This document shows positions 1-64,000 of a stretch of 64,000 bases of DNA, one piece after another (positions within the stretch are counted from its first letter, which is position 1; each line of letters begins with the position of its first letter). Below the pieces are notes generated by a model that saw only the letters and a list, made by a program, of their open reading frames with translations, made no database searches and was not told where the DNA came from. This stretch comes from Flammeovirgaceae bacterium. Lineage in GTDB: Bacteria; Bacteroidota; Bacteroidia; Cytophagales; Cyclobacteriaceae. A program made the translations under genes and the position numbers. The stretch spans positions 930,001 through 994,000 of the forward strand of contig CP054185.1 of the NCBI GenBank assembly GCA_015180985.1, read 5' to 3'.

Positions 1-1
1 T

Positions 2-1060
2 GTTGATCGCCCGGAGGATAGTCCGCAGAACCCCGAATGGCTTGAACAAAAAGTCTTGTTGAATGTGCTGGTAGAAGGTAAAAGCAGCCTGTACTTTACA
101 CAGGTTGAAAATAAAAGATACTTTTTTTGCCGTGAAGCAGCCGGTCTTATCATCCTGCTTTCACCAACACCTGCGGTAACCGATACAACAGCAAAATCAT
201 TTCACCTGCTTTTAAGAAACAGGTTTAATTGCCAGGGTAATCCTGACAGCTATTTTAGGTCACTTAAGTACGAAACGGCAAATCTGTCGGAATACTTCGT
301 TTTCAACAATCGCTGTCTCGGCCTGGAGGCCATAACTTACCCCGGCCTTGGTTCGCTGGTATGGGTGGGTGAAGCACAAAAAGTTCCGAAACAAGCGGCT
401 CGACCGGTTTCGGAAGGAAAGCCTGAATCACAAAGCATAATCACCGATAAACAAGAAAGTCCTGAGCAGAACACAGTACAAACCAGCACGAAGCGTAACT
501 GGCATTACATAAATGTGGAAATCAACCCGCTCATCAGGCAGGTCTTAAATTTCAGCGATGAATCCACGCCCACCAATAATCCGTTTCAGTTGCAATACGC
601 AGCCAACAACAAAACAACAGGGGTTGGATTTGCCGGGGCATTTAGCTATGCCCGCGAAAAATTTTCAGACAACAGTAACGGAAATGATTTTGAAACAATA
701 ACGAGAGATTTTGTACTCCGGCTTGGCTATGAACACAAACAGCAGGCAGGCACCCGGTGGATATATCTTTATGGCTACGACCTGTTGATTATAGGAGGCA
801 AGGAAGAAACCACGTTAGACAATTTTGGGGGAGGCATAACCATAACCACCAAACGAAGTGGCTGGGGTATGGGTCCCCGGGGCGGTATTATGTTTCAGTT
901 GGCCACCCAGGTGTTTATCGGAACTGAAGTAAGTCTTTATTACTCCTCGGTGGTCCGAACGGAAGAATTTCCAGATGTACCCGAAACTAAACAGCGGACT
1001 CAAAAAATAGAAGTAAACCTGCCGGTAGCTATTTTCCTCGGAATCCGACTGGGTAAGTAA
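2..1060 (+). CDS. Outer membrane beta-barrel-like protein, 5' end cut by window
   Basis: The frame is open to the window edge, so the true start lies outside; the TTG at 56 is only the first internal start-like codon. The N-terminal part (about 110 residues) contains a conserved-looking segment, VLVEGKSSLYF followed by a short cysteine-containing stretch. I associate this with uncharacterised Bacteroidota envelope proteins. After a low-complexity linker (about residues 125-165), the last 180 residues alternate polar and hydrophobic residues with many Gly and Tyr (YLYGYDLLIIGG, GWGMGPRGGIMF), as expected of an outer membrane beta barrel. The protein ends in Lys, not the usual terminal Phe. Membrane location is inferred and no function can be assigned. 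Confidence 0.6.
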   Translation, partial: VDRPEDSPQNPEWLEQKVLLNVLVEGKSSLYFTQVENKRYFFCREAAGLIILLSPTPAVTDTTAKSFHLLLRNRFNCQGNPDSYFRSLKYETANLSEYFVFNNRCLGLEAITYPGLGSLVWVGEAQKVPKQAARPVSEGKPESQSIITDKQESPEQNTVQTSTKRNWHYINVEINPLIRQVLNFSDESTPTNNPFQLQYAANNKTTGVGFAGAFSYAREKFSDNSNGNDFETITRDFVLRLGYEHKQQAGTRWIYLYGYDLLIIGGKEETTLDNFGGGITITTKRSGWGMGPRGGIMFQLATQVFIGTEVSLYYSSVVRTEEFPDVPETKQRTQKIEVNLPVAIFLGIRLGK

Positions 1061-1189
1061 CTATTTCGCACGATCGTATCAGGTCAATTAGCGCAAGGAC
1101 CCTCAATTATTTTTCCTTTTTTCTGATCAACATCAGTGCAATGATTACCCGTCTGGTGTAAAATTTTACCCTCATAAAAAGGAAGATGT

Positions 1190-1858
1190 ATGAAATTTGA
1201 AAAAATTCATAACAAAGGTCAGGCCCGGTTGTTTGAAAATCCATTTCTGGAAATGCTTACCAAAGCCCACCCGCTGGTAATCTGGGGTATGTATTTACCT
1301 GTAATTTTTTACCTGCTGTATTACAGCCTCACCATGCTGCAATTTTCAGGAATACGCATTACCGTAACATTTTTTGCCGGTATGTTTTTCTGGACATTTT
1401 TTGAATACCTGGCGCACCGGTTTATTTTTCATCTGGTTCCAAAATCAGAAACGGCCAGAAGAATGGTTTACATTCTGCATGGAAACCACCATGAATTTCC
1501 ACGCGATAAACAGCGCCTGTTTATGCCACCTGTGCCCAGCCTGATCATCGCTTCTATAATTTTTGGAGTAATGTTTCTGATTATGGGTAATTATGCCACC
1601 ATGTTCTTTCCCGGTTTTATGCTGGGCTACCTGCTTTACGGAAGCATGCATTACGCTATTCATGCATGGAGCCCTCCCTTCCGCTGGATGAAAGGCCTGT
1701 GGCGAAACCACCACCTGCATCATTATAAAAATGAACACATGGGTTTTGGCGTCAGCTCTACCCTCTGGGATCACGTGTTCGGCACGATGTTCGACTTAAA
1801 AAATGAGAAGGAGGACAAAGAAAAGGTAATGGAGCTGATGTATGGGCCGCGCAGTTAA
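1190..1858 (+). CDS. Fatty acid hydroxylase superfamily membrane protein
   Basis: A 222-residue integral membrane protein with hydrophobic segments at about residues 30-50, 56-75 and 115-155. It carries the di-iron histidine clusters of the fatty acid 2-hydroxylase/sterol desaturase family: H76-x4-H81, H97-G-N-H100-H101, H154 and H158, and H174-H175-L-H177-H178. The probable reaction is O2-dependent hydroxylation of a membrane lipid acyl chain. Because Bacteroidota carry sphingolipids and hydroxylated fatty acids, a 2-hydroxy fatty acid product is plausible but inferred. A purine-rich AAAAAGGAAG stretch precedes the ATG. The gene converges on the site-2 protease gene and the two overlap by 4 bases at their 3' ends. 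Confidence 0.85.
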   Translation: MKFEKIHNKGQARLFENPFLEMLTKAHPLVIWGMYLPVIFYLLYYSLTMLQFSGIRITVTFFAGMFFWTFFEYLAHRFIFHLVPKSETARRMVYILHGNHHEFPRDKQRLFMPPVPSLIIASIIFGVMFLIMGNYATMFFPGFMLGYLLYGSMHYAIHAWSPPFRWMKGLWRNHHLHHYKNEHMGFGVSSTLWDHVFGTMFDLKNEKEDKEKVMELMYGPRS

Positions 1859-2943
1859 TGATTCTCCTTCGCTTCACGCACCATTAAAAATTCAGCAACA
1901 TTTTCGGTATCAAGCATCCCGATAAGCGTGCTGGTTTTCAAAACCGGGGCTGCCGATTTTTTGGCGTTACGCAGATTAACCCAGGCTTGCTCAAGCGGCA
2001 TATCGGTGGTAAGCTCAATGAAGTTTTTATCCATCGCATCGGCTACTGCATTATGTGCCTTTCCTTCGCGCAAGGCTCGGATGATCTGATCGCGGTTCAG
2101 CGTTCCAACAACACGGGCGTCATCTACTACAATGAAGTTTTTGTTTTGCGAGGACAAAAGTTTATCAGAACTGAACTCGATGGAGTCGTTCGGATGAAGT
2201 ACAGGCACATCGCTCATCAGCGCATCGGCTACAGTAAAACCACTTAGTAATGATTTCGCCTCGGCAAATTGTGCTTCGGCCTGTGCGCCCAGGAAGATGA
2301 AAACACCGATAAAAATTAAAAACGGGTTGTTAAAGAAGCCGATAAACACGAATCCTACGGCCAGTAATTGTCCTACCGAGGCAGCTATGCGCGTAGCCAC
2401 ATGACGCTGAAATCTGAATGAAAGAAGGGCCCTGAACACTCGGCCTCCATCCATTGGAAAAGCGGGTATCATATTGAACACCGCCAGCCAGATGTTTACC
2501 ACCATTAACGAGAAAAGAAAGTTGTGGTGACTTAACTTACTTAAATCCAGTTCATCAATCAGGTTTGGATTTAGCTTAACTACCGGAAAAAGCAGGAGCG
2601 CAATAAGTACATTAACTGCCGGTCCGGCCAACGCAACAACGAGTTCTTCCTTAGGTTTTTCAGGCATCGATTCAAGTTGAGCAAGCCCACCAATGGGTAA
2701 CAAGGTTATGTTTCGGGTTTTAATGTGATATCGTTTGGCTGCAAGGGCGTGGCCCAGTTCGTGTGCGGTAACACAGGCAAACAGGGTAATAATAAACAGC
2801 ACACTCCACAAAATGTCAACCGGGCTCATTCCCTGCTTCAGATTGACAAATACAATCCAACCGATGAGGATGAGAAAAGTCCAGTGTACAAAAATCTGGA
2901 TGCCAGCTACTCGGCCAAGCGAAAGGGAATATTTCATATTCAT
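1855..2943 (-). CDS. Site-2 protease family (M50) metalloprotease with CBS domains
   Basis: A 362-residue membrane zinc protease. The zinc-binding HELGH motif is at residues 61-65 within a transmembrane helix, and the second metal-ligand motif NMIPAFPMDGG is at 157-167. Further hydrophobic segments lie near 22-40, 45-60, 105-122, 143-165 and 190-220. The C-terminal 130 residues form a pair of CBS modules, a known arrangement in S2P relatives (SpoIVFB/MJ0392 type) where CBS may sense nucleotides. The substrate is unknown; family members cleave transmembrane anti-sigma factors or other membrane proteins. A second ATG two codons in is an equally possible start. The gene overlaps the convergent hydroxylase gene by 4 bases. 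Confidence 0.9.
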   Translation of the reverse strand: MNMKYSLSLGRVAGIQIFVHWTFLILIGWIVFVNLKQGMSPVDILWSVLFIITLFACVTAHELGHALAAKRYHIKTRNITLLPIGGLAQLESMPEKPKEELVVALAGPAVNVLIALLLFPVVKLNPNLIDELDLSKLSHHNFLFSLMVVNIWLAVFNMIPAFPMDGGRVFRALLSFRFQRHVATRIAASVGQLLAVGFVFIGFFNNPFLIFIGVFIFLGAQAEAQFAEAKSLLSGFTVADALMSDVPVLHPNDSIEFSSDKLLSSQNKNFIVVDDARVVGTLNRDQIIRALREGKAHNAVADAMDKNFIELTTDMPLEQAWVNLRNAKKSAAPVLKTSTLIGMLDTENVAEFLMVREAKENH

Positions 2944-3069
2944 CGCGAGCGTAGTTAAATTGGAAACCGATAATGAATCTTAATTTACTAAAGATATGCA
3001 CCAACTGTGTAAATAAACGTGATAATTTCATTTCAGTTAGCTTACTTGTAATCCTATAAACAATCAGCA

Positions 3070-4401
3070 ATGAAGCATACGGCATTACTTACCCTGTTCC
3101 TGCTTTTGGCGGGCGGCATATCCCAGGCACAAATTAAGGCTTTGGTTGGCGGAACACTGATAGATGGATATGGCGGCAAGCCGCTTCAGAATTCAGTCAT
3201 CATCATTGAAGGCGAACGCATAAAAGCAATCGGACAAGTCGGATCAATTGATATTCCAAAAAATGCAGAAGTCATTTCCACCGAAGGCATGAGCGTTTTG
3301 CCCGGCCTGTGGGATATGCACGTGCACCTGATGATTAACGGGCACAGTGATTACACACACTGGGATAAAACCTATCTGAAAATTGCAAAAGATGTGATCA
3401 TGCCCTCATCGGCACACCAGCTTTTACTGGCCGGTGTTACCAGCGCGCGCGATTTAGGTGCACCGCTTGAAGCCAGCATTAACGTGCGCGATCGCATTAA
3501 CAAAGGAGAAATACCAGGCCCCACGATGTACATGAGCGGACCATTTATCCAGCACGAACCGTATCCGGGCACGGCCGAGTTTCGCTGGGGTGTTAAGGGC
3601 GAAGCCGATGCACGGGCTAAAGTGCAGCGCCTGGCTAAAGCCGGAGTGAATTGCATCAAACTTATTGATCAGGATGAAATGACGGAAGCAGAGTACCTGG
3701 CCGTGGTAGATGAGGCGCACAAGAATAAATTAAGGGTTGTCGCACACGCGCACCGCCCCGATGAAATACGCAGAGGGTTAAAAGCAGGTGTGGATTGTTT
3801 TGAGCATACCGGATTGGCTGCTGCGCCTGAATATCCGGCCGATATTATTGCCATGATTAAAGAGCGGACTGCGAAAATGAGTTTAGGCCCATTATTCTGG
3901 ACGCCCACCGTTGAAGGACTTTATAATTATGAATATGTGCGCGACAACCCCGAACAACTGGATAACACCAGCTGGCACCTGGGTTTGCCCGATTCGGTCA
4001 TAGCCGATATTAAGCAGTCGATTAAATACCCGGGCAGGCTTTCTTACTTCGGATTGAACCCATTGCGAAAACCAACACTGGAAACGAAGATTAAACAGTT
4101 GAAGGAGGCTGGTGTGGTGTTGCTGATAGGTACCGACAGCGGCATTCCGATGAAGTTTCACAGCCAGAGCACCTGGAACGAACTGGATGTATGGGTTAAC
4201 AAATTTGGCTTCGACCCGATGTACACTATTCGTGCGGCCACGTACTGGCCGGCCGTGGCGATGGGCGTAGAGAAAGATTTTGGAACCATCAGCGAAGGCA
4301 AGTATGCCGATATTATTGCCGTGAAGGGCGATGTGTTGCGGTATATCGCTTTGCTGCAACGTGTGGATATGGTAATTAAAAAAGGGAAACGCTATAAATA
4401 A
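3070..4401 (+). CDS. Exported amidohydrolase (imidazolonepropionase-like)
   Basis: A 443-residue protein with a signal peptide (residues 1-20, ending SQA). The metal-dependent amidohydrolase fold shows HVH at 84-86 (after GLWDMHVHL), a probable metal-bridging Lys in NCIKLID near 196, histidines in VAHAHRP and CFEHTG, and Asp356 in GTDSGIP. The C-terminal EGKYADIIAV strand is typical of the imidazolonepropionase/Xaa-Pro dipeptidase-like branch of exported amidohydrolases. It would hydrolyse a cyclic amide or peptide-like substrate in the periplasm; the exact substrate is unknown. It is followed after 18 bases by an M20 peptidase gene on the same strand, so the two probably form an operon for peptide or amide breakdown. 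Confidence 0.85.
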   Translation: MKHTALLTLFLLLAGGISQAQIKALVGGTLIDGYGGKPLQNSVIIIEGERIKAIGQVGSIDIPKNAEVISTEGMSVLPGLWDMHVHLMINGHSDYTHWDKTYLKIAKDVIMPSSAHQLLLAGVTSARDLGAPLEASINVRDRINKGEIPGPTMYMSGPFIQHEPYPGTAEFRWGVKGEADARAKVQRLAKAGVNCIKLIDQDEMTEAEYLAVVDEAHKNKLRVVAHAHRPDEIRRGLKAGVDCFEHTGLAAAPEYPADIIAMIKERTAKMSLGPLFWTPTVEGLYNYEYVRDNPEQLDNTSWHLGLPDSVIADIKQSIKYPGRLSYFGLNPLRKPTLETKIKQLKEAGVVLLIGTDSGIPMKFHSQSTWNELDVWVNKFGFDPMYTIRAATYWPAVAMGVEKDFGTISEGKYADIIAVKGDVLRYIALLQRVDMVIKKGKRYK

Positions 4402-4419
4402 ACTATAAACAAACCTGTC

Positions 4420-5865
4420 ATGATTAAAAAGTTCTTTCTCCTTTTGTTGCTGTTGTTTCTTTTTGTTGTTGGGATAGTATTGTTCAACACGTTTCAGTTT
4501 CAATCCAATCAACAAGCGGTTGAGTCCGTACCTGCGCCTGAATTAACAGAAGCATCCCTGCAACACTTTCAACAAGCGCTTTCTTACAAAACCATTTCCT
4601 ATGGCGATCCATCGTTATTTGACTCAACACAATTTTTAAACTTTCGCAAATTCCTTGAGGCAACTTATCCAAAAACCCATGAAATACTTTCACGTGAAAT
4701 TGTAGCGGGATATAGTTTGCTCTACAAGTGGGAAGGAAAAAATCCCGAACTGAAGCCCGTGGTACTGATGGCCCACCAGGATGTGGTGCCCATTGAAGAA
4801 GCCACCAAATCCATGTGGACAGTCGATCCGTTTGCGGGCGTGATAAAGGATAATTTTATCTGGGGGCGTGGCACTACCGATGATAAAATCAATGTGATTT
4901 CCATTATGGAAACGGTGGAGAAATTGTTAACCGAAAATTTTCAACCCGAGCGTACAGTGTACCTAGTTTTTGGCCACGATGAAGAAATTGGAGGAAAGGG
5001 CGCTACAGCAATTGCCAAACTTTTAAAGGATAGAAACATTGCAGCCGAATTTGTGCTGGATGAAGGCGGGCTGATTACAGCAGAAAAAGTTCCCGGGATG
5101 ACAAAGCCCATCGCCTTACTCGGCACTGCCGAGAAGGGATATCTTTCATTAAAATTATCGGTTAGCCTTCCGGGCGGCCATTCTTCTATGCCCGAAAAAG
5201 AAACCGCTATTGATGTTTTAGCTAAAGCACTAAACACGCTTCGCAGCAAACCCTTCGAACCGGAGTTTTCCGAACCGATGCATGGCCTTATAGAAAGTCT
5301 TGGCCCCGAAATGCCGTTTGTTCAGCGCATGGCGCTTGCCAATCCGTGGTTGTTCAAGAAAATGATTTTAAGCACGTACTCCCAAAGCAATACAGGCGAT
5401 GCGATGATCCGCACCACCATTGTGCCAACCATTATTGAAGCCGGCATTAAAGACAATGTGGTGCCCACGGTAGCAACAGCCGTTGTCAATTTCAGGTTGT
5501 TGCCGGGCCATACGTCTGACCAGGTAATTGAAGAGGTGAAAAAGAAAATAAACGATGAACGCGTTAACGTTGCGCCATTGAATAAAAATGTTTCAGAGCC
5601 ATCGCCCGTAACGCCAATAAATGGTTTTGGGTATCAGAAAATTGCCTCTACAATTAAAAAAAGTTATCCGCAGGTAATCACCTCGCCATTTCTGGTTATT
5701 GGCGCAACCGACTCCCGGCATTTTACGGAAGTGTCATCCAACATCATCAAGTTCAGCCCGATGATTGACCCGATTGGTTTTCACGGCATTGACGAACGCG
5801 TGAGTTTGGAGAGTTATAAAACAGCCTTGTGGTTTTATGAACAGTTGTTGAGGGATTTGAATTAA
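4420..5865 (+). CDS. M20 family metallopeptidase, carboxypeptidase S/PM20D1-like
   Basis: A 481-residue protein with an N-terminal hydrophobic anchor (residues 4-24), so probably tethered to the inner membrane or exported. Metal and catalytic motifs of the M20 family are intact: H119-Q-D121 (LMAHQDVVP), D154-D155 in GRGTTDDK, E188-E189 in GHDEEIGGKGA, D in VLDEGG, and the C-terminal histidine in GATDSRHF. The length and the long N-terminal extension match the carboxypeptidase S/PM20D1 branch, not the shorter dipeptidases. Predicted activity is release of C-terminal or N-acylated amino acids. It lies 18 bases downstream of the amidohydrolase gene and was probably transcribed with it. Confidence 0.88.
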   Translation: MIKKFFLLLLLLFLFVVGIVLFNTFQFQSNQQAVESVPAPELTEASLQHFQQALSYKTISYGDPSLFDSTQFLNFRKFLEATYPKTHEILSREIVAGYSLLYKWEGKNPELKPVVLMAHQDVVPIEEATKSMWTVDPFAGVIKDNFIWGRGTTDDKINVISIMETVEKLLTENFQPERTVYLVFGHDEEIGGKGATAIAKLLKDRNIAAEFVLDEGGLITAEKVPGMTKPIALLGTAEKGYLSLKLSVSLPGGHSSMPEKETAIDVLAKALNTLRSKPFEPEFSEPMHGLIESLGPEMPFVQRMALANPWLFKKMILSTYSQSNTGDAMIRTTIVPTIIEAGIKDNVVPTVATAVVNFRLLPGHTSDQVIEEVKKKINDERVNVAPLNKNVSEPSPVTPINGFGYQKIASTIKKSYPQVITSPFLVIGATDSRHFTEVSSNIIKFSPMIDPIGFHGIDERVSLESYKTALWFYEQLLRDLN

Positions 5866-5873
5866 ACACAAAT

Positions 5874-5910
5874 TCTCTGTGCTCTTAGTGTAAACTTTGT
5901 GACCTCTGTG
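5874..5910. repeat. Short intergenic tandem-like repeat (CTCTGTG units)
   Basis: The 91-base gap between the M20 and S9 peptidase genes holds four degenerate copies of a 7-base core at roughly 10-base spacing: CTCTGTG (5875), CTTAGTG (5884), CTTTGTG (5895) and CTCTGTG (5904). Similar text is, from memory, common between genes in Bacteroidota genomes. No function is known. Confidence 0.45.
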
Positions 5911-5956
5911 GTTTTGCATTTAGTAAGCTTTAACCGAAATAAATTCAAACACCGAT

Positions 5957-8029
5957 ATGAAAAAAGTAAGCCTTCTTATCGCACTGCTCATTACACTATC
6001 TGCAGCATTCGCCCAGGTCACGATTGATAACCTCCTCAACGTACCCTTCCCTACAAACCTCACCGCCAGTAGCGATGGCAAGCGTATTGCCTGGGTGTTT
6101 AATGATCAGGGTGCGCGTAACATTTACGTGGCCGATGCACCTGATTTCACTCCGAGAAAAATTACCAACTACAATCAGGATGACGGACAGGAAATAGCAT
6201 CGTTGCAGTTCACGAACGATAATGCGAAAATCATTTTCATACGCGGAGGTGCACCCAACAGCGCAAATGAATTACCCAACCCCATTGCGTTACAGCCCAG
6301 CGTTGATCGCGCCATCTGGATGATGAATGTGGATGGCAGCGATTTGAGAAAGCTGGCCACCGGCTTTTATCCCAAACTTTCACCCGATGGAAAATCATTG
6401 GCTTATTTAAGCAGCGGCCAGGTGTGGCTGGTTAAACTCGATTCAGCAGGCAAGGGCAAAAAGCTTTTCCATTCGCGCGGCACGCAAAGCAACATGCGCT
6501 GGTCGCCCGATGGCCGTAAACTGGCTTTTGTGAGCAGCCGCACCGACCATTCGTTTATTGGTGTTTATGATTTTTCAACCAACACCCTTCAGTTTCTTGA
6601 CCCAAGTGTTGATCGGGACGGTAATCCGGTTTGGTCGCCCGATGGAAAGCAAATCGCTTTTATCCGCACACCCAATGTACGCAACCGCCTGCCCTTTGTT
6701 CCGGCACGTGAAGGCCATCCCTGGTCTATACGTGTTGCTGATGTAAGCACCGGAACGGCAAAAGAAGTTTGGGCCGCTAAACCCGGCAAAGGCAGTGTGC
6801 TGCACACCGGTATTCCGGTAGGGGATAATATGCTTTGGTGGATGGCCGACCGCCTGGTGTTTCCGTGGGAGCGCGGTGGCTGGCAACATCTGTACTCGGT
6901 TTCCATAAACGGAGGGGAGGCGGTATTGCTTACCCCGGGCGATGGCGAAGTGGAATCAGTTGATGTGGCGCGTGACGGAAAGAGCCTCATTTATGTAACC
7001 AACATTGGCGACATTGACAGGAGGCATATTTTTAAAGTGGCCGCTACCGGAGGTAAACCACAACAGCTTTCAACGGGCGATGGCATTGAATACTCACCGG
7101 TTGAAACAACAGCCGGATTGGTTTGCCTTCGTACCGATGCCACTACGGCCGCCTGGCCGCATGTAGTAGCAGCCAACGGACAATCAAAAATGATTGCGGC
7201 CGATTTATTCCCTAAAACTTTTCCTAAAAAAGATCTCGTAACCCCGCAGGCCGTGATGATCACAGCTACGGACGGAATGAAAATCCCAGCACAACTATTT
7301 CTGCCGAAGAGCGCCAAGGCTGGCGATAAGCGGCCGGCTGTGATCTTCTTTCATGGCGGCTCGCGCAGGCAAATGGTGCTGGGGTTTCATTACAGTCAAT
7401 ACTATCACAACGCCTATGCACTTAACCAATACTTTGCCAGCCAGGGTTATGTGGTGTTGTCGGTAAATTACCGTAGCGGTATTGGGTACGGATTGGATTT
7501 TCGTGAAGCGATTGATTATGGTGCAGCCGGTGCCAGCGAGTATCGCGATGTGGAAGGTGCGGGGTTGTACCTGGCACAACGCCCCGATGTTGATCCGAAG
7601 AAAATCGGGCTATGGGGAGGTAGTTATGGTGGTTACTTAACGGCCATGGGCCTGGCTAGGGCATCCGATTTATTTTCTTGCGGTGTGGATATTCACGGTG
7701 TGCACGACTGGAATATGGTGATCCGGAATTTTGTGCCTTCCTATCAGGCCGAAAAGCAACAGGCTTTTGCGCGCCTTGCTTTTGAATCGTCACCCATGCA
7801 TTTTATCAAAGGCTGGCGCTCACCGGTGTTGCTCATCCATGGCGATGATGATCGCAATGTGCCCTTCAGTGAAACGGTAAGCCTGGTCGAAAACCTGCGC
7901 GAACAAGGTGTGTATTTTGAGCAATTGATTTTTCCGGACGAAGTGCACGGATTTCTGCTGCACAAAAACTGGTTAAGTGCCTATAAAGCTTCGGCCGATT
8001 TCTTCAAGCGTATGTTTGATAAAAAGTGA
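5957..8029 (+). CDS. Exported S9 family serine peptidase (prolyl oligopeptidase fold)
   Basis: A 690-residue protein with a signal peptide (residues 1-20, ending AFAQ). The first 420 residues form a beta propeller with repeated PD40/WD40-like units (SPDGKSLAY, SPDGRKLAF, SPDGKQIAF). The C-terminal alpha/beta hydrolase carries Ser556 in GGSYGGY, Asp632 in HGDDDRNVP and His664 in EVHGF. This is the architecture of S9 peptidases (acylaminoacyl peptidase/DPP-like) that cleave short peptides in the periplasm; specificity cannot be read from the sequence. The stop overlaps the GTG start of the next gene (GTGA), so the two are probably translationally coupled. Confidence 0.9.
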   Translation: MKKVSLLIALLITLSAAFAQVTIDNLLNVPFPTNLTASSDGKRIAWVFNDQGARNIYVADAPDFTPRKITNYNQDDGQEIASLQFTNDNAKIIFIRGGAPNSANELPNPIALQPSVDRAIWMMNVDGSDLRKLATGFYPKLSPDGKSLAYLSSGQVWLVKLDSAGKGKKLFHSRGTQSNMRWSPDGRKLAFVSSRTDHSFIGVYDFSTNTLQFLDPSVDRDGNPVWSPDGKQIAFIRTPNVRNRLPFVPAREGHPWSIRVADVSTGTAKEVWAAKPGKGSVLHTGIPVGDNMLWWMADRLVFPWERGGWQHLYSVSINGGEAVLLTPGDGEVESVDVARDGKSLIYVTNIGDIDRRHIFKVAATGGKPQQLSTGDGIEYSPVETTAGLVCLRTDATTAAWPHVVAANGQSKMIAADLFPKTFPKKDLVTPQAVMITATDGMKIPAQLFLPKSAKAGDKRPAVIFFHGGSRRQMVLGFHYSQYYHNAYALNQYFASQGYVVLSVNYRSGIGYGLDFREAIDYGAAGASEYRDVEGAGLYLAQRPDVDPKKIGLWGGSYGGYLTAMGLARASDLFSCGVDIHGVHDWNMVIRNFVPSYQAEKQQAFARLAFESSPMHFIKGWRSPVLLIHGDDDRNVPFSETVSLVENLREQGVYFEQLIFPDEVHGFLLHKNWLSAYKASADFFKRMFDKK

Positions 8030-8688
8030 AATCCATAAGTCAACAAATACTCAGCTATGTTTCCGGGACAATTGTTGAGAAACGACCAAGTGCAGTAAGC
8101 GGAGAATTGGAAGTATGGTATCAAAACGGAACGCATGTTCTGCACTCTCCCGATGCAAATTATTCGTTCGACACGCTGCATAAAATATTTCAAAAGACGT
8201 TTAAAAAATTTGAAGTAAAGAAGCGGAATCCAAAAACTGTTTTAATTCTTGGATTTGGTGCAGGCAGCGTAGCCAGTATTTTGTGTGATGAACTGAAGCT
8301 TTCGCCTGAAATTACCGGTGTGGAATTTGACCCCGTAGTAATTGATCTGGCAAAAAAATATTTTCAGCTTAACCGGCATGAAAAGCTTTCGATACACATT
8401 GCCGATGCAGCAGCGTTCATTCAGCAAAGCAAGTCAACTTACGATTTGGTTGTAAGCGATGTGTTCATTGATAAACAAGTACCTGAAAGTGTTGTACAGA
8501 AAGCGTACGCAGAAGATTTGGTACGGCTTACGGCCCGGGACGGTATGGGCATGATGAACTGGATTTGTGAGACAAAAACACAGCACCGCTTAAGGACATC
8601 CATGGAGGCATGGCTGAGGAGTTTGGCAACGAAAACGGAGGTGTACCGTGCCTCCTCCGTCAATTATTTGCTTATTTGGTATCGATAG
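8026..8688 (+). CDS. Spermidine synthase-like class I methyltransferase-fold protein
   Basis: A 220-residue Rossmann-fold protein. The SAM-binding motif I is LILGFGAGSVASIL near residue 73, followed by an acidic residue at the end of strand 2 (GVEFDP) and DAAAFI/DLVVSDVF further on. It resembles the spermidine synthase superfamily proteins that lack the N-terminal tetramerisation domain. A real aminopropyltransferase is therefore not proven; a methyltransferase role is equally possible. It starts with GTG overlapping the stop of the S9 peptidase gene by 4 bases, which argues for coupled translation, although no shared pathway is evident. Confidence 0.72.
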   Translation: MKSISQQILSYVSGTIVEKRPSAVSGELEVWYQNGTHVLHSPDANYSFDTLHKIFQKTFKKFEVKKRNPKTVLILGFGAGSVASILCDELKLSPEITGVEFDPVVIDLAKKYFQLNRHEKLSIHIADAAAFIQQSKSTYDLVVSDVFIDKQVPESVVQKAYAEDLVRLTARDGMGMMNWICETKTQHRLRTSMEAWLRSLATKTEVYRASSVNYLLIWYR

Positions 8689-8709
8689 AAAATCTTAATC
8701 AAAACAAGT

Positions 8710-8934
8710 ATGGCAACAACGAAGATTACAGTAAACAGCAACGGTTCATTACGGGTTGAAGGCGATTTTGAGCTTGTTGATATGCAAGGCAAGGCCTATG
8801 GCTTGCAAGGCCGAACACTGGTATCACTTTGTCGATGTGGCCGCTCCAACAACAAACCGTTTTGCGATGGCTCGCACAAGGGGCATTTTGATCATGAAGC
8901 CAAGGCATTTGATTTGCCCACGAAAAAGGCATGA
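8710..8934 (+). CDS. CDGSH iron-sulfur domain protein
   Basis: A 74-residue protein with the 2Fe-2S ligand set of the CDGSH/mitoNEET family: C41, C43, C52 and H56 in CRCGRSNNKPFCDGSH. A single CDGSH motif without a membrane anchor is typical of small bacterial members, which are thought to transfer clusters or electrons in the cytoplasm. It lies 21 bases after the methyltransferase-like gene and 72 bases before marR on the same strand. Confidence 0.9.
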   Translation: MATTKITVNSNGSLRVEGDFELVDMQGKAYGLQGRTLVSLCRCGRSNNKPFCDGSHKGHFDHEAKAFDLPTKKA

Positions 8935-8958
8935 TGGGACAAAAATTCCAACAAATAG

Positions 8959-8970
8959 TATGCACGCATA
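8959..8970. promoter_or_regulatory. Candidate MarR operator, TATGC-AC-GCATA
   Basis: A 5-2-5 inverted repeat (TATGCACGCATA) lies 36 bases before the marR start codon, in an AT-rich stretch that should hold the promoter. MarR dimers bind inverted repeats of this size and commonly autoregulate. The assignment is inference from position and symmetry. Confidence 0.4.
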
Positions 8971-9006
8971 ACAAATATTTCTATATTCGTATCCCTTTCG
9001 GGGATT

Positions 9007-9456
9007 ATGAAGCGCGAAGAAACTGTTGATTACCACATTCGGTCTGCCTGGCATGCCATTTCGCGTATGTATAACCAGCAGGCGGCCCGTTACAATGCCA
9101 CCATGGCCATTGGCTTCGTTTTACTCAACATTGATGCTGAAGAAGGAACACCGGCTACTAAGATAGGCCCGTTAATGGGCCTGGAACCACGAAGCTTAAC
9201 CCGGTTGCTCAAGTCACTCGAAGAACAGGGGGCAATCTATCGCGAGGTGGATAAATCCGATAAACGTTCGGTGCGCATTTTTCTTACGGATGAAGGTAAA
9301 AAAGGCAGGGAGCGCTCAAAAGAAATTGTACTTCGGTTTAATGAGGCCGTACGCGAAGAAATACCACAGGAGAAACTCAGTGTGTTTTTTGAAGTGATTC
9401 AAAACATCAATAAAATTATTGAACGAAATACTATTTACGAACAAACGTATAGTTGA
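9007..9456 (+). CDS. MarR family transcriptional regulator of the fad operon
   Basis: A 149-residue protein with a MarR-type winged helix: recognition region PLMGLEPRSLTRLLKSLEEQGAI (about residues 57-79) and wing DKSDKRSVRIFLTDEGK. It sits directly upstream of fadN-fadA-fadE on the same strand. A MarR gene next to beta-oxidation genes is a recurring arrangement, and such regulators often release DNA on binding acyl-CoA. I infer that it represses the fad genes and itself, possibly through the inverted repeat at 8959-8970. Confidence 0.87.
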   Translation: MKREETVDYHIRSAWHAISRMYNQQAARYNATMAIGFVLLNIDAEEGTPATKIGPLMGLEPRSLTRLLKSLEEQGAIYREVDKSDKRSVRIFLTDEGKKGRERSKEIVLRFNEAVREEIPQEKLSVFFEVIQNINKIIERNTIYEQTYS

Positions 9457-9519
9457 TGGTTGTTGGTTCTTAGTCCGTAGATGAACAAAGCCAACATCCG
9501 TCAACCAACAACTAACAAC
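9451..9519. repeat. Intergenic inverted repeat between marR and fadN
   Basis: TTGTTGGTT at 9460-9468 pairs perfectly with AACCAACAA at 9503-9511, and flanking AGTTG/CAACT bases extend the similarity. The RNA would form a hairpin with a long loop. The sequence resembles the inverted repeat after fadE (15427-15492), including the AACTAACAACT core, so the two belong to one dispersed family. It could act as an RNA processing or stability element. Confidence 0.6.
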
Positions 9520-9524
9520 TACTT

Positions 9525-11924
9525 ATGAAACGATCCATCCGCAAAGTTGCTGTTCTTGGTTCAGGGGTAATGGGCTCTTCCATCGCCTGCCATTTTGCCA
9601 ACATCGGTTGCGAAGTGTTGCTGCTTGACATCGCACCGAAAGAGCTTACCGAAGAAGAAAAAGCAAAAGGACTTTCACTCGATAACAAGCAGGTGAAGAA
9701 CAGAATTGTTCAGTCATCATTTGATAAGTGTATCAAGTCTTCACCCGGCCCGATCTACAGCAAAAAATTTATATCGCGTATTACGCTCGGCAACTTTGAT
9801 GATGATCTTCCCAGGATCAAAAACTACGATTGGACAATTGAAGTGGTTGTAGAAAATCTCGACATCAAGAAGAAAGTATATGAGCAGGTAGAGAAATACC
9901 GAACGCGCGGAACGCTTATTACCTCCAATACTTCCGGTATACCAATACACCTGATGGCCGAAGGCAGAAGCGATGATTTTAAGCGCCATTTTGCGGGTAC
10001 ACACTTCTTCAACCCGCCCCGGTACCTGCGGTTGTTCGAGGTAATACCCACAGCCGATACCGACCCGGAGATAACTAAATTTTTACTCCATTATGGCGAT
10101 CTGTACCTGGGTAAAGTATCCGTACTCTGCAAAGATACGCCCGCTTTCATCGGAAACCGGGTGGGTGTATGGGGCCTTCTAAAGGTTATCGACTCCATGC
10201 GAAAATACGACCTGAATGTAGATGAAATTGACAAGCTGACCGGCCCGGTAATCGGCCGCCCAAAGTCGGCAACGTTCCGTACTTCTGATGTTGTTGGATT
10301 GGATACACTCGTAAAAGTAGCCAACAATTTATATGCAGGTTTGCCTAATGATGAAGGCCGCGAAATTTTCAAATTGCCTGATGTAGTAAACAAACTTGAT
10401 CAAAATAAATGGCTCGGTGATAAAACCGGTCAGGGCTTTTATAAGAAAGCAAAAGACGCAAAAGGCAAAACTGAAATTCTTACGCTCGATTTAAAAACAC
10501 TCGAGTACAAGCCAAAGCAGAAAGTAAAATTTGCAACACTTGAAACTACGAAGACAATCGACAACTTGCGCGATCGGTTTAAAGTATTGCTGGCGGGCAA
10601 AGACAAAGCCGGAGAATTTTACCGCGATTGTTTTTACGGATTGTTTCAATATGCATCGAACCGGATTCCGGAAATCAGCGATGAACTTTTCAGAATTGAT
10701 GATGCCGTGTGTGCGGGTTTTGGTTGGGAACTCGGACCGTTCGATACATGGGATGCACTCGGTGTAGAGAAAACCGTGCACGCCATGGAAGGCATGAACT
10801 ACAAACCCGCACAATGGGTGTACGACATGCTGGCCAGCGGCAACAAATCATTCTATAAAGTTGAAGGTGGTCAGCGCAAGTATTACGACATTCCTTCAAA
10901 GTCATACAAAGTCATACCGGGCAAAGAGGCTTTCATCATTCTTGAAAACCTGAGCGATAAGGTGGTCTGGAAAAATGCTGAAAGCAAAGTAACCGACCTG
11001 GGCGATGGGGTCATCAACTTCAGTTGGCACAGCAAGAGCTATACGCTGGGCAGTGCTGTGATTGAAGGGCTGAATAAAGCCCTTGATTTGGCAGAAAAGG
11101 ACTACCGGGGCCTGGTGGTGGGCCATCAGGGGCCGGATTTCTCGCTCGGGGCCAATCTGGGGCTGGTTTTTATGTATGCCATCGAGCAGGATTATGACGA
11201 AATCGACTTTATGGTGCGGGCTTTCCAGAATTCGGTCATGCGCCTGCGCTATTCGTCTGTTCCCGTAGTGGTTGCCCCACAGGGCCGAACCCTGGGCGGA
11301 GGCTGCGAAATGACCATGCATGCCGACATCGCAGTAGCTGCCGCAGAAACCTATATCGGCCTGGTAGAAGTGGGTGTTGGTTTGATTCCGGGCGGAGGTG
11401 GAACGAAAGAGTTTACCAAACGGGTAAGCGATCGCTACCTGGAAGGCGATGCCGAAATGAATGCGCTGCAGGCCGCATTCATGAACATCGCAACGGCAAA
11501 AGTGGCGTTGTCTGCCGAAGAAGCCCGCGAAATGGGTGTGCTGCGCGCACAAGACCGCATCGTTATTAATAAAGACAGGCAGATACTTGAAGCAAAATCA
11601 ACGGTGATTGAATTGGCCGAAGCCGGTTACACCATGCCCGTACAAGCACGCAACATTAAAGTTTTAGGCAGGGCAGGCATGGCACTCTTTGCAGCAGGAG
11701 TAAACGGAATGAAAATGGGTGGATACATCTCCGATCACGATTTGAAAATCGCTATGAAGATCGCCAACATCATGTGCGGTGGCGATTTAACATCGCCCCA
11801 GGAAGTAAGCGAGCAATACTTACTGGATCTCGAACGTGAGGCGTTTGTTTCATTGTGCGGGGAGCGGAAGACGTTGGAGAGAATTCAAAGCATTTTAACA
11901 GGGGGAAAACCTTTAAGAAACTAG
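9525..11924 (+). CDS. fadN: 3-hydroxyacyl-CoA dehydrogenase/enoyl-CoA hydratase, FadN type
   Basis: A 799-residue bifunctional beta-oxidation enzyme. The N-terminal half is the NAD-dependent 3-hydroxyacyl-CoA dehydrogenase: dinucleotide fold AVLGSGVMGSSIA at residues 9-21, TSNTSGIP and GTHFFNPPRYLRLFEVI around 130-170, then the C-terminal dimerisation domains. From about residue 495 a crotonase domain follows. Oxyanion-hole and catalytic motifs GGGCEM and GLVEVGVGLIPGGGG keep both expected Glu residues. The order dehydrogenase-hydratase is that of Bacillus FadN, the reverse of E. coli FadB. It hydrates enoyl-CoA and oxidises 3-hydroxyacyl-CoA. It is followed by fadA and fadE, the same gene order as the Bacillus fadNAE operon. 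Confidence 0.9.
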   Translation: MKRSIRKVAVLGSGVMGSSIACHFANIGCEVLLLDIAPKELTEEEKAKGLSLDNKQVKNRIVQSSFDKCIKSSPGPIYSKKFISRITLGNFDDDLPRIKNYDWTIEVVVENLDIKKKVYEQVEKYRTRGTLITSNTSGIPIHLMAEGRSDDFKRHFAGTHFFNPPRYLRLFEVIPTADTDPEITKFLLHYGDLYLGKVSVLCKDTPAFIGNRVGVWGLLKVIDSMRKYDLNVDEIDKLTGPVIGRPKSATFRTSDVVGLDTLVKVANNLYAGLPNDEGREIFKLPDVVNKLDQNKWLGDKTGQGFYKKAKDAKGKTEILTLDLKTLEYKPKQKVKFATLETTKTIDNLRDRFKVLLAGKDKAGEFYRDCFYGLFQYASNRIPEISDELFRIDDAVCAGFGWELGPFDTWDALGVEKTVHAMEGMNYKPAQWVYDMLASGNKSFYKVEGGQRKYYDIPSKSYKVIPGKEAFIILENLSDKVVWKNAESKVTDLGDGVINFSWHSKSYTLGSAVIEGLNKALDLAEKDYRGLVVGHQGPDFSLGANLGLVFMYAIEQDYDEIDFMVRAFQNSVMRLRYSSVPVVVAPQGRTLGGGCEMTMHADIAVAAAETYIGLVEVGVGLIPGGGGTKEFTKRVSDRYLEGDAEMNALQAAFMNIATAKVALSAEEAREMGVLRAQDRIVINKDRQILEAKSTVIELAEAGYTMPVQARNIKVLGRAGMALFAAGVNGMKMGGYISDHDLKIAMKIANIMCGGDLTSPQEVSEQYLLDLEREAFVSLCGERKTLERIQSILTGGKPLRN

Positions 11925-11926
11925 AA

Positions 11927-12002
11927 ATTAGACGAAAGACGTAAGTAGCAAGACTTAAGAAATTTGCTGCTTGGTCTTGCTACTTAATACTTAAGTCTTA
12001 CT
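11927..12002. repeat. ORF-less copy of the repeat framing the four-helix-bundle gene
   Basis: This intergenic stretch between fadN and fadA contains TAAGTAGCAAGAC (11942-11954) and its perfect complement GTCTTGCTACTTA (11974-11986), a 13-bp stem with a 19-base loop. AAGACTTAAG (11950-11959) can alternatively pair with CTTAAGTCTT (11990-11999). The left part (11935-11954) matches 13206-13225 downstream of fadA in 19 of 20 bases. ATTAGAC at 11927 matches the end of the inverted repeat at 13191. Confidence 0.7.
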
Positions 12003-12019
12003 ACTAAAAAAGAAAAAAT

Positions 12020-13195
12020 ATGGACGCATACATCGTAGCAGGTTTCAGAACAGGAGTAGGCAAAGCAAAAAAAGGAGGCTTTCGTTTTGTAAGGCCCGAT
12101 GATTTGGCGGCCGATGTGATTAAACATCTTGTTAAATCCGTTCCCGGATTGGAGAACAGCATGATAGATGATTTAATCGTAGGCAATGCAGTACCCGAAG
12201 CAGAACAAGGCATGCAGATGGGAAGGATGATTTCCCTGCTTGCGCTCGGTATTGATACGCCTGGTATGATTGTGAACCGTTACTGCGGAAGTGGTGTTGA
12301 AACCATTGCTATCGCAAGTCAACGCATACAGGCCGGCATGGCGGATGTCATCATTGCCGGAGGAACGGAGTCCATGTCGCTGGTTCCGGTAATGGGTATC
12401 AAAACAGCGCTCAACTATAAAATTGCTACGGAGAATCCAACGTATTATACAAGCATGGGCCTCACAGCCGAAGAGGTTTCAAAGCAATTCAAAATTTCCC
12501 GCGAAGAGCAGGATCAGTTTTCGTATGAATCGCACATGAAAGCTGCGGCAGCATGGAAGGACGGAAAATTTAAAGATGAAGTTGTTCCCATCACCGTTAA
12601 GGAAGTGTATGTGGATGAGAACATGAAAAAGAAAACGCGCGAGTTTGTAGTGGCTACCGATGAAGGTATCCGTGCGGACACAACCGTAGAAGGTTTATCA
12701 AAATTAAAGCCGGTCTTTGCCATGAACGGTACCGTTACAGCCGGCAATTCATCGCAAACATCCGATGGCGCTGCCTTTGTGCTGGTAATGAGCGAGCGTA
12801 TGGTAAAACAGCTAAACATAAAACCGATTGCGCGCATGGTGAGCTATGCTGTTGCCGGTGTTGACCCGCGCATCATGGGCATTGGCCCGGTGGCTGCTAT
12901 ACCCAAAGCATTGAAACTGGCCGGAATGAAACTGGATGACATTGACCTGATTGAGCTTAACGAAGCCTTTGCCGCACAAGCATTGGCCGTAGTGAAAGAA
13001 CTGAACATTGACCGTAAGAAGCTAAATGTTAATGGAGGCGCAATAGCTGTTGGCCACCCGCTCGGATCATCCGGAGCACGCTTATCCGTGCAGTTGTTTA
13101 ATGAACTCGGCAGACAGAAAAAGAAATACGGAATGGTAACAGCCTGTGTGGGCGGAGGACAAGGCGTGGCGGGGATTTATGAGCTTTTGAATTAG
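12020..13195 (+). CDS. fadA: Acetyl-CoA C-acyltransferase (thiolase)
   Basis: A 391-residue thiolase, the usual family length. The nucleophile is Cys89 in NRYCGSGVE, the catalytic His346 is in GGAIAVGHPLGSSGAR and the second Cys376 is in TACVGGGQG; all are intact. It performs the thiolytic last step of beta-oxidation on 3-ketoacyl-CoA. It is the second catalytic gene of the fad operon, 95 bases after fadN across a hairpin repeat. Its TAG stop lies inside the left inverted repeat of the downstream four-helix-bundle element. Confidence 0.93.
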   Translation: MDAYIVAGFRTGVGKAKKGGFRFVRPDDLAADVIKHLVKSVPGLENSMIDDLIVGNAVPEAEQGMQMGRMISLLALGIDTPGMIVNRYCGSGVETIAIASQRIQAGMADVIIAGGTESMSLVPVMGIKTALNYKIATENPTYYTSMGLTAEEVSKQFKISREEQDQFSYESHMKAAAAWKDGKFKDEVVPITVKEVYVDENMKKKTREFVVATDEGIRADTTVEGLSKLKPVFAMNGTVTAGNSSQTSDGAAFVLVMSERMVKQLNIKPIARMVSYAVAGVDPRIMGIGPVAAIPKALKLAGMKLDDIDLIELNEAFAAQALAVVKELNIDRKKLNVNGGAIAVGHPLGSSGARLSVQLFNELGRQKKKYGMVTACVGGGQGVAGIYELLN

Positions 13196-13593
13196 ACATA
13201 AGACAAAAGACGTAAGTAGTAAGACGATGCATAATTTCAAAGAGTTAAAAGTTTGGCAACTATCGAGACAACTCGTTAAAGAGATTTATGAATTGACGGT
13301 CGACTTTCCTTCTTCGGAAAAGTATGGATTGATATCACAACTTCGCAGATGCACAGTCTCAATTCCAACTAACATTGCTGAAGGTGCTGGGCGAAATACA
13401 GATAAGGACTTTGCACAGTTCTTAAACATGAGTTTGGGATCGGCCTATGAGCTTGAAACGCTTTTGATTCTTTCTTTTGATGTAAACCTGATTACTCAGG
13501 AACAATTGGATTTTTTAACGAATAGGATTTCCGAAATACAAAAAATGACTTTTGGCTTGATCAAGACGTTGCGCCAGGAGTCTTATGTCTAAT
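13191..13593 (+). mobile_element. Putative IVS-like element: four-helix-bundle ORF between perfect 14-bp inverted repeats
   Basis: ATTAGACATAAGAC at 13191-13204 is exactly complementary to GTCTTATGTCTAAT at 13580-13593. The pair frames a single 121-residue four-helix-bundle gene. The left arm includes the fadA stop codon and the right arm includes the ORF stop codon. Further degenerate copies of the same repeat family continue outside the right arm (GTCTTGATACTAATGTC, 13594-13610) and occur between fadN and fadA. The layout recalls the intervening sequences of bacterial 23S rRNA, which carry the same protein family between complementary arms. Mobility is inferred; no target-site duplication was found. 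Confidence 0.5.
13227..13592 (+). CDS. Four helix bundle protein (S23/23S rRNA intervening-sequence family)
   Basis: A 121-residue all-helical protein. Hallmarks of the family are visible: FKELKVWQLSRQLVKEIYELT at the N terminus, FPSSEKYGLISQLRRCTVSIPTNIAEGAGR in the middle and the FLNMSLGSAYELETLL helix. Related proteins are encoded in 23S rRNA intervening sequences, and a structural relative (Avd) serves diversity-generating retroelements; the molecular function of stand-alone copies is unknown. It interrupts the fad operon between fadA and fadE, and its coding region lies inside inverted repeats. No reverse transcriptase or variable repeat is present in the window, so I do not propose a diversity-generating system. 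Confidence 0.88.
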   Translation: MHNFKELKVWQLSRQLVKEIYELTVDFPSSEKYGLISQLRRCTVSIPTNIAEGAGRNTDKDFAQFLNMSLGSAYELETLLILSFDVNLITQEQLDFLTNRISEIQKMTFGLIKTLRQESYV

Positions 13594-13625
13594 GTCTTGA
13601 TACTAATGTCGAAACAACACAAAGT

Positions 13626-15428
13626 ATGGCAACCGAAGTAGCAACAACAAGCGCAATTAAAGGAGGCGAATTCCTGATCCGTGAAACGCAGGCAAATGAG
13701 ATCTTCATACCCGAAGAATTCAATGAAGAGCAGTTGATGATCAAGCAGCAATGCGAAGATTTTCTGGCCAAAGAAATCTGGCCAAGGCTGGATGAAATTG
13801 ATTCCATGAAGCACCCGGAACTGATGCCCTCCTTACTGGATAAGGCCGGTGAACTTGGGTTACTGGGCACATCCGTGCCGCAGGAATTGGGCGGCTTTGG
13901 TATGGATTTTAACACCGCTATGCTTATTGCTGAAGTGCTGGGCGCAGGCCATTCGTTTGCTGTTGCGATTTCTGCACATACCGGCATCGGTACACTACCT
14001 ATCCTGTATTATGGCAACGAAGAGCAAAAGAAAAAGTACATTCCAAAACTTGCATCGGGCGAGTGGAAAGCAGCCTACTGTTTAACCGAACCTGACTCGG
14101 GCTCGGATGCCAACTCCGGTAAAACAAAAGCTACACTCAGTGCAGAGGGTAAGCACTACATCATCAACGGACAAAAAATGTGGATTACCAACGGAGGCTT
14201 TGCCGATGTGTACGTGGTGTTTGCCAAGATAGATAACGACAAAAACCTGAGTGCCTTCATTGTGGAAAAGGCTTTTGGCGGTATTACCATGAACGAGGAA
14301 GAAAAGAAGATGGGTATTAAGGGTTCTTCTACGCGCCAGATTTTCTTCAACGATTGCAAGGTGCCGGTAGAAAATATGCTGAGCGAACGCGAAAACGGTT
14401 TTAAGATTGCCGTGAACATCCTCAACATCGGCCGGATTAAACTTGGCGTTGCTGCGGTTGGCGGAAGCAAGAAGACTATTTCAACGGCTGTAAATTATGC
14501 CAAAGAGCGCAAACAGTTTGGAACATCCATTGCCAACTTTGGGGCTATCAAGCATAAAATTGCCGAGATGTGCACCAAAGTGTTTGCATCCGAATCAGCG
14601 CATTACCGGGCTTCGCAGAACATTGACGATGCCTATAACGCTTTTGTAGCCGGGGGCATGGAACCCGGTAAGGCGAGGTTAAAGGCACTGGAAGAGTTTG
14701 CGATAGAATGTGCCATCCTGAAAGTACATGGCTCCGAAGTGCTTGACTTTGTGGTTGATGAAGGCGTGCAGATTTATGGAGGCATGGGCTTTTCGGCCGA
14801 AGGGCCGATGGACCGTGCGTACCGTGATGCACGCATCAACCGGATATTTGAAGGCACCAACGAAATTAATCGCCTGCTCACCATTGATATGCTCCTGAAA
14901 CGCGCCATGAAAGGCTCACTGGATTTAATGAACCCGGCCATGGCCGTTCAGAAAGAACTGATGTCGATTCCGGATTTCGGAGCCAGCGAAGAGGGGGGCC
15001 TGTTTGTTAAAGAAAAGAAAGTACTGGCCAACCTGAAAAAGGCCGGCCTGATGGTAGCCGGTGCGGCCGTGCAAAAGTTCATGATGAAACTTTCGGATGA
15101 ACAGGAAATTTTAATGAACCTGGCCGATATGCTTATTGAAGGCTATGTGGCCGAATCAACATTGCTACGCGTGGAAAAACTGATTGGCCAGCGAGGCGAA
15201 AAGGCTTGTGAGATGCAGAAGGAAATGGCGATGATTTACCTACATCATGCGGTGAACAAAGCAGCCACAGCGGGCCGTGAAGCAATTACCTCCTTTGCCG
15301 AGGGCGATGAACAGCGCCTGATGCTGATGGGACTGAAACGCTTTACTAAAATTGAACCCTATAACCTGAAGGAAGCCAGAAGAAAGGTGGCAAATTATGT
15401 AATTGAGAAGGGGGCGTATCCTTTTTAG
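13626..15428 (+). CDS. fadE: Acyl-CoA dehydrogenase, FadE type
   Basis: A 600-residue FAD-dependent acyl-CoA dehydrogenase. The core domains (N-terminal helices, the flavin-contacting AYCLTEPDSGSDA and KMWITNGGFADV strands, and the C-terminal helices) cover about residues 30-430. The catalytic base Glu is in RIFEGTNEINR, near residue 417. A C-terminal extension of about 170 helical residues resembles that of long- and very-long-chain enzymes and Bacillus FadE (about 594 residues). It introduces the trans-2 double bond in the first step of beta-oxidation. It closes the marR-fadN-fadA-(four-helix)-fadE run and is followed by a terminator at 15495. Confidence 0.92.
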   Translation: MATEVATTSAIKGGEFLIRETQANEIFIPEEFNEEQLMIKQQCEDFLAKEIWPRLDEIDSMKHPELMPSLLDKAGELGLLGTSVPQELGGFGMDFNTAMLIAEVLGAGHSFAVAISAHTGIGTLPILYYGNEEQKKKYIPKLASGEWKAAYCLTEPDSGSDANSGKTKATLSAEGKHYIINGQKMWITNGGFADVYVVFAKIDNDKNLSAFIVEKAFGGITMNEEEKKMGIKGSSTRQIFFNDCKVPVENMLSERENGFKIAVNILNIGRIKLGVAAVGGSKKTISTAVNYAKERKQFGTSIANFGAIKHKIAEMCTKVFASESAHYRASQNIDDAYNAFVAGGMEPGKARLKALEEFAIECAILKVHGSEVLDFVVDEGVQIYGGMGFSAEGPMDRAYRDARINRIFEGTNEINRLLTIDMLLKRAMKGSLDLMNPAMAVQKELMSIPDFGASEEGGLFVKEKKVLANLKKAGLMVAGAAVQKFMMKLSDEQEILMNLADMLIEGYVAESTLLRVEKLIGQRGEKACEMQKEMAMIYLHHAVNKAATAGREAITSFAEGDEQRLMLMGLKRFTKIEPYNLKEARRKVANYVIEKGAYPF

Positions 15429-15492
15429 TTGTTAGTTCTTGGTTTATAGTTGATGGGAGCGTCCTAACACGAATAACGTTCAACTAACAACT
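15427..15492. repeat. Intergenic inverted repeat after fadE
   Basis: AGTTGTTAGTT at 15427-15437 is perfectly complementary to AACTAACAACT at 15482-15492. The intervening TTGGTTTATAGTTGATGG resembles the repeat between marR and fadN. With the copies at 9451 and 11927, it means nearly every gap of the fad operon carries a hairpin-forming repeat. Confidence 0.6.
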
Positions 15493-15494
15493 CA

Positions 15495-15526
15495 AAAACC
15501 CGGGAGCAATTCCGGGTTTTCTTTTT
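15495..15526 (+). terminator. Rho-independent terminator after fadE
   Basis: AAAACCCGG (15495-15503) pairs with CCGGGTTTT (15512-15520) around an 8-base loop and is followed by CTTTTT. It lies 66 bases after the fadE stop and in the gap to the convergent AraC-type gene. The A-run on its left side may also let it work on the other strand. Confidence 0.8.
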
Positions 15527-15568
15527 ATCAGGTAAGCGGAAGAACGTTGTTATTCCTGGTACAACCCG

Positions 15569-17623
15569 CTACAGTAACCCTTTTTCTTCCAGCCGGTGCT
15601 TCAATTTTTCATGGTTGGCCCAAAACCGTTCTTCAATTTGACGCACTACCCGTTGAAATTCTGGTGAACGTTCAATGGTTGTCTGAAGCGGATCTTTGTT
15701 CAGGAAAAGTACAATCCAATATTGGATGTTATCCTCTTTCGCAAAAAGTTGTAAATGCTCCAGGGCTTTTACAGCGTCACCGGTTCGGCTATAATACATG
15801 GCCAATCCAAGATTCTTGTAAGCTGTTGGGTCCGTATCCAGGTATTGCCGGTAACTCCGAATAAATTCATTGGCTTTATCCTTCAGTCCAACCTTCGCGT
15901 ACACCATAGCGATCGTCATATCTTCATGCCGGTAGATGTCTAATTTCATTTTTTCCCGGTAATAATTAAATCGTTTATAACACTGGTACGCGCTGTCAAA
16001 GTCTTGCAGGTAGTAACTTACTTTGCCGATTTCTTGCAGGATATCGATGCGCATTGTGTCTTTACGAAATTCAATGGCCAGCAAATCGCGTGTTTGATTT
16101 AGATCACCATTTTTTGCAAAAAGCGTGAAGGCACGAAGATACCGGGAGTATGCATTTTCAGGATAATAGTCAAGTGATCGGTTAACATGCTCCAGTGCCT
16201 GATCTGCAAAGCCGTTTTGTATAAGTGCATTGGCCAGCCTTAAATGAAAGTTGCTGATGGCAACCGAATCGCCAGACTGTGCCCCCAAACGCAACCCTCT
16301 CAGGGCATATTCAAGGTATTTACCGGTGTTGGGCAGTTGATTGCCATAGAAATCGGCCAGTAAACTCAATGCAAGCGTGGAGTTGGGATTATACTCCAGC
16401 CCCTTTTCGAGGTACGGCAACGCCTGGCTGTACTCTTTTTGTAACAGAAAATACATGCCTTTTGCAGTATAGCCTTCGCTAAGCGTTGGGTCAAGGCGCA
16501 TGGCCATGTCGGCATAGGTACCCAAGGTATCAAGATGTGGTTTTTCCGATTGATAGATATCGATGTAATAGCAGGCAATACTGGCGCAGGCGTATGCCAT
16601 GGCAAAAGTTTTATCTTCAGCAATAGCACCCTGAAAGTACGAGAGTGCTTTCGGGAAATTTCCTGCCCCGGGTTTATTCAGTAGTTCTAGCCCTTTCAGA
16701 AAAAGAGTGAAGGCCGTTGTGTTTTGAGTAAGCGGTTTTTCAAGGCGATTCTTTTCATCAGGTGTGATGAATACCTGCACTTCTTCCACAATATCGGTGG
16801 CAATATCCTGTTGTAGTGCAAAGATATCCCCAACCTCTCGCCTGTATTGCCGGCTCCACAATTGCCGGTCGGAGGCATCAATTAACTGTACGTTCAACAC
16901 CAGGCGATTGCCTATTTTCTGACCGCTGCCTTCAACAAAATAGTTTACATTCAGTTCCCTGGCCATTTCCGGAATGGTTTGCCGAAGGCCCCTGTACTTT
17001 TCGGCTGATGTCCGGCTGATTACTTTCAGGCTCTTAATTTTTTGCAGATTGTTCAAGACGGCTTCCATTAAACCGTTAACAAGGTACACGTTGGCAGTAT
17101 CGTTGCTTTCGTTCTTAAAAGGCAGCACTACAATAGCTTTCTCCTGCACCGGTATATTTTTGCGCGACAATGCCGGGTAAGCAAACCACCCGGCAACTGT
17201 TGCAACAAGCAAGCTGATAAAACCGGCAATAAGTAGTGTCCTCTGCTTGCGGTTCGATGGAGGCAAATCAACCGCTGGTATGTCAGGCCTGTTTAACCGC
17301 TTATTTACTTCGCCAGGCGGATAGCCATAATGCTCACGAAAGCATTTTATGAAATAAGATGTGCTGCTAAAACCCACCTGCACCGCTACTTCTGATACAT
17401 TGTATGTACCCGTGCGCAATAACTCCATACTTTTTTGTAGGCGCACCTGGCTGATGAGTTGGCTGACCGATAAATCAGAGGCTTTCTTAACTTTTCGCAG
17501 CAGGTTAGAGCGGCTCATGTTCATGGCATCGGCCAATTCAGTAACACCAAAATTTTCATTGCTGATGTTGGCAGCAATTTTTGCGTTTACCTGATTTAAA
17601 AACTCCTTATCGGCCTGCGCCAT
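15569..17623 (-). CDS. Membrane-anchored AraC-type regulator with TolB-like and TPR domains
   Basis: A 684-residue one-component regulator. Residues 22-108 form an AraC/XylS double helix-turn-helix (VTELADAMNMSRSNLLRKVKK; VSEVAVQVGFSSTSYFIKCFREHYGYPPGE). A single hydrophobic segment (129-151) follows. Next comes a TolB/FlgO-like segment (about 162-300, IVVLPFKNESND, LKVISRTSAEKY), then tandem TPR repeats to the end. With the DNA-binding part inside the cell, the TolB and TPR part would be periplasmic, a topology like ToxR/CadC but with an AraC head. The ligand and targets are unknown. The divergent ankyrin lipoprotein gene 204 bases away is a natural candidate target. Confidence 0.85.
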   Translation of the reverse strand: MAQADKEFLNQVNAKIAANISNENFGVTELADAMNMSRSNLLRKVKKASDLSVSQLISQVRLQKSMELLRTGTYNVSEVAVQVGFSSTSYFIKCFREHYGYPPGEVNKRLNRPDIPAVDLPPSNRKQRTLLIAGFISLLVATVAGWFAYPALSRKNIPVQEKAIVVLPFKNESNDTANVYLVNGLMEAVLNNLQKIKSLKVISRTSAEKYRGLRQTIPEMARELNVNYFVEGSGQKIGNRLVLNVQLIDASDRQLWSRQYRREVGDIFALQQDIATDIVEEVQVFITPDEKNRLEKPLTQNTTAFTLFLKGLELLNKPGAGNFPKALSYFQGAIAEDKTFAMAYACASIACYYIDIYQSEKPHLDTLGTYADMAMRLDPTLSEGYTAKGMYFLLQKEYSQALPYLEKGLEYNPNSTLALSLLADFYGNQLPNTGKYLEYALRGLRLGAQSGDSVAISNFHLRLANALIQNGFADQALEHVNRSLDYYPENAYSRYLRAFTLFAKNGDLNQTRDLLAIEFRKDTMRIDILQEIGKVSYYLQDFDSAYQCYKRFNYYREKMKLDIYRHEDMTIAMVYAKVGLKDKANEFIRSYRQYLDTDPTAYKNLGLAMYYSRTGDAVKALEHLQLFAKEDNIQYWIVLFLNKDPLQTTIERSPEFQRVVRQIEERFWANHEKLKHRLEEKGLL

Positions 17624-17826
17624 GCTACCGCTTATTGTTGATTTGTTTTATTAAAAAAAATAGGTACTTCCGGGTGTAAAAATCGCCATTTGCACCATAG
17701 TTTATATGATTGCGTCAAAATTTACATGGGTTTCCGCAAAGTTCATGGTTTTGTGTTCATGGTTGTTTAACCTGCCCCGGCCTGCCCGGTTTATTTGCAG
17801 CATAAAACAAAACCATTGTACACCAC

Positions 17827-18399
17827 ATGAAAACAAAAGTAAACCTGATTAAAAATGCCGGTCATTTTATTCTGCTACTATTACTGGCAGCCTGCCAGGG
17901 TAAAGAAAGCGGAGCTCAAACCCGCAGCACGTCAACTGTTAAACCGCCTGATGTTGACTTGCATACGGCTATCCTGCAGGATAACCTGGATGCAATTAAA
18001 CTACATATTGCTGCCGGCAGTGACCTAAACATCAAAGACCCGTTTGGTGGCTCAAGTCCGCTTATCAGCGCGGCTCTGTTCGGCAAGACAGAAGCGGCCC
18101 GCTTACTGTTGAAGGCAGGCGCGGACATTAACTTCCAAAACAACGATGGCTCAACCGCCCTGCACACAGCTGCTTTTTTCTGTCGGCCCGAGATTGTTAA
18201 GCTGCTGTTGGAAATGAAAGCAGACAAGACCCTCAGGAATAAATTCGGAGCCACTCCGTATGATAATGTGGCTGGCCCGTTTGACCAGGTGGTAAGCATT
18301 TACGAAATGATGGAGAAAGCACTTGGCCCCATGGGCTTGAAATTAGACTACGCGTATATTAAGAAAGTGAGGCCCGAAATCGCAGCCATGCTGAAGTAA
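17827..18399 (+). CDS. Ankyrin repeat lipoprotein
   Basis: A 190-residue protein. The N terminus has a lipoprotein signal (hydrophobic run, then LLAAC with Cys at about residue 23), so it should be lipid-anchored in the envelope. Ankyrin units follow: DLHTAILQDNLDAIKLHIAAG, PLISAALFGKTEAARLLLKAGAD and TALHTAAFFCRPEIVKLLLEMKAD. The C-terminal 40 residues are not ankyrin-like. A protein-protein interaction role is typical of the fold. It diverges from the AraC/TPR regulator and precedes an acyltransferase gene by 102 bases. Confidence 0.8.
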   Translation: MKTKVNLIKNAGHFILLLLLAACQGKESGAQTRSTSTVKPPDVDLHTAILQDNLDAIKLHIAAGSDLNIKDPFGGSSPLISAALFGKTEAARLLLKAGADINFQNNDGSTALHTAAFFCRPEIVKLLLEMKADKTLRNKFGATPYDNVAGPFDQVVSIYEMMEKALGPMGLKLDYAYIKKVRPEIAAMLK

Positions 18400-18501
18400 C
18401 TATACTTAGTGAGAGCATTGAGCACAGGCATTTTACCTGGCTCAATGCCTATCCTAGCGCTGCTCAACCTTTCTGCACAACTTAAAACTATCCACAACAC
18501 A

Positions 18502-19533
18502 ATGAGACGACACGATATGGATTGGCTTCGTGTAATAGCCATCGCGCTGCTGTTGGTTTATCATGTTGCCATCGGATTTCAGCCGTGGGGAATGATGATA
18601 GGATTTATCACAAATAAGGATTCATGGCCAGCGCTGTGGCTACCGATGTCTGCGCTAAACATATGGCGCATACCGCTGTTGTTTGTGGTGTCGGGCATGG
18701 GCGTGTATTTTGCCATGCAACAAAGATGTTGGATAGCGCTTTTTAAAGAGCGTATGCTGCGCATCGGAATTCCTTTTGTGTTTGGCATGATTGTAATCGT
18801 ACCACTGCACTTGCTGGTGTGGCAATACTATTATCAGATGGAACCAAGCTATCTGGTAAACCCGGGCCATCTATGGTTTTTAGGGAATATCATGCTGTAC
18901 ATGATTTTGCTTACCCCTTTGTTTTATTACTTCAACCGTAATTTAAAGGCACAGTATTTTATTAAGAGCGTATTAGGGAATCCGTTAGGGTTGCTGCTTG
19001 TTGGTGCAATTTTTATTGCCGAGGCAATACTTATGCAGCCGGTGCCCTATGAGTTATATGCAATGACACCCCACGGGTTTATTCTTGGACTGCTCGCTTT
19101 TTTCTTTGGATTTTGTTTTGTGCTTACCGGAGAGGCCTTCTGGCAGATGATTCAGACCTGGCGCTGGTTGTTTGTGACCGCAGCCTTTACATGTTTTGCC
19201 TTCAGACACTTTTATTTTGGAATGACTACCCCCCTATACCTGTTTGCAGTTGAATCGCAAGCCTGGATACTGGCTGTTTTGGCGTTTGGCAGCAAATACT
19301 TAAACCGTCCCGGTCGCCTCCTTGGCTACCTGAGCAAGGCGGCTTATCCGGTATATATTCTGCACATGGTTTTTTTATACCTCGGCTCCCTTTTGATTTT
19401 TCAAACGACTTGGCCGGTGCCTGTGAAATTTACAACCGTACTTATTTTTACGGTTGGGTGTTGTTTGGTCGCCTATGAAGCCATACGCAGAATCCGGTGG
19501 CTTAACCCTTTTTTTGGCATAAAGACTACGTAG
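18502..19533 (+). CDS. Acyltransferase 3 family membrane protein
   Basis: A 343-residue polytopic protein. It opens with RRHDMDWLRVIAIALLLVYH, the conserved start of the acyltransferase-3/OpgC-like family, whose first helix holds the catalytic His. About ten hydrophobic segments follow (for example RIPLLFVVSGMGVYFAM, FVFGMIVIVPLHLLVW). I place the start at the ATG at 18502, because an upstream GTG (18409) would add 31 residues unlike the family. It probably transfers an acyl group to a cell-surface glycan or similar envelope substrate; the acceptor cannot be told. The gene lies downstream of the ankyrin lipoprotein on the same strand. Confidence 0.82.
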   Translation: MRRHDMDWLRVIAIALLLVYHVAIGFQPWGMMIGFITNKDSWPALWLPMSALNIWRIPLLFVVSGMGVYFAMQQRCWIALFKERMLRIGIPFVFGMIVIVPLHLLVWQYYYQMEPSYLVNPGHLWFLGNIMLYMILLTPLFYYFNRNLKAQYFIKSVLGNPLGLLLVGAIFIAEAILMQPVPYELYAMTPHGFILGLLAFFFGFCFVLTGEAFWQMIQTWRWLFVTAAFTCFAFRHFYFGMTTPLYLFAVESQAWILAVLAFGSKYLNRPGRLLGYLSKAAYPVYILHMVFLYLGSLLIFQTTWPVPVKFTTVLIFTVGCCLVAYEAIRRIRWLNPFFGIKTT

Positions 19534-19585
19534 CCAACCAGCTTCAGCACGGTAAGTTGGTAGTTCTTAGAACGAACGCTGTTGG

Positions 19586-21241
19586 TCAGTTGCCTTCAAT
19601 AAGTAGTTTTTTTAGGTCGGCCTCTTCAATAAAGGTGGCCGGCCCGCCATCGGCCAGGTATGTTGTACCATCTTTACGGATTACCACAAAACCCGGAGTG
19701 TTTTTGATTTTGTACGTCCGGGATAGGTCAGAATTTCCTCCGATGCGGTAATTCACGATGCCATCAGCAAACAGGTTATAGCGCACGACCCGCTCTTCCC
19801 AAAGTTTGGTATCGTTCTCTTTCGAAAGAAAAATAACCATCAGGTGGTTCCGGTAAACTTTATGCAGGCGCTTAACTTCCTCCAGTTGCTGTACACAACT
19901 GCGGTCGCAGGTATTATCCCAAAAAACCAGGTAAAGCATTTTTCTGTTCTTGCTGAAATCTGCAAGCCAGTTAAACTTCTCATCAGCCTGCTCACCGCCC
20001 TGTGATGTACTCCACTCATACTTCTTATACAAATCAAACTGCCGGCTCAGTGGAATACCTTTGCCCAAATCGTAGATGATTCGATCTTCCAGGGGCGTTG
20101 TTTTCAGCATATTGTGGTTACTCCAGAAACCCGAATCATAAGGAATGGTAAGCAGTTCGGCTTTGCCCGGCTCCTTGCCCTCAAATCTGAGTTTCGGATC
20201 GCGGTTGATTCCGCCTGACATCAGTTCAATGTGAAAGAAATGGCGGCCGCTGTCAGAAAAATGGGTTTCGCCTTCCCGTATGAAATGATACGGGTAATAC
20301 TTGTCGTTGTATTTCCGGTAAAAAGCCGAGGTTTTAACAGTTACACCGGCATCGTACTTCAACTCCTCCACTTTTACAAAAGCATACGTGTCGGTTGTAA
20401 TGTACAGCATACCTTTGGCATGAGGCGCAGGCACGTACCCGGTTGTGGTTAAGATAGAGTCTTGCTTGTATGAGAAGCTTATTTTATAGACATCGCGTCC
20501 GTCAAACGCAGTGATGCCCTCAAATTTAAACGTGTAGTTTTCAAAGTCCGTTTTCAGGTTGCTCACCTCCTCGTACATTTTCAGGTAATTACTTTTTTCA
20601 AGCAGTTGGTAGCCCACCAGATCGGCCTGCAGAATGCTGCGCAGTGAAATGGGGGTATGCCCCTGTGCAGTTACGGTGTTGTCGAGGCTTCTGCGCAGTT
20701 GAGTTACACGCATTTCCTCCTTCTCGCCCGCCTGTTTTCGAAAAGGCTTGTAGCCCTGGTGTTTCCAAACATCAACAAACGCCTCAATCAGGCGCCCGTA
20801 AACAGAGTCATCTTTACAATAGTGCCTGTAGAAAAATTGTTGCAGAAACGACTGGTTTTCGTAATTACGGTTGGTATTGGCAAATGCCCGCTGTACAACC
20901 CTGCGGGCATTAATGGGCCGGTGGGTAACAACAATTTCGCTAAGTTCAATGGTGAACGGAGTCAGGCGGATGAGCTTCATATCTTCTGGTGAACTGACCA
21001 TCAATGAAACATATCCCACGCATGAGACTTTTATAGACGCCCCCTCCGGTATCAGCAAAGTAAACTCACCATCCAGGTTTGAGCTGGTGCCCATGGCTGT
21101 ACCCAGTACGCCAATCGAGGCAAAGGGAATAGGATTGCCCGTTTCGCGGTCAATAATCTTGCCTTCAACTTTTTGCTGACTATAGCCAGGTGATTGAACC
21201 AACAGAAAAAGTACCAACCCGATGCTTAACCCGCGATACAT
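19586..21241 (-). CDS. Exported carboxypeptidase-D-like/thioredoxin-like fusion protein
   Basis: A 551-residue protein with a signal peptide (residues 1-21, SQQ after it). Residues 24-105 are a CarboxypepD_reg-like beta-sandwich (VEGKIIDRETGNPIPFASIGV, DGEFTLLIPEG, VSCVGY), as found at the start of many Bacteroidota outer membrane proteins. The middle 300 residues resemble beta-rich uncharacterised outer-membrane-associated regions (DUF5686-like flavour, not certain). The last 120 residues look thioredoxin-like, with YLVFWDNT, then C445-D-R-S-C449, and a cis-Pro-like NTPGFVVI. The cysteines are spaced CX3C, as in Sco proteins, not CXXC. A role in disulfide or metal handling in the periplasm is possible but unproven. 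Confidence 0.7.
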   Translation of the reverse strand: MYRGLSIGLVLFLLVQSPGYSQQKVEGKIIDRETGNPIPFASIGVLGTAMGTSSNLDGEFTLLIPEGASIKVSCVGYVSLMVSSPEDMKLIRLTPFTIELSEIVVTHRPINARRVVQRAFANTNRNYENQSFLQQFFYRHYCKDDSVYGRLIEAFVDVWKHQGYKPFRKQAGEKEEMRVTQLRRSLDNTVTAQGHTPISLRSILQADLVGYQLLEKSNYLKMYEEVSNLKTDFENYTFKFEGITAFDGRDVYKISFSYKQDSILTTTGYVPAPHAKGMLYITTDTYAFVKVEELKYDAGVTVKTSAFYRKYNDKYYPYHFIREGETHFSDSGRHFFHIELMSGGINRDPKLRFEGKEPGKAELLTIPYDSGFWSNHNMLKTTPLEDRIIYDLGKGIPLSRQFDLYKKYEWSTSQGGEQADEKFNWLADFSKNRKMLYLVFWDNTCDRSCVQQLEEVKRLHKVYRNHLMVIFLSKENDTKLWEERVVRYNLFADGIVNYRIGGNSDLSRTYKIKNTPGFVVIRKDGTTYLADGGPATFIEEADLKKLLIEGN

Positions 21242-21350
21242 TATTACAACAACATGATTTTACAACCGAAAAATAGACTTATCTACAAGTTATCAAAGAA
21301 TTTGTTTATAAGCCCGAAGTTCTTAGCCAAATACGGTCACTGGCATACGG

Positions 21351-23141
21351 TTACTCATAAAGTTTTTCGATGGCCGCTTTGTGTTTAAGTAACAGGTTGC
21401 TGCGGATCATTTTAAAAGAAGTAGTCAGTTCGCCCGAGTCAACCGTCCATTCGGCATCACTCAGTATAAATTTTTTTATCCGCTTATAATTTTCAAGGTC
21501 GGTATTTAACCGGTCAATTTCCTCCTGCATCTTTTGCTGCACCTTTATGTTGTGAATCATAAAAGGCGGGCCGGTCCAGTGTACACCGGTTTCTTCACAC
21601 CAGCGTTTCAATAATACAAAGTTGGGTACCAACACCGCACTGACAAACGGCTTGTTAAACCCGACAACCATGCATTGTGAAATGAACGGTGAGGATGTGA
21701 AATGATCTTCCAGTTGTTGTGGCGATATGTAAATACCGGCCGTGGTTTTAAAGATGTCCTTTTTTCGCCCGGTGATCATCAGGAATTTCCGGTCAACAAA
21801 TTTCCCCACATCGCCTGTCCGCAACCAACCGTTAATCAGTACCTCGGCTGTTAGGTCAGGCCTTTTATAGTACCCTTGCATGATATTTGGGCCCCGCACC
21901 AGAATTTCGCCCTCACCGTCTTCGTTGGGTTGATCAATGAGTACTTCAACTCCCGGCACGGACAGCCCCACGGTTCCAAACCGATTCATACCGGGCTGCG
22001 GGCGGTTAACCGAAATAAAGGGCGAGGCCTCCGTCATGCCGTAGCCGGAAAGGACCATTACACCGGTAGCCGAAAACAACTGGGCAATGTCGGGCCGCAG
22101 CGCTGCAGCGCCTACAATAACAAACCGTGCCTTTCCGCCTAAAAAATTGCGCCAGTGATTAAGCACCAGCACTTTAGCAGTGAAAAGTTTTAAACGGAAC
22201 AGGAGCCCCCTTCGCAATTCATCTTTGTAATGCAGCCCAACGTTCATGGCCCAAGTGATGAGCTTTCGCTTAACTATGTTTTTGGATGCCCGCTGTTCAA
22301 GCAGGTAGTCGTACATTTTTTCCAGCGTTTTCGGAACGCTGGTGCAAAAAGCAGGTTTAACTGATTTAAAATCAGCATTGATGCTTTCTTTGGAAGAACT
22401 AAAATAAATGTTCACCCCAAAGGCCATGTAGGCGTAGCAAGTTGTTCGTTCAAAAATATGACTGAAGGGGAGGAAACTTAAGGCCCGTTCACCGGGATTA
22501 GCCGGCAATACCGGAAGAATGGATTTAATGTTGCTCACCACGTTTTTATGCGATAACACAACGCCCTTTGAAACACCGGAAGTACCCGAGGTATAGAGTA
22601 TAACCAGTGTATCGTTTTCGCGAACATTGCTTTTAACCGACTCCAGGCGCTGCCTTGTGGCGGTTGCTGCCTTGCTGCCCAAAGCAGAAAAATAACCTTT
22701 CTCAGTTTTTTCGAGGTGAAAACATTGGTTTATACTTTTGGCTTTTGCACCAACAAGTTGTGCTTTAAAATAAAGTCCTGCTGTTGCCGTGATGCAAAGT
22801 TTGGCCTGCGTTTCGTTAAGGATAAACAGCATTTCTTCCGGTGAGGTAGTGGGATGAATGGGAACCACGATCATCCCGATTTGCTGACAGGCAAAATCAA
22901 TAATCATCCATTCCGGACTACCCATAAGCGGTACAATGGCAACAACGTCACCGGGCACATAGCCCTGTTCCAGCAGCCAGCATGATGTTTCATCAATACG
23001 TTTTTGAATTTCAGCCGTTGACCAGGCTACCCATTTGCCGTTGGTAAATGAATGGAGGCTTTCCTGCTGTGGAAACTTTTTCTGCTGGTAAGCAACCAAA
23101 TCAAACACACGGGTAAAATCTATGGTCGATGCGGGATTCAT
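21351..23141 (-). CDS. Long-chain fatty acid-CoA ligase (AMP-binding enzyme)
   Basis: A 596-residue ANL-superfamily enzyme. The P-loop-like ATP motif ILYTSGTSGVSKGVVLSHKN is near residues 176-195. GYGMTEASPF, the GWLRTGDVG aspartate motif and the C-terminal GRKKDIFKTTAGIYISPQQLE lysine region follow in order. It activates long-chain fatty acids to acyl-CoA through an acyl-AMP intermediate, feeding beta-oxidation (fadN-A-E in this window) or lipid synthesis. The C-terminal extension after the catalytic lysine region matches FACS proteins of the Bacteroidota. Its ATG overlaps the stop of the upstream alpha/beta hydrolase gene by one base (TGATG), so the two are coupled. Confidence 0.9.
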   Translation of the reverse strand: MNPASTIDFTRVFDLVAYQQKKFPQQESLHSFTNGKWVAWSTAEIQKRIDETSCWLLEQGYVPGDVVAIVPLMGSPEWMIIDFACQQIGMIVVPIHPTTSPEEMLFILNETQAKLCITATAGLYFKAQLVGAKAKSINQCFHLEKTEKGYFSALGSKAATATRQRLESVKSNVRENDTLVILYTSGTSGVSKGVVLSHKNVVSNIKSILPVLPANPGERALSFLPFSHIFERTTCYAYMAFGVNIYFSSSKESINADFKSVKPAFCTSVPKTLEKMYDYLLEQRASKNIVKRKLITWAMNVGLHYKDELRRGLLFRLKLFTAKVLVLNHWRNFLGGKARFVIVGAAALRPDIAQLFSATGVMVLSGYGMTEASPFISVNRPQPGMNRFGTVGLSVPGVEVLIDQPNEDGEGEILVRGPNIMQGYYKRPDLTAEVLINGWLRTGDVGKFVDRKFLMITGRKKDIFKTTAGIYISPQQLEDHFTSSPFISQCMVVGFNKPFVSAVLVPNFVLLKRWCEETGVHWTGPPFMIHNIKVQQKMQEEIDRLNTDLENYKRIKKFILSDAEWTVDSGELTTSFKMIRSNLLLKHKAAIEKLYE

Positions 23142-23953
23142 CAGGATTTGACTGAAACGGGGGCCACATACAGAATATCGTAAAGCACCTCATAAAATTC
23201 CTTAAAGTCCGGAAGATTGTTGTGCCGGGCACCCTCGATGGCATGCAATGTAATTTTATCGGGGTACAGGTTTTTAAGCATGGTGCTTTGCTTAAAGGAA
23301 ATGAGCCTGTCGTGTGTGCCGTGGATGATATGAACCGGGCATAGTATATTTTTCAGGTATAGATCGGTGCGCAGGTCGTAACGCAAGATCCACTTCATCG
23401 GAAATAGAAACCCATACCGGTTGGCGTTATACAGAAAGCTGAAATAGGGGGAGTCAAGCACCAGCATACGCGGTTTATTCCATGAAGCAATGCGTGCTGC
23501 AATGCCGGTACCGAACGAGCGGCCAAAAACCACAATGCGATCTTCTGGATAGTGCCTGGTAAGCCACCGGTACAGAAATTGTGCATCGTCTAAAAGTTTG
23601 GTTTGGGTGCGTTTGCCACGGCTCTTACCAAACCCCCGGTAATCCATCATAAAAAAATCATAGCCGTTGCTTACAAAGTCTTTAGCGAATTTTCCCCAGC
23701 CTTTAATGCTGCGCGAATTACCTTTTAAATAGTAGATAACCCCCCGTGAATTTGGTACGGTAAAATGAACGGCATTGATGCGGCCGCCATCTTCCATTTC
23801 GAATGTATATTCTTCAAATGGAAAAGCGTATTGAAACTTAAAATGCGATGCGAGTATCTCAGGCCTGAAAAAAAACAGGTGTTGTAAAAAATATAACAGC
23901 AGGCATAATCCCACATAAATAATGGCAATACCGCCAAGCAATGTAACCCACAT
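23141..23953 (-). CDS. Membrane-anchored alpha/beta hydrolase
   Basis: A 270-residue serine hydrolase with an N-terminal transmembrane anchor (residues 2-25). The triad is visible as Ser in VFGRSFGTGIAAR, Asp in HGTHDRLISF and His in GARHNNLPDF; the lid-less core resembles the BEM46/YqkD family. It is about the same size as the neighbouring hydrolase (23992-24807). Both share the sequence order YYLKGNSRS/YFHGNSGS, DYRGFGKS/DYRGYGKS and GRS(F/L)G, so the two are tandem paralogues. The substrate, perhaps a lipid ester given the coupled acyl-CoA synthetase gene, is unknown. Confidence 0.85.
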   Translation of the reverse strand: MWVTLLGGIAIIYVGLCLLLYFLQHLFFFRPEILASHFKFQYAFPFEEYTFEMEDGGRINAVHFTVPNSRGVIYYLKGNSRSIKGWGKFAKDFVSNGYDFFMMDYRGFGKSRGKRTQTKLLDDAQFLYRWLTRHYPEDRIVVFGRSFGTGIAARIASWNKPRMLVLDSPYFSFLYNANRYGFLFPMKWILRYDLRTDLYLKNILCPVHIIHGTHDRLISFKQSTMLKNLYPDKITLHAIEGARHNNLPDFKEFYEVLYDILYVAPVSVKS

Positions 23954-23991
23954 TGCTACAAGTTACGCGGGCCATGCAGTTGGCGCAAGCA

Positions 23992-24807
23992 CTACTGCAA
24001 AGCCTCAACAAGTTTGGCCTGGTAAAGTTGAAACCCGCTCAGGTTATCATGGGTGCCACCCTCAATAATTATAAACTCATCATGTGGACTCAACACGCTT
24101 TTTAGCTTCAGGGCCGAGTGAATCGAAACGATGCGATCTGCTGTTCCATGAAAAATCAACTTTTTGCACGGAACTTGCGCAAGCCTGTCGATGGTGGGGA
24201 AGGTATATCGAAGCGGGAAAATCCGAACCAATGGCCTGAATACAGGGTTCACCGCGCCCTGCAGGTTATCAAAGGGAGTTTCCAGAACAAGCAGATCCGG
24301 ATTGGTTTTTGCAGCCAGGTAAGAAGCTACTGCCGAACCAAGCGAACGGCCGAAAAGAATTAGTTTTGCCGGCTTCAGATTTTCATGTGCCCATTGCCAG
24401 ATCGCATCCGCATCGGCATACAATCCGTGCTCGTTGGGTTTACCGGTACTCTTGCCGTAGCCGCGGTAATCAAATGCCAATACAGTGTAATTATACCGGG
24501 TAAGTTCCGATGCAATAGCACCCCACCGCTTCAGGCTTCCGGAGTTTCCGTGAAAATATATGATTAATCCTTTTGAAGAATCGGGTGGAGAGAACAGCAG
24601 TGCATTAAGAACTTCACCATCGTGTGTGCTGATGGAAATTTCTTCGAACGGAGTCTGAAATGAATAAGCAAAATCCGGGTTTAGCTTTTCGGCCTGGAAA
24701 ATCAACGCATCCTGAAAAAAGAAAATAAGTATAACCGAAATAATCGTAACCACAAGACCAAGAATGGCCAGCCATTTTAGCCATTGAAGTAAGCGGGCAA
24801 TGTGCAA
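23992..24807 (-). CDS. Membrane-anchored alpha/beta hydrolase (tandem paralogue)
   Basis: A 271-residue serine hydrolase with an N-terminal hydrophobic anchor (about residues 12-32). It has oxyanion loop YFHGNSGS, nucleophile Ser in LFGRSLGSAVASY, Asp in HGTADRIVSIHS and His in GGTHDNLSGFQ. It is closely similar in layout to the gene that follows 38 bases downstream and is probably its tandem duplicate. Together with the acyl-CoA synthetase gene they form a three-gene minus-strand unit. I infer release and activation of acyl chains from an envelope ester, without direct evidence for the substrate. Confidence 0.85.
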   Translation of the reverse strand: MHIARLLQWLKWLAILGLVVTIISVILIFFFQDALIFQAEKLNPDFAYSFQTPFEEISISTHDGEVLNALLFSPPDSSKGLIIYFHGNSGSLKRWGAIASELTRYNYTVLAFDYRGYGKSTGKPNEHGLYADADAIWQWAHENLKPAKLILFGRSLGSAVASYLAAKTNPDLLVLETPFDNLQGAVNPVFRPLVRIFPLRYTFPTIDRLAQVPCKKLIFHGTADRIVSIHSALKLKSVLSPHDEFIIIEGGTHDNLSGFQLYQAKLVEALQ

Positions 24808-24953
24808 AGTGGTGTTGATTTATGTACAGATGATATGTTCGAAAGCGTACAAATAAACAGCTACCTGATTACGCCATCGTTCATTTATGAATCAAAATTA
24901 AGCATTTGGTTGGTTGGTCGGATTTTTGAAGTTCAGCTCAGAAAACCATTTTC

Positions 24954-25241
24954 ATGGCAAAAGGCTGTGCTTCAGTTTTTCTGATCTTCTTGTTAATCAT
25001 CACGCTGCCCGTGTGGATTGGCGTTGGCGGAGTTCTGCTGGGTGTTTTCGGAGGTATTTTAGGCGCTGTTGTGGGTTTGGTAGCCGGCATTTTTACCGCC
25101 ATCATCGGTATTATCGGTAAAATTTTTGGCCTGGCTTTCAGCGGTGCATTTTACCCCATCAGCCTGAGCCCACTTGCGGTGGTGATGATAATCCTTGTTA
25201 TCATCCTGCTGATACGTTCTGGCAATAAAACGGTTAAGTAA
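24954..25241 (+). CDS. Small two-segment membrane protein
   Basis: A 95-residue, strongly hydrophobic protein. Residues 7-30 and 33-62 are Gly/Val/Ile-rich membrane segments with repeated small residues (GVGGVLLGVFGGILGAVVGLVAG), and a third segment (about 72-90) precedes the basic end RSGNKTVK. The pattern resembles small putative membrane proteins of Bacteroidota found beside stress genes; no function is known. It converges on the next gene with an 8-base overlap. Confidence 0.65.
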   Translation: MAKGCASVFLIFLLIITLPVWIGVGGVLLGVFGGILGAVVGLVAGIFTAIIGIIGKIFGLAFSGAFYPISLSPLAVVMIILVIILLIRSGNKTVK

Positions 25242-25620
25242 TCGGATGTTTATTATAAAGTGCCGGATTTAAAAAATATTTGCTGTACACCGGATACCGC
25301 TTTACGGCAATCAGGTTTGGTTTGTTGTTATCCGAGAATACAACACGGTAGTAAAACTCAAATCCTTTTTCAACCCGAATTTGCCGCTTAAGCATGTACC
25401 ATTCCTTGTTATGGGGGTTAAGTACTTTTACCTGGAGGGTGTATAAACCGGGTGTGCTGCGAATGCGCACAAAATTTTCCGGGTCTTTGTTGTACAACTT
25501 ACCGTTAACGAACACCTGAATGGAAGAAAATTTTTCGGCCTGAATGGCAATGGCCGATACGTAGGCTGAACAGGCAATACTGCCAAACACAAAAACACCA
25601 ACTGTTATCAACCGCTTCAT
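25234..25620 (-). CDS. Hypothetical exported protein
   Basis: A 128-residue protein if started at the ATG at 25620 (MKRLITVGVFVFGSIACSAYV), which gives a proper signal sequence; the open frame continues 9 codons further upstream. The mature part looks beta-rich (IQVFVNGKLYNKDPENFVRIRS, GLYTLQVKVLNPHNKEWYM), suggesting a small immunoglobulin-like or PEGA-like fold. No family recognised. It shares its 3' end with the small membrane protein gene and lies 51 bases after the stop of the upstream exported protein gene. Confidence 0.6.
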   Translation of the reverse strand: MKRLITVGVFVFGSIACSAYVSAIAIQAEKFSSIQVFVNGKLYNKDPENFVRIRSTPGLYTLQVKVLNPHNKEWYMLKRQIRVEKGFEFYYRVVFSDNNKPNLIAVKRYPVYSKYFLNPALYNKHPIT

Positions 25621-25671
25621 AAAATCAACTTTGATTGAAAAGTACAACCATCATGCCAACTGCAGCAACCT

Positions 25672-26646
25672 TTAATTTATTTTCATTTCGTTTCGCAATC
25701 CTTTAATAAAATTTTGCAGAGCCTGCTGCCAGGTGGTATCGGCATCCCATTTGGGACCAAGAAAAACATGGCCAAATTCAATATGCCGCACATAAAATTT
25801 GTGCACCTCCACATCGGCAGCAATGGTTTTTATTTGTTCCTGGCCGTTCGGATAGGTAACCGAAACCAAAGCGCTTTCGCCTTTGCTCATGTCATAACCA
25901 AGTAATTGTTTGGCGGCAGGACCCCGCGTGTGGATGTGCCTGAGCAGATATAAGGATCCTTGTTTGCGAAGTTCAGCCTCGGGCACGTTAGCCTCCACCA
26001 GTTTATATTTAAACGGATAGTTTTTCATGATTTCTTCCAACTCGCTGTCTATTTTTTCATCTCCGAATTTTTGTACCGCGAGGTTATCTACTTTTAAATC
26101 GTACGCAAAAAGTTCGTTGCGGTTGCCTGTGAACAACGGAATTGTCAAGTCAATTTCGGGAACTTCGTTAATAAGCAGGTTTTGTTTTCGCTTGCCGGCC
26201 AGTGCAGTGCGGTATAAAGTCATGAGTGCTTCGTCCAGCGTGCGGTCCTGTGTTTTCCATACAGAAGCGGGAATGGTAAGCGTGTTGTTCTCGGCAACAA
26301 CCAGCGGGACAATCATCAGTTCATAACCCGGGTTGTTTTTAAAAGCAAAAACCAGGTTTCCCACTTCGCGATTTTGCAGGTATTTTATAAATGCCTGGGT
26401 TATATCAGCCCCCGCAAAGAGTTTGTCAACCTGGGTGTAACCAACGGCATCAACACCGGTTTTTACCAAACCGGCATGAATGGTGTTAATTTCTTTTTCG
26501 GTAAATGTGTAATCGGTGAAAACAAAAACCCGTGTGCTCAGAATAGTTTCAGGTATGGGCCCGTTACCTGCCCGTTGCAAATCGGCAATACGTTGTCCGA
26601 AAACAAAGGATGGAATCAATATCAGAAAGCAGGCGAACAGGTTCAT
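25672..26646 (-). CDS. Hypothetical exported protein
   Basis: A 324-residue protein when started at the ATG at 26646, which begins a clean signal peptide (MNLFACFLILIPSFVFGQ). The longer open frame to 26718 would overlap the Rieske gene. The mature protein is mixed alpha/beta, without recognised catalytic motifs; a stretch RTLDEALMTLYRTALAGKRKQNLL and a C-terminal ALQNFIKGLRNEMK look helical. I do not recognise the family. It lies 40 bases downstream of the Rieske gene on the same strand and may be cotranscribed with it. Confidence 0.6.
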   Translation of the reverse strand: MNLFACFLILIPSFVFGQRIADLQRAGNGPIPETILSTRVFVFTDYTFTEKEINTIHAGLVKTGVDAVGYTQVDKLFAGADITQAFIKYLQNREVGNLVFAFKNNPGYELMIVPLVVAENNTLTIPASVWKTQDRTLDEALMTLYRTALAGKRKQNLLINEVPEIDLTIPLFTGNRNELFAYDLKVDNLAVQKFGDEKIDSELEEIMKNYPFKYKLVEANVPEAELRKQGSLYLLRHIHTRGPAAKQLLGYDMSKGESALVSVTYPNGQEQIKTIAADVEVHKFYVRHIEFGHVFLGPKWDADTTWQQALQNFIKGLRNEMKIN

Positions 26647-26686
26647 ATGAGCTGAACGGAAAAACCTTCTGGATATTTTTAATTTT

Positions 26687-27010
26687 TTAATAAATGCCCA
26701 CATAAAATCCGGTTGCATCTGCTTTAATCGGATAGGTGATTAAATCGGCCGAACGTGCTGCAAGTTCACGGCCGGTTTGCAAATCAAAACAGTAATTGTG
26801 CCACGGGCAAATAATTTCGCCCAGGTGGTTAACCATACCTTTGCTGAGCGATTCACCGTTATGGGTACACCTGTCCTGTACCGCAAAAAACCGCTTGTTG
26901 TGCTGAACAAGACAGATACGCTTACCATGAATAATCGCTAACTGCGGCTTGTCGGGCATTAACCGGTTGCATGCTTCCGTTTCATCAGCAAATAGTTTTA
27001 CCCATTCCAT
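26687..27010 (-). CDS. Rieske 2Fe-2S ferredoxin
   Basis: A 107-residue single-domain Rieske protein. Cluster ligands are C48-T-H50 and C68-P-W-H71 (CTHNGESLSKG and CPWHNYCFD), matching soluble Rieske ferredoxins of the NirD/BphF type and not membrane-bound cytochrome subunits. It should carry electrons in the cytoplasm for an oxygenase or reductase, but no such partner lies beside it. It is divergent from the M20 amidohydrolase gene, with a 56-base shared upstream region. Confidence 0.88.
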   Translation of the reverse strand: MEWVKLFADETEACNRLMPDKPQLAIIHGKRICLVQHNKRFFAVQDRCTHNGESLSKGMVNHLGEIICPWHNYCFDLQTGRELAARSADLITYPIKADATGFYVGIY

Positions 27011-27066
27011 AATACCCGTTGGCCGAAGATCAGGTTTTTTCTATCTTGTTTCAAATCAAAAATCCG

Positions 27067-28365
27067 ATGAAGAATATTATCGCACTTATACTCGTGTTTG
27101 CCAACCTGGTTGCAGCAGCACAGGTTAACCCGAAACTTCAGGCCAGCATTACCAAAGCAGCTTTGAACATTGAACCCAGGATGATTGACTGGCGCAGGAA
27201 TATTCATCAATACCCGGAACTTTCAAATCGTGAATTTAAAACTGCACAAAAGGTTGCTGAACACTTAAATCGGTTGGGGCTTGAAGTGCGAACAGGTATT
27301 GCCCATACCGGTGTTGTCGGCATACTTAAAGGAGCAAAGCCCGGCCCGGTAATTGCCTTGCGGGCTGATATGGATGCGTTGCCCGTAACAGAGCGCAACA
27401 GGTTGCCATTTGCTTCACGCGAGCGTGTTGTATTTAACGGCCAGGAAACAGGCGTGATGCATGCCTGCGGGCATGATACGCACGTGGCTATTCTGATGGC
27501 CACGGCTGAAGTGCTGGCCCAACACAAAAATGAGTTGAAAGGTACTGTTGTTTTTATTTTTCAACCTGCTGAAGAAGGGGCCCCTGCCGGTGAAGAAGGC
27601 GGTGCTGACCTGATGGTAAAGCAGGGTGTTCTGGATAATCCGAAAGCTGACGTCATTTTCGGATTGCACATCAGTTCCGGAACGCCAATAGGCGAGCTTA
27701 CCTACCGGCCCGGTGGATTACTGGCCGCTGCCGATAATTTTTCAATTCGGGTGAAAGGCAGGCAATCGCATGGCTCAACCCCCTGGATGGGCGTGGACCC
27801 GATAGTCATTTCATCGCAGATTGTGCTGGGGCTGCAAACCATTATCAGCCGACAAACAGAACTAACGCAGGAGGCTGCCGTCATAACGGTTGGCCGTTTT
27901 CATTCGGGCATTCGTGAGAACATCATCCCCGAAGAAGCATTTCTTGCCGGTACCATCCGCACGCTTGATACAGCCATGCAGAACCTGATCCACAAGAAAA
28001 TTATTCATACAGCAACCGCGATTGCCGAAAGCGGAGGCGCAACTGCCGAAGTTAAAATTCAGCGTGGCACACCGGTAACTTTTAATGATCCGGAACTTAC
28101 CCGCAAAATAGGGCCCAGTTTACAGAAGGCAGCCGGTGTTGAAAAAACTTTTGAAATAAAAGCCATAACAGGGGCCGAGGACTTTGCTTTTTATCAGAAA
28201 AGGATACCCGGCTTTTTCTTTTTTGTAGGAGGCATGCCGCCCGATCAGGATCCGGCTACCGTGCCCGCACACCATACACCCGATTTTATGATTGATGAAC
28301 GCGGCCTGCTAACCGGCCTGAAGGCCATGCTGCAGGTAACACTGGATTATATGTTTATGAAGTAA
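27067..28365 (+). CDS. Exported M20D amidohydrolase (hippurate/IAA-amino acid hydrolase family)
   Basis: A 432-residue metallohydrolase when started at the ATG at 27067, which gives a signal peptide ending VAAAQ; an upstream TTG at 27019 adds 16 residues with no signal character. Motifs of the M20D group are present: ALRADMDALPV, the ligand cysteine and histidine in MHACGHDTH, and the glutamates in FQPAEEGAPAGEEGG. HIS(S)GTPIGE and GAEDFAFYQKRIPGFFF follow. The family removes amino acids from N-acyl conjugates. It is a second exported M20 enzyme in the window; the other (4420-5865) belongs to a different branch. Confidence 0.88.
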   Translation: MKNIIALILVFANLVAAAQVNPKLQASITKAALNIEPRMIDWRRNIHQYPELSNREFKTAQKVAEHLNRLGLEVRTGIAHTGVVGILKGAKPGPVIALRADMDALPVTERNRLPFASRERVVFNGQETGVMHACGHDTHVAILMATAEVLAQHKNELKGTVVFIFQPAEEGAPAGEEGGADLMVKQGVLDNPKADVIFGLHISSGTPIGELTYRPGGLLAAADNFSIRVKGRQSHGSTPWMGVDPIVISSQIVLGLQTIISRQTELTQEAAVITVGRFHSGIRENIIPEEAFLAGTIRTLDTAMQNLIHKKIIHTATAIAESGGATAEVKIQRGTPVTFNDPELTRKIGPSLQKAAGVEKTFEIKAITGAEDFAFYQKRIPGFFFFVGGMPPDQDPATVPAHHTPDFMIDERGLLTGLKAMLQVTLDYMFMK

Positions 28366-28426
28366 GCTTCAATAGCATCGTTTCGTTACACATACCGCTC
28401 AACGTTGGAATTCACCAATGGTTAGA

Positions 28427-28455
28427 TTGCCGTAGCAATACCTCCTCTATTTTTG
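28427..28455 (+). promoter_or_regulatory. Bacteroidota-type promoter for the S9 peptidase gene
   Basis: A -7 element TATTTTTG (28448-28455) matches TAnnTTTG exactly. TTG (28427-28429) lies 18 bases upstream, in the right place for the -33 element. The start codon is 28 bases downstream. Confidence 0.6.
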
Positions 28456-28483
28456 CATCCTTGCAATCCGAAAACCTGTCGCC

Positions 28484-30667
28484 ATGAAAAGACTCTCATT
28501 AATCATTCTCCTGTTTCCGTTTCTGCTCTTCGGGCAGACCAAAAAGCCCGTTGTTGCTTCTGATTTGATGAAGATAGCCACGGCCAACCAGATTGACATT
28601 TCGCCCGATGGCAGCAAAGCGATTATGGTGGTTACACGCAAAGCCGTAAAGAACGATAACGATTATTACTACACCCGCCATTTATACCTTGCCGATCTTA
28701 CCGGCAAGCAGGAGGTGAGGCAGTTGACATTTGGCGATAAGAGCGACAGCCAGCCGGTGTTTTCGCCCGATGGTAAGCAGATTGCTTTTGTACGCACTGA
28801 TGGCGAAAAATCGCAGGTGTGGATATTGCCGCTAACCGGGGGAGAGGCTTACGCAATAACCAAAGCTGAACATGGTGCATCCAGTCCCATGTGGTCGCCT
28901 GACGGAAAAAAAATCATGTTCACTTCGTCCATCCCGGCTTATGCCATAGATGGTACCGTTACCTGGAAGGATGAGCGACCAGGCCGTACACCAGGCGATG
29001 AGCCAAATTTGAAAAACCTGAAGCCTGAAGAGCGCAAGAAGATCAAAAACAGTCCGGACGGAACCCTGGAAGAAGTGCGGGCCTGGCTTGCCAAAAATGC
29101 CAGCGAGAGCAACCCAAAAGTAATTACCCGACAGGACTTTCTGGGCGAATTAACCCTTCAACCACTGCGGAATTTCACACACCTGTTTATACAAGAAGCA
29201 ACGGCCGATGCCAAAGCGAACCAACTAACAACCGGCTATCAGAATTTTCAATCGCCAGCGTGGTCGCCCGATGGGAAGACCATCATCTGTCGTTCGAGGA
29301 TCTTTACTGTTGATCCGGATCGCGAACCAGATGGCGATTTGTGGGTGATAGACGTTGAAGCTAAAAAGGCAGCCGAATTTTTACGATGGGAGAACTATTC
29401 GCTCAATAATCCTGAGTTTTCCCCTGACGGAACACAGGTAGTTTTTAACGCATCCAATACGCAAAACCGCCATGCCATGCAATCGCAACTGGCAGTGGTG
29501 CCTGCTGCCGGTGGCAAACCCACATTATTAACGGCAACATTGGATCGCGATGCCGGTTCAGCTCGCTGGTCATTCGACAGTAAAACAATTTACTTCACGG
29601 CACAAACCGAAGGCGATATTGTACTGTATTCTGTTCCTGCCAAAGGAGGCCCGGCAACCAAAATAATCGGCAACGACAGCGGTGTAAATGATTATGACAT
29701 AGTTGGTGATAAACTTGTGTACGCATTAACCGAAACAAAAAATCCGTGGGAGGTTTACCTGTACAACCTCAAAGACAAAAGCAACAAACAACTTACCCGG
29801 TTAAACGAAGAGTGGCTGAGAGACAAACATATTGTTTATCCGAAGGAGTACTGGTTTACCCGACCTGACGGAACCAAAATTCAGTATTGGGTAATGGAGC
29901 CTGCCGGGAGAAAAGAAGGATTAAAATATCCCACTATACTTAATATCCACGGAGGACCTGCCGCCATGTGGGGCCCTGGTATTTTTTCGATGTGGCATGA
30001 ATACCAATTGGAAAATAGCTGGGGTTATGGTGTAGTGTATTGTAATCCTAGAGGCAGCGGTGGGTATGGCGATAAATTTAAAAAAGCAAACTACCGGGAT
30101 TGGGGAACCGGCCCCGCTGGCGATATTCTTGCATCGCTGGAAGAAGCCATGAAAAGCCACGCATGGATTGATAAGGATAATCTGTTTGTGGAAGGCGGAA
30201 GTTATGCCGGCTACATGGTGGCCTGGATAATCGGGCATGATAACCGGTTTAAAGCAGCCAATGCCCAGCGTGGCGTTTACGAACTTACCACCTTTATGGG
30301 CGAGGGCAACGCCTGGCGGCTCATTCCAACAGCATTCGGATACCCGTGGGAGAATGGTGTAAAGGAAATTCTGGATGCAAACTCACCCATGAGTTATGTT
30401 GATAAGATAAATACACCCTTATTGATCATCCATGGTGATCAGGATTTACGCACCGGGGTGTCGCAATCGGAAATGTTGTACAAGAGTTTGAAGATACTGA
30501 ACAAACCCGTTGAATATATCCGCTACCCGAAAGAAGGGCACGAACTTACCCGCAGCGGCAATCCGGGAAGGATGATGGATCATTTGCTGCGCGTGATTGA
30601 ATTTTTCGAAAGGTATGCGCGTCATCCGGAGCCACCAATAGCTGTTCAGTCCTCGTCAGGTCAATGA
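28484..30667 (+). CDS. Exported S9 family serine peptidase
   Basis: A 727-residue protein with a signal peptide (residues 1-17, ending LFGQ). The N-terminal propeller (about 25-455) has repeated DGS/SPDGK units (ISPDGSKAIMV, SPDGKQIAFV, SPDGKKIMF, SPDGKTIICR). The alpha/beta hydrolase domain has Ser573 in GGSYAGYM, Asp654 in HGDQDLRTG and His686 in EGHELTR. It resembles bacterial acylaminoacyl-/dipeptidyl-peptidase relatives acting on short peptides outside the cytoplasm. The charged, Ser-rich C-terminal tail after residue 715 is dispensable-looking. It overlaps the convergent methyltransferase gene by 7 bases. Confidence 0.9.
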   Translation: MKRLSLIILLFPFLLFGQTKKPVVASDLMKIATANQIDISPDGSKAIMVVTRKAVKNDNDYYYTRHLYLADLTGKQEVRQLTFGDKSDSQPVFSPDGKQIAFVRTDGEKSQVWILPLTGGEAYAITKAEHGASSPMWSPDGKKIMFTSSIPAYAIDGTVTWKDERPGRTPGDEPNLKNLKPEERKKIKNSPDGTLEEVRAWLAKNASESNPKVITRQDFLGELTLQPLRNFTHLFIQEATADAKANQLTTGYQNFQSPAWSPDGKTIICRSRIFTVDPDREPDGDLWVIDVEAKKAAEFLRWENYSLNNPEFSPDGTQVVFNASNTQNRHAMQSQLAVVPAAGGKPTLLTATLDRDAGSARWSFDSKTIYFTAQTEGDIVLYSVPAKGGPATKIIGNDSGVNDYDIVGDKLVYALTETKNPWEVYLYNLKDKSNKQLTRLNEEWLRDKHIVYPKEYWFTRPDGTKIQYWVMEPAGRKEGLKYPTILNIHGGPAAMWGPGIFSMWHEYQLENSWGYGVVYCNPRGSGGYGDKFKKANYRDWGTGPAGDILASLEEAMKSHAWIDKDNLFVEGGSYAGYMVAWIIGHDNRFKAANAQRGVYELTTFMGEGNAWRLIPTAFGYPWENGVKEILDANSPMSYVDKINTPLLIIHGDQDLRTGVSQSEMLYKSLKILNKPVEYIRYPKEGHELTRSGNPGRMMDHLLRVIEFFERYARHPEPPIAVQSSSGQ

Positions 30668-31863
30668 ACGTACAACACCAGTCCTTTCAAATATTCACCT
30701 TCGGGATGGTAGATGGACACCGGGTGATCGGCAGGTTGGCCCAAGCGGTGCAGCACGTTTATTTCCCTGCCGGCATTCAGCGCGGCTGATACTACGGTAT
30801 CATAAAACAACTGCCTGTCTACAACCTGTGAACAGGAAAAGGTAAAAATTATGCCACCGGGATTAATTTTTTTCATTGCAATTGTGTTTAATCGCTGATA
30901 CCCCTTCATGGCCTGGTGGCGTGCATCGCGGTGTTTGGCAAAAGCCGGAGGATCAAGAATAATAAGGTCATAGGCTTCGGTGCACCGTTCCATGTACTCA
31001 AATGAATCGGCTGTAAAGCAGGCATGTTCAGTTGAACTAAACCCATTCAGTTCAATATTCTGGCGGGTGGCTTCAATGGCTTTCTCTGACACATCAACCG
31101 AATGAACAAGTTTTGCTCCGCCTGTTAGCGCATACACCGAAAAGCCTCCGGTGTAGCAAAAGGTATTCAGTACGGTTTTGTTTTTAGCGTAACTGCCAAG
31201 AAGGCTGCGGTTATCGCGCTGGTCCAGAAAGAACCCGGTTTTTTGTCCACCTTCCCAATCCACATAAAAACGATTTCCGTTTTCGCTGATGAGGTGGGGT
31301 ACTGCCCCCATGCCATGTATGTATTCGTCTTCCGCGGTAGTACGAAACCGTGCAGGCAGGGTTGACCTGCTTTTATAATACACTGCCTTTAGTTTTTCTT
31401 GTAGCACGCTCTGCAATGCATCAGCAATTGCTTTTCTATCAATATGCATTCCTGCTGAGTGGGCCTGCATAACGGCCACTCCATTATAGTAATCAATAAT
31501 CAATCCCGGCAAACCGTCACCTTCGGCATGGATTAAACGGAAAGCATTGGTTAACTCAATCGGTAACCCGGCAGCCAATCGTAAAGCAACCGCAGTCTCA
31601 ATCTTGGTTGTCCAAAAGTTTTCAGCGGGTAAAGTTGAATTAAAGCTCAGCATCCTGACCGTAATGCTGCCTTTTTGATAATGACCAAATCCAATGGTTT
31701 TATTCCTGGCGTCAGCTACCTCCACCCATTCGCCATCTGCCGGATTACCTTCGGTAGAGTGGATGGCCCCCGAAAATACCCACGGATGAAATCGCTTGAG
31801 GGATTGTTCTTTACCGGGCTTCAGGCGCAACTTGCCGCTTATCATCATGGATTGCATAATCAA
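30661..31863 (-). CDS. 23S rRNA (cytosine-C5)-methyltransferase, RlmI family
   Basis: A 400-residue SAM-dependent methyltransferase. The first 80 residues form a PUA-like RNA-binding domain (RLKPGKEQSLKRFHPWVFSGAI). A linker domain and the catalytic Rossmann domain follow: FCYTGGFSVYAL, SVDVSEKAIE, LIILDPPAFAKH and FTFSCSQ carrying a cysteine. This is the RlmI/RlmK-L architecture, which methylates cytosine in 23S rRNA; equivalence to E. coli RlmI C1962 is inferred, so I give no symbol. The start may be the ATG at 31863 or 15 bases further in. It converges on the S9 peptidase with a 7-base overlap. Confidence 0.85.
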   Translation of the reverse strand: MIMQSMMISGKLRLKPGKEQSLKRFHPWVFSGAIHSTEGNPADGEWVEVADARNKTIGFGHYQKGSITVRMLSFNSTLPAENFWTTKIETAVALRLAAGLPIELTNAFRLIHAEGDGLPGLIIDYYNGVAVMQAHSAGMHIDRKAIADALQSVLQEKLKAVYYKSRSTLPARFRTTAEDEYIHGMGAVPHLISENGNRFYVDWEGGQKTGFFLDQRDNRSLLGSYAKNKTVLNTFCYTGGFSVYALTGGAKLVHSVDVSEKAIEATRQNIELNGFSSTEHACFTADSFEYMERCTEAYDLIILDPPAFAKHRDARHQAMKGYQRLNTIAMKKINPGGIIFTFSCSQVVDRQLFYDTVVSAALNAGREINVLHRLGQPADHPVSIYHPEGEYLKGLVLYVH

Positions 31864-32066
31864 GGAAACAAAGGTATTTTTTGCGAACTATACTATGCCT
31901 ATTTCCGTATTAGGTTTTACCAGAAGGCAAGCAGGCGTTGTACAGACTTGACGGTGAGAACAGACGTAAAAAACCTGACAAAATTTCGCAAAAACACTGA
32001 AAATCAGTCAATTTTAACCGATTTGCCTGCTTTTTGCTTTCGTGATAATCCACAAAAAAATTCTGA

Positions 32067-33542
32067 ATGGTTATGAAACGATTTAGTGCATTATTGGCAG
32101 CTGCAATACTTGGAAGCCTGTTAACCCTTGGTGCTTACCAGTATTTTTTTAAGCCTGAGCAACCGGTTACGGTGCAATATGTATCAGGCACCCCTATATC
32201 CAGGATTGCATTAACAAAAGATGAAAGCGGTAATACAGTGCCACTGGATTTTACAGCAGTTGCAGAAAAAGTTACTCCTGCGGTGGTGCATATTAAGAGC
32301 ACGCAAAAGAGCAAAACAACACAACCCCAATATGTGGATCCGTTCCGCGATTTCTTCGGTCCCCGCAACTTTGGCCCCAGCCAGAGTTCAGGGTCAGGCG
32401 TTATTATTAATGCTAACGGATATATTGTTACCAACAACCATGTGGTGCAGGATGCTGATGTGGTTGAAGTAACCTTGTTCGATAACCGTACCTTCAAGGC
32501 TGAGGTTATTGGCACCGACCCTGATACCGACCTGGCTGTTGTAAAAATCAATCAAAGCAATTTGCCATTCCTTTCGTTTGTTGATTCCGATCAATCAAAA
32601 GTTGGCGAGTGGGTACTGGCGGTAGGAAATCCGTTTAACCTGAACTCAACCGTTACAGCTGGCATCATCAGTGCGAAGGGAAGGAACATTGATATCATAA
32701 ACCGGAATAATGGTGAAGGCAATACAGCAATTGAATCCTTCATCCAAACCGATGCCGCCATTAACCCCGGTAACAGCGGAGGCGCATTGGTTAACCTGGG
32801 TGGCGGATTGCTGGGTATTAACACCGCTATTGCAAGCCCTACGGGTGCTTATTCAGGTTACGGATTTGCTGTGCCTTCCAATATTGTAAGTAAAATTGTT
32901 GAAGACCTCATCAAGTACGGTACAGTACAACGCGGTTGGCTGGGAGTAACCATTACCAGTGTGAACAGCCAACTGGTAAAAGAACATGAGTTGGAAGTAA
33001 CCGAGGGCGCTCTTATAACCGGGTTTGCCGAAAAGAGTTCCGCTAAGGATGCAGGCCTGAAAGAACAGGATGTTGTAGTGAAGATTGATAACACGCCAAT
33101 AAAAACCAGTGCAGCGCTGATTGAAATGGTGGGCCGTCATCGCCCGGGCGATAAGCTGATGATTACCGTAAACCGTAAAGGAAAAGAAGTGACTGTGCCC
33201 GTTGTATTGAAAAACCGCGATGGCGAAGTTTCGGTGATAAAACCTGAAGATAAACCGGTGTATGCAACACTGGGTGTAACACTGGAAGACCTGGATGCAA
33301 AAACGCTGAAGCAGCTCGATTTAACGAATGGCGTTCGCATCAAAGCACTTGGCAACGGCAAACTTTCAAAGTATACTGATATCCGCGAAGGGTTTATCAT
33401 CACTAAGGTTAATGATGAGCCAGTAAAATCGGTTAAAGAATTCAACGAGATCATTAAAAAGAAAAAGGCAGGCGAATTGGTTATCCTTACCGGAACCTAC
33501 GAAGATTTTCCACGGGAGTTCAATTACGCCTTCAGAATGTAA
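32067..33542 (+). CDS. Do/DegP family periplasmic serine protease
   Basis: A 491-residue HtrA-type protease with an N-terminal signal anchor (residues 3-25). The chymotrypsin-like domain holds the triad His125 (NNHVV), Asp155 (DTDLAVV) and Ser237 (GNSGGAL). Two PDZ domains follow (about 290-370 and 390-485). It is expected to degrade or refold damaged periplasmic and outer membrane proteins. The region upstream (31864-32066, about 200 bases) is AT-rich and must hold its promoter; I see no certain element there. ATG codons at 32067 and 32073 are both possible starts. It is followed by a small YodC-like gene and ispH. Confidence 0.93.
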   Translation: MVMKRFSALLAAAILGSLLTLGAYQYFFKPEQPVTVQYVSGTPISRIALTKDESGNTVPLDFTAVAEKVTPAVVHIKSTQKSKTTQPQYVDPFRDFFGPRNFGPSQSSGSGVIINANGYIVTNNHVVQDADVVEVTLFDNRTFKAEVIGTDPDTDLAVVKINQSNLPFLSFVDSDQSKVGEWVLAVGNPFNLNSTVTAGIISAKGRNIDIINRNNGEGNTAIESFIQTDAAINPGNSGGALVNLGGGLLGINTAIASPTGAYSGYGFAVPSNIVSKIVEDLIKYGTVQRGWLGVTITSVNSQLVKEHELEVTEGALITGFAEKSSAKDAGLKEQDVVVKIDNTPIKTSAALIEMVGRHRPGDKLMITVNRKGKEVTVPVVLKNRDGEVSVIKPEDKPVYATLGVTLEDLDAKTLKQLDLTNGVRIKALGNGKLSKYTDIREGFIITKVNDEPVKSVKEFNEIIKKKKAGELVILTGTYEDFPREFNYAFRM

Positions 33543-33560
33543 GACTAAAACCGGATGTTC

Positions 33561-33734
33561 ATGAGGAAACTGTTTAGAAAAGGTGAGCGTGTACGCAGCA
33601 AGATTGACGGCAAGGTGATGGAGGTTTTGCGTTACCTGAAAAACAACCTGGTAGAGGTAATGACCTTCGATCCGCAATCGAAAGAAGTACGAACAAAACA
33701 GGTGCGTGAAGATAAATTATCGAAAGCCGCCTGA
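33561..33734 (+). CDS. Small YodC/DUF2158-like protein
   Basis: A 57-residue basic protein, MRKLFRKGERVRSKIDGKVMEVLRY to TKQVREDKLSKAA. The start resembles the DUF2158/YodC family, whose short beta domains begin with a (F/K)KxGDxVxLKSGGPxM-type segment; here GERVRSKIDGKVMEV takes that place. The codon pattern and charge distribution look genuine. It could also start two codons earlier at 33555. The gene lies 18 bases after the protease gene. Its TGA is followed in the same frame, without another stop, by the ispH coding region. Function unknown. Confidence 0.65.
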   Translation: MRKLFRKGERVRSKIDGKVMEVLRYLKNNLVEVMTFDPQSKEVRTKQVREDKLSKAA

Positions 33735-33763
33735 AAGAACCGGCAGCAGAGTAAACTTATTGG

Positions 33764-33771
33764 TACTTTTG
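33764..33771 (+). promoter_or_regulatory. Candidate -7 promoter element for ispH
   Basis: TACTTTTG matches the Bacteroidota -7 consensus TAnnTTTG exactly. No clear -33 TTTG is seen 17-21 bases upstream. If used, transcription would begin about 33778, just before the proposed ATC start of ispH at 33798. Confidence 0.45.
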
Positions 33772-33797
33772 CTGTTACAGAGGTAAAAACAGCGGCC

Positions 33798-35027
33798 ATC
33801 AAAAAATTCAATATTCCAGCGTGGTACCGGTCGTCCATAGCCGGCCGGATCAAAGAAGCGCGTAGATTAAACGATCTGCGCAAACAGGATTTTACGCCTA
33901 CGCTGCTCGACTTTGGCCCGGTACGCTTTTACCTGGCGCGCCACTTCGGGTTTTGCTATGGCGTAGAAAACGCCATCGAAATCAGTTATAAGGCACTGGA
34001 AGAAAATCCCGGCAAAAATGTGTACCTGCTCAGCCAGATGATCCATAACCAGGAAGTGAACCGCGACCTGCAGGATCGCGGTATTCAGTTTATTATGGAT
34101 ACTGATGGTACGCAATTCATTCCATGGGAGAAAATCGGAAAAAACGATGTGATAATCATACCGGCTTTTGGAACCACGTTGGAGATTATGCACCTGCTGC
34201 ACGATAAGGGGGTTGAACTGCACACCTATAACACTACCTGCCCGTTTGTAGAAAAAGTATGGAACCGGGCTGAGAAACTGGGCAAAGCCAACTTTACAGT
34301 TATCATTCACGGCAAACCGAAACACGAAGAAACGCGCGCTACTTTTTCGCACAGTTCGGCAAGCGGCCCTTCTGTAATAGTGCGCAACATGGAAGAAGCG
34401 GTAAACCTTGCGGCATACATTAAAAGAACAAAACGGAAAGAAGATTTTTATGAGGAATTCGCCTGGCGTTACTCCGAAGGGTTTGATCCGGAAAGGGACT
34501 TAAGCCGTATAGGCGTGGTTAATCAAACTACCATGCTTGCATCTGAAACGCAGGCCATTGCCGATTACTTTCGTTCTGTGATGATATCCGTTTACGGTGA
34601 GGATGCACTGCGCGATCATTTTGCCGATACCCGCGATACGCTGTGCTATGCCACCAACGATAATCAGGATTCAACCTATGCCTTGCTGGATACCGATGCC
34701 GACCTGGCCATTGTGGTGGGTGGCTACAACAGCTCAAATACTTCACACCTGGCTGACTTGTGCGCGCGGAAATTTCCAACCTATTTTATCAATGCGGAAA
34801 CAGAAATTTACTCTGCTTCGGAGATACATCATTTCCGGTATGCTACCAAAGAGAAACTGGTTAGTTATAATTTTTTACCCGATAAAAATCCGGTAACGAT
34901 AGTGCTCACAAGTGGAGCTTCCTGCCCGGATACACTGGTTGACCGCGTCATGTTTAGGCTGCTGGAATTTTACACAAACAGGCAGTCGGTAGAAGACGTA
35001 CTTCGCCAGGTGGGTATACCAGCCTGA
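33798..35027 (+). CDS. ispH: 4-Hydroxy-3-methylbut-2-enyl diphosphate reductase, apparent ATC start
   Basis: IspH makes IPP and DMAPP in the last step of the MEP pathway. Counting from ATC at 33798 the protein has 409 residues, the length of the long Bacteroidota/cyanobacterial form. The three 4Fe-4S cysteines are C53 (HFGFCYGVENA), C148 (TTCPFVEKVW) and C376 (SGASCPDTLVDR). The first ATG/GTG/TTG in this frame is the GTG at 34020 (residue 75), which would remove C53 and inactivate the enzyme. Between the in-frame TGA at 33732 and that GTG there is no standard start codon. IKKFNIPAWYRS at 33798 aligns by eye with the usual MKxFxIPxxYRS beginning. The start is therefore probably a rare ATC or another near-cognate codon. 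Confidence 0.85.
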   Translation: MKKFNIPAWYRSSIAGRIKEARRLNDLRKQDFTPTLLDFGPVRFYLARHFGFCYGVENAIEISYKALEENPGKNVYLLSQMIHNQEVNRDLQDRGIQFIMDTDGTQFIPWEKIGKNDVIIIPAFGTTLEIMHLLHDKGVELHTYNTTCPFVEKVWNRAEKLGKANFTVIIHGKPKHEETRATFSHSSASGPSVIVRNMEEAVNLAAYIKRTKRKEDFYEEFAWRYSEGFDPERDLSRIGVVNQTTMLASETQAIADYFRSVMISVYGEDALRDHFADTRDTLCYATNDNQDSTYALLDTDADLAIVVGGYNSSNTSHLADLCARKFPTYFINAETEIYSASEIHHFRYATKEKLVSYNFLPDKNPVTIVLTSGASCPDTLVDRVMFRLLEFYTNRQSVEDVLRQVGIPA

Positions 35028-35252
35028 CTATTTCTTTGAGGTTTTCTTCTTGGTCTCTTCCACCCGCTTACCTCCGCGGTGCTCGCCAAGAATAATCACG
35101 TCTTTGGTTACTTCGTACATCTTGGCCGCCTGCATCATTGCTTCGTACGTATCGCGAATGATGATGGTGCCCGGGGTCTTTGCCCCTTTGTTGCGTATTT
35201 CAATATAAAATCCGTCTTTTTTCTTTTTGGGTACGGTAGGAGGTCTTCCCAT
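35028..35252 (-). CDS. Conserved small basic protein of unknown function
   Basis: A 74-residue protein when started at the ATG at 35252 (MGRPPTVPKKKKDGFYIEIRNKG). The open frame extends 22 codons upstream to a TTG. A Lys-rich N-terminal tract is followed by a compact region (TIIIRDTYEAMMQAAKMYEVTKDVIILGEH) and a Lys-rich tail. The composition suggests a nucleic-acid- or ribosome-associated protein, but that is only inference. It meets ispH tail to tail with no gap. I recognise no named family. Confidence 0.6.
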   Translation of the reverse strand: MGRPPTVPKKKKDGFYIEIRNKGAKTPGTIIIRDTYEAMMQAAKMYEVTKDVIILGEHRGGKRVEETKKKTSKK

Positions 35253-35373
35253 GGGTTGGTATAATTTAAGGTTCTTTTTGCTGTAACCAATCGGTAGGTC
35301 AATTGGTTCAAGCCGCAAGATGCGAAAAAAGCAGGAACAATCGCACGGCTTTTACAGCAGCCGCAAATTGCGG

Positions 35374-36963
35374 TTATGGACGTTTCGGTTTCACCACAAG
35401 TCTAACTTGTGTTTTGCGGTTTTCAATAATTGCCTCGGGCCTGGCATTAGTAAAATAGCGCAAGGCGCTGGTATCAACGCCAAGTGCTGCCAGTTGCTTC
35501 ATTACTTCTTCGGCCTGCTTGTTTGTTCGGTTGTTATGCCATGTGCGCTGCACCACTACACTGTCGCGCTGGTACAACTGGCCCAGCGAATCAATGTCGT
35601 TCAATTGAATGATTACAGAGTCCAGGGCAAGTTCCGTCAGGTCGGCATTACTTTGTACAGAGTCCTCCTGGTAGCCAAGCAGCAATACCTGAAGTTCGTA
35701 TGAGAACTGCGGGTTGCCTTTTAGCAGGCGCGAGAGTCTTCGTAATTCCGAATCGGCATCATTAAGTTGGCTTGAATTGGGTTTGAAGCCAAGCGCATCC
35801 AGTTCCAGCTCATCACCTACAGCCAGCGGTTTTAGGGCTGTACTGATGCGTTGAACGTTCAAGTTAGGATTATTGGTTAGGTCAAACCGTTTAGAAAAAT
35901 AGGTATAGTTGCCACTTTCCGGATCGATGGATAACTCATATACGGAGCCTTCCTTCAGGTACACAAAATAACTGCCATCTTTAGCATCAGGTCTTCCGCT
36001 GTAAAACCGGTTATTGGTTTTTATGTCGGTTACAGAAACGTAAGCCGGCACCATAGTGCCTGAAATTTCAGTTACGGTTCCTTCCAGTTTCATTACACCG
36101 CGGGGCCTGAGTTCATCCGGGAACAGGTACTCCACTAATTCACTTTTCGATTTTCCGGGGCTGTCGCGTAGCAAATACCGGCCATTCGAAGCGACACTGA
36201 CAAACTGATCATCCTTTTCGGTGTTTACAAAATCAAGCGGTACGGGGGCCGACCAATTGCCGTCTTTCAGTTTAGTCACGAATAAATCCATACCGCCCTT
36301 AGTAGGCGATAATTTATCGGAAGAAAAAATCAACGTTTCGGCATCGGCCATAATGCGCGGAGTTTGCGAGTTGCCGGTATTGATGTGAGCAGGTAATTCA
36401 ACAGGCTCTGCCCAACGGCCTCCTGCTCCTTTCTTTGAGAAAAACAGCTTGCAGTTTTCGGCTTTATTGGCGTCCATTTTTTCGCAGCGCATAAAATAAA
36501 TCGTATTTCCATCGGGTGTAAGCGAAGGGCAGCCTTCATGGCTTTTGGTGTTGACGGGCAGAAACATATTTTCAAGTTCACCCCACGAGTTGGCCTTGAG
36601 GTTGCCTTGCCAGATGTCGTACCCCCCAACCCCGCCCGATTTAATAGACGTAATGTAGATGGTTTTACCATCAGCACTAAGGGCATAACCCCTTTTATAA
36701 TTCAGCGGGTTATTGATGTGCCTGGGCATGGCCACCGGCTCCTTCCAATCGCCACCCTGGCGTTGGGTGTAGAAAATGGTTAGTTGGTTTCCCTCTGCAT
36801 AGTCAGACATGTAAATAAGCGTGCTTCCATCGGCACTGATAAACGGGGCCGAAACATTTATTGACGGGTGGTTAATGGTCATCGGTAGTTTGCGCACTTT
36901 AGCTTGTGCGTAAATGCCAAATGCAATAAACATTCCGAACACGATTGAACAACACGCCTTCAT
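35374..36963 (-). CDS. Exported PD40 beta-propeller protein with degenerate OmpA-like C terminus
   Basis: A 529-residue protein with a signal peptide (residues 1-19). Residues 35-290 contain repeated PD40-type units (SADGSTLIYMSD, SADGKTIYITS, TPDGNTIYFMR, ADAETLIFSSD). A CarboxypepD_reg-like segment follows (about 295-370, LEGTVTEISGTMVPAYVSV). The end (about 395-527) has the layout of an OmpA peptidoglycan-binding domain: ALGFKPNSSQL, NKQAEEVMKQLAALGV and ENRKTQVRLVV. The motif is degenerate and interrupted by an insertion rich in Asp/Ser. The PD40-peptide-OmpA order resembles PorE/gliding-associated lipoproteins of Bacteroidota. No lipobox is seen. A peptidoglycan-linked envelope role is inferred. 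Confidence 0.7.
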   Translation of the reverse strand: MKACCSIVFGMFIAFGIYAQAKVRKLPMTINHPSINVSAPFISADGSTLIYMSDYAEGNQLTIFYTQRQGGDWKEPVAMPRHINNPLNYKRGYALSADGKTIYITSIKSGGVGGYDIWQGNLKANSWGELENMFLPVNTKSHEGCPSLTPDGNTIYFMRCEKMDANKAENCKLFFSKKGAGGRWAEPVELPAHINTGNSQTPRIMADAETLIFSSDKLSPTKGGMDLFVTKLKDGNWSAPVPLDFVNTEKDDQFVSVASNGRYLLRDSPGKSKSELVEYLFPDELRPRGVMKLEGTVTEISGTMVPAYVSVTDIKTNNRFYSGRPDAKDGSYFVYLKEGSVYELSIDPESGNYTYFSKRFDLTNNPNLNVQRISTALKPLAVGDELELDALGFKPNSSQLNDADSELRRLSRLLKGNPQFSYELQVLLLGYQEDSVQSNADLTELALDSVIIQLNDIDSLGQLYQRDSVVVQRTWHNNRTNKQAEEVMKQLAALGVDTSALRYFTNARPEAIIENRKTQVRLVVKPKRP

Positions 36964-37062
36964 ATGCTCTAAAATTAATTAAATCTTTACGCAAAATCAT
37001 TGCCACATCTTCGGGGTTCTTTCAATTCGAAATTGTAACTTGGCCATCCGGTTTTGTTAAGA

Positions 37063-37803
37063 ATGATTCAGGTAATTCCATCCATTGCCATCCGTAAGGG
37101 CCAGGTTGTTAAAATGCGCAAGGGCGATCCGGCCAGCGAGAAAGCCTATGGCGAAAATCCGCTTGACCTGGCCAAGCGTTTTGAAGATCATGGCATTGAA
37201 GTAGTTCATCTGGTTGACCTGGATGGTGCGGAGCGGGGCGCACCCGTAAACTATCACATTGTAGAACAAATTGCCGGTTATACCGATTTGAAAATTGATT
37301 TTACCGGAGGCATTTCAACCGATGGGGATATCAGCAAGGCCTACGAAGCCGGTGCGGACTATATTACGGCTTCCAGTATCGCTATAGCTAACCCTGAGTT
37401 ATTTGCTTCCTGGATAATGTCGTATGGCCGCGAGAAGATCACGCTCGGTGCAGATGTTACGGATATCACCACCAAAAAACTGTTGTTCAGAGGCTGGCAG
37501 AAGAAATCGGAGCTGACTTTGTTTGAACACCTCGACTATTTTTATTCGCGAGGCCTGAAGTATGTTAAGTCAACCGATGTGTCGCGCGATGGCGTACTGG
37601 AAGGTCCTGCATTTGGATTCTACCAGGAAATCCGCGAACGCTTCCCGGAAATTTGTGTGCTGGCCAGCGGTGGTGTGCGCGGCATTGACGACATTAAGCG
37701 GCTTAATGACATGGGCATTTTTGCCGTAATCTTCGGCAAGGCATATTACGAAGGCATACTAAAACTGAAAGACCTGGAACAATTTATTGCGCATGCCAGG
37801 TGA
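37063..37803 (+). CDS. HisA-like TIM-barrel protein lacking the first catalytic Asp
   Basis: A 246-residue (beta/alpha)8 barrel of the HisA/HisF family. HisA-like motifs include HLVDLDGA, FTGGIST, ITLGADV, STDVSRDG, LASGGV and FGKAYYEG. In true HisA the first strand reads PAID with a catalytic Asp (Asp8 in Thermotoga); here it is PSIAI, so that Asp is Ala. The first phosphate loop is TGG and not GGG. The second catalytic Asp is kept (LGAD). No other histidine biosynthesis gene is nearby. It may be a paralogue with another sugar-phosphate substrate or no isomerase activity. The ATG at 37063 fits the family start better than an ATG/TTG a few codons upstream. Confidence 0.8.
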   Translation: MIQVIPSIAIRKGQVVKMRKGDPASEKAYGENPLDLAKRFEDHGIEVVHLVDLDGAERGAPVNYHIVEQIAGYTDLKIDFTGGISTDGDISKAYEAGADYITASSIAIANPELFASWIMSYGREKITLGADVTDITTKKLLFRGWQKKSELTLFEHLDYFYSRGLKYVKSTDVSRDGVLEGPAFGFYQEIRERFPEICVLASGGVRGIDDIKRLNDMGIFAVIFGKAYYEGILKLKDLEQFIAHAR

Positions 37804-37872
37804 GTTATGACGGAGTTTCGCTCCTTCATCATTGCTGAATTTTACGGTTACCCCCTTGTGTAGTAACCTGGC

Positions 37873-38496
37873 CTACGACAAATAAACAGTCAGCACAAAC
37901 GTAATGTCAACATCCGTTTCACCATCTAACGAAGTGGATGTGCCGGATTTAATTCCAGGCTGGTGCTTCAATACAATGCGGAATGACTTATCGGATACCT
38001 CTACGTTGTCGGTCGTCCAGCGGGTTAATAATCCAAGGGGCCTGCCATTGGTATCTTCGTCCAAATAGTTGATGTCGTCAACCGGAGTGGAGGGATTGTC
38101 CTTAATATTTCCTGATCCGGTAGGTGTGGAAAAAACGCCTGTGGAAAACCTGAAGAAAAACTGGTGTTCATCGGCCTCTTCTTCAATTTCAGCAGTCAGG
38201 TTATACCCGTCATCAGTCGGGTCAAGTAATCCGTTAAACAACTCGATGGAAAGATCGTAGGTTGTTGACTGCATGAGCTCGATGGGTCCGTCAGCCACCA
38301 AATCCTGAGGGCCGTTGCCATCCGGATCGGTTGCAGTAACCACTACGGCACTACCACCTGCAATGGGTGTAAAAGTAAGTTTAACCTGGGTAATCAGTTC
38401 GGGAACATCTTCCCTTGCAGGGTCATCATCGCAACCCGAAAGAATGAGACTGCCGGCAACCGACAGGAAGAGAAGCAGGTGTTTGGCTGAATTCAT
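37873..38496 (-). CDS. Lipoprotein linked to a TonB-dependent receptor
   Basis: A 207-residue protein with a lipoprotein signal (LILSGC, Cys22) followed by Asp residues, a common outer-membrane sorting pattern in Bacteroidota. The mature part is acidic and beta-rich (TATDPDGNGPQDLVADG, EIEEEADEHQFFF) with no enzyme motif. It follows the TonB-dependent receptor gene on the same strand but has its own promoter with the same palindromic operator. I infer an extracellular or periplasmic ligand-binding partner of that receptor; the ligand may be a metal. Confidence 0.75.
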   Translation of the reverse strand: MNSAKHLLLFLSVAGSLILSGCDDDPAREDVPELITQVKLTFTPIAGGSAVVVTATDPDGNGPQDLVADGPIELMQSTTYDLSIELFNGLLDPTDDGYNLTAEIEEEADEHQFFFRFSTGVFSTPTGSGNIKDNPSTPVDDINYLDEDTNGRPLGLLTRWTTDNVEVSDKSFRIVLKHQPGIKSGTSTSLDGETDVDITFVLTVYLS

Positions 38497-38511
38497 ACAT
38501 CAAATAGTTAA

Positions 38512-38526
38512 TGCAACATTGTTGCA
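38512..38526. promoter_or_regulatory. 15-bp palindromic operator, TGCAACA-T-TGTTGCA
   Basis: A perfect 7-1-7 inverted repeat lies 16 bases before the lipoprotein start codon and overlaps the -7 element by two bases. The same palindrome with a different centre base lies before the receptor gene in the same geometry. 7-1-7 symmetry is typical of Fur-family (Fur, Zur) operators. Confidence 0.75.
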
Positions 38527-38555
38527 ATAATAATCAGATTTTTGTGAATCTCAAA
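38525..38555 (-). promoter_or_regulatory. Promoter of the lipoprotein gene
   Basis: On the minus strand TTTG (38552-38555) is followed after 19 bases by TATTATTG (38525-38532), one base off TAnnTTTG. This agrees with the Bacteroidota -33/-7 promoter. The -33 box lies in the stop region of the receptor gene. Confidence 0.65.
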
Positions 38556-40950
38556 AACTTAATTTGAGCGATAAAGCAATATTGCGTCCTACCTCATCGG
38601 CATAGTAACGCATGCGGTTGGTGTATTCGCGGTAGGCATTGTTTAGCAGGTTCGTGGCCCGAAGGCGCACATCCAGTTTTGAGTTGCCCAGTTTATGTGA
38701 AAAACCGGCCTGCAGGTTCAGCAGAAAATAGGCCGGTGGAGCTGCGACAAAGTCAAAATTCCGATTATCATTTTCAAACGGATCTTCCTGTTGTGCATAG
38801 GCATCCAGTATTTCATCAACGCTCACTACACGCGGGGCCCTGCGCTGTTCATCAACAAAGGTACCCCAGGCTTCAATTGAAAAAGTTTGGCCGGCTGTCT
38901 GCATTTCTTTTCGCCATTCAGCACCTAGTTCATAACGGTTGGTCGGAACATAAATCAGGTAATCGTTATTTGTGCGATCGGCTGCCCGTAGTAGCGAAAC
39001 CTTACCGGATACTGAAAACTTTGTAGTGGGAGTTAGTTTTCCAAACAGATCAGCTCCTAAAAAAGTGGCATCGGTTTGTGTGTAATGGAAGAAAGGGTAA
39101 ACACCCCGTACCGTTTGGGTAACGCCATAGGGCTTCAGGTAGATGTAGTTAAAAATATAGTTTGCATGACCGGTAATTTCAGCAGTAAACCAATTTTTAG
39201 AAATGCGCCAGGTGTTCACCCATTTCAGTGCTTTTTCGTTTTGGAAGTCCACCGAGTTAAAATCAAGCACTTCTCCGGTAGCCAGGTCAAGCAGCAGGCC
39301 GTATTCAATGGCGGCTGCACTTTGGTGTACACCAAAGCTGTATAATTCCGATACGTGGGGTGGGCGCCACGAACTGGCCAGGTTGGTGGTAAATACACCA
39401 CGGTTGCCTAAGGTGCGCGAAGCACCAAACGAAAAACTGGCATTGCCGAAGGAATAGGAATCGGTATAACTCCGGTTGGCAAAATCAAAACCGGCCACAT
39501 CGTAATGCCGGTAATCATAACGGGCGCCAAAATCAACCAACCAGGTTTGAAGGGTTAATTTACCAACGTAAAACACTCCACCCGTCAGACTGGTGAAGTC
39601 AGGTATAAACGGGATGCGCTGTGTGCCCGGCACATTGTTGTTTACCTGCATCATGGCATTAATGCCGGCATTTGATAAGAATTTTTTTGAAGCGTGTTGC
39701 TGCCATTCCATATCCAGCGTATTCGTGAACAGATCGAGATCAATGGCAGGCGCGTTATTCAATGATGCTCTGCGGATATCAAATTCCTGCCGGGTGTTGT
39801 ACTGAAAGCCGTATTGAAATTTGAAATCGCCATACCCAGAATGGAGATGACCCTTTACTTTTAACAAATTATGAGCAACCACCTGACGTGGATTTTCAAT
39901 GGTGTAGGCAAACGGTTGCGTAAATTGCGGAGGCTCCCGCTTCATAGCATTGCGTAAATCTTCGGTGCTGCTGATAGAGCTTCCTTTCAGAATGCCAAGT
40001 TCCGTTTGAAACCGGCTGAAGAATACATCAATACCTTTTGCTTCCTTATGGATACCGGCCGCGAGCGAAAAGTTGAATTCGGTAAAGCCGGTATTGCTCA
40101 GGTTATAGGCTGGTGTATGGCTGTCACCTGATTTTCTTCCTGTACCCTGTACCCGCCAGCCGAAGCCCTTAACTTTTTCGCTGCCGCCTTCCACCATGCC
40201 TGAGATAGTACCTGCCCGTCCATTTGTTTGCGCTACCAGATTTATTTCACCGCCAATTCCTTTTTGTTCCGGTAAATCAGCCGGATTAACGACAACAACA
40301 CCACCCAAGGCATCGGTTCCATACTTTATGGCCGAAGCATCTTTGATGATAATGATATTGGAAGCGATGAATGGATCAATCTCCGGAGCATGTTCAGCGC
40401 CCCATTGCTGTCCTTCCTGCCGGATGCCGTTATTTAACATAAGGATGCGCTGGCTGTGCAGCCCGTGAATAACCGGTTTAAAAATGGAGGGTCCCGTTTG
40501 AATACTGGATACACCGGAAATTTTTTTCAAGGCCTCTCCCAAGGATTGTCCGCGTGTTTGGTCCAACGCATTTCCGGTAAGTGTTGCCTGGTTGTTTGTT
40601 CTGGTCACATGCTCAAAGTGATCGTGTACTTCAACCACCTCAAGCATTGTTTTTTGTATAACCAATACAACTTTCAGGGTGCTGGTTTCGGGGATTGTAA
40701 ATGATGCCTCGAATGGATTAAAACCTACAAACCGGATGCGGATTGAATACTTTCCTTTACAAAGCTTATCGAACTGAAACCGACCCTGATCATCGGTAAC
40801 CGTTATGCCACTGGTAATTAATTCAACCGTTGCTCCGGCCAGTATTTCTGACGTTTCGGTAGTTACTGTACCCGATAGTTTGTAAGTACACGGCTGGCCT
40901 TTTGCACCGGCATAGAACAACAAAAGCAAAATGACGTAAGTGAGTTTCAC
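38551..40950 (-). CDS. TonB-dependent outer membrane receptor, putative metal (zinc) uptake
   Basis: A 799-residue receptor from the GTG at 40950; the open frame runs four codons further upstream into the operator. After a signal peptide comes a carboxypeptidase-like domain (about 20-105, YKLSGTVTTETSEILAGATVEL), a plug (about 115-225, SLGEALKKISGVSS, IHGLHSQRILMLNNGIRQEGQQWG) and a 22-strand-type barrel ending NIALSLKLSF with terminal Phe. The plug wording around HGLHSQRILMLNNG with the following EHAPEIDP resembles the ZnuD zinc-receptor group. His-containing HDHFEH stretches fit metal handling. With the palindromic operator, uptake of a scarce metal is likely; zinc is inference. Confidence 0.88.
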   Translation of the reverse strand: MKLTYVILLLLFYAGAKGQPCTYKLSGTVTTETSEILAGATVELITSGITVTDDQGRFQFDKLCKGKYSIRIRFVGFNPFEASFTIPETSTLKVVLVIQKTMLEVVEVHDHFEHVTRTNNQATLTGNALDQTRGQSLGEALKKISGVSSIQTGPSIFKPVIHGLHSQRILMLNNGIRQEGQQWGAEHAPEIDPFIASNIIIIKDASAIKYGTDALGGVVVVNPADLPEQKGIGGEINLVAQTNGRAGTISGMVEGGSEKVKGFGWRVQGTGRKSGDSHTPAYNLSNTGFTEFNFSLAAGIHKEAKGIDVFFSRFQTELGILKGSSISSTEDLRNAMKREPPQFTQPFAYTIENPRQVVAHNLLKVKGHLHSGYGDFKFQYGFQYNTRQEFDIRRASLNNAPAIDLDLFTNTLDMEWQQHASKKFLSNAGINAMMQVNNNVPGTQRIPFIPDFTSLTGGVFYVGKLTLQTWLVDFGARYDYRHYDVAGFDFANRSYTDSYSFGNASFSFGASRTLGNRGVFTTNLASSWRPPHVSELYSFGVHQSAAAIEYGLLLDLATGEVLDFNSVDFQNEKALKWVNTWRISKNWFTAEITGHANYIFNYIYLKPYGVTQTVRGVYPFFHYTQTDATFLGADLFGKLTPTTKFSVSGKVSLLRAADRTNNDYLIYVPTNRYELGAEWRKEMQTAGQTFSIEAWGTFVDEQRRAPRVVSVDEILDAYAQQEDPFENDNRNFDFVAAPPAYFLLNLQAGFSHKLGNSKLDVRLRATNLLNNAYREYTNRMRYYADEVGRNIALSLKLSF

Positions 40951-40954
40951 GTAA

Positions 40955-40969
40955 TGCAACAATGTTGCA
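40955..40969. promoter_or_regulatory. 15-bp palindromic operator, TGCAACA-A-TGTTGCA
   Basis: A perfect 7-1-7 inverted repeat four bases before the GTG start of the receptor. It overlaps the -7 element by two bases, the same arrangement as at 38512-38526. A bound repressor would block both promoters. Confidence 0.75.
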
Positions 40970-40975
40970 AATTTA
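40968..40975 (-). promoter_or_regulatory. -7 promoter element of the TonB receptor gene
   Basis: The minus strand reads TAAATTTG, an exact TAnnTTTG match. No clear TTTG was found at -33. The predicted transcript start would fall inside the operator and give a very short leader. Confidence 0.5.
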
Positions 40976-41011
40976 AAACATTGTTATGTAAAGCAGGGAG
41001 CTTATGAAAAT

Positions 41012-41341
41012 TTAATCTACAATATCCGATAGTTTAAACCGCTGGATGATGTAGTAAAGAAAATTAAACGACAGGATGTCGTCTTGCGGATTTTCGTTCT
41101 TGGTATCAGATTTACGGGAAGCAGAAGGCTTTATGGTTACCGAATCGCGCACAACCTCGCGGTTGCTGAAAGAGGGTTTATTATAATTGGCTTTGCTGCT
41201 CTCCGCTTCGGTGGTCTCCAGTTGTTCGGTGCGGTCATTCCGCAGCGGACCAAGTTCCTCCTGCGCCACTGCCTTGCTTGCCCACCCCATACACATGAGG
41301 AAGGCACCAAATACAAGGGTGCGTGGGAACAGGTTTTTCAT
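41012..41341 (-). CDS. Hypothetical exported protein
   Basis: A 109-residue protein with a signal peptide (residues 1-26, ending AVAQ). The mature part is rich in Glu, Ser, Asn and Lys and looks disordered (about 27-85). It ends with a short hydrophobic/aromatic tail, [23 protein letters not shown], which may be an interaction motif. No family recognised. It is divergent from the CsaA-like gene and lies upstream of the receptor gene on the same strand, with a 43-base gap that contains the palindromic operator; cotranscription with the receptor is unlikely to be the only arrangement. Confidence 0.6.
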
Positions 41342-41482
41342 CGGTTGGTGAAGTGTAAACGCAGAATTTTTGACTTCTGTTACAGGAAAGGTAAAAATTT
41401 AGTTTGGAGTTGCCGTCCGGAATTAGACGAATTACCGGTGACAATAGACAAAAAGGCGATTTTTAGCTCTATTTTTGGCTTT

Positions 41483-41815
41483 ATGACCATTTCCTGGGAA
41501 GATTTTTTGAAAGTGGATATGCGTGCCGGTACGGTAGTTCGTGCTGAACCTTTTCCACGGGCCCATAAGCCGGCCATTAAACTATGGGTTGATTTGGGCG
41601 AACTGGGCATTAAAAAATCCAGCGCCCAACTTACCGCACTTTATACTCCCGAAGAACTGGTGGGCAAACGTGTAATCTGCGTAGTTAACTTTCCGCCACG
41701 GCAAATTGCCGATTTCATGTCGGAAGTGCTGGTTACGGGCTTCCCCGATGAACAAAACCGAGTTGTATTATCAACCCTTGAGCGGCCCGTACCCAACGGA
41801 GCCCGTTTGTTTTAG
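41483..41815 (+). CDS. CsaA-like tRNA-binding domain protein
   Basis: A 110-residue OB-fold protein from the ATG at 41483; the open frame reaches far upstream antisense to the previous gene but that part is not coding. It matches the CsaA/YgjH family in length and motifs: [66 protein letters not shown] and [10 protein letters not shown]. These proteins bind tRNA or act as small export-related chaperones; the latter was proposed for Bacillus CsaA. It lies two bases before murF-alr, so cotranscription is expected. Confidence 0.85.
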
Positions 41816-41817
41816 CT

Positions 41818-44247
41818 ATGAAATTTTCAGACCTGCCGTTAATAACCGGAGGAACCCTCGTTTCGCTTCATCGTGACCAGGCGCTAACTACGCTTATTAC
41901 CGATAGCCGCAAAGCCGTAGTAGCCGAAGGATCGGTTTTCTTTGCCGTAAGTGGTGAGCGGCACGATGGCCATGCATTTGTGCGATCAGTATATGAAGCG
42001 GGCATCCGGCAATTTGTTGTGGAGCATAATTTCGATTGGAAAAACTATCCGTCAGCCAATGTGCTGAGGGTTACCTCTGCGGTGCGGGCGCTTCAGCAAA
42101 TAGCGGCCCATCACCGGCAGCAGTTTTCGTTGCCGGTTATTGGCATTACCGGCAGCAACGGGAAGACCATCGTAAAAGAATGGCTGTACCAGTTGCTTGC
42201 CCCCGACTACACCATTGTTAAAAATCCGGGCAGCTATAATTCACAAATCGGGGTGCCGCTTTCGGTATGGCAGATTGAGCCCCATCACCAGCTTGGCATT
42301 TTTGAGGCCGGCATCAGCAAGCCAGGTGAAATGGAACACCTGGAGGCCATAATAAAACCCACCTATGGGATTTTTACAACCATTGGTTCGGCACACGATG
42401 AATTTTTCGAAAACCGGCAGCAAAAGATTAATGAAAAACTGAAATTATTCAGGCACGTTAAAAAACTTATCTACTCCACCGATTATGCCGAGCTTCACCA
42501 GCAGATAAAGCAAGATAATATCCCCGCCTTCAGTTGGGGAACTTCAGCGGAGGCGGACATCCCGGTGCGAAAGGAGGCTGGTGGGCTTTCCGTTTTATGG
42601 AAAGCCCGGTGGCACACTATTCAGCTTCCATTTACCGATGAAGCCGGTATTGAAAATGCCATGCACGGGGTTGCGTTGCTGCTGCTGCTGGGGTATGAAC
42701 TTAAGCAGATTCAGAAGCGGCTCCTGCTGCTGCGGTCAGTGCCCATGCGGTTGGAAGTAAAAGAAGGCATTAACAACTGCCTGATTATTAATGATGCTTA
42801 TAATAACGATTTGGCCGGCCTGCAAATAAGCCTGGATTTTCTGGCGCACCAGAGGCAACGCAGCAAACGAACGGTTATCCTTTCCGATATTCTGCAATCA
42901 GGACTTAATGAAGAAAAGCTGGCACAGACCATTGCCGGTAAAGTTGCTGCCAGCGGAGTGCAACGGCTTATTGGAATTGGCAGCGGGTTGAGCGCTCACC
43001 AAAAGTATTTTACGATTCCCTCTGTTTTTTATTCATCCACTGAAGAATTCATAAGCCGGTTTTCAACCATTCCGTTTTCGGACGAAGTAGTTCTTGTAAA
43101 AGGTTCGCGCCCATTCCAGTTCGAAAAGATTGCCGCCTTGCTGCAGCGCAAGGTTCATGGAACCGTATTGGAAATTGATTTGGGTGCAGTGGTACACAAC
43201 CTTAACTTTTTCAAATCGAAATTGAAGGCCGAAACAAAACTCATGGTAATGGTGAAAGCCCTGGCGTATGGCAGCGGCAGTGTACAACTGGCCGGTTTGT
43301 TGCAATACCATCGTGTGCATTACCTGGGTGTTGCCTATGCAGACGAAGGCGCTGACCTTCGCCAGAACAACATTGTTATTCCGATTATGGTGATGAACCC
43401 GTCACCGGAAAGTTTTGAGAGTTTAATGAACCATAAGCTGGAGCCTTCCATTTATGGGTTGCCGGTTCTGAAAGAACTAATCCGTTTTTTGAACGGCCGG
43501 CCAATGACGATTCACATCAAACTGAATACAGGCATGCACCGTCTCGGCTTTGATGAAGACAATCTGCCGGAACTGCTGGCCATATTAGCCAAGCACGATA
43601 ACCTTAACATCGCATCGGTGTTCAGCCATTTGTCAGGTGCAGACGATGAGCAGTTTGATTCATTCACTGCATTACAGGCCGGGCGGTTTCAGGCAATGAG
43701 CACAAAACTTGAGCAAGTAATAAAACAGAAACCCCTGCTACACCTGGTAAATACAGCCGGCATACTGCGCTTTCCGCAATACCATTTCGATATGGTGCGG
43801 CTTGGCATTGGGCTGTATGGCGTGGAACCTGTTGCAGCAGAAAGCAACCTGAAGCAGGCCGTAACCCTTAAAACAACCATTTCGCAAATCCGCAACATCA
43901 AAGCTGGCGAAAGTGTGGGCTATTCCCGCAAAGGGATTTCTGACAAAGAGAGAACTATTGCCACCATTGCCATTGGTTATGCTGATGGATACAGCCGCGC
44001 ATTTGGCAATGGAAAGGGCATTGTTCTGGTAAACGGAAAGCGTGCACCCGTGGTGGGCAACGTGTGCATGGACATGACCATGATTGATGTTACCGGTATT
44101 AACGCCCGCGAAGGCGACAATGTGATAATTTTTGGTAACGGGCTGCCTGTTACCGAAGTGGCCGAACGGATTGGAACCATTCCATACGAAATACTAACCA
44201 GCACCAGCGATCGGGTAAGACGTGTATTTGTGGCCGAAGGGATTTGA
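41818..44247 (+). CDS. Bifunctional UDP-MurNAc-tripeptide:D-Ala-D-Ala ligase/alanine racemase
   Basis: An 809-residue fusion typical of Bacteroidota. Residues 1-440 are a MurF-type Mur ligase: N-terminal UDP-binding part (TLITDSRKAVVAEGSVFFAV), ATP loop GITGSNGKTIVKEW near residue 117, and the C-terminal Rossmann domain. Residues 445-809 form a fold-type III alanine racemase. The PLP lysine is in MVKALAYGSGS and the tyrosine in VGYSRKG. The expected GNVCMDMTMIDV motif follows. It would make D-alanine and add D-Ala-D-Ala to the peptidoglycan precursor. The PLP segment reads VKALAYG, not the usual VKADAYG/VKANAYG; Leu at the third position is unusual. Confidence 0.93.
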   Translation: MKFSDLPLITGGTLVSLHRDQALTTLITDSRKAVVAEGSVFFAVSGERHDGHAFVRSVYEAGIRQFVVEHNFDWKNYPSANVLRVTSAVRALQQIAAHHRQQFSLPVIGITGSNGKTIVKEWLYQLLAPDYTIVKNPGSYNSQIGVPLSVWQIEPHHQLGIFEAGISKPGEMEHLEAIIKPTYGIFTTIGSAHDEFFENRQQKINEKLKLFRHVKKLIYSTDYAELHQQIKQDNIPAFSWGTSAEADIPVRKEAGGLSVLWKARWHTIQLPFTDEAGIENAMHGVALLLLLGYELKQIQKRLLLLRSVPMRLEVKEGINNCLIINDAYNNDLAGLQISLDFLAHQRQRSKRTVILSDILQSGLNEEKLAQTIAGKVAASGVQRLIGIGSGLSAHQKYFTIPSVFYSSTEEFISRFSTIPFSDEVVLVKGSRPFQFEKIAALLQRKVHGTVLEIDLGAVVHNLNFFKSKLKAETKLMVMVKALAYGSGSVQLAGLLQYHRVHYLGVAYADEGADLRQNNIVIPIMVMNPSPESFESLMNHKLEPSIYGLPVLKELIRFLNGRPMTIHIKLNTGMHRLGFDEDNLPELLAILAKHDNLNIASVFSHLSGADDEQFDSFTALQAGRFQAMSTKLEQVIKQKPLLHLVNTAGILRFPQYHFDMVRLGIGLYGVEPVAAESNLKQAVTLKTTISQIRNIKAGESVGYSRKGISDKERTIATIAIGYADGYSRAFGNGKGIVLVNGKRAPVVGNVCMDMTMIDVTGINAREGDNVIIFGNGLPVTEVAERIGTIPYEILTSTSDRVRRVFVAEGI

Positions 44248-44272
44248 TGAAGAAAATAATGCATGAAATCAC

Positions 44273-44764
44273 TTACCTGGTAAAGGTTTGATTGGCCCAG
44301 GTAAAAAACTCAACCAGACTGAAGACCCGGATTTCTTTGTTACCGTTCTTCTCGGTGGTGTATTTCCGTTGACTGACCGCACCTTTCAACCAGTTAAGGG
44401 CACCGGCTTTCCAGCCGGCTCCATCAATCAAAATCAGAATAGACGTTTCGGGCATGGCCTCGATGGCATTCAGGTACAGGTACGGCAGTTTTTCATCTAC
44501 CGAGCCGGCCACCTGCTGCCACTTGCATTCGATGCGCATTTGCAACTGATATTTTTTGGAGAGAAGCAAAAACTCGGTGTTTCCGCGGTGCCCGTAAATT
44601 GTGGTAAAGGGTACGTTTTCAAGCAACAATTCTTCACCAAATTTTTCTTTTTGTTTTTCCCACAGCCGGTAATTAACCAATTGAAATCCTTTTCCGGTTA
44701 ACACGGTTTTTACGGCCACTTCAAGCTGGTTTCCGGTAATGTTGCTTTTTGTTCCCTTTTCCAT
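44273..44764 (-). CDS. PD-(D/E)XK nuclease, putative restriction endonuclease
   Basis: A 163-residue protein with an (E)...ExK nuclease core: Glu15 in the first helix (GNQLEVAV), Glu64 after GHRGNT, and E79-C-K81 in MRIECKWQQ. This is the active-site pattern of PD-(D/E)XK endonucleases. Its ATG directly follows the TAG of the DNA adenine methylase gene, with no base between, so the two form a tight unit. I infer a type II restriction partner of the methylase, probably for a GATC-like site. No specificity is proven, and a solitary repair or anti-phage nuclease is also possible. Confidence 0.65.
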   Translation of the reverse strand: MEKGTKSNITGNQLEVAVKTVLTGKGFQLVNYRLWEKQKEKFGEELLLENVPFTTIYGHRGNTEFLLLSKKYQLQMRIECKWQQVAGSVDEKLPYLYLNAIEAMPETSILILIDGAGWKAGALNWLKGAVSQRKYTTEKNGNKEIRVFSLVEFFTWANQTFTR

Positions 44765-45751
44765 CTAGCCTACCGCATAGTTGGTAACGATGATTTCATT
44801 AATTGCCCCACGCTTTTTCGGGTTGGAGTTGATCAGGCGTTTGGCGGGAACCCGGGCAATATGAAAACCCCGGTACAGGTCATCAAAAAACGTGTCTTTC
44901 CGATCATGGTTTTTTGGGTCCGAATTGCTGAGCATCACCTTAGCTCCCTTCCTATCCAACTGCTTAAAAAGCCGGGCAAGTTGTACCTGCTCAGTATCGG
45001 CAAAAGTCTGCCGGCTGTAGGAAGTAAAGTTTGCTGTTTTGCTGAGGGGCCGGTAGGGCGGATCGAAGTAAACGAACGATTGGGCCTTTAAATCGGAAAT
45101 CACCTGCCGGAAGTCGGCCCGTTTTATCTCGGCAAGTTGCAGCACGCGGTGTACGGCCACCAGGTTTTGTTCATCGCAAATAGTGGGGTTCACGTAATCA
45201 CCGGCCGGTGAATTGAATTCGCCTTTTGAGTTTACCCGGTACAGGCCGTTATAGCAGGTGCGGTTGAGAAAGATTAACTGAGCCGCCCGTGGAAACCATT
45301 GTTCGGAATAGGTGTCGTAATCAATGTTGAACCGCTGCAGGTTGTAGTTCGTGCGCTGGTCGTAGTAAAACGCAGTGCGTTGCTTTTTATCCAGTTTCAG
45401 GTAATTTTTCTGGTAGCGGTATAAAAAGTCAAGCAGCCTGGCAACATCCTGCTGGATGACGCGGTAGGTCAGAATAAGTTCTTCGTTGATGTCATACAGG
45501 TAGGCGCTGTCAATGCCGTACTGCTGGGCGATGTTGAAGAAAACCGCACCGCTGCCCAGAAAGGGCTCGTAAAAGGTTTTCAGTTTTTGTTGCCGGAGTT
45601 GTTTGGGGTAGAACTGTTGAAATTTTTCGATAAGCTGCCCCTTGCCCCCGGCCCATTTTAAGAAGGGTTTGGCTGCGGCCTTATCCGGAAGAGTAGGCTT
45701 TTGCCCTGCCAATTCATTGATAATGATTTTACTTTCTTTTGAGGGAGCCAT
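44765..45751 (-). CDS. DNA adenine methylase (Dam/M.DpnII type)
   Basis: A 328-residue alpha-class N6-adenine methyltransferase. The SAM motif is PFLKWAGGKGQLI (residues 29-41) and PFLGSGAVFF follows near 63. The catalytic D230-P-P-Y233 lies in VYFDPPYRPL. Length and motif order match Dam and DpnII-type enzymes, which usually recognise GATC. It is the upstream gene of the nuclease (zero-base spacing). A 70-bp segment at its 5' end (45611-45680) is repeated at 47047-47116 with three mismatches, the second copy being a broken methylase remnant. Confidence 0.92.
   Translation of the reverse strand: MAPSKESKIIINELAGQKPTLPDKAAAKPFLKWAGGKGQLIEKFQQFYPKQLRQQKLKTFYEPFLGSGAVFFNIAQQYGIDSAYLYDINEELILTYRVIQQDVARLLDFLYRYQKNYLKLDKKQRTAFYYDQRTNYNLQRFNIDYDTYSEQWFPRAAQLIFLNRTCYNGLYRVNSKGEFNSPAGDYVNPTICDEQNLVAVHRVLQLAEIKRADFRQVISDLKAQSFVYFDPPYRPLSKTANFTSYSRQTFADTEQVQLARLFKQLDRKGAKVMLSNSDPKNHDRKDTFFDDLYRGFHIARVPAKRLINSNPKKRGAINEIIVTNYAVG
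45611..45680. repeat. 70-bp direct repeat, copy in the methylase gene
   Basis: It encodes the AAAKPFLKWAGGKGQLI region of the methylase and matches 47047-47116 in 67 of 70 positions. The two copies bracket the Fic gene and the first 23 methylase codons. Confidence 0.9.
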
Positions 45752-45774
45752 TATTTGGTGCGAAGGTATGAACC

Positions 45775-46914
45775 TTAACGTTTGAAGATGGTAAAATATT
45801 CCTCAAAGGCAAACAAGCGGTTGCGCTTAGCACCCGTCATTTCATTTAAAATACGCAGACGCATAAAATCATCTAATAATTTGTATGCTGAAACCAACGA
45901 TAATCGGGTAACACGTGAAACTTCTTCTGCATCAACAATAGGCCGCTGATACAAATAATCCAAGAGTACTTTTGCGGAATTGATTTTCTTTCCCAGTTGA
46001 TAAATTCTTTTTTCTTCACAATCTTTTTTCAGCGCGAGGAGATCTTTTAACGCCTGCGAAGCACTTGATGACGTCTCCAATACACCTTTAAGAAAAAATT
46101 TTACCCACCCCAGCAGATCGTTGTGTGTACGCACTCGCGTTAAATAGTCGTAGTAAAATGTTTTGTTTTTTTCGAAGAAATCAGAGAGGTAAAGAACGGG
46201 TTTTTGTAAAATTCCTTTGTCCACCATAAATAAAGTTATCATTAGCCGGCCGATTCGACCGTTGCCATCCAGAAAGGGGTGAATGGTTTCGAACTGGTAA
46301 TGAGCAACAGCGATTTGCATCAGGCTGGTCAAACCGTTCTCTTCGTTATGCAAAAAATTTTCCAGGTCACCCATAAGGGCTTCAACCTCTTCGTGAGGTG
46401 GCGGTATAAACACTGCGGTCCTGATGGAAGATCCGCCTATCCAGTTTTGGCTCCTGCGAAATTCACCTGGCAGTTTATGCCTGCCCCGTACGCCACTTAG
46501 CAATGTGGCATGTGCCTGCTTAAGCAAGCGGGAAGAGATGGGCAAAGCGGGCAGCGATGCTATGGCGTCATTAAGTGCATGAATGTAGTTGTTTACTTCT
46601 TTCCAGTCATCGCGTCTTTCGGGGTGAATATCCGTTTCGTTCAACATGGCTTCCTCCATATTGGTTTGTGTTCCCTCTATTCGGCTGGATACTGTAGCCT
46701 CTTTGGCAACGTACATCCTGATAAAATGGTCAATATTGGGTATTTGGTGTGAGTAGGCATCCAGTTGACCAATTGCAATAGCTGATTTCTCCGCCAGCCG
46801 GGTGAGTTCATGGTCTGTCCATGACCACGTTGTATTGATTAGTTCAGGAATAAATGACTTATAATCAATTACTTCCCGAAAAAAGCCGGATTTATAATGG
46901 TCTATTACCTTCAT
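45775..46914 (-). CDS. Fic family protein with inhibitory motif and C-terminal winged helix
   Basis: A 379-residue Fic protein. An N-terminal inhibitory motif S76-S-R-I-E80-G is of the [S/T]xxxE[G/N] class II type. The catalytic motif HPFLDGNGRIGR (212-223) is complete. The C-terminal 80 residues look like a winged helix (VSRVTRLSLVSAYKLLDDFMRLRIL). Fic enzymes AMPylate target hydroxyls; this architecture is common in solitary, self-inhibited bacterial members. It lies between a DNA adenine methylase and a methylase remnant, in an accessory island. An AT-rich palindrome at 46963-46988 upstream may be its operator. The target protein is unknown. Confidence 0.9.
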   Translation of the reverse strand: MKVIDHYKSGFFREVIDYKSFIPELINTTWSWTDHELTRLAEKSAIAIGQLDAYSHQIPNIDHFIRMYVAKEATVSSRIEGTQTNMEEAMLNETDIHPERRDDWKEVNNYIHALNDAIASLPALPISSRLLKQAHATLLSGVRGRHKLPGEFRRSQNWIGGSSIRTAVFIPPPHEEVEALMGDLENFLHNEENGLTSLMQIAVAHYQFETIHPFLDGNGRIGRLMITLFMVDKGILQKPVLYLSDFFEKNKTFYYDYLTRVRTHNDLLGWVKFFLKGVLETSSSASQALKDLLALKKDCEEKRIYQLGKKINSAKVLLDYLYQRPIVDAEEVSRVTRLSLVSAYKLLDDFMRLRILNEMTGAKRNRLFAFEEYFTIFKR

Positions 46915-46962
46915 GTAGAAACTTAAGTAAAATTTATATTATTTAAGTTTAAGTACTATAAA

Positions 46963-46988
46963 GTTAAATAATAAAAGTCTTATTTAAC
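46963..46988. promoter_or_regulatory. Palindrome upstream of the Fic gene
   Basis: GTTAAATAA (46963-46971) and TTATTTAAC (46980-46988) are perfectly complementary around an 8-base centre, 49-74 bases before the Fic start codon in very AT-rich DNA. ACTTAA/TTAAGT pairs lie closer to the start. It may be an operator for the winged helix of the Fic protein; a role as terminator is less likely without a GC stem. Confidence 0.4.
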
Positions 46989-47031
46989 CTTTGTAAAAAC
47001 ACAATTTTGGCCTCAGATAGGCCTATTTTTG

Positions 47032-47184
47032 TTAAAGGCTTGGATTGAACTGCTGAAATTTTTCGATAAGCTGCCCCTTGCCCTCAGCCCATTTTAAGAA
47101 GGGTTTGGCTGCGGCCAATACCGAAGCAGCAGATTTTTGGGCAACCATATGTTGTGTGCTATTTTTTCTTTTTTGGCTGGACAT
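47032..47184 (-). pseudogene. Remnant of a second DNA adenine methylase gene (5' end)
   Basis: A 50-codon open frame begins like the intact methylase and then reads AAKPFLKWAEGKGQLIEKFQQF before stopping after NPSL. The SAM motif has changed from KWAGGKG to KWAEGKG. The remaining 280 codons of a methylase are missing; the Fic gene lies where they should be. The first 25 residues differ from the intact gene, so this is a remnant of a related gene, or of a duplication, and not an exact copy. It could still be translated but cannot be active. Confidence 0.8.
47047..47116. repeat. 70-bp direct repeat, copy in the methylase remnant
   Basis: Second copy of 45611-45680, three mismatches in 70 bases. 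Homology ends abruptly on both sides, which marks likely recombination junctions. Confidence 0.9.
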
Positions 47185-47233
47185 CAGCTGAAATGACTGA
47201 CAGATTTTATTTTGGCTGTAAAAATATACTAGT

Positions 47234-47770
47234 TTAAAAGTCTTGAGTAAACGATTCATTTTGATTAAATAATGCATCTTTTGATGATCCTTTTGCGATC
47301 GTTTTCACCAACTCTGTATTTATTGAACATTGCTCCAAAATCTCACGAAATACCAAATCATATTCGTGGAGATTGAAACAAACATTTATTAAAGGTGCTT
47401 TACCAAACCTTATCAAGGTACCCGATTTTTCTTTACTAACTAACTTAATTTGGACAGCTTGCCCATTTAAACTGTCCGGATACCTCATCTCCTCAAAGGT
47501 TTGAAGAGCTTCAATAAATTTTCGTCTAATTTTGGGATCAAGTTTTCTTTCAGAGCAATGTTTATTGTAGATATTCGAAAGGTTATGTCCGTATTTTTTC
47601 ATATTTGGATCCTTAGTTGATTTGACGATACTAATCTTTAGAATAAATTCAAATGCTCTGTGGGCATTAATGCCAACGGTGTTAAAGTAACCAGCGTGAA
47701 ATGCATATCTGCCGAGGATATAGTGCTCAATTCCAGTCGTAGTCATTTCTGAAAGCATAGCCTCTATCAT
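47234..47770 (-). CDS. Hypothetical protein, possibly HEPN-like
   Basis: A 178-residue, mostly helical protein. The segment around residues 22-66 (YAFHAGYFNTVGINAHRAFEFILK, KKYGHNLSNIY) resembles the helical pattern of HEPN proteins, with an A/E/lysine helix and a later GHNL turn. The toxin-type Rx4-6H active site is not evident. It is followed closely by the methylase remnant and by the Fic and methylase genes, all on the same strand. AT content is higher than in the neighbouring core genes, consistent with acquisition. The HEPN call is tentative; otherwise it is an unknown accessory protein. Confidence 0.5.
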   Translation of the reverse strand: MIEAMLSEMTTTGIEHYILGRYAFHAGYFNTVGINAHRAFEFILKISIVKSTKDPNMKKYGHNLSNIYNKHCSERKLDPKIRRKFIEALQTFEEMRYPDSLNGQAVQIKLVSKEKSGTLIRFGKAPLINVCFNLHEYDLVFREILEQCSINTELVKTIAKGSSKDALFNQNESFTQDF

Positions 47771-47789
47771 CGTTAGCTAACTTGTAACC

Positions 47790-47939
47790 TTACCCGCACC
47801 CCAAATTCTTCTTCAGGTCGCGGTCGGGTAAAATGCCGTACCCGGTGTAACCATCGGTTTCGGGTGTACGCTCAGGCAGTTTTGTTTTCTCTTTCGTTGC
47901 TATCTTCTTTTTTCCTTTAACCGGTTTTTTCTCTTTCAT
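47790..47939 (-). CDS. Small conserved-looking protein of unknown function
   Basis: A 49-residue protein from the ATG at 47939. It has a Lys-rich N-terminal half (MKEKKPVKGKKKIATKEKT) and the tail YTGYGILPDRDLKKNLGCG. The Tyr/Pro/Asp tail looks constrained and such Lys-rich short proteins occur in Cytophagales. Longer upstream reading to 48050 would run into the divergent feoA promoter region and has poor composition. No function known. Confidence 0.5.
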   Translation of the reverse strand: MKEKKPVKGKKKIATKEKTKLPERTPETDGYTGYGILPDRDLKKNLGCG

Positions 47940-48028
47940 AATTATCAAAGCTAACAACTGATGCCCATCATTGCACGGCAAAGGCCGGCCCTCTATATTT
48001 GCCTTGTTTAAAATAAATCTAAATAAGC

Positions 48029-48253
48029 GTGAGCCGCACCATTGCCACAATGAAAACTGGCGAAATGGCCATAATTTCCGGGTTTTTAGACGAATACCTG
48101 TCAGTAAAACTCATGGAAATGGGTTGCCTGCCCGGGGCAACGGTTCGGTTTAATTTTACCGCCCCCCTGGGCGACCCGGTGTGCATTACGGTTGCCGGCT
48201 ACGAACTTTCGCTGCGGCTGGAGGAGGCCTCCACGGTGTTAATTATCAACTGA
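48029..48253 (+). CDS. feoA: FeoA family ferrous iron transport protein
   Basis: A 74-residue SH3-like protein with the FeoA pattern: GEMAIISGFLDEYLSVKLMEMGCLPGATVRF, PLGDPVCITVAGYELSLRLEEASTVLI. The start is GTG at 48029 or the ATG at 48050 that begins MKTGEMAII. FeoA supports Fe2+ uptake through FeoB. Its TGA overlaps the feoB ATG by one base (TGATG), so the two are coupled. A divergent small gene starts 89 bases upstream, and that gap should contain the promoter; I found no Fur-type palindrome there. Confidence 0.92.
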   Translation: MSRTIATMKTGEMAIISGFLDEYLSVKLMEMGCLPGATVRFNFTAPLGDPVCITVAGYELSLRLEEASTVLIIN

Positions 48254-50361
48254 TGACAAGGAGGCTAATTGTTGCGCTGGCGGGTAATCCCAATTCGGGT
48301 AAGTCATCGTTGTTCAATCACCTTACGGGTCTCAATCAGCATACGGCAAATTTTCCGGGTGTAACGGTTGAGAAACATACCGGTACCTGCCGGATGCCTG
48401 ATGGAACTACTGCCGAAATAGTTGATTTGCCTGGCATTTACAGTTTGTACCCGCGTAGTTTAGATGAGCGCATTGTTTCGGAAGTATTGCTCAACCACCG
48501 CTCGCCCGAGTGCCCCGATGTGGTGGTGGTTATTGCCGATGCCACCAACCTGAAACGCGGACTGCTGCTGCTAACGCAGATTATGGATGTGGGCCTGCCC
48601 ACCGTACTTGCATTGAACATGATGGACCTTGCCGCACGCGCAGGCGTTAGTTACGACATCCAGTTGCTGGGTAAGCGATTGGATATTCCGGTAGTGCCCA
48701 TCAACGCCCGGACAGGCAGTGGTGTAGATGAGTTAAAGCAAACGTTACTACGAAAACTCAACCCCGCTGACCAACCGGTGTTCAGGATATACGATGAAGC
48801 CCGACCCGCGGTAAATGAGCTCAGGGAAAAACTTGGTGTAGATAATGACTATGAAGCCTACCAGTTTTTAGAACAACCGCATGGCCTGCAGTTTCTTTCA
48901 GCTCATGACCGCCACGTTGTTGAGGAAGTGCGGCAGCGGCATCATATTTTCCCCGGTAAATTTCACGGAGCTGAAACAATTACCCGGTATAGTTTTATTC
49001 AGCATTTGCTGGAAGAAGTTACCCTGAAGCCGGCTGATGAAGGATGGAAAAAATATTCATACCGACTGGATAAAATTTTAACTCATAAATACTGGGGCAT
49101 ACTCATTTTCATGGCGGTGCTCTTCCTGATTTTTCAATCCATTTTTTCATGGGCAACTATCCCCATGGATTTGATTGACGGCTGGTTTGCTTCACTGAGC
49201 AACTCCCTGGAAGACCATTTACCGGATGGCCCGGCAACCCACCTGCTTACGGAGGGCGTTATCCCGGGCATTGGGGGCATTGTGATTTTTGTGCCGCAGA
49301 TTGCCATTTTATTTGCCTTTATTTCCATACTCGAAGAGAGTGGTTACATGGCACGCGTGGTGTTTATGATGGACAAAGTGATGCGCAGGTTCGGCCTGAA
49401 TGGAAGAAGCGTGGTGCCGCTCATGTCGGGTGTGGCCTGCGCTATTCCGGCCATCCTTTCTACCCGTATGATCGACAACTGGAAGGAGCGGATCATTACT
49501 ATCCTGGTAACTCCGCTGATGAGCTGCTCGGCCCGCATTCCGGTGTTCACGATTTTAATTGCGTTAATCGTTCCGCAGAAAACCCTTTTCGGGTTCTTCA
49601 ACTTGCAGGGGCTGATGTTAATGGGTTTATACCTGCTGGGGTTTGCAGCCGCCTTACTTTCAGCCTGGGCAATCAGCAAACTGATAAAAGTAAAGGAGCG
49701 CAGTTTCCTGCTGATGGAATTGCCAACATACCGGGTGCCCAAGTGGTCGAACGTGGGGTACACCCTTGTGGATAAAACCAAGGCGTTTGTATGGGAGGCA
49801 GGCAAAATCATCATGGCCATATCCATTATTCTTTGGGTGCTGGCCAGCTATGGCCCTGGCGATAAACTGGAAAATGCGCGTGAATATGTTTTACAGGATG
49901 CCGCGAACTTACGGCTAACCGAACAAGGGTTGGAAGATCGTATTGCTGCGTACAAACTGGAGCATTCCTACGCAGGGATTATCGGTAAAGCCATGGAACC
50001 GGTTATCAGGCCGTTGGGGTACGATTGGAAAATCGGCATCGCGTTGCTTACCAGCTTTGCCGCCCGCGAAGTATTTGTAGGTACCATGGCCACCATTTAC
50101 AGCATAGGCAGCACCGAGGACCAGTCATCTATTAAAAGCCGTATGCAGGATGAAGTAAACCCCGACACCGGTGGCCCGCGGTTTACATTTGCGGTGGGGT
50201 TATCGTTGTTGTTGTTCTATACATTTGCTATGCAATGCATGAGTACCCTGGCCGTGGTGTATCGCGAAACCAAAAGCTGGAGGTGGCCGCTAATCCAGTT
50301 GGTTTACATGAGCGCGCTTGCCTATGTTTCGGCCCTTATGGCTTTTCAGTTACTAAACTGA
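48253..50361 (+). CDS. feoB: Ferrous iron transporter FeoB
   Basis: A 702-residue inner-membrane Fe2+ transporter, started at the ATG that overlaps the feoA stop; the longer frame from 48181 is antisense-like junk inside feoA. The cytosolic G domain has GNPNSGKSSLFN (G1), DLPGIYSL (G3) and NMMDLA (G4). A helical bundle (about 170-270) precedes the membrane part. The two gate domains are present: first around GYMARVVFMMDKVMRRFGLNGRSVVPLMSGVACAIPAIL, second around SFAAREVFVGTMATIYSIG. Length is at the usual lower end for FeoB without a C-terminal FeoC-like extension. Confidence 0.95.
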   Translation: MTRRLIVALAGNPNSGKSSLFNHLTGLNQHTANFPGVTVEKHTGTCRMPDGTTAEIVDLPGIYSLYPRSLDERIVSEVLLNHRSPECPDVVVVIADATNLKRGLLLLTQIMDVGLPTVLALNMMDLAARAGVSYDIQLLGKRLDIPVVPINARTGSGVDELKQTLLRKLNPADQPVFRIYDEARPAVNELREKLGVDNDYEAYQFLEQPHGLQFLSAHDRHVVEEVRQRHHIFPGKFHGAETITRYSFIQHLLEEVTLKPADEGWKKYSYRLDKILTHKYWGILIFMAVLFLIFQSIFSWATIPMDLIDGWFASLSNSLEDHLPDGPATHLLTEGVIPGIGGIVIFVPQIAILFAFISILEESGYMARVVFMMDKVMRRFGLNGRSVVPLMSGVACAIPAILSTRMIDNWKERIITILVTPLMSCSARIPVFTILIALIVPQKTLFGFFNLQGLMLMGLYLLGFAAALLSAWAISKLIKVKERSFLLMELPTYRVPKWSNVGYTLVDKTKAFVWEAGKIIMAISIILWVLASYGPGDKLENAREYVLQDAANLRLTEQGLEDRIAAYKLEHSYAGIIGKAMEPVIRPLGYDWKIGIALLTSFAAREVFVGTMATIYSIGSTEDQSSIKSRMQDEVNPDTGGPRFTFAVGLSLLLFYTFAMQCMSTLAVVYRETKSWRWPLIQLVYMSALAYVSALMAFQLLN

Positions 50362-50415
50362 ATTTGCGGCTTTCACGCAAAATTGCCTTATCTTTAAAAA
50401 ACCAAGTATTATCCA

Positions 50416-50793
50416 ATGAGCAACGACTATCAGTTTGGTTTGTTATACCTGGTGCACTTGCTGGTAAGTGCCGATGGTGTTATTGATGATAACGAGCGCA
50501 CGGCATTACAGCATATAAAAAAACGTGAGGGGATATCGGATGAGATTTTTGCAAAGTTTGAGCATGACATAAAAACACGTAAAGAGCGGGATATTTACCA
50601 AACAGGTATCGAGCGGTTAAATAATTGTTCGGACGATGAAAAGCTTAAAGCCTTTGTTCTTCTTTACAAGATGTCGGAGGTAGATGGACGGGTTCACGTT
50701 AAAGAAGTGCGCTTGTTACTATACTCAATAAAAATGGCCGGGATAGAGTTTGACGATGTGGTAAGCGCAGCGGCCAATGCCCCTTCGTTGTAA
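50416..50793 (+). CDS. TerB-like protein
   Basis: A 125-residue all-helical protein resembling the TerB (tellurite resistance) domain: LLYLVHLLVSADGVIDDNERTALQHIKKREGIS with the acidic ADGxIDxxE metal-binding-type loop, then a second repeat KAFVLLYKMSEVDGRVHVKEVRLLLYSIKMAGI. Stand-alone TerB proteins are implicated in envelope stress or metal sensing; none of the other ter genes is present. It follows feoB by 54 bases on the same strand and ends at a hairpin terminator. Confidence 0.85.
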   Translation: MSNDYQFGLLYLVHLLVSADGVIDDNERTALQHIKKREGISDEIFAKFEHDIKTRKERDIYQTGIERLNNCSDDEKLKAFVLLYKMSEVDGRVHVKEVRLLLYSIKMAGIEFDDVVSAAANAPSL

Positions 50794-50796
50794 AAT

Positions 50797-50826
50797 AAAA
50801 GCCCCGCCAACAGCAGGGCCTTTTCA
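50797..50826. terminator. Bidirectional hairpin terminator between terB-like and ompH genes
   Basis: GCCCCGC (50801-50807) pairs with GCAGGGC (50813-50819) with one mismatch. AAAA precedes and TTTT follows the stem. It lies in the 52-base gap between convergent genes and can serve both. Confidence 0.6.
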
Positions 50827-50845
50827 TCCTTCAAAACAGCAGAAG

Positions 50846-51382
50846 TTATTTGTTAGCCTGTGGTTTCGGGGTGATCCCCATTTTTTTAAGCACCAGGTCA
50901 GAGATGTCAATTTTTTCATCGGCATAGAGTACTACATCCAGGCCGCTAATCTGGTTATTGATAATGAGTGAGTACCCGTGTTCTTTTGCCGTTTCTTCAA
51001 TAGCCTTGCCCACTTTCGTATAAACAGGTTCCATCAGTTGGCTTTGCTTCTTTTGAAAATTGGCCTGTGAATCCTGCTGCAACTTTTCAATGTTGGCTTG
51101 CATTTGCTGCAGTTCACGCTCGGTATTCTGGCGAACGGCATCCGGAACGGTAGATCCATACTGCTGGTATTCGGCTAACTTTTTCTGAAACTCAGCTACT
51201 TTGGTGTCGATCTGATTTTTCAGTTGAGTTTGTAAGGACTGAAGTTCTGATTCAATTTGTTTTGCTTCCGGCATTTGGCTGAAAATATACTCCACATCAG
51301 CATAGCCGATTTTGTGCGTTTGTGCTTGCGCGATTTGCGTGGCGAATCCGAAAGCAAGTAAATAGACAAGTGTTCTCATCAC
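50846..51382 (-). CDS. OmpH/Skp family periplasmic chaperone
   Basis: A 178-residue protein with a signal peptide (residues 1-20). It has KIGYADVEYIFSQMPEAKQIESELQSLQTQL, a long coiled-coil arm rich in Gln/Lys/Glu (about 45-125) and a C-terminal segment (GKAIEETAKEHGYSLIIN) typical of the Skp/OmpH trimer. It should shepherd unfolded outer membrane proteins. It is the second of two same-length paralogues downstream of bamA, the normal place for skp. The gap to the upstream ompH is 19 bases. Confidence 0.9.
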   Translation of the reverse strand: MMRTLVYLLAFGFATQIAQAQTHKIGYADVEYIFSQMPEAKQIESELQSLQTQLKNQIDTKVAEFQKKLAEYQQYGSTVPDAVRQNTERELQQMQANIEKLQQDSQANFQKKQSQLMEPVYTKVGKAIEETAKEHGYSLIINNQISGLDVVLYADEKIDISDLVLKKMGITPKPQANK

Positions 51383-51401
51383 AGTAAAGTTAAATCAATA
51401 G

Positions 51402-51938
51402 TTAGTTTTTTATTTTATCATTGGCATCGCCTAAACCCAATTCATCCAGTACAAAGTCAGTATAATCATAGCGGGGATCGGTATAAATCATCACCAGTTC
51501 GCCCGATTTATCAAAAACAATGGCGAGGTTGTTTTTCTTGGCAACTTTATCCACGGCATCCCACACTTTGTCCTGAATGGGCTTTATTAATTCCTGTTTT
51601 TTTAAAAAGTACAAGCCGCCAAATCCGAAAACCTTTTTTTGGTATTCCTTCAAATCGGCCTCTTTCTTATGGATGAAATCAAGTCGTTCCTTGCGCATGG
51701 CATCAGTCAGCAAAACCTGTTCGGCCTGCAATGCACTGTAAAGCCCCTCAATGTTTTTCATCATCGTTTGAATTTCTTTTTCCCACAATTCCGAAAGCCG
51801 GTTTATTTCATCCTGGGCTTTTTTGTATTCGGGCATCTTATTCAGGATAAAATCCGTATCGATGTAACCGAACCGTTGAGCCTGGACAAAATTCAGGCCG
51901 AAAATGACAAAAAATATCGGAATAAGGTAAAACCGCAT
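51402..51938 (-). CDS. OmpH/Skp family periplasmic chaperone (paralogue)
   Basis: A 178-residue Skp-like protein started at the ATG at 51938, which begins the signal peptide MRFYLIPIFFVIFGLNFVQA. The open frame extends 28 codons upstream into bamA and is not needed. It has RFGYIDTDFILNKMPEYKKAQDEINRLSELW, then coiled coil (about 45-120) and KVAKKNNLAIVFDKSGELVMIY. It is the first of two tandem ompH genes; their identical length and layout suggest duplication. It lies 4 bases after the bamA stop. Confidence 0.9.
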   Translation of the reverse strand: MRFYLIPIFFVIFGLNFVQAQRFGYIDTDFILNKMPEYKKAQDEINRLSELWEKEIQTMMKNIEGLYSALQAEQVLLTDAMRKERLDFIHKKEADLKEYQKKVFGFGGLYFLKKQELIKPIQDKVWDAVDKVAKKNNLAIVFDKSGELVMIYTDPRYDYTDFVLDELGLGDANDKIKN

Positions 51939-51942
51939 GTTT

Positions 51943-54630
51943 TTAACGGATTTGCTGGCCAATGGTAAACTGAAACTTGGAGCCGCCCACGGGGTTATCC
52001 GAACCAAGCGGGAAGGGATCAAACGGCAAGCCCCAGTTTAAACCGATTAGCCCGAAAGCCGGCATAAAAATACGAACGCCAAATCCGGCTGCTTTGTATA
52101 AAGAGTAGGGATTAAAATCCTGGTAATTGTTCCAGTTATTTCCGGCCTCAGCAAATAAAAATCCGTAAATGGTGGCTGCGTTACTGGTGGTAATGGGATA
52201 GCGCAACTCCATGCCCATTTTGGTATAGACAATGCCACCCCTGACGGAATTGTCCAAGGAAGTATACGGTGGTGTAATCTGGTTATCATCATAACCGCGT
52301 AACCCGATAACATCCTGACCCAACACAAAGGATCCAAAACCACCGGCAAGCCCGGCACCACCCAGGTAGAATCGTTCAAAGGGGGTGTAATCAAGTTTTG
52401 AGGTGTAGCGTCCGATAAATCCGAAATGCGCTTTGGCTTCAAATACAAGTTTATTCTTCCGGTCGAGGGGTATGTAATACTTCGCATCGAACATGATTTT
52501 GTAATACTCTACCCACTTATAAATTTCTTCACTGGTGGCTGTTTCGTAGTTAATGTTGCGCCAGGACGAAAAGGGAGGTGTAAATGTGCCACTTAACGAA
52601 ATGGTAGACCCTTGCGAAGGATACATCGGGTTATCAATGCTGTTGCGCGCAATGGTGGTGTTGAGGGTAATGGAGTTAGATGTACAGTTTACGCAACCGG
52701 GAATAAAGTTGGGCGCATTACGAAGATCATAGATGGTGAAGGACAACGAGTTGGCCAGCGTAAAATAATTATCGGGCCAGTTTAATACGCGGCCCAACCC
52801 GACTGAAATATTGCTAACGCCAATTTTGGTTTCGATTTCACGAATCACGCCACTGCTGTCGGCACGATTATAAAACTGCCTTGATAATGATTTATTGGCG
52901 CTGATGGAAAATGATTGCGGCTTACGGCCGCCAAGCCAGGGCTCACTAAATGAGACGCTGTAGTTTTGAAAATTTCTTCCGTTTGCCTGTATCCGAAGGG
53001 ATAACCGCTGGCCATCGCCCACCGGAAGCGGCCTCCACTTACTGGGGTTGGTAATGTTGCGGGCCGAGAAATTGTTGAACGTTAATCCCACCGTACCGAT
53101 GAAACCAAAGGCTCCGCCCCAGCCTCCGGAGAGTTCAATTTGATCATTGGATTGTTCCTCCACCTGCCACTCCACATCAACCGTACCCGTTGCGGGGTTG
53201 GGTGTCAGGTTGGGATTGATAGTCTGCGGATTGAAGTAGCCAAGCTGGCCCAGTTTCTGTTGGGTACGTATGATATCGGAGCGTCTGAATTTCTGCCCCG
53301 GCAATGTATAAAGTTCACGTCTGATAACGTGGTCGCTGGTTCGTTCGTTGCCGGAAATCAGCACTTCGTTAATGGTAGCCTGTTCGCCTTCGTAAATACG
53401 CATCTCCACATCAATGGAGTCACCGCCTACCGCATATTCAACCGGGTTAATTCTGAAAAACAGGTAGCCATCGTCCATATAAAGCCCGCTGATGTCGGCT
53501 CCTTTGGGGTTGAAGGTGAGTTTTTTATCGATGAGTTCGCGGTTGTACACATCGCCTTTTTTAATGCCCAGAATGGCGTTTAATGTTTTATCGGTGTGGA
53601 TGTAATTGCCCGTCCAGATGATGTTGCGGAAATAATACTTGTTTCCTTCCTCTACACGCAGGTCAATATTAATCGTTCGCCTGTCGTTGGCAAACACCGT
53701 GTCGGCCACGATTTCGGCATCGCGGTATCCTTTGGAGTTGTAAAAGGCAATTATTTTCTGCTTATCATCTTCATAGTCGTTTTGAACAAACTTTGAGCCT
53801 TTGAAAACATTAAGTTGAATGTTCTGGCTAAAGGCTTCGCGCACTTCATTCCAGGTTACTGCGTACGAAGTATCCAGAAACGCTTTTACATCGGAGGTAT
53901 TAAAAGCCAGTAATTTTCGCAAGGCGGTGCGATGCAATTCAATGCGTGGGTACTCGCTGGTTGATTTCATTTTTGCTTTCAGGGTATTGTCCGAAAACTT
54001 CTCGTTGTCAATAAAACGAATGCGGTTGATTTTAACTTTCGAACCGGTGTTTATGCTAATTCGCAGCCGGATACCATCGGTCAGGGAATCGCGTTCCTGA
54101 ACCACCCTTACCTCGGTGTTGAGGTAGCCCTTTTTTACGAAGAATTTTCGCACCGCCAGTTCGGTGTTCCGAATCATGGCATCGTTAACAATCTTTCCCC
54201 GGATAAGTGTCAGATCTTCTTTGAGTGAAGACTGTTGTGATTTGTTGATGCCTGTAAAATAAAAGTTGGTAAGCCGCGGCCGTTCGGCTAGTTGTACAGT
54301 CAGCCAGACATTGCCGCCTTCAATTTGCTTTACGGCTATGGTGGCATCGCCAATGAGCCCGTGTTTCCAGAGTTTGCGTATGGCGCCCGAAATGGCGTCA
54401 CCGGGAATTTTAATTTTATCTCCAACACGCAACCCGGTAAGGGAAACCATGGCGTTGGGGTCGAGTATTTTAAGGCCGGTAACGTCAATGCCGGCAATGG
54501 TGTATTCCGAAGGATTCGTATAATTCAGGTTGTTATCAACGGCCGATGAACGTTCGCGGCTGCGCCTGAACTGACCGCTCGCTTCCCATCCAATTGTTAC
54601 CAGCCACAAAATCAGCAATACAATTCTCAT
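51943..54630 (-). CDS. bamA: Outer membrane protein assembly factor BamA
   Basis: An 895-residue Omp85 protein. The signal peptide is residues 1-18 (ASGQ follows). Five POTRA domains span about residues 40-450 (for example YTIAGIDVTGLKILD, VKINRIRFIDNEKF, ATINEVLISGNERTSDHVIRREL). The 16-stranded barrel follows, with the Omp85 signature in ERFYLGGAGLAGGFGSFVLGQDVIGLRGYD and the C-terminal FGLIGLNWGLPFD. It ends IGQQIR and not Phe. It inserts beta-barrel proteins in the outer membrane. It is in the conserved uppS-bamA-ompH-ompH unit; the uppS stop touches its start with no gap. Confidence 0.95.
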   Translation of the reverse strand: MRIVLLILWLVTIGWEASGQFRRSRERSSAVDNNLNYTNPSEYTIAGIDVTGLKILDPNAMVSLTGLRVGDKIKIPGDAISGAIRKLWKHGLIGDATIAVKQIEGGNVWLTVQLAERPRLTNFYFTGINKSQQSSLKEDLTLIRGKIVNDAMIRNTELAVRKFFVKKGYLNTEVRVVQERDSLTDGIRLRISINTGSKVKINRIRFIDNEKFSDNTLKAKMKSTSEYPRIELHRTALRKLLAFNTSDVKAFLDTSYAVTWNEVREAFSQNIQLNVFKGSKFVQNDYEDDKQKIIAFYNSKGYRDAEIVADTVFANDRRTINIDLRVEEGNKYYFRNIIWTGNYIHTDKTLNAILGIKKGDVYNRELIDKKLTFNPKGADISGLYMDDGYLFFRINPVEYAVGGDSIDVEMRIYEGEQATINEVLISGNERTSDHVIRRELYTLPGQKFRRSDIIRTQQKLGQLGYFNPQTINPNLTPNPATGTVDVEWQVEEQSNDQIELSGGWGGAFGFIGTVGLTFNNFSARNITNPSKWRPLPVGDGQRLSLRIQANGRNFQNYSVSFSEPWLGGRKPQSFSISANKSLSRQFYNRADSSGVIREIETKIGVSNISVGLGRVLNWPDNYFTLANSLSFTIYDLRNAPNFIPGCVNCTSNSITLNTTIARNSIDNPMYPSQGSTISLSGTFTPPFSSWRNINYETATSEEIYKWVEYYKIMFDAKYYIPLDRKNKLVFEAKAHFGFIGRYTSKLDYTPFERFYLGGAGLAGGFGSFVLGQDVIGLRGYDDNQITPPYTSLDNSVRGGIVYTKMGMELRYPITTSNAATIYGFLFAEAGNNWNNYQDFNPYSLYKAAGFGVRIFMPAFGLIGLNWGLPFDPFPLGSDNPVGGSKFQFTIGQQIR

Positions 54631-55383
54631 TCAGTTTACCGGATTCAGTTGTTCGCTTGTTTTACCAAATCTGCGTTCGCGCTGCTGGTATGACCAAATG
54701 GCTTCGTACAGGTGTTCTTTACGAAAGTCCGGCCACAGCGTAGGCGTAATATAGAGTTCCGTATAGGCTATTTGCCACAGCAGAAAATTGCTGACGCGCA
54801 TTTCACCACTGGTACGGATGAGCAATTCCGGGTCGGGAATGCCGGCCGTGGTCAGGTAGCGTTCAAAAACCACTTCGGTTATCGATTCGGCTTTCAGTTT
54901 CCCGGTTTCAATGTCTCTTCCTGCTGCTTTTGCGGCCTCTGCAATTTCCCAACGGCCGCTGTAACTGAGCGCCAGCATCAATACCAGTCCGTTATTTTCT
55001 TTGGTCATGTTCACAGCCCATTTCAGGTTTTCCTGGCAGTTTTCCGGAAGGTGGGATGTATCGCCAATGGTTAATAGTTTTACCTGATTTTCCATCAGGG
55101 TGCTGATTTCCTGCCTGAGGGTATTCACGAGTAATTCCATCAGGCCTTCAACCTCTTCTTTGGGTCGTCCCCAGTTTTCGGTCGAGAATGCATATAAGGT
55201 CAGGTATTTAATACCCAACTCGCCACAGGCTTCGGTTACTTCGCGCACGGCCTGCACGGCATTTCGGTGACCGAAAATGCGCATGGCGCCTTTCTTTTTT
55301 GCCCACCGGCCGTTGCCATCCATGATGATGGCGATATGCCTGGGTAGCCGTGTAAAGTCAATATGTTCTTTAAAAGAGGCCAC
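54631..55383 (-). CDS. uppS: Isoprenyl transferase (undecaprenyl diphosphate synthase)
   Basis: A 250-residue cis-prenyltransferase. The catalytic Asp lies in IIMDGNGRWAKKKG near residue 21. Next come GHRNAVQAVREV, LTLYAFSTENWGRP, GIPDPELLIRTSGEMRVSNFLLWQIAYTELY and PDFRKEHLYEAI in the normal order. It makes the C55 lipid carrier for peptidoglycan and surface glycans. Its stop is directly followed by the bamA start. Position at the head of the bamA cluster matches other Bacteroidota. Confidence 0.95.
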   Translation of the reverse strand: MASFKEHIDFTRLPRHIAIIMDGNGRWAKKKGAMRIFGHRNAVQAVREVTEACGELGIKYLTLYAFSTENWGRPKEEVEGLMELLVNTLRQEISTLMENQVKLLTIGDTSHLPENCQENLKWAVNMTKENNGLVLMLALSYSGRWEIAEAAKAAGRDIETGKLKAESITEVVFERYLTTAGIPDPELLIRTSGEMRVSNFLLWQIAYTELYITPTLWPDFRKEHLYEAIWSYQQRERRFGKTSEQLNPVN

Positions 55384-55429
55384 AAGGGGGGCAAAATTAG
55401 CTTATTTTACCAATTCATTTTTAACCTTA

Positions 55430-56116
55430 CTATTTATAAGGATTGGTCGGGCAGGGGATGTCGTAAAATGTGCGTGTTACCGTTATGCCAACAAAAAAGT
55501 AGTTGTCGTTATCGTTCGGATTTCCGTATCGGTAATTCTTCTGAGTCTGATCTCCTCCGCTGATATTATCCAGGTAATCGAAGAAAGTTTTCCGGATACC
55601 GACCTCAAATGAAATGTAGTGCTTGGGGTTAACAATGTATTTAAAGCCGCCTCCGAAAGGTATTGCCCCCTGAACATTGCTGTACTCCACAGGTTTAATG
55701 TCGTAACCGGAAATTCCGAACAACCCAAACCCAGCGAAAAGATAGGGGGTATAACGCATGGGCCGTTTACTATCGCGCCAGTCGAGAAAATGGTATTCAA
55801 AGCCGAGAGCGGCCTCAAAAAGAAAAATATCAAAAGAAGCGTTACGCATGCGTGCAGCTGCATCAAGAGGCACTTCTGTTGCTCCGAGTTTTCCAAACGA
55901 AATGGTTGAACGCAGGCTAACCACCTTGCTGATGTTGTTGCGATAAAAAATGGTGCCAGCCGGTTCCAGGTTCGAAACAGAGAAAGTTCGCACCAGGTCA
56001 CCTGTGTAATTAAATGTGCCTATACCAAATCCGACCTCAGAGCGCTGGGCAATTAACGATGTTGACAATACGGCTAATAGAGCGGGGAGTGTGCGCTTAC
56101 CTAATTTTAGCATCAT
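55430..56116 (-). CDS. DUF6089/PorG-like outer membrane beta-barrel protein
   Basis: A 228-residue protein with a signal peptide (residues 1-23). The mature part is beta-rich with Gly/aromatic alternation (EVGFGIGTFNYTGDL, FEYHFLDW, RYTPYLFAGFGLFG, ISFEVGIRKTFFDYLDNISGG). It resembles the C-terminal region of the gene immediately upstream (56113-57168), which shares TPY(L/V)(F/Y)AG and FRYTF/FFDYLD segments, so they are tandem paralogues. Known relatives include PorG of the type IX secretion system; that role is only possible here. Start and upstream stop overlap by 4 bases (ATGA). Confidence 0.8.
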   Translation of the reverse strand: MMLKLGKRTLPALLAVLSTSLIAQRSEVGFGIGTFNYTGDLVRTFSVSNLEPAGTIFYRNNISKVVSLRSTISFGKLGATEVPLDAAARMRNASFDIFLFEAALGFEYHFLDWRDSKRPMRYTPYLFAGFGLFGISGYDIKPVEYSNVQGAIPFGGGFKYIVNPKHYISFEVGIRKTFFDYLDNISGGDQTQKNYRYGNPNDNDNYFFVGITVTRTFYDIPCPTNPYK

Positions 56117-57168
56117 CTGAATTTAGCCCGGTGGAAAGTTTTCCCGAGTATGTATGTCAGGCGAACAGTGGTTACCATATACACATCGCGGTTGCTGTTA
56201 TTGCCGCGAAGGTTATCGGGGTGTTCGGTTCCATAACCGGCTAACACGTTGTAGGTTTGTCCATCACGCCCTGTGTAGGTGTAATTTGGTGTTGCTACTT
56301 CGTTGCTGCGGTACGACATTGCCCGTGCCAGTGTATTATCAAATACTCCTAAGTCGACATAATTGCCGCTTACATCATCGAGGTAGTCGGTAAACGTGTA
56401 CCGGAATCCAAACTCAGCCGCTAAGTCCATCACTTCATTTATTCTGAAACGAGCGCCAACGCCAAATGGTATGGAGGGCTGAATTCTTTTGTATGGCTTT
56501 ATGCCATAGTTAACATCGGTGGGGTTCAGGTTGGCAAACTGGCCCTCGGTACCAAGGGGCTGCAAGTCAACCCATTGGCCTTTTTTACCAGTTGGATTGC
56601 CGGCCGCATCAAATTCAGGAGCCTGCGCCTGTGGGTTGTGGTGGAAAACGGCAATACCCGCATAAACATACGGTGTCCATTTTACCCGGCTGATGTAGGT
56701 GGCCTGATTCTCCCAAAGGTCAACCTGGGCGACAACGGATAATTCTTTAATTCGATTTCGGAAGGATAAGTTGCGGTTGTAGCGGAATACTCCGTTTTCT
56801 GTGTCGCCCTGATCAGCCGATTCAACATCAGCCCCGCGAATGCCACCGTACGTGAAAGCTGCCTGTAATTGATAACGCGGGCCAAACCGATGGGTAAAGG
56901 ATACACCAATAGCAGGCCTTGTAAAGCCCAGGTCGGTACTTACCCGTTTTGGAGAGGGGGATAAATCGCCATAATAATTGAGGGCATTAAGTGAGATACC
57001 CAGCGCGTTGTATACTTTGTCTTTGCCGAAATGGGATTTTTTGCCCCGAAAACTGGCAATTCGCTTGTTGTTTTTCTTTATGTTTCTACGGTTCATCTGC
57101 CCATAGGCTTCCTCGTATCCAAGCGAGAGGAATAGATACGCAACAAGTAGGTAAATCAGTTTCCGCAT
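56113..57168 (-). CDS. DUF6089-type outer membrane protein
   Basis: A 351-residue protein with a signal peptide (residues 1-23, ending AYGQ). A basic N-terminal stretch (RRNIKKNNKRIASFRGKKSHF) precedes a barrel-like body of Gly/Tyr/Phe strands (LGISLNALNYYGDLSPSPKR, VKWTPYVYAGIAVFHHNP, AAEFGFRYTFTDYLDDVSGNYVD). It is located between NAD kinase and its shorter paralogue. The DUF6089 neighbourhood with bamA and uppS is widespread in Bacteroidota and consistent with outer membrane biogenesis. Confidence 0.83.
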   Translation of the reverse strand: MRKLIYLLVAYLFLSLGYEEAYGQMNRRNIKKNNKRIASFRGKKSHFGKDKVYNALGISLNALNYYGDLSPSPKRVSTDLGFTRPAIGVSFTHRFGPRYQLQAAFTYGGIRGADVESADQGDTENGVFRYNRNLSFRNRIKELSVVAQVDLWENQATYISRVKWTPYVYAGIAVFHHNPQAQAPEFDAAGNPTGKKGQWVDLQPLGTEGQFANLNPTDVNYGIKPYKRIQPSIPFGVGARFRINEVMDLAAEFGFRYTFTDYLDDVSGNYVDLGVFDNTLARAMSYRSNEVATPNYTYTGRDGQTYNVLAGYGTEHPDNLRGNNSNRDVYMVTTVRLTYILGKTFHRAKFR

Positions 57169-57215
57169 ACCGAGTAAGTCTTTAGCAATCAGTGAACTAC
57201 AAATCTAAGAAAAAA

Positions 57216-58091
57216 TCAATTCCTAATATCCAATCCCCAGTTAAGCTTTTGGCGCAGGGTTTTGAAAAAATGCTGCCCTTTTAGCTGAATGAGATTGGCC
57301 TTGAAATCAGCCTTTACCACCTTCAACTTTACCGTGTCATCAATCTCGGCATAGCGCGAGTCCAACGTAACCAGGAATTTCTTTATCCGCCCCTCTACCT
57401 GAAAAGTAATCGCAGAGGTATCGGCCACTACAATTGGCCGCACGGTAAGGTTATGCGGGCTGACCGGGGTAATAACGAAATTCCCTGAACGGGGAAACAC
57501 CAGCGGCCCCCCACAACTAAGCGAGTAACCGGTTGAACCGGTTGGGGTTGCCACAATAATGCCGTCTGACCAGTAGCTGTTTAAGAAGGCGCCATCAATA
57601 AATGTATGAACGGTTATCATGGAGGAGGCCCCCTTTTTCATCAGCGTAAAATCATTGAGGGCGAAGTTTAACCGGCCAAAAATTTTTTTATTCGATTCCA
57701 GTTTTAAAATAGCTCGCTTATCCAGCGAAAAGTCGCTATCAAAAACTTTAAGCAGGGCATGTTCTGTTTCGGTTTGGCTAATCGTAGCCAAAAAGCCGAG
57801 CCGGCCAGTGTTAATTCCCAGTATCGGGATTTCGTACGGTCCGATATACGTTACGCTTTCAAGCAGGGTACCATCGCCACCAATGCTGAGAAAAGCATGC
57901 AGCTTTTTCAGGCTAGCGCCATGCGAAAAGGTTTTCCATTTAAAACTTCTGAACGCTGCGGCAGACAAAAGCTGTGAAAATTTATCGGAAACATATAAAT
58001 CAACTTTATGTTTCTGCAGTAACCCGAAGATGCTGCGTATAAATGGAACAGACTGGCGGTTGAATTCCTTACCGTGGACACCAATTTTCAT
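57216..58091 (-). CDS. nadK: NAD kinase
   Basis: A 291-residue protein started at the ATG at 58091 (MKIGVHGKEFNRQSVPFI); the open frame extends 48 codons further without family support. The GGDGT motif with the catalytic Asp lies near residue 73 (FLSIGGDGTLLESV). NAD-binding TGSTGYSLSCGGP is near 180. It phosphorylates NAD to NADP in the cytoplasm. It lies in the long minus-strand cluster between a CBS protein and a DUF6089 protein. Confidence 0.92.
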   Translation of the reverse strand: MKIGVHGKEFNRQSVPFIRSIFGLLQKHKVDLYVSDKFSQLLSAAAFRSFKWKTFSHGASLKKLHAFLSIGGDGTLLESVTYIGPYEIPILGINTGRLGFLATISQTETEHALLKVFDSDFSLDKRAILKLESNKKIFGRLNFALNDFTLMKKGASSMITVHTFIDGAFLNSYWSDGIIVATPTGSTGYSLSCGGPLVFPRSGNFVITPVSPHNLTVRPIVVADTSAITFQVEGRIKKFLVTLDSRYAEIDDTVKLKVVKADFKANLIQLKGQHFFKTLRQKLNWGLDIRN

Positions 58092-58182
58092 AGGCAACGC
58101 GGTTTGTTTAGGGCTGGCCAGTTGATGAGTGAAATAGAAATAAAGGTACAAGGATTTACCGACAGTTAAAACCTTGTATAAA

Positions 58183-58848
58183 TCAGATGTCAAGGTAGCG
58201 CAGCAGCATATCGATGCGCTCTTTTTCGGAACCAACCGGTTTCGATTCCTGATAACGCCCGATTACTTTATAACCAAAACGTTCCAGGGTAGCTACTATT
58301 CGCGAAAGGTCGAGTTGATTCAGTTTTAACGTAAGCCGGATTTTGCCGGGATCGGCAGGGTCTTCTTTAACGATACTGCTAAGAATTTTTGCACGATTCT
58401 CTTCGATAAGCCGGCTGATTTCGGCCATCGAGTAATCGGTGTGGTTCATGTATAACACCAAAATACCCCCCGGCATCTGAACTGCAGCTGATTGTGCAAA
58501 TGAAGCGAGGGTATCCTGTACGGTAATTACGCCAGCATAGTGCCCGGCATCGTCCAGTACAGCCACCATTTGCAATTTGTGTTCGGATGCGGTCTTTAAG
58601 ATGTCGTAAAAATGGGTATTAAGGGATACGTGGCAGGCTGAACCAACCAGGTCAAAATCGCCAACTTTGCGTTCAATGTTATTGCTTTCCAGGATGATTT
58701 CTTCGGAGATAAAACCAAGTAGCCGGCCGTCTTTTACTACCGGCATGTGGTGGCAGCGGAATTCATCCATCCACACAATGGCTTTATGCGCATCGTCATC
58801 CGCCTTGAGCGGAGGAATCATGTGGTTGATTAAATCTTCGGCTATCAC
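58183..58848 (-). CDS. CBS domain pair protein
   Basis: A 221-residue cytoplasmic protein. Two CBS modules span residues 1-130 (LINHMIPPLKADDDAHKAIVWMDEFRCHHMPVVKDGRLLGFIS; FYDILKTASEHKLQMVAVLDDAGHYAGVITVQDTL). The C-terminal 85 residues (ISRLIEENRAKILSSIV, RLTLKLNQLDLSRIVATLERFGY) resemble an ACT-like fold, as in other CBS-ACT proteins. Such proteins sense adenine nucleotides or amino acids; the partner is unknown. Located between nadK and a hydrolase gene, a conserved order in this phylum. Confidence 0.87.
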   Translation of the reverse strand: MIAEDLINHMIPPLKADDDAHKAIVWMDEFRCHHMPVVKDGRLLGFISEEIILESNNIERKVGDFDLVGSACHVSLNTHFYDILKTASEHKLQMVAVLDDAGHYAGVITVQDTLASFAQSAAVQMPGGILVLYMNHTDYSMAEISRLIEENRAKILSSIVKEDPADPGKIRLTLKLNQLDLSRIVATLERFGYKVIGRYQESKPVGSEKERIDMLLRYLDI

Positions 58849-58874
58849 AAAGCAAATCGTTTCACATAAATACG

Positions 58875-59627
58875 CTAATTCATCAAAAAGTCTTCCACCA
58901 GTGTGTTAAATTTTTCCGGGTGTTCCATCATGGGCGCGTGGCAACATTTATCAATAAACCGGAGGGTTGAGTTTGGAATGAGGCGGTTAAACTCATGGGC
59001 AACCATGGCTGGGGTAATGGTGTCGTTGAGCCCCCATATTAACAACGTGGGGGTATGAATGTTTGTTATTTCAGTTGCCAGGTTATTGCGCTGGGCTGAT
59101 TTTGCAATGGCCACAATCCGTAAACATTTCGGAATGCTGTTGGTGGTTTCGAAAACCTCGTCCACCAGTTCTTTGGTGGCTACGGCCGGATCGTAAAAGG
59201 TGTAGGCCACCCGCTCCCGTATGTATTCATAGTTGCCGCGTTTTGGGTAGGAACCACCCATTGAATCCTCAAATAATCCGGAACTACCGGTTAGTATAAG
59301 TTTGGTAACTTTTCCAGGATTCTTCAGGGTATAAACCAGCGCAATGTGACCCCCCAGGCTGTTGCCCATGATAATCATCTTATCCAGTTTTTTCAACGCA
59401 ACAAATTCTTCCAGAAAATTGCGCAACCCTTCAAGGCCCGCATCCTTAATAGGCATTTCGTATATCGGCAGCATGGGAATAACCACTCTGAAGTTTTTTG
59501 CAAAGCGGTTTACAACACCCTCCCAGTTGCTGAGGGCACCAAAAAGGCCATGTAACAGCAACAGCGTTTGTCCGGTACCCTCATCCACAAACCGGAATCC
59601 TTGTTCATCTTTAACCGTTAGCGCCAT
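58875..59627 (-). CDS. Alpha/beta hydrolase
   Basis: A 250-residue cytoplasmic alpha/beta hydrolase of the MhpC/BioH-like type. The oxyanion region is LLLHGLFGALSNW, the nucleophile Ser is in MGNSLGGHIA, Asp in WGLNDTITP and His in CCHAPMMEHPEKF. Without signal peptide or membrane anchor, it differs from the two hydrolases at 23141-24807. Substrate unknown. Confidence 0.88.
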   Translation of the reverse strand: MALTVKDEQGFRFVDEGTGQTLLLLHGLFGALSNWEGVVNRFAKNFRVVIPMLPIYEMPIKDAGLEGLRNFLEEFVALKKLDKMIIMGNSLGGHIALVYTLKNPGKVTKLILTGSSGLFEDSMGGSYPKRGNYEYIRERVAYTFYDPAVATKELVDEVFETTNSIPKCLRIVAIAKSAQRNNLATEITNIHTPTLLIWGLNDTITPAMVAHEFNRLIPNSTLRFIDKCCHAPMMEHPEKFNTLVEDFLMN

Positions 59628-59686
59628 ACAGCCTTTTTACAACCAAAAAGTAGTGAAAAAAAATTCAACTGAAACAGCCTGTTAGG

Positions 59687-60199
59687 CTATTCTGTGCCGG
59701 GCCTGAACAGATCGGAAAAGGCGGGCATAAACTCCCCTATCCAATGAGTGGTTTTTGGGGCAAAATTGGCAACAAATCCGTAAAGCGATGACTCGTTGCG
59801 CCAGTGGCCGGGCAACTCCAGTGAGACAGATTCGGTAAGCCACAACATGATGCTTATCATGAAAATAGTTTTTACTGAACCCAGCAGTGCACCGGCTGCC
59901 TGGTCGGCCCGACCCAGGGTAGTTTTTTCGAGCGAGGAACGAAGCAGGGAGCCCAGTAGTCTTACAATTACCGCAATGAGTACAAAAACAAGTGCGAATG
60001 CGGCATAGGGCAGTATGCGGGAATCAATTTCGTAATACAACGACAGCTTAACCATAACAATGCCCATTAACTTAAATCCGCCCAGCACACCTAAAAAGAT
60101 AGCCAACAACGAAAAGAGCGAATACAAAAAACCTTTCTGATAACCGGCTACAGCGCCTACCAGAATGATGATCGCCAGCATAACATCAAGGATATTCAA
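59687..60199 (-). CDS. CvpA family membrane protein
   Basis: A 170-residue protein with four hydrophobic helices (about 3-20, 26-48, 64-84, 104-122). It resembles the CvpA family: ILDVMLAIIILVGAVAGYQKGFLYSLFSLLAIFLGVLGGF, then RADQAAGALLGSVKTIF. Members are needed for colicin V production in E. coli and for envelope stress tolerance; the function here is unknown. Its start overlaps the stop of the YqeY-like gene by 4 bases. Confidence 0.88.
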   Translation of the reverse strand: MNILDVMLAIIILVGAVAGYQKGFLYSLFSLLAIFLGVLGGFKLMGIVMVKLSLYYEIDSRILPYAAFALVFVLIAVIVRLLGSLLRSSLEKTTLGRADQAAGALLGSVKTIFMISIMLWLTESVSLELPGHWRNESSLYGFVANFAPKTTHWIGEFMPAFSDLFRPGTE

Positions 60200-60648
60200 G
60201 GCTGCAGGAGTTTTTTCGCCAGTTCGGAAATAAGTTTTCCGTCAGCCTGCCCGGCCAGTTTTTTGGTGGCCGCGCCCATTACTTTACCCATGTCCTGAGG
60301 TCCTTTTGCGCCAACCTCGGCTATTACTTTTTTTACCTCGGCAACAAGTTCATCTTCTGAAAGTTGTTTGGGCAAATACCGGCTAATAACCTGTAATTGA
60401 AAAAGTTCTTTCTCGGCCAGGTCGGCACGGCCCTGCTGCTGAAAAATTTCGGCCGACTCTTTGCGTTGCTTGGCGGCTTTCATCAGCAGTTTGTTTTCAG
60501 CTTCGCCTGATATGTCGGTGGCCGCACCTTTCTCCGTTTCGGCCAGCAGGATTAACGACTTGATTCCGCGCAGCGCCTCAAGTTCTTCTTTGTTCTTGGC
60601 CAGCATGGCAGTTTTAATATCCGCATCGATTTTGTTTTTGAGGCTCAT
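60196..60648 (-). CDS. GatB/YqeY domain protein
   Basis: A 150-residue helical protein from the ATG at 60648 (MSLKNKIDADIKTAMLAKNKEELEALRGIKSLI). The longer frame to 60711 is part of the divergent pdxJ upstream region. The helical YqeY pattern is typical: KQRKESAEIFQQQGRADLAEKELFQLQVISRYLPKQLSEDEL and GPQDMGKVMGAATKKLAGQADGKLISELAKKLL. YqeY is related to the tRNA-binding tail of GatB. Its own role is unclear. It overlaps cvpA by 4 bases and is divergent from pdxJ. Confidence 0.92.
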   Translation of the reverse strand: MSLKNKIDADIKTAMLAKNKEELEALRGIKSLILLAETEKGAATDISGEAENKLLMKAAKQRKESAEIFQQQGRADLAEKELFQLQVISRYLPKQLSEDELVAEVKKVIAEVGAKGPQDMGKVMGAATKKLAGQADGKLISELAKKLLQP

Positions 60649-60719
60649 GGAAGTTTGTTTTGGCAAATGTAAAAAGAATAGATTTTTTGAGCGGAGTTCT
60701 TGTAATTTCATCCTTTGTA

Positions 60720-61436
60720 ATGACCCGGTTAAGTGTAAACATTAACAAGATTGCAACCCTGCGCAACGCCCGTGGCGGCAACAACCCCGATGTAATTAAA
60801 GCCGCTGTGGATTGTGAGCGGTTTGGTGCGCAGGGAATTACAGTGCATCCGCGCCCGGATGAACGGCATATTCGCTATGCCGATGTGCTTGAACTGGCAA
60901 AGGTTGTTAAGACAGAATTTAACATTGAAGGCTATCCGGATACCCGTTATCTTGAGTTGGTTGCAAAAGTAAAGCCCGCACAGGCCACCCTGGTGCCCGA
61001 TGCGCCTGATGTGATTACTTCGAATGCAGGTTGGGACACCGTTAAACACGCTTCTTTCCTCACAGAGGTTATCAGCGAATTGAAAAAATCCGGAGCGCGT
61101 GTGTCGTTGTTTGTTAACCCCCTGCCTGCCATGGCCGATGGTGCCGCCAAAGCCGGTGCCGACCGCATTGAAATGTACACCGAGCCGTATGCGAGGGGCT
61201 ATGCGGCAAACCGTGAAGAAGCGATAAAACCCTACCGGGCGTGCGCCTCAGCCGCCAAAGCTGTTGGCTTAGGGGTTAATGCAGGGCACGACCTGGATTT
61301 AAACAACCTGAAGTTTTTAAAGCAATCCATCCCGTTTCTGGATGAGGTGTCCATCGGGCATGCGCTGATTTGCGATGCGCTGTACTTTGGTTTGGAAAAC
61401 ACCATACAACTTTATTTGCGGCAATTACGGGATTAG
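60720..61436 (+). CDS. pdxJ: Pyridoxine 5'-phosphate synthase
   Basis: A 238-residue TIM-barrel enzyme from the ATG at 60720 (MTRLSVNINKIATLRNARGG). Catalytic-type residues are visible: His in TVHPRPDERHI, Glu in FNIEGYP and His in VNAGHDLDLNN. It condenses 1-deoxyxylulose 5-phosphate with aminoacetone phosphate in vitamin B6 synthesis. B6 supports alanine racemase and serine hydroxymethyltransferase in this window. It is divergent from the yqeY-cvpA unit, with a 71-base upstream region. Confidence 0.95.
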   Translation: MTRLSVNINKIATLRNARGGNNPDVIKAAVDCERFGAQGITVHPRPDERHIRYADVLELAKVVKTEFNIEGYPDTRYLELVAKVKPAQATLVPDAPDVITSNAGWDTVKHASFLTEVISELKKSGARVSLFVNPLPAMADGAAKAGADRIEMYTEPYARGYAANREEAIKPYRACASAAKAVGLGVNAGHDLDLNNLKFLKQSIPFLDEVSIGHALICDALYFGLENTIQLYLRQLRD

Positions 61437-61469
61437 TATTTTCTATACCTTTAATAAAACGCCTTACCC

Positions 61470-62120
61470 ATGAACTTGCGCAACACATTCTCAGAAGCAG
61501 ATATGCAGCAGATCAAAGCCGCTGTGCATGAGGCCGAATCAAAAATCTCTGGTGAGATTGTTCCGGTTATCGTTCCGCGCAGCGGGTATTACAACATTGC
61601 CAACTACAAAGCGGGCATTATGGCTTCATCGCTGGTGTTTCTGCTGATTGTGGTTTTCGATAAGTTTATTCCGGCTTATGCGGTTTACGATCCGCTGCTC
61701 ATTTTCCTCATTGTAATAACCGGGGGGTTGCTTGGCGCGGTGCTTCCCAATTTTTCCGATGCCATACGTAGAACGCTTGTTTCGCAAGTACACATGGAAC
61801 ATGCTGCACGCCAGCGTGCTGAAAATGCTTTTCTGAAAGAAGAAGTTTTTAACACCCGCCACCGTACCGGCATCATGATTTTTGTTTCCTTCTTTGAACA
61901 TGAAGTTATTGTAATGGCCGATAGGGGAATCAGCAAAGTTGTGGAGCAAAAAATTTGGGATAAAATTGTGCGCGATCTCACCGAAAACATCCGCAAACGA
62001 AAAATTACCGAGGGCATTGTTGCCGCCATCAAACAATGCGGAGATGTATTGCTGGAGAAAGGGTTTAAAAAGACCAGTGATGATGTAAATGAGTTACGCG
62101 ATGATTTGCGGATTAACTAG
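61470..62120 (+). CDS. TPM domain membrane protein
   Basis: A 216-residue protein with a TPM-type beginning (TFSEADMQQIKAAVHEAESKISGEIVPVIVPRSG), two hydrophobic segments (about 50-66 and 71-88) and a soluble C-terminal half. The C-terminal half includes RTGIMIFVSFFEHEVIVMADRGISKVVEQKIWDKIVRDL. No signal peptide is present. TPM proteins are envelope-associated and some act in photosystem II repair in plants; the bacterial role is poorly known. It lies 13 bases before a second TPM protein gene, probably cotranscribed. Confidence 0.85.
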   Translation: MNLRNTFSEADMQQIKAAVHEAESKISGEIVPVIVPRSGYYNIANYKAGIMASSLVFLLIVVFDKFIPAYAVYDPLLIFLIVITGGLLGAVLPNFSDAIRRTLVSQVHMEHAARQRAENAFLKEEVFNTRHRTGIMIFVSFFEHEVIVMADRGISKVVEQKIWDKIVRDLTENIRKRKITEGIVAAIKQCGDVLLEKGFKKTSDDVNELRDDLRIN

Positions 62121-62133
62121 CCCGGTTGCGCGC

Positions 62134-63021
62134 ATGAAAAAATTACTTGCCTTAACTTCTTGCCTTTTTGTCGCAGCACTGCTGGTAGCCCAACGTCCCG
62201 TACCGGAGTTGTGGGGCATGCGGGTACATGATGAGGCCCGTGTGCTATCGCAACAGGTCGTGCAGCAGCTCGAAACACAGCTTAAGCACTACGAAGACTC
62301 CACCTCCAACCAGATTGCCATCCTAATCATTCCTTCATTAAACGGTGAGGTACTGGAAGAATATGCCCTGCGCGTGGCCGAGTACTGGAAACTCGGACAG
62401 AAAGACAAAGACAATGGTGTGCTGCTGCTCATTGCTATTGATGACAGGGCCGTTCGCATTGAAGTAGGCTACGGCCTTGAGGGCGTACTGCCCGATGCCA
62501 TTTGCAACCGCATCATTCGTAACGAGATCATCCCCAACTTCAGGCGCGATGATTTTGATGCCGGAGTATCGGCTGCCGTTACAGCCATTACACAGGCCAT
62601 TGGCGGAGAATATGTAAGTGATGATGCAAATGGATTTGACAGCGGAATGACCTGGCAAGAACAAGCATTAATAGGCGTGTTTGTTTTCACAATACTGGGT
62701 GTGTTTACGTTTATCGGGTTAAAACTGAAGGGCGGCCAGAGTTGGTTTTTGTATGTGTTTCTTATTCCTTTTTATGCCACCTTTCCGGCTTCAATCTTTG
62801 GTTTCAAAGCAGGCATGGCCATACTGATTGGTTATGTGGTGTTGTGGCCCATACTTAAATTTTATTTTAAACGAAAGGGCTGGGATACCATGCAAAGCAG
62901 CAGTGGCGGCTCTTCGCGGGGAGGCGGATGGGTTTCAGGAGGGGGCTGGTCATCCGGTGGTGGCGGATTTTCGGGCGGAGGCGGAAGTTTTGGCGGAGGC
63001 GGCAGCAGCGGGCGGTGGTAA
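62134..63021 (+). CDS. Exported TPM domain protein with Gly/Ser-rich tail
   Basis: A 295-residue protein from the ATG at 62134; the open frame reaches into the previous gene and is not needed. The signal peptide is residues 1-21 (ending LVAQ). The TPM domain is about residues 30-155 (VHDEARVLSQQVVQQLETQLKHYEDSTSNQIAILIIPSL, DKDNGVLLLIAIDDRAVRIEVGYGLEGVLPD). Then come two transmembrane segments (about 183-205 and 212-240) and a low-complexity Gly/Ser tail (from about 260). The tail is coding, not a DNA repeat. Such proteins often pair with LemA, but no lemA is seen here. Confidence 0.9.
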   Translation: MKKLLALTSCLFVAALLVAQRPVPELWGMRVHDEARVLSQQVVQQLETQLKHYEDSTSNQIAILIIPSLNGEVLEEYALRVAEYWKLGQKDKDNGVLLLIAIDDRAVRIEVGYGLEGVLPDAICNRIIRNEIIPNFRRDDFDAGVSAAVTAITQAIGGEYVSDDANGFDSGMTWQEQALIGVFVFTILGVFTFIGLKLKGGQSWFLYVFLIPFYATFPASIFGFKAGMAILIGYVVLWPILKFYFKRKGWDTMQSSSGGSSRGGGWVSGGGWSSGGGGFSGGGGSFGGGGSSGRW

Positions 63022-63067
63022 ACTGGAAAGATATGACCTGTTGGCAATCTTGATTACTGAATTGGCT

Positions 63068-63075
63068 TATTTTTG
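63068..63075 (+). promoter_or_regulatory. -7 promoter element for glyA
   Basis: TATTTTTG fits TAnnTTTG exactly and lies 24 bases before the glyA start. The -33 box is not convincing (TTG 15 or 24 bases upstream). Confidence 0.5.
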
Positions 63076-63099
63076 CCTTTCGTTTTTAACCCGGCCCTG

Positions 63100-64000
63100 A
63101 TGAAAAAAGATAAACTGGTCTTCGATCTCATTGAAAAAGAAAAAGAACGGCAGCAACATGGCATTGAGCTGATTGCCTCCGAAAATTTTACATCGCCCCA
63201 GGTTATGAAAGCCATGGGCACCGTGCTAACCAACAAATATGCCGAAGGGCTTCCGGGAAAACGCTATTATGGTGGCTGCGAGGTGGTCGATGAAATAGAA
63301 CAACTCGCTATTGATCGCGCCAAAGAATTATTCAATGCCGAGTGGGCCAACGTGCAGCCACACTCAGGCGCACAGGCCAATGCTGCGGTAATGCTGGCTT
63401 GTTTGAAACCCGGTGATAAAATTCTTGGGTTTGATCTTTCTCATGGCGGTCACCTCACGCACGGCTCGCCAGTAAATTTTTCCGGTAAACTTTACCAGCC
63501 CTCGTTTTATGGGGTGGAAGAAAATACCGGCCGTATTGACTTTGATAGAGTGATTGAAACTGCCAAACGCGAAAAACCAAAGCTGATCATTTGTGGTGCA
63601 TCGGCCTACAGCCGCGATTGGGACTATAAAAAATTGCGCGAAGCGGCCGATGCGGTGGGCGCTTTGCTGCTGGCCGATATTGCCCACCCGGCCGGATTAA
63701 TTGCAAGAGGGTTACTCAATGATCCGATGGAGTACTGCCACATTGTAACTACCACCACACACAAAACCTTGCGCGGCCCGCGCGGAGGTATGATTATGGT
63801 AGGCAAAAACTTCGATAACCCGTGGGGCCTGAAAACACCTAAGGGAGAAATAAGAAAAATCACCTCCGTGCTCGATTCCGGAGTGTTTCCCGGCACACAA
63901 GGCGGCCCGCTTGAACATGTTATTGCTGCCAAAGCCGTTGCGTTTGAAGAGGCGTTGAGCGATGACTATTTGCGCTATGTTGTGCAGGTTGTAAAAAATG
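63100..64000 (+). CDS. glyA: Serine hydroxymethyltransferase, 3' end cut by window
   Basis: The first 300 residues of a fold-type I PLP enzyme; the frame is open to the window end. SHMT motifs are clear: [67 protein letters not shown] and [10 protein letters not shown]. The PLP lysine is Lys222 in [14 protein letters not shown]. It converts serine and tetrahydrofolate to glycine and methylene-tetrahydrofolate. It should run about 125 residues beyond the window. Confidence 0.97.

Follow-up and report, generated by a model that had tools for sequence, protein, structure and literature searches.

The S23 gene lodged between fadA and fadE in the window (the entire 64,000-nt stretch of DNA analysed here) is probably one copy of a widespread unit resembling the intervening sequences (IVSs) of 23S rRNA. 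In these units the S23 gene occupies the loop of a long hairpin built from degenerate 7-nt repeats. The hairpin mostly lies in sense orientation in an operon gap, immediately behind the stop codon of the upstream gene, and we infer that it is processed by RNase III and that arms and ORF are mobile. The first-pass annotation had proposed an IVS-like element living in an mRNA. By anatomy, with an S23 ORF in the loop of complementary arms and heptads as in the Coxiella IVS, the IVS-like character of the window element is well supported; the proposal as a whole is partly supported. The picture that emerges is broader than that annotation drew, with units of the IVS kind residing in messenger RNA operons and bearing 7-nt arms, an architecture that the rRNA element of Coxiella also has.

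The S23 unit of the fad operon

The window unit is framed by a perfect 14-nt inverted repeat, ATTAGACATAAGAC at 13191-13204 and its exact complement at 13580-13593, both present as the first-pass annotation had reported. When the 801-nt region 13000-13800 was shuffled by dinucleotides, a perfect inverted repeat this long or longer appeared in one of 2000 trials. The 13191/13580 pair is also the sole perfect 14-nt repeat in the window with an arm spacing of 200-700 nt, and none of 10 shuffles of the window contained one. These 14 bp are only the best-paired part of longer arms, which cover about 13191-13225 and 13580-13610 of the forward strand. The left arm (13191-13225) consists of 7-nt quasi-repeats, the flank reading TTAGACA TAAGACA AAAGACG TAAGTAG TAAGAC when divided into 7-nt units, and overlaps the fadA stop codon TAG at 13193-13195. 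The right arm (13580-13610) pairs with the left one over 13580-13593 and holds the last S23 codons and the S23 stop codon at 13590-13592, which bears out the earlier placement of the two stop codons inside the two arms. Folding of the unit as RNA gave a z of -2.6.

The ORF itself (13227-13592, forward strand) encodes a 121-aa S23 / 23S-rRNA-IVP four-helix-bundle protein, and its family membership, claimed from the start, is established by matches to PF05635 23S_rRNA_IVP (E 1.1e-39, 135.3 bits, cut-off 33.8) and TIGR02436 four helix bundle (128.8 bits, cut-off 24). Relatives with solved structures are 2gsc and 2rld, with five chains each, and the closest S23 among named records (98%) comes from a Cyclobacteriaceae metagenome-assembled genome. 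The ORF is under purifying selection, with a median dN/dS of 0.07 over the pairs with dS <2 among the 45 formed by 10 orthologous sequences including that of the window. Net charge as a hint of RNA binding gave no support (-2 for the window S23; mean of 199 S23 proteins, +1.64).

The neighbours, too, are those named in the first-pass annotation. The unit begins at the stop codon of a fadA-type thiolase (12020-13195, forward strand; TIGR01930 over cut-off) and is followed by a fadE-type acyl-CoA dehydrogenase (13626-15428, forward strand; NF058590 FadE over cut-off), with a fadB-type gene upstream of the thiolase. Three further forward-strand hairpins without an ORF lie in this region, with scan scores of 13.5 to 14. 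One, in the fadB-fadA gap (11922-12006; scan match 11944-12005; fold z -5.39), belongs to the AAGACGTAAG arm family, which is that of the window unit. The other two are heptad hairpins of the TAGTTGTT family, located between a regulator ORF (9007-9456) and fadB (9450-9521; z -3.22) and at the fadE stop codon (15422-15497; z -2.25). A scan of 464 kb of the window's genome found four ORF-less heptad hairpins at cut-off 12 and none after block shuffling; at cut-off 10.5 there were six, three of them in the fad region, versus one in the shuffle.

The window's genome (G000), a single 3.38-Mb contig, carries ten PF05635 genes. Their flanking arms differ from copy to copy (for example ATTGTAGATTTTAGATT, GGTTTAAGGTTTA and AAGCTTCAAG) and pair weakly at some sites (score 8.5 at L003; 10 at L006, L008 and L009). 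The window arm family AAGACGTAAGTAGTAAGAC, searched with up to three mismatches, gave 29 matches as against 0 for a reversed control, and the matches inspected closely all fell in ORF-less hairpins except the window's own unit. The genome thus holds ten S23 genes together with ORF-less copies of the repeat family, as the first-pass annotation had suggested checking. Its 14-mer does not survive as a conserved terminal repeat: the sequence changes between copies, and what recurs is the 7-nt periodicity and the complementarity of each arm to its own partner.

Several smaller features of this genome were recorded. Near-identical AAGACGTAAG-family heptad hairpins occur several times within about 7.5 kb at L183 (G000:C1:1360001-1375000), repeated with their surrounding sequence, and one of them adjoins an end of a 1290-nt ORF element. 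This ORF is present in three copies (L138:3817-5106, L142:7569-8858 and L151:15523-16812) with complementary ends GGGTAACGACTAAGCAACTG, and is probably an insertion sequence. At L151:6678-7076 a 132-aa ORF lies between copies of the inverted repeat GTTGTAGGCAATTTTCATT (one mismatch, score 16.5). A SAM riboswitch (RF00162, 63.5 bits; L005:269-378) precedes the cluster that carries S23 copy L005, and was the only Rfam match over gathering score in 15 S23 loci.

Arms, heptads and placement across S23 loci

For every S23 gene we scored the upstream flank against the reverse-complemented downstream flank of the same gene; downstream flanks taken from other S23 genes (swapped partners) served as the control. 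In 38 loci from own-genome and order-level searches the own-partner mean was 12.7 and the swapped mean 7.3, with 24 of 38 above the swapped 95th percentile; 29 class-level loci gave 15.7 versus 7.75 (23 of 29), and the own-arm mean is lowered in both sets by mis-framed, cut or broken loci (L097, L105, L106 and L111; L169 and L176). Of 80 named loci, 78 were kept after dropping L222 and L239 at contig ends, and scored 15.7 versus 8.6 (36 of 78). The pool of 199 loci, obtained by excluding L106, L111, L176, L222 and L239 and then L247, L254 and L262 (202 to 199), averaged 13.9 versus 7.3, with 122 loci exceeding the 95th percentile and 69 the 99th; without the three exact duplicates L188, L238 and L241 these numbers became 121 and 68 of 196. 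When sites with both neighbours homologous were removed as well, the 84 non-redundant sites remaining had an own-partner mean of 14.2 and a swapped mean of 7.0, 54 and 44 of them exceeding the swapped 95th and 99th percentiles; the own partner ranked first of 84 in 40 loci and within the top 5% in 64. For comparison, 375 control genes of the window's genome averaged 7.57, and their top three were the copies of the 1290-nt ORF.

Arms missing from ORF-carrying relatives had been named in the first-pass annotation as evidence against its reading. Arms are present in relatives, and weak in some of them (7.0 at L096, 7.5 at L091). In the pool, 75 of the 196 distinct loci were not above the swapped 95th percentile, so that arms are absent, decayed or undetected in many S23 loci. 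The heptad character recurs in the same way: autocorrelation of the flanks of 62 loci peaked at lags 7, 14 and 21 (0.39/0.40, 0.38/0.37 and 0.36/0.33) as compared with about 0.27 at these lags in control genes, and the pool displays the same period-7 peaks. Outside Bacteroidota, where scores were assigned by record title and the 95th percentile is 14.0, one record each exceeded that value from Chloroflexi (28), Planctomycetaceae (22), Anaerolineales (21), Roseimaritima (19), Nostoc (17) and Spirochaetales (15). Pirellula and one Melioribacter record stood at 14.0, and the other Anaerolineae, Melioribacteraceae and Chlorobiota records, a Rickettsiales record (8) and Plectonema (5.5) were below. 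These comparisons confirm that numerous S23 genes, of Bacteroidia and also of some other phyla, are laid out between 7-nt-repeat arms.

The units are placed in a consistent manner. The start of the left arm was located at 144 distinct loci where an arm is detectable and the upstream gene is clear. Counted from the first base of that gene's stop codon, the median start is +5 nt (interquartile range 0 to 10 in 146 loci, duplicates included), and 73% of starts fall within -15 to +10, versus 25% with a swapped partner. Neighbours were assigned by simple ORF calling, in which a spurious antisense ORF can be taken for a neighbour. On this basis, 59 of the 79 non-redundant sites with both neighbours called are in sense orientation between co-directional genes; a further 8 lie antisense within a co-directional pair, and the neighbours of the other 12 are mixed. 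Co-directional gaps account for 24,998 of 42,395 intergenic bases in a sample of the window's genome, so the distribution of bases by itself predicts about 30% sense placement. All three frames contain a stop within 50 nt in 61% of left arms, 39% of right arms and 20% of the upstream regions of control genes, whose base composition is not matched to that of the arms.

Arm type and S23 lineage co-segregate. For pairs from different genomes with non-homologous neighbours and duplicates removed, clearly similar arms made up 0.6% of 5604 pairs at <30% S23 identity, 0.5%, 2.6% and 9.0% in successive identity bins up to 60%, 23% at 60-70% (n=159) and 50% at 70% or above (26 pairs, 21 loci), a trend that is uncorrected for genome relatedness and to which such relatedness contributes. 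Before duplicate removal the share ran from 0.5 to 50%. S23 genes at different sites of one genome had similar arms in 0 to 1.4%. Nostoc L259 and Roseimaritima L250, for instance, share 69% S23 identity and TTAGCTG/TTAGCGG-type arms amid unrelated neighbours, and L298 of G010 is 75-81% identical in S23 to other genus members at a different site. From these sequence comparisons, arms and S23 gene appear to travel together. At the genome level, the heptad pattern TAGNTNNTAGNTNNTAGNT occurred at least four times in 30 of 105 S23-positive and 0 of 44 S23-negative genomes, and its reverse in 36 of 105 and 1 of 44, in counts uncorrected for lineage and with S23-negative meaning no match at E 1e-20, so that weak S23 members may exist there. 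Most S23-positive genomes also have fewer than four occurrences of the pattern.

Filled and empty gaps in relatives

The same gaps are filled in some relatives and empty in others, hairpin and empty states at the fad and mur gaps having been scored by eye. The fadA-fadE gap contains window-type S23 in G000, G001, G003, G015 and G016. A second S23 type, whose arms resemble TAGTTGTTGG or TAGTTGTTCG, is found in G004 (a short open frame), G006 and G008, and further S23 types in G010 and G017. Shrunken remnants lie between arms in G002 and G012, and a heptad hairpin without ORF occupies the gap in G007, G013 and G018. No hairpin was seen there in G011 and G014; G005 and G009 gave no clear state, and in G022 the gap measures 1011 nt. 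In the fadB-fadA gap, S23 is present in G001, G002, G010, G012, G013 and G017, an ORF-less hairpin in G000, G003, G004, G008, G009, G015 and G016, and a short gap of 40-70 nt in G005, G007, G011, G014 and G022.

The junction of murE and mraY (these names, like ftsW, murG, metH and metF, are our reading of the neighbouring genes) likewise differs between relatives. It measures 435 nt with an S23 unit in G000 versus 2 nt in G003, at 89% DNA identity here. Among 13 relatives, stop and start range from a 1-nt overlap to a 4-nt spacing in G001, G002, G003, G007, G009, G010, G012 and G016; the gap is 7 nt in G014 and about 60 nt without S23 in G013, related S23 units are found in G015 and G008, and G004 has a frameshifted unit. 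The -1 to 4 nt junction in 8 of the 10 unit-less relatives argues that no hairpin pre-existed there. Inspected for a target-site duplication, the two ends of the murE-mraY unit have, by eye, only a short AATTA similarity, with mismatches. The unit-less sites for which the first-pass annotation had proposed to look in related genomes therefore exist, at fadA-fadE in G011 and G014 and at murE-mraY in G003 and others.

In the ftsW-murG gap, G000 has an S23 unit and five of six relatives (G003, G004, G008, G009 and G016) have differing ORF-less palindromes, with none in G007. The palindrome at this site in G003 (L341) reads CCCTCACCCCGG ... GGAGTGAGGGAG and resembles a repeat common in bacterial intergenic DNA, a repeat that may be related to the heptad hairpins. 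In Mucilaginibacter the metH-metF gap is a further hot spot, in addition to those in the fad and mur operons; several genomes carry an S23 unit with TATCAAG heptads there (L206, L211, L227, L235 and L251).

Known systems and alternative explanations

The closest known system is the 23S rRNA IVS of Coxiella. As described in PMC4990558, it has 428 nt, an S23 ORF, a 28-bp stem and tandem GACAGAT heptamers, with an RNase III site at the first heptamer repeat; the authors of that paper conclude that S23p is unlikely to be produced in vivo and that the ORF is in decay. The same paper also names Leptospira for a 23S rRNA IVS with an S23 ORF and calls IVS function and origin still unclear more than 25 years after discovery. 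The window unit shares with the Coxiella element an S23-family ORF in the loop, complementary ends and a length of about 430 nt, and its period-7 signal parallels the tandem heptamers of the Coxiella 5' arm, a likeness to the Coxiella case and no formal criterion of an IVS (PMC4990558). It differs in residing in an operon mRNA gap after a stop codon rather than in a 23S rRNA helix, and in having an S23 gene under purifying selection where the Coxiella ORF is reported to decay (PMC4990558). The window unit occupies the fadA-fadE gap, and no Rfam rRNA exceeded gathering score in L001-L010.

TAACTGA and related heptamer direct repeats of Beggiatoaceae, Cyanobacteria and some Bacteroidetes, as described in PMC4679880, are likewise 7-nt units, mostly intergenic, some overlapping stop codons, with stops in three frames and with mobility considered; unlike the S23 arms they are direct repeats and mostly precede start codons. 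The terms 's23' and 'four helix' are absent from the text of PMC4679880. Our search of open-licence PubMed Central found no literature linking S23 genes outside rRNA to heptad inverted repeats.

REP palindromes and their RAYT transposases form short intergenic palindromes in which gene-less copies stand beside gene-bearing ones, and in both respects they resemble the S23 units. Such a system was set aside: Y1_Tnp had no match in G003, G016, G011 or G014 and two in G000, so that G003 and G016 carry S23 genes without a Y1 transposase, and S23 arm sequences vary between copies. Avd, the accessory protein of diversity-generating retroelements, is represented by a weak match of the window S23 to the same fold family (bAvd, 27.1 bits); it was rejected because the S23 protein falls below the bAvd and Avd cut-offs (27.8 versus 80 bits for Avd) and no reverse transcriptase (RT) was found in G000 at E 1e-6. 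At that threshold RT (PF00078) was also without a match in G008, G122 and G154, and S23 matches at E 1e-20 in G000, G008, G122 and G154 numbered 9, 6, 4 and 8. Without RT in G000 or a Y1 transposase in G003 and G016, no mobility enzyme can be named from the families searched. A near-identical second S23 copy within one genome was not found either, the best of 200 same-genome pairs among the fetched loci reaching 64%; L237 and L238, considered as recent copies, are identical over all 3348 bases and were taken as a single locus entered two times.

For the IVS-like unit we propose that co-transcribed arms would pair and be cut by RNase III, as in rRNA intervening sequences. Cutting in the arms would do little harm to the host operon and would part the upstream message from the downstream one, and stop-rich arms coming right behind a stop codon would keep the cost of the unit to its operon low. 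The S23 oligomer may act on its own arm type, and arms and ORF would move together, for the most part from one genome to another. Heptad hairpins without an ORF would then be remnants or non-autonomous relatives.

A rather unlikely alternative is that S23 merely settles in gaps tolerant of inserts, the hairpins being regulators of the usual intercistronic kind (attenuators or message stabilisers) built from slippage-prone heptamers. It would account for the ORF-less hairpins that fill the other three gaps around fadB, fadA and fadE and for the different arm families that one gap holds in different species, and heptamer arrays without S23 are in print (PMC4679880). What it leaves unexplained is that the arm family tracks S23 lineage at unrelated sites, that the TAGNT heptad pattern is repeated at least four times in 0 of 44 S23-negative genomes (1 of 44 when reversed), and that murE and mraY lie only -1 to 4 nt apart in 8 of 10 relatives without the unit.

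Two other explanations were weighed. Mutation alone, through hairpin-templated correction and 7-nt slippage, might keep functionless arms similar, the S23 gene between them being no more than an operon gene spread by horizontal transfer. Templated repair acting on quasi-palindromes could yield arms that vary yet stay complementary, as the arms do from copy to copy. We nevertheless hold this improbable, as neither the sense orientation and the start at a stop codon nor the RNase III site at the first heptamer of the Coxiella IVS (PMC4990558) would be explained by it. A conventional transposon or MITE with terminal inverted repeats, served in trans by a transposase or RT, would match the inverted repeats, the copies with and without ORF and the empty sites. 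The ten G000 copies share no termini and their flanks differ by eye, on which ground we set aside both a classic transposon and a MITE or IS with terminal inverted repeats; with the strong orientation bias and the lack of RT in G000 and of Y1_Tnp in G003 and G016, this origin is very improbable.

The IVS-like reading has a wider form, which we put forward tentatively and to which we give somewhat less than even credence: that ribosomal IVSs are a minor branch of a large and so far unrecognised class of selfish 'S23 heptad hairpins' in operon mRNAs across several phyla, inserting at stop codons and read by their own S23 through a 7-nt arm code, and that the intergenic heptamer repeats known from Bacteroidetes, Cyanobacteria and Beggiatoaceae descend from such hairpins and lack the gene. 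Many genes are annotated just as 'four helix bundle protein', and a common architecture of own-partner arms, 7-nt units, stop-codon placement and sense orientation ties them to the rRNA elements and possibly also brings in the puzzling heptamer repeats. It renders testable the reading of its own arms by S23, RNase III cutting in mRNA and movement without a known transposase. Separately, relatives of the window S23 are encoded in 29 plasmid records, most of the named ones cyanobacterial and four from Riemerella, and plasmids are a possible vehicle between species.
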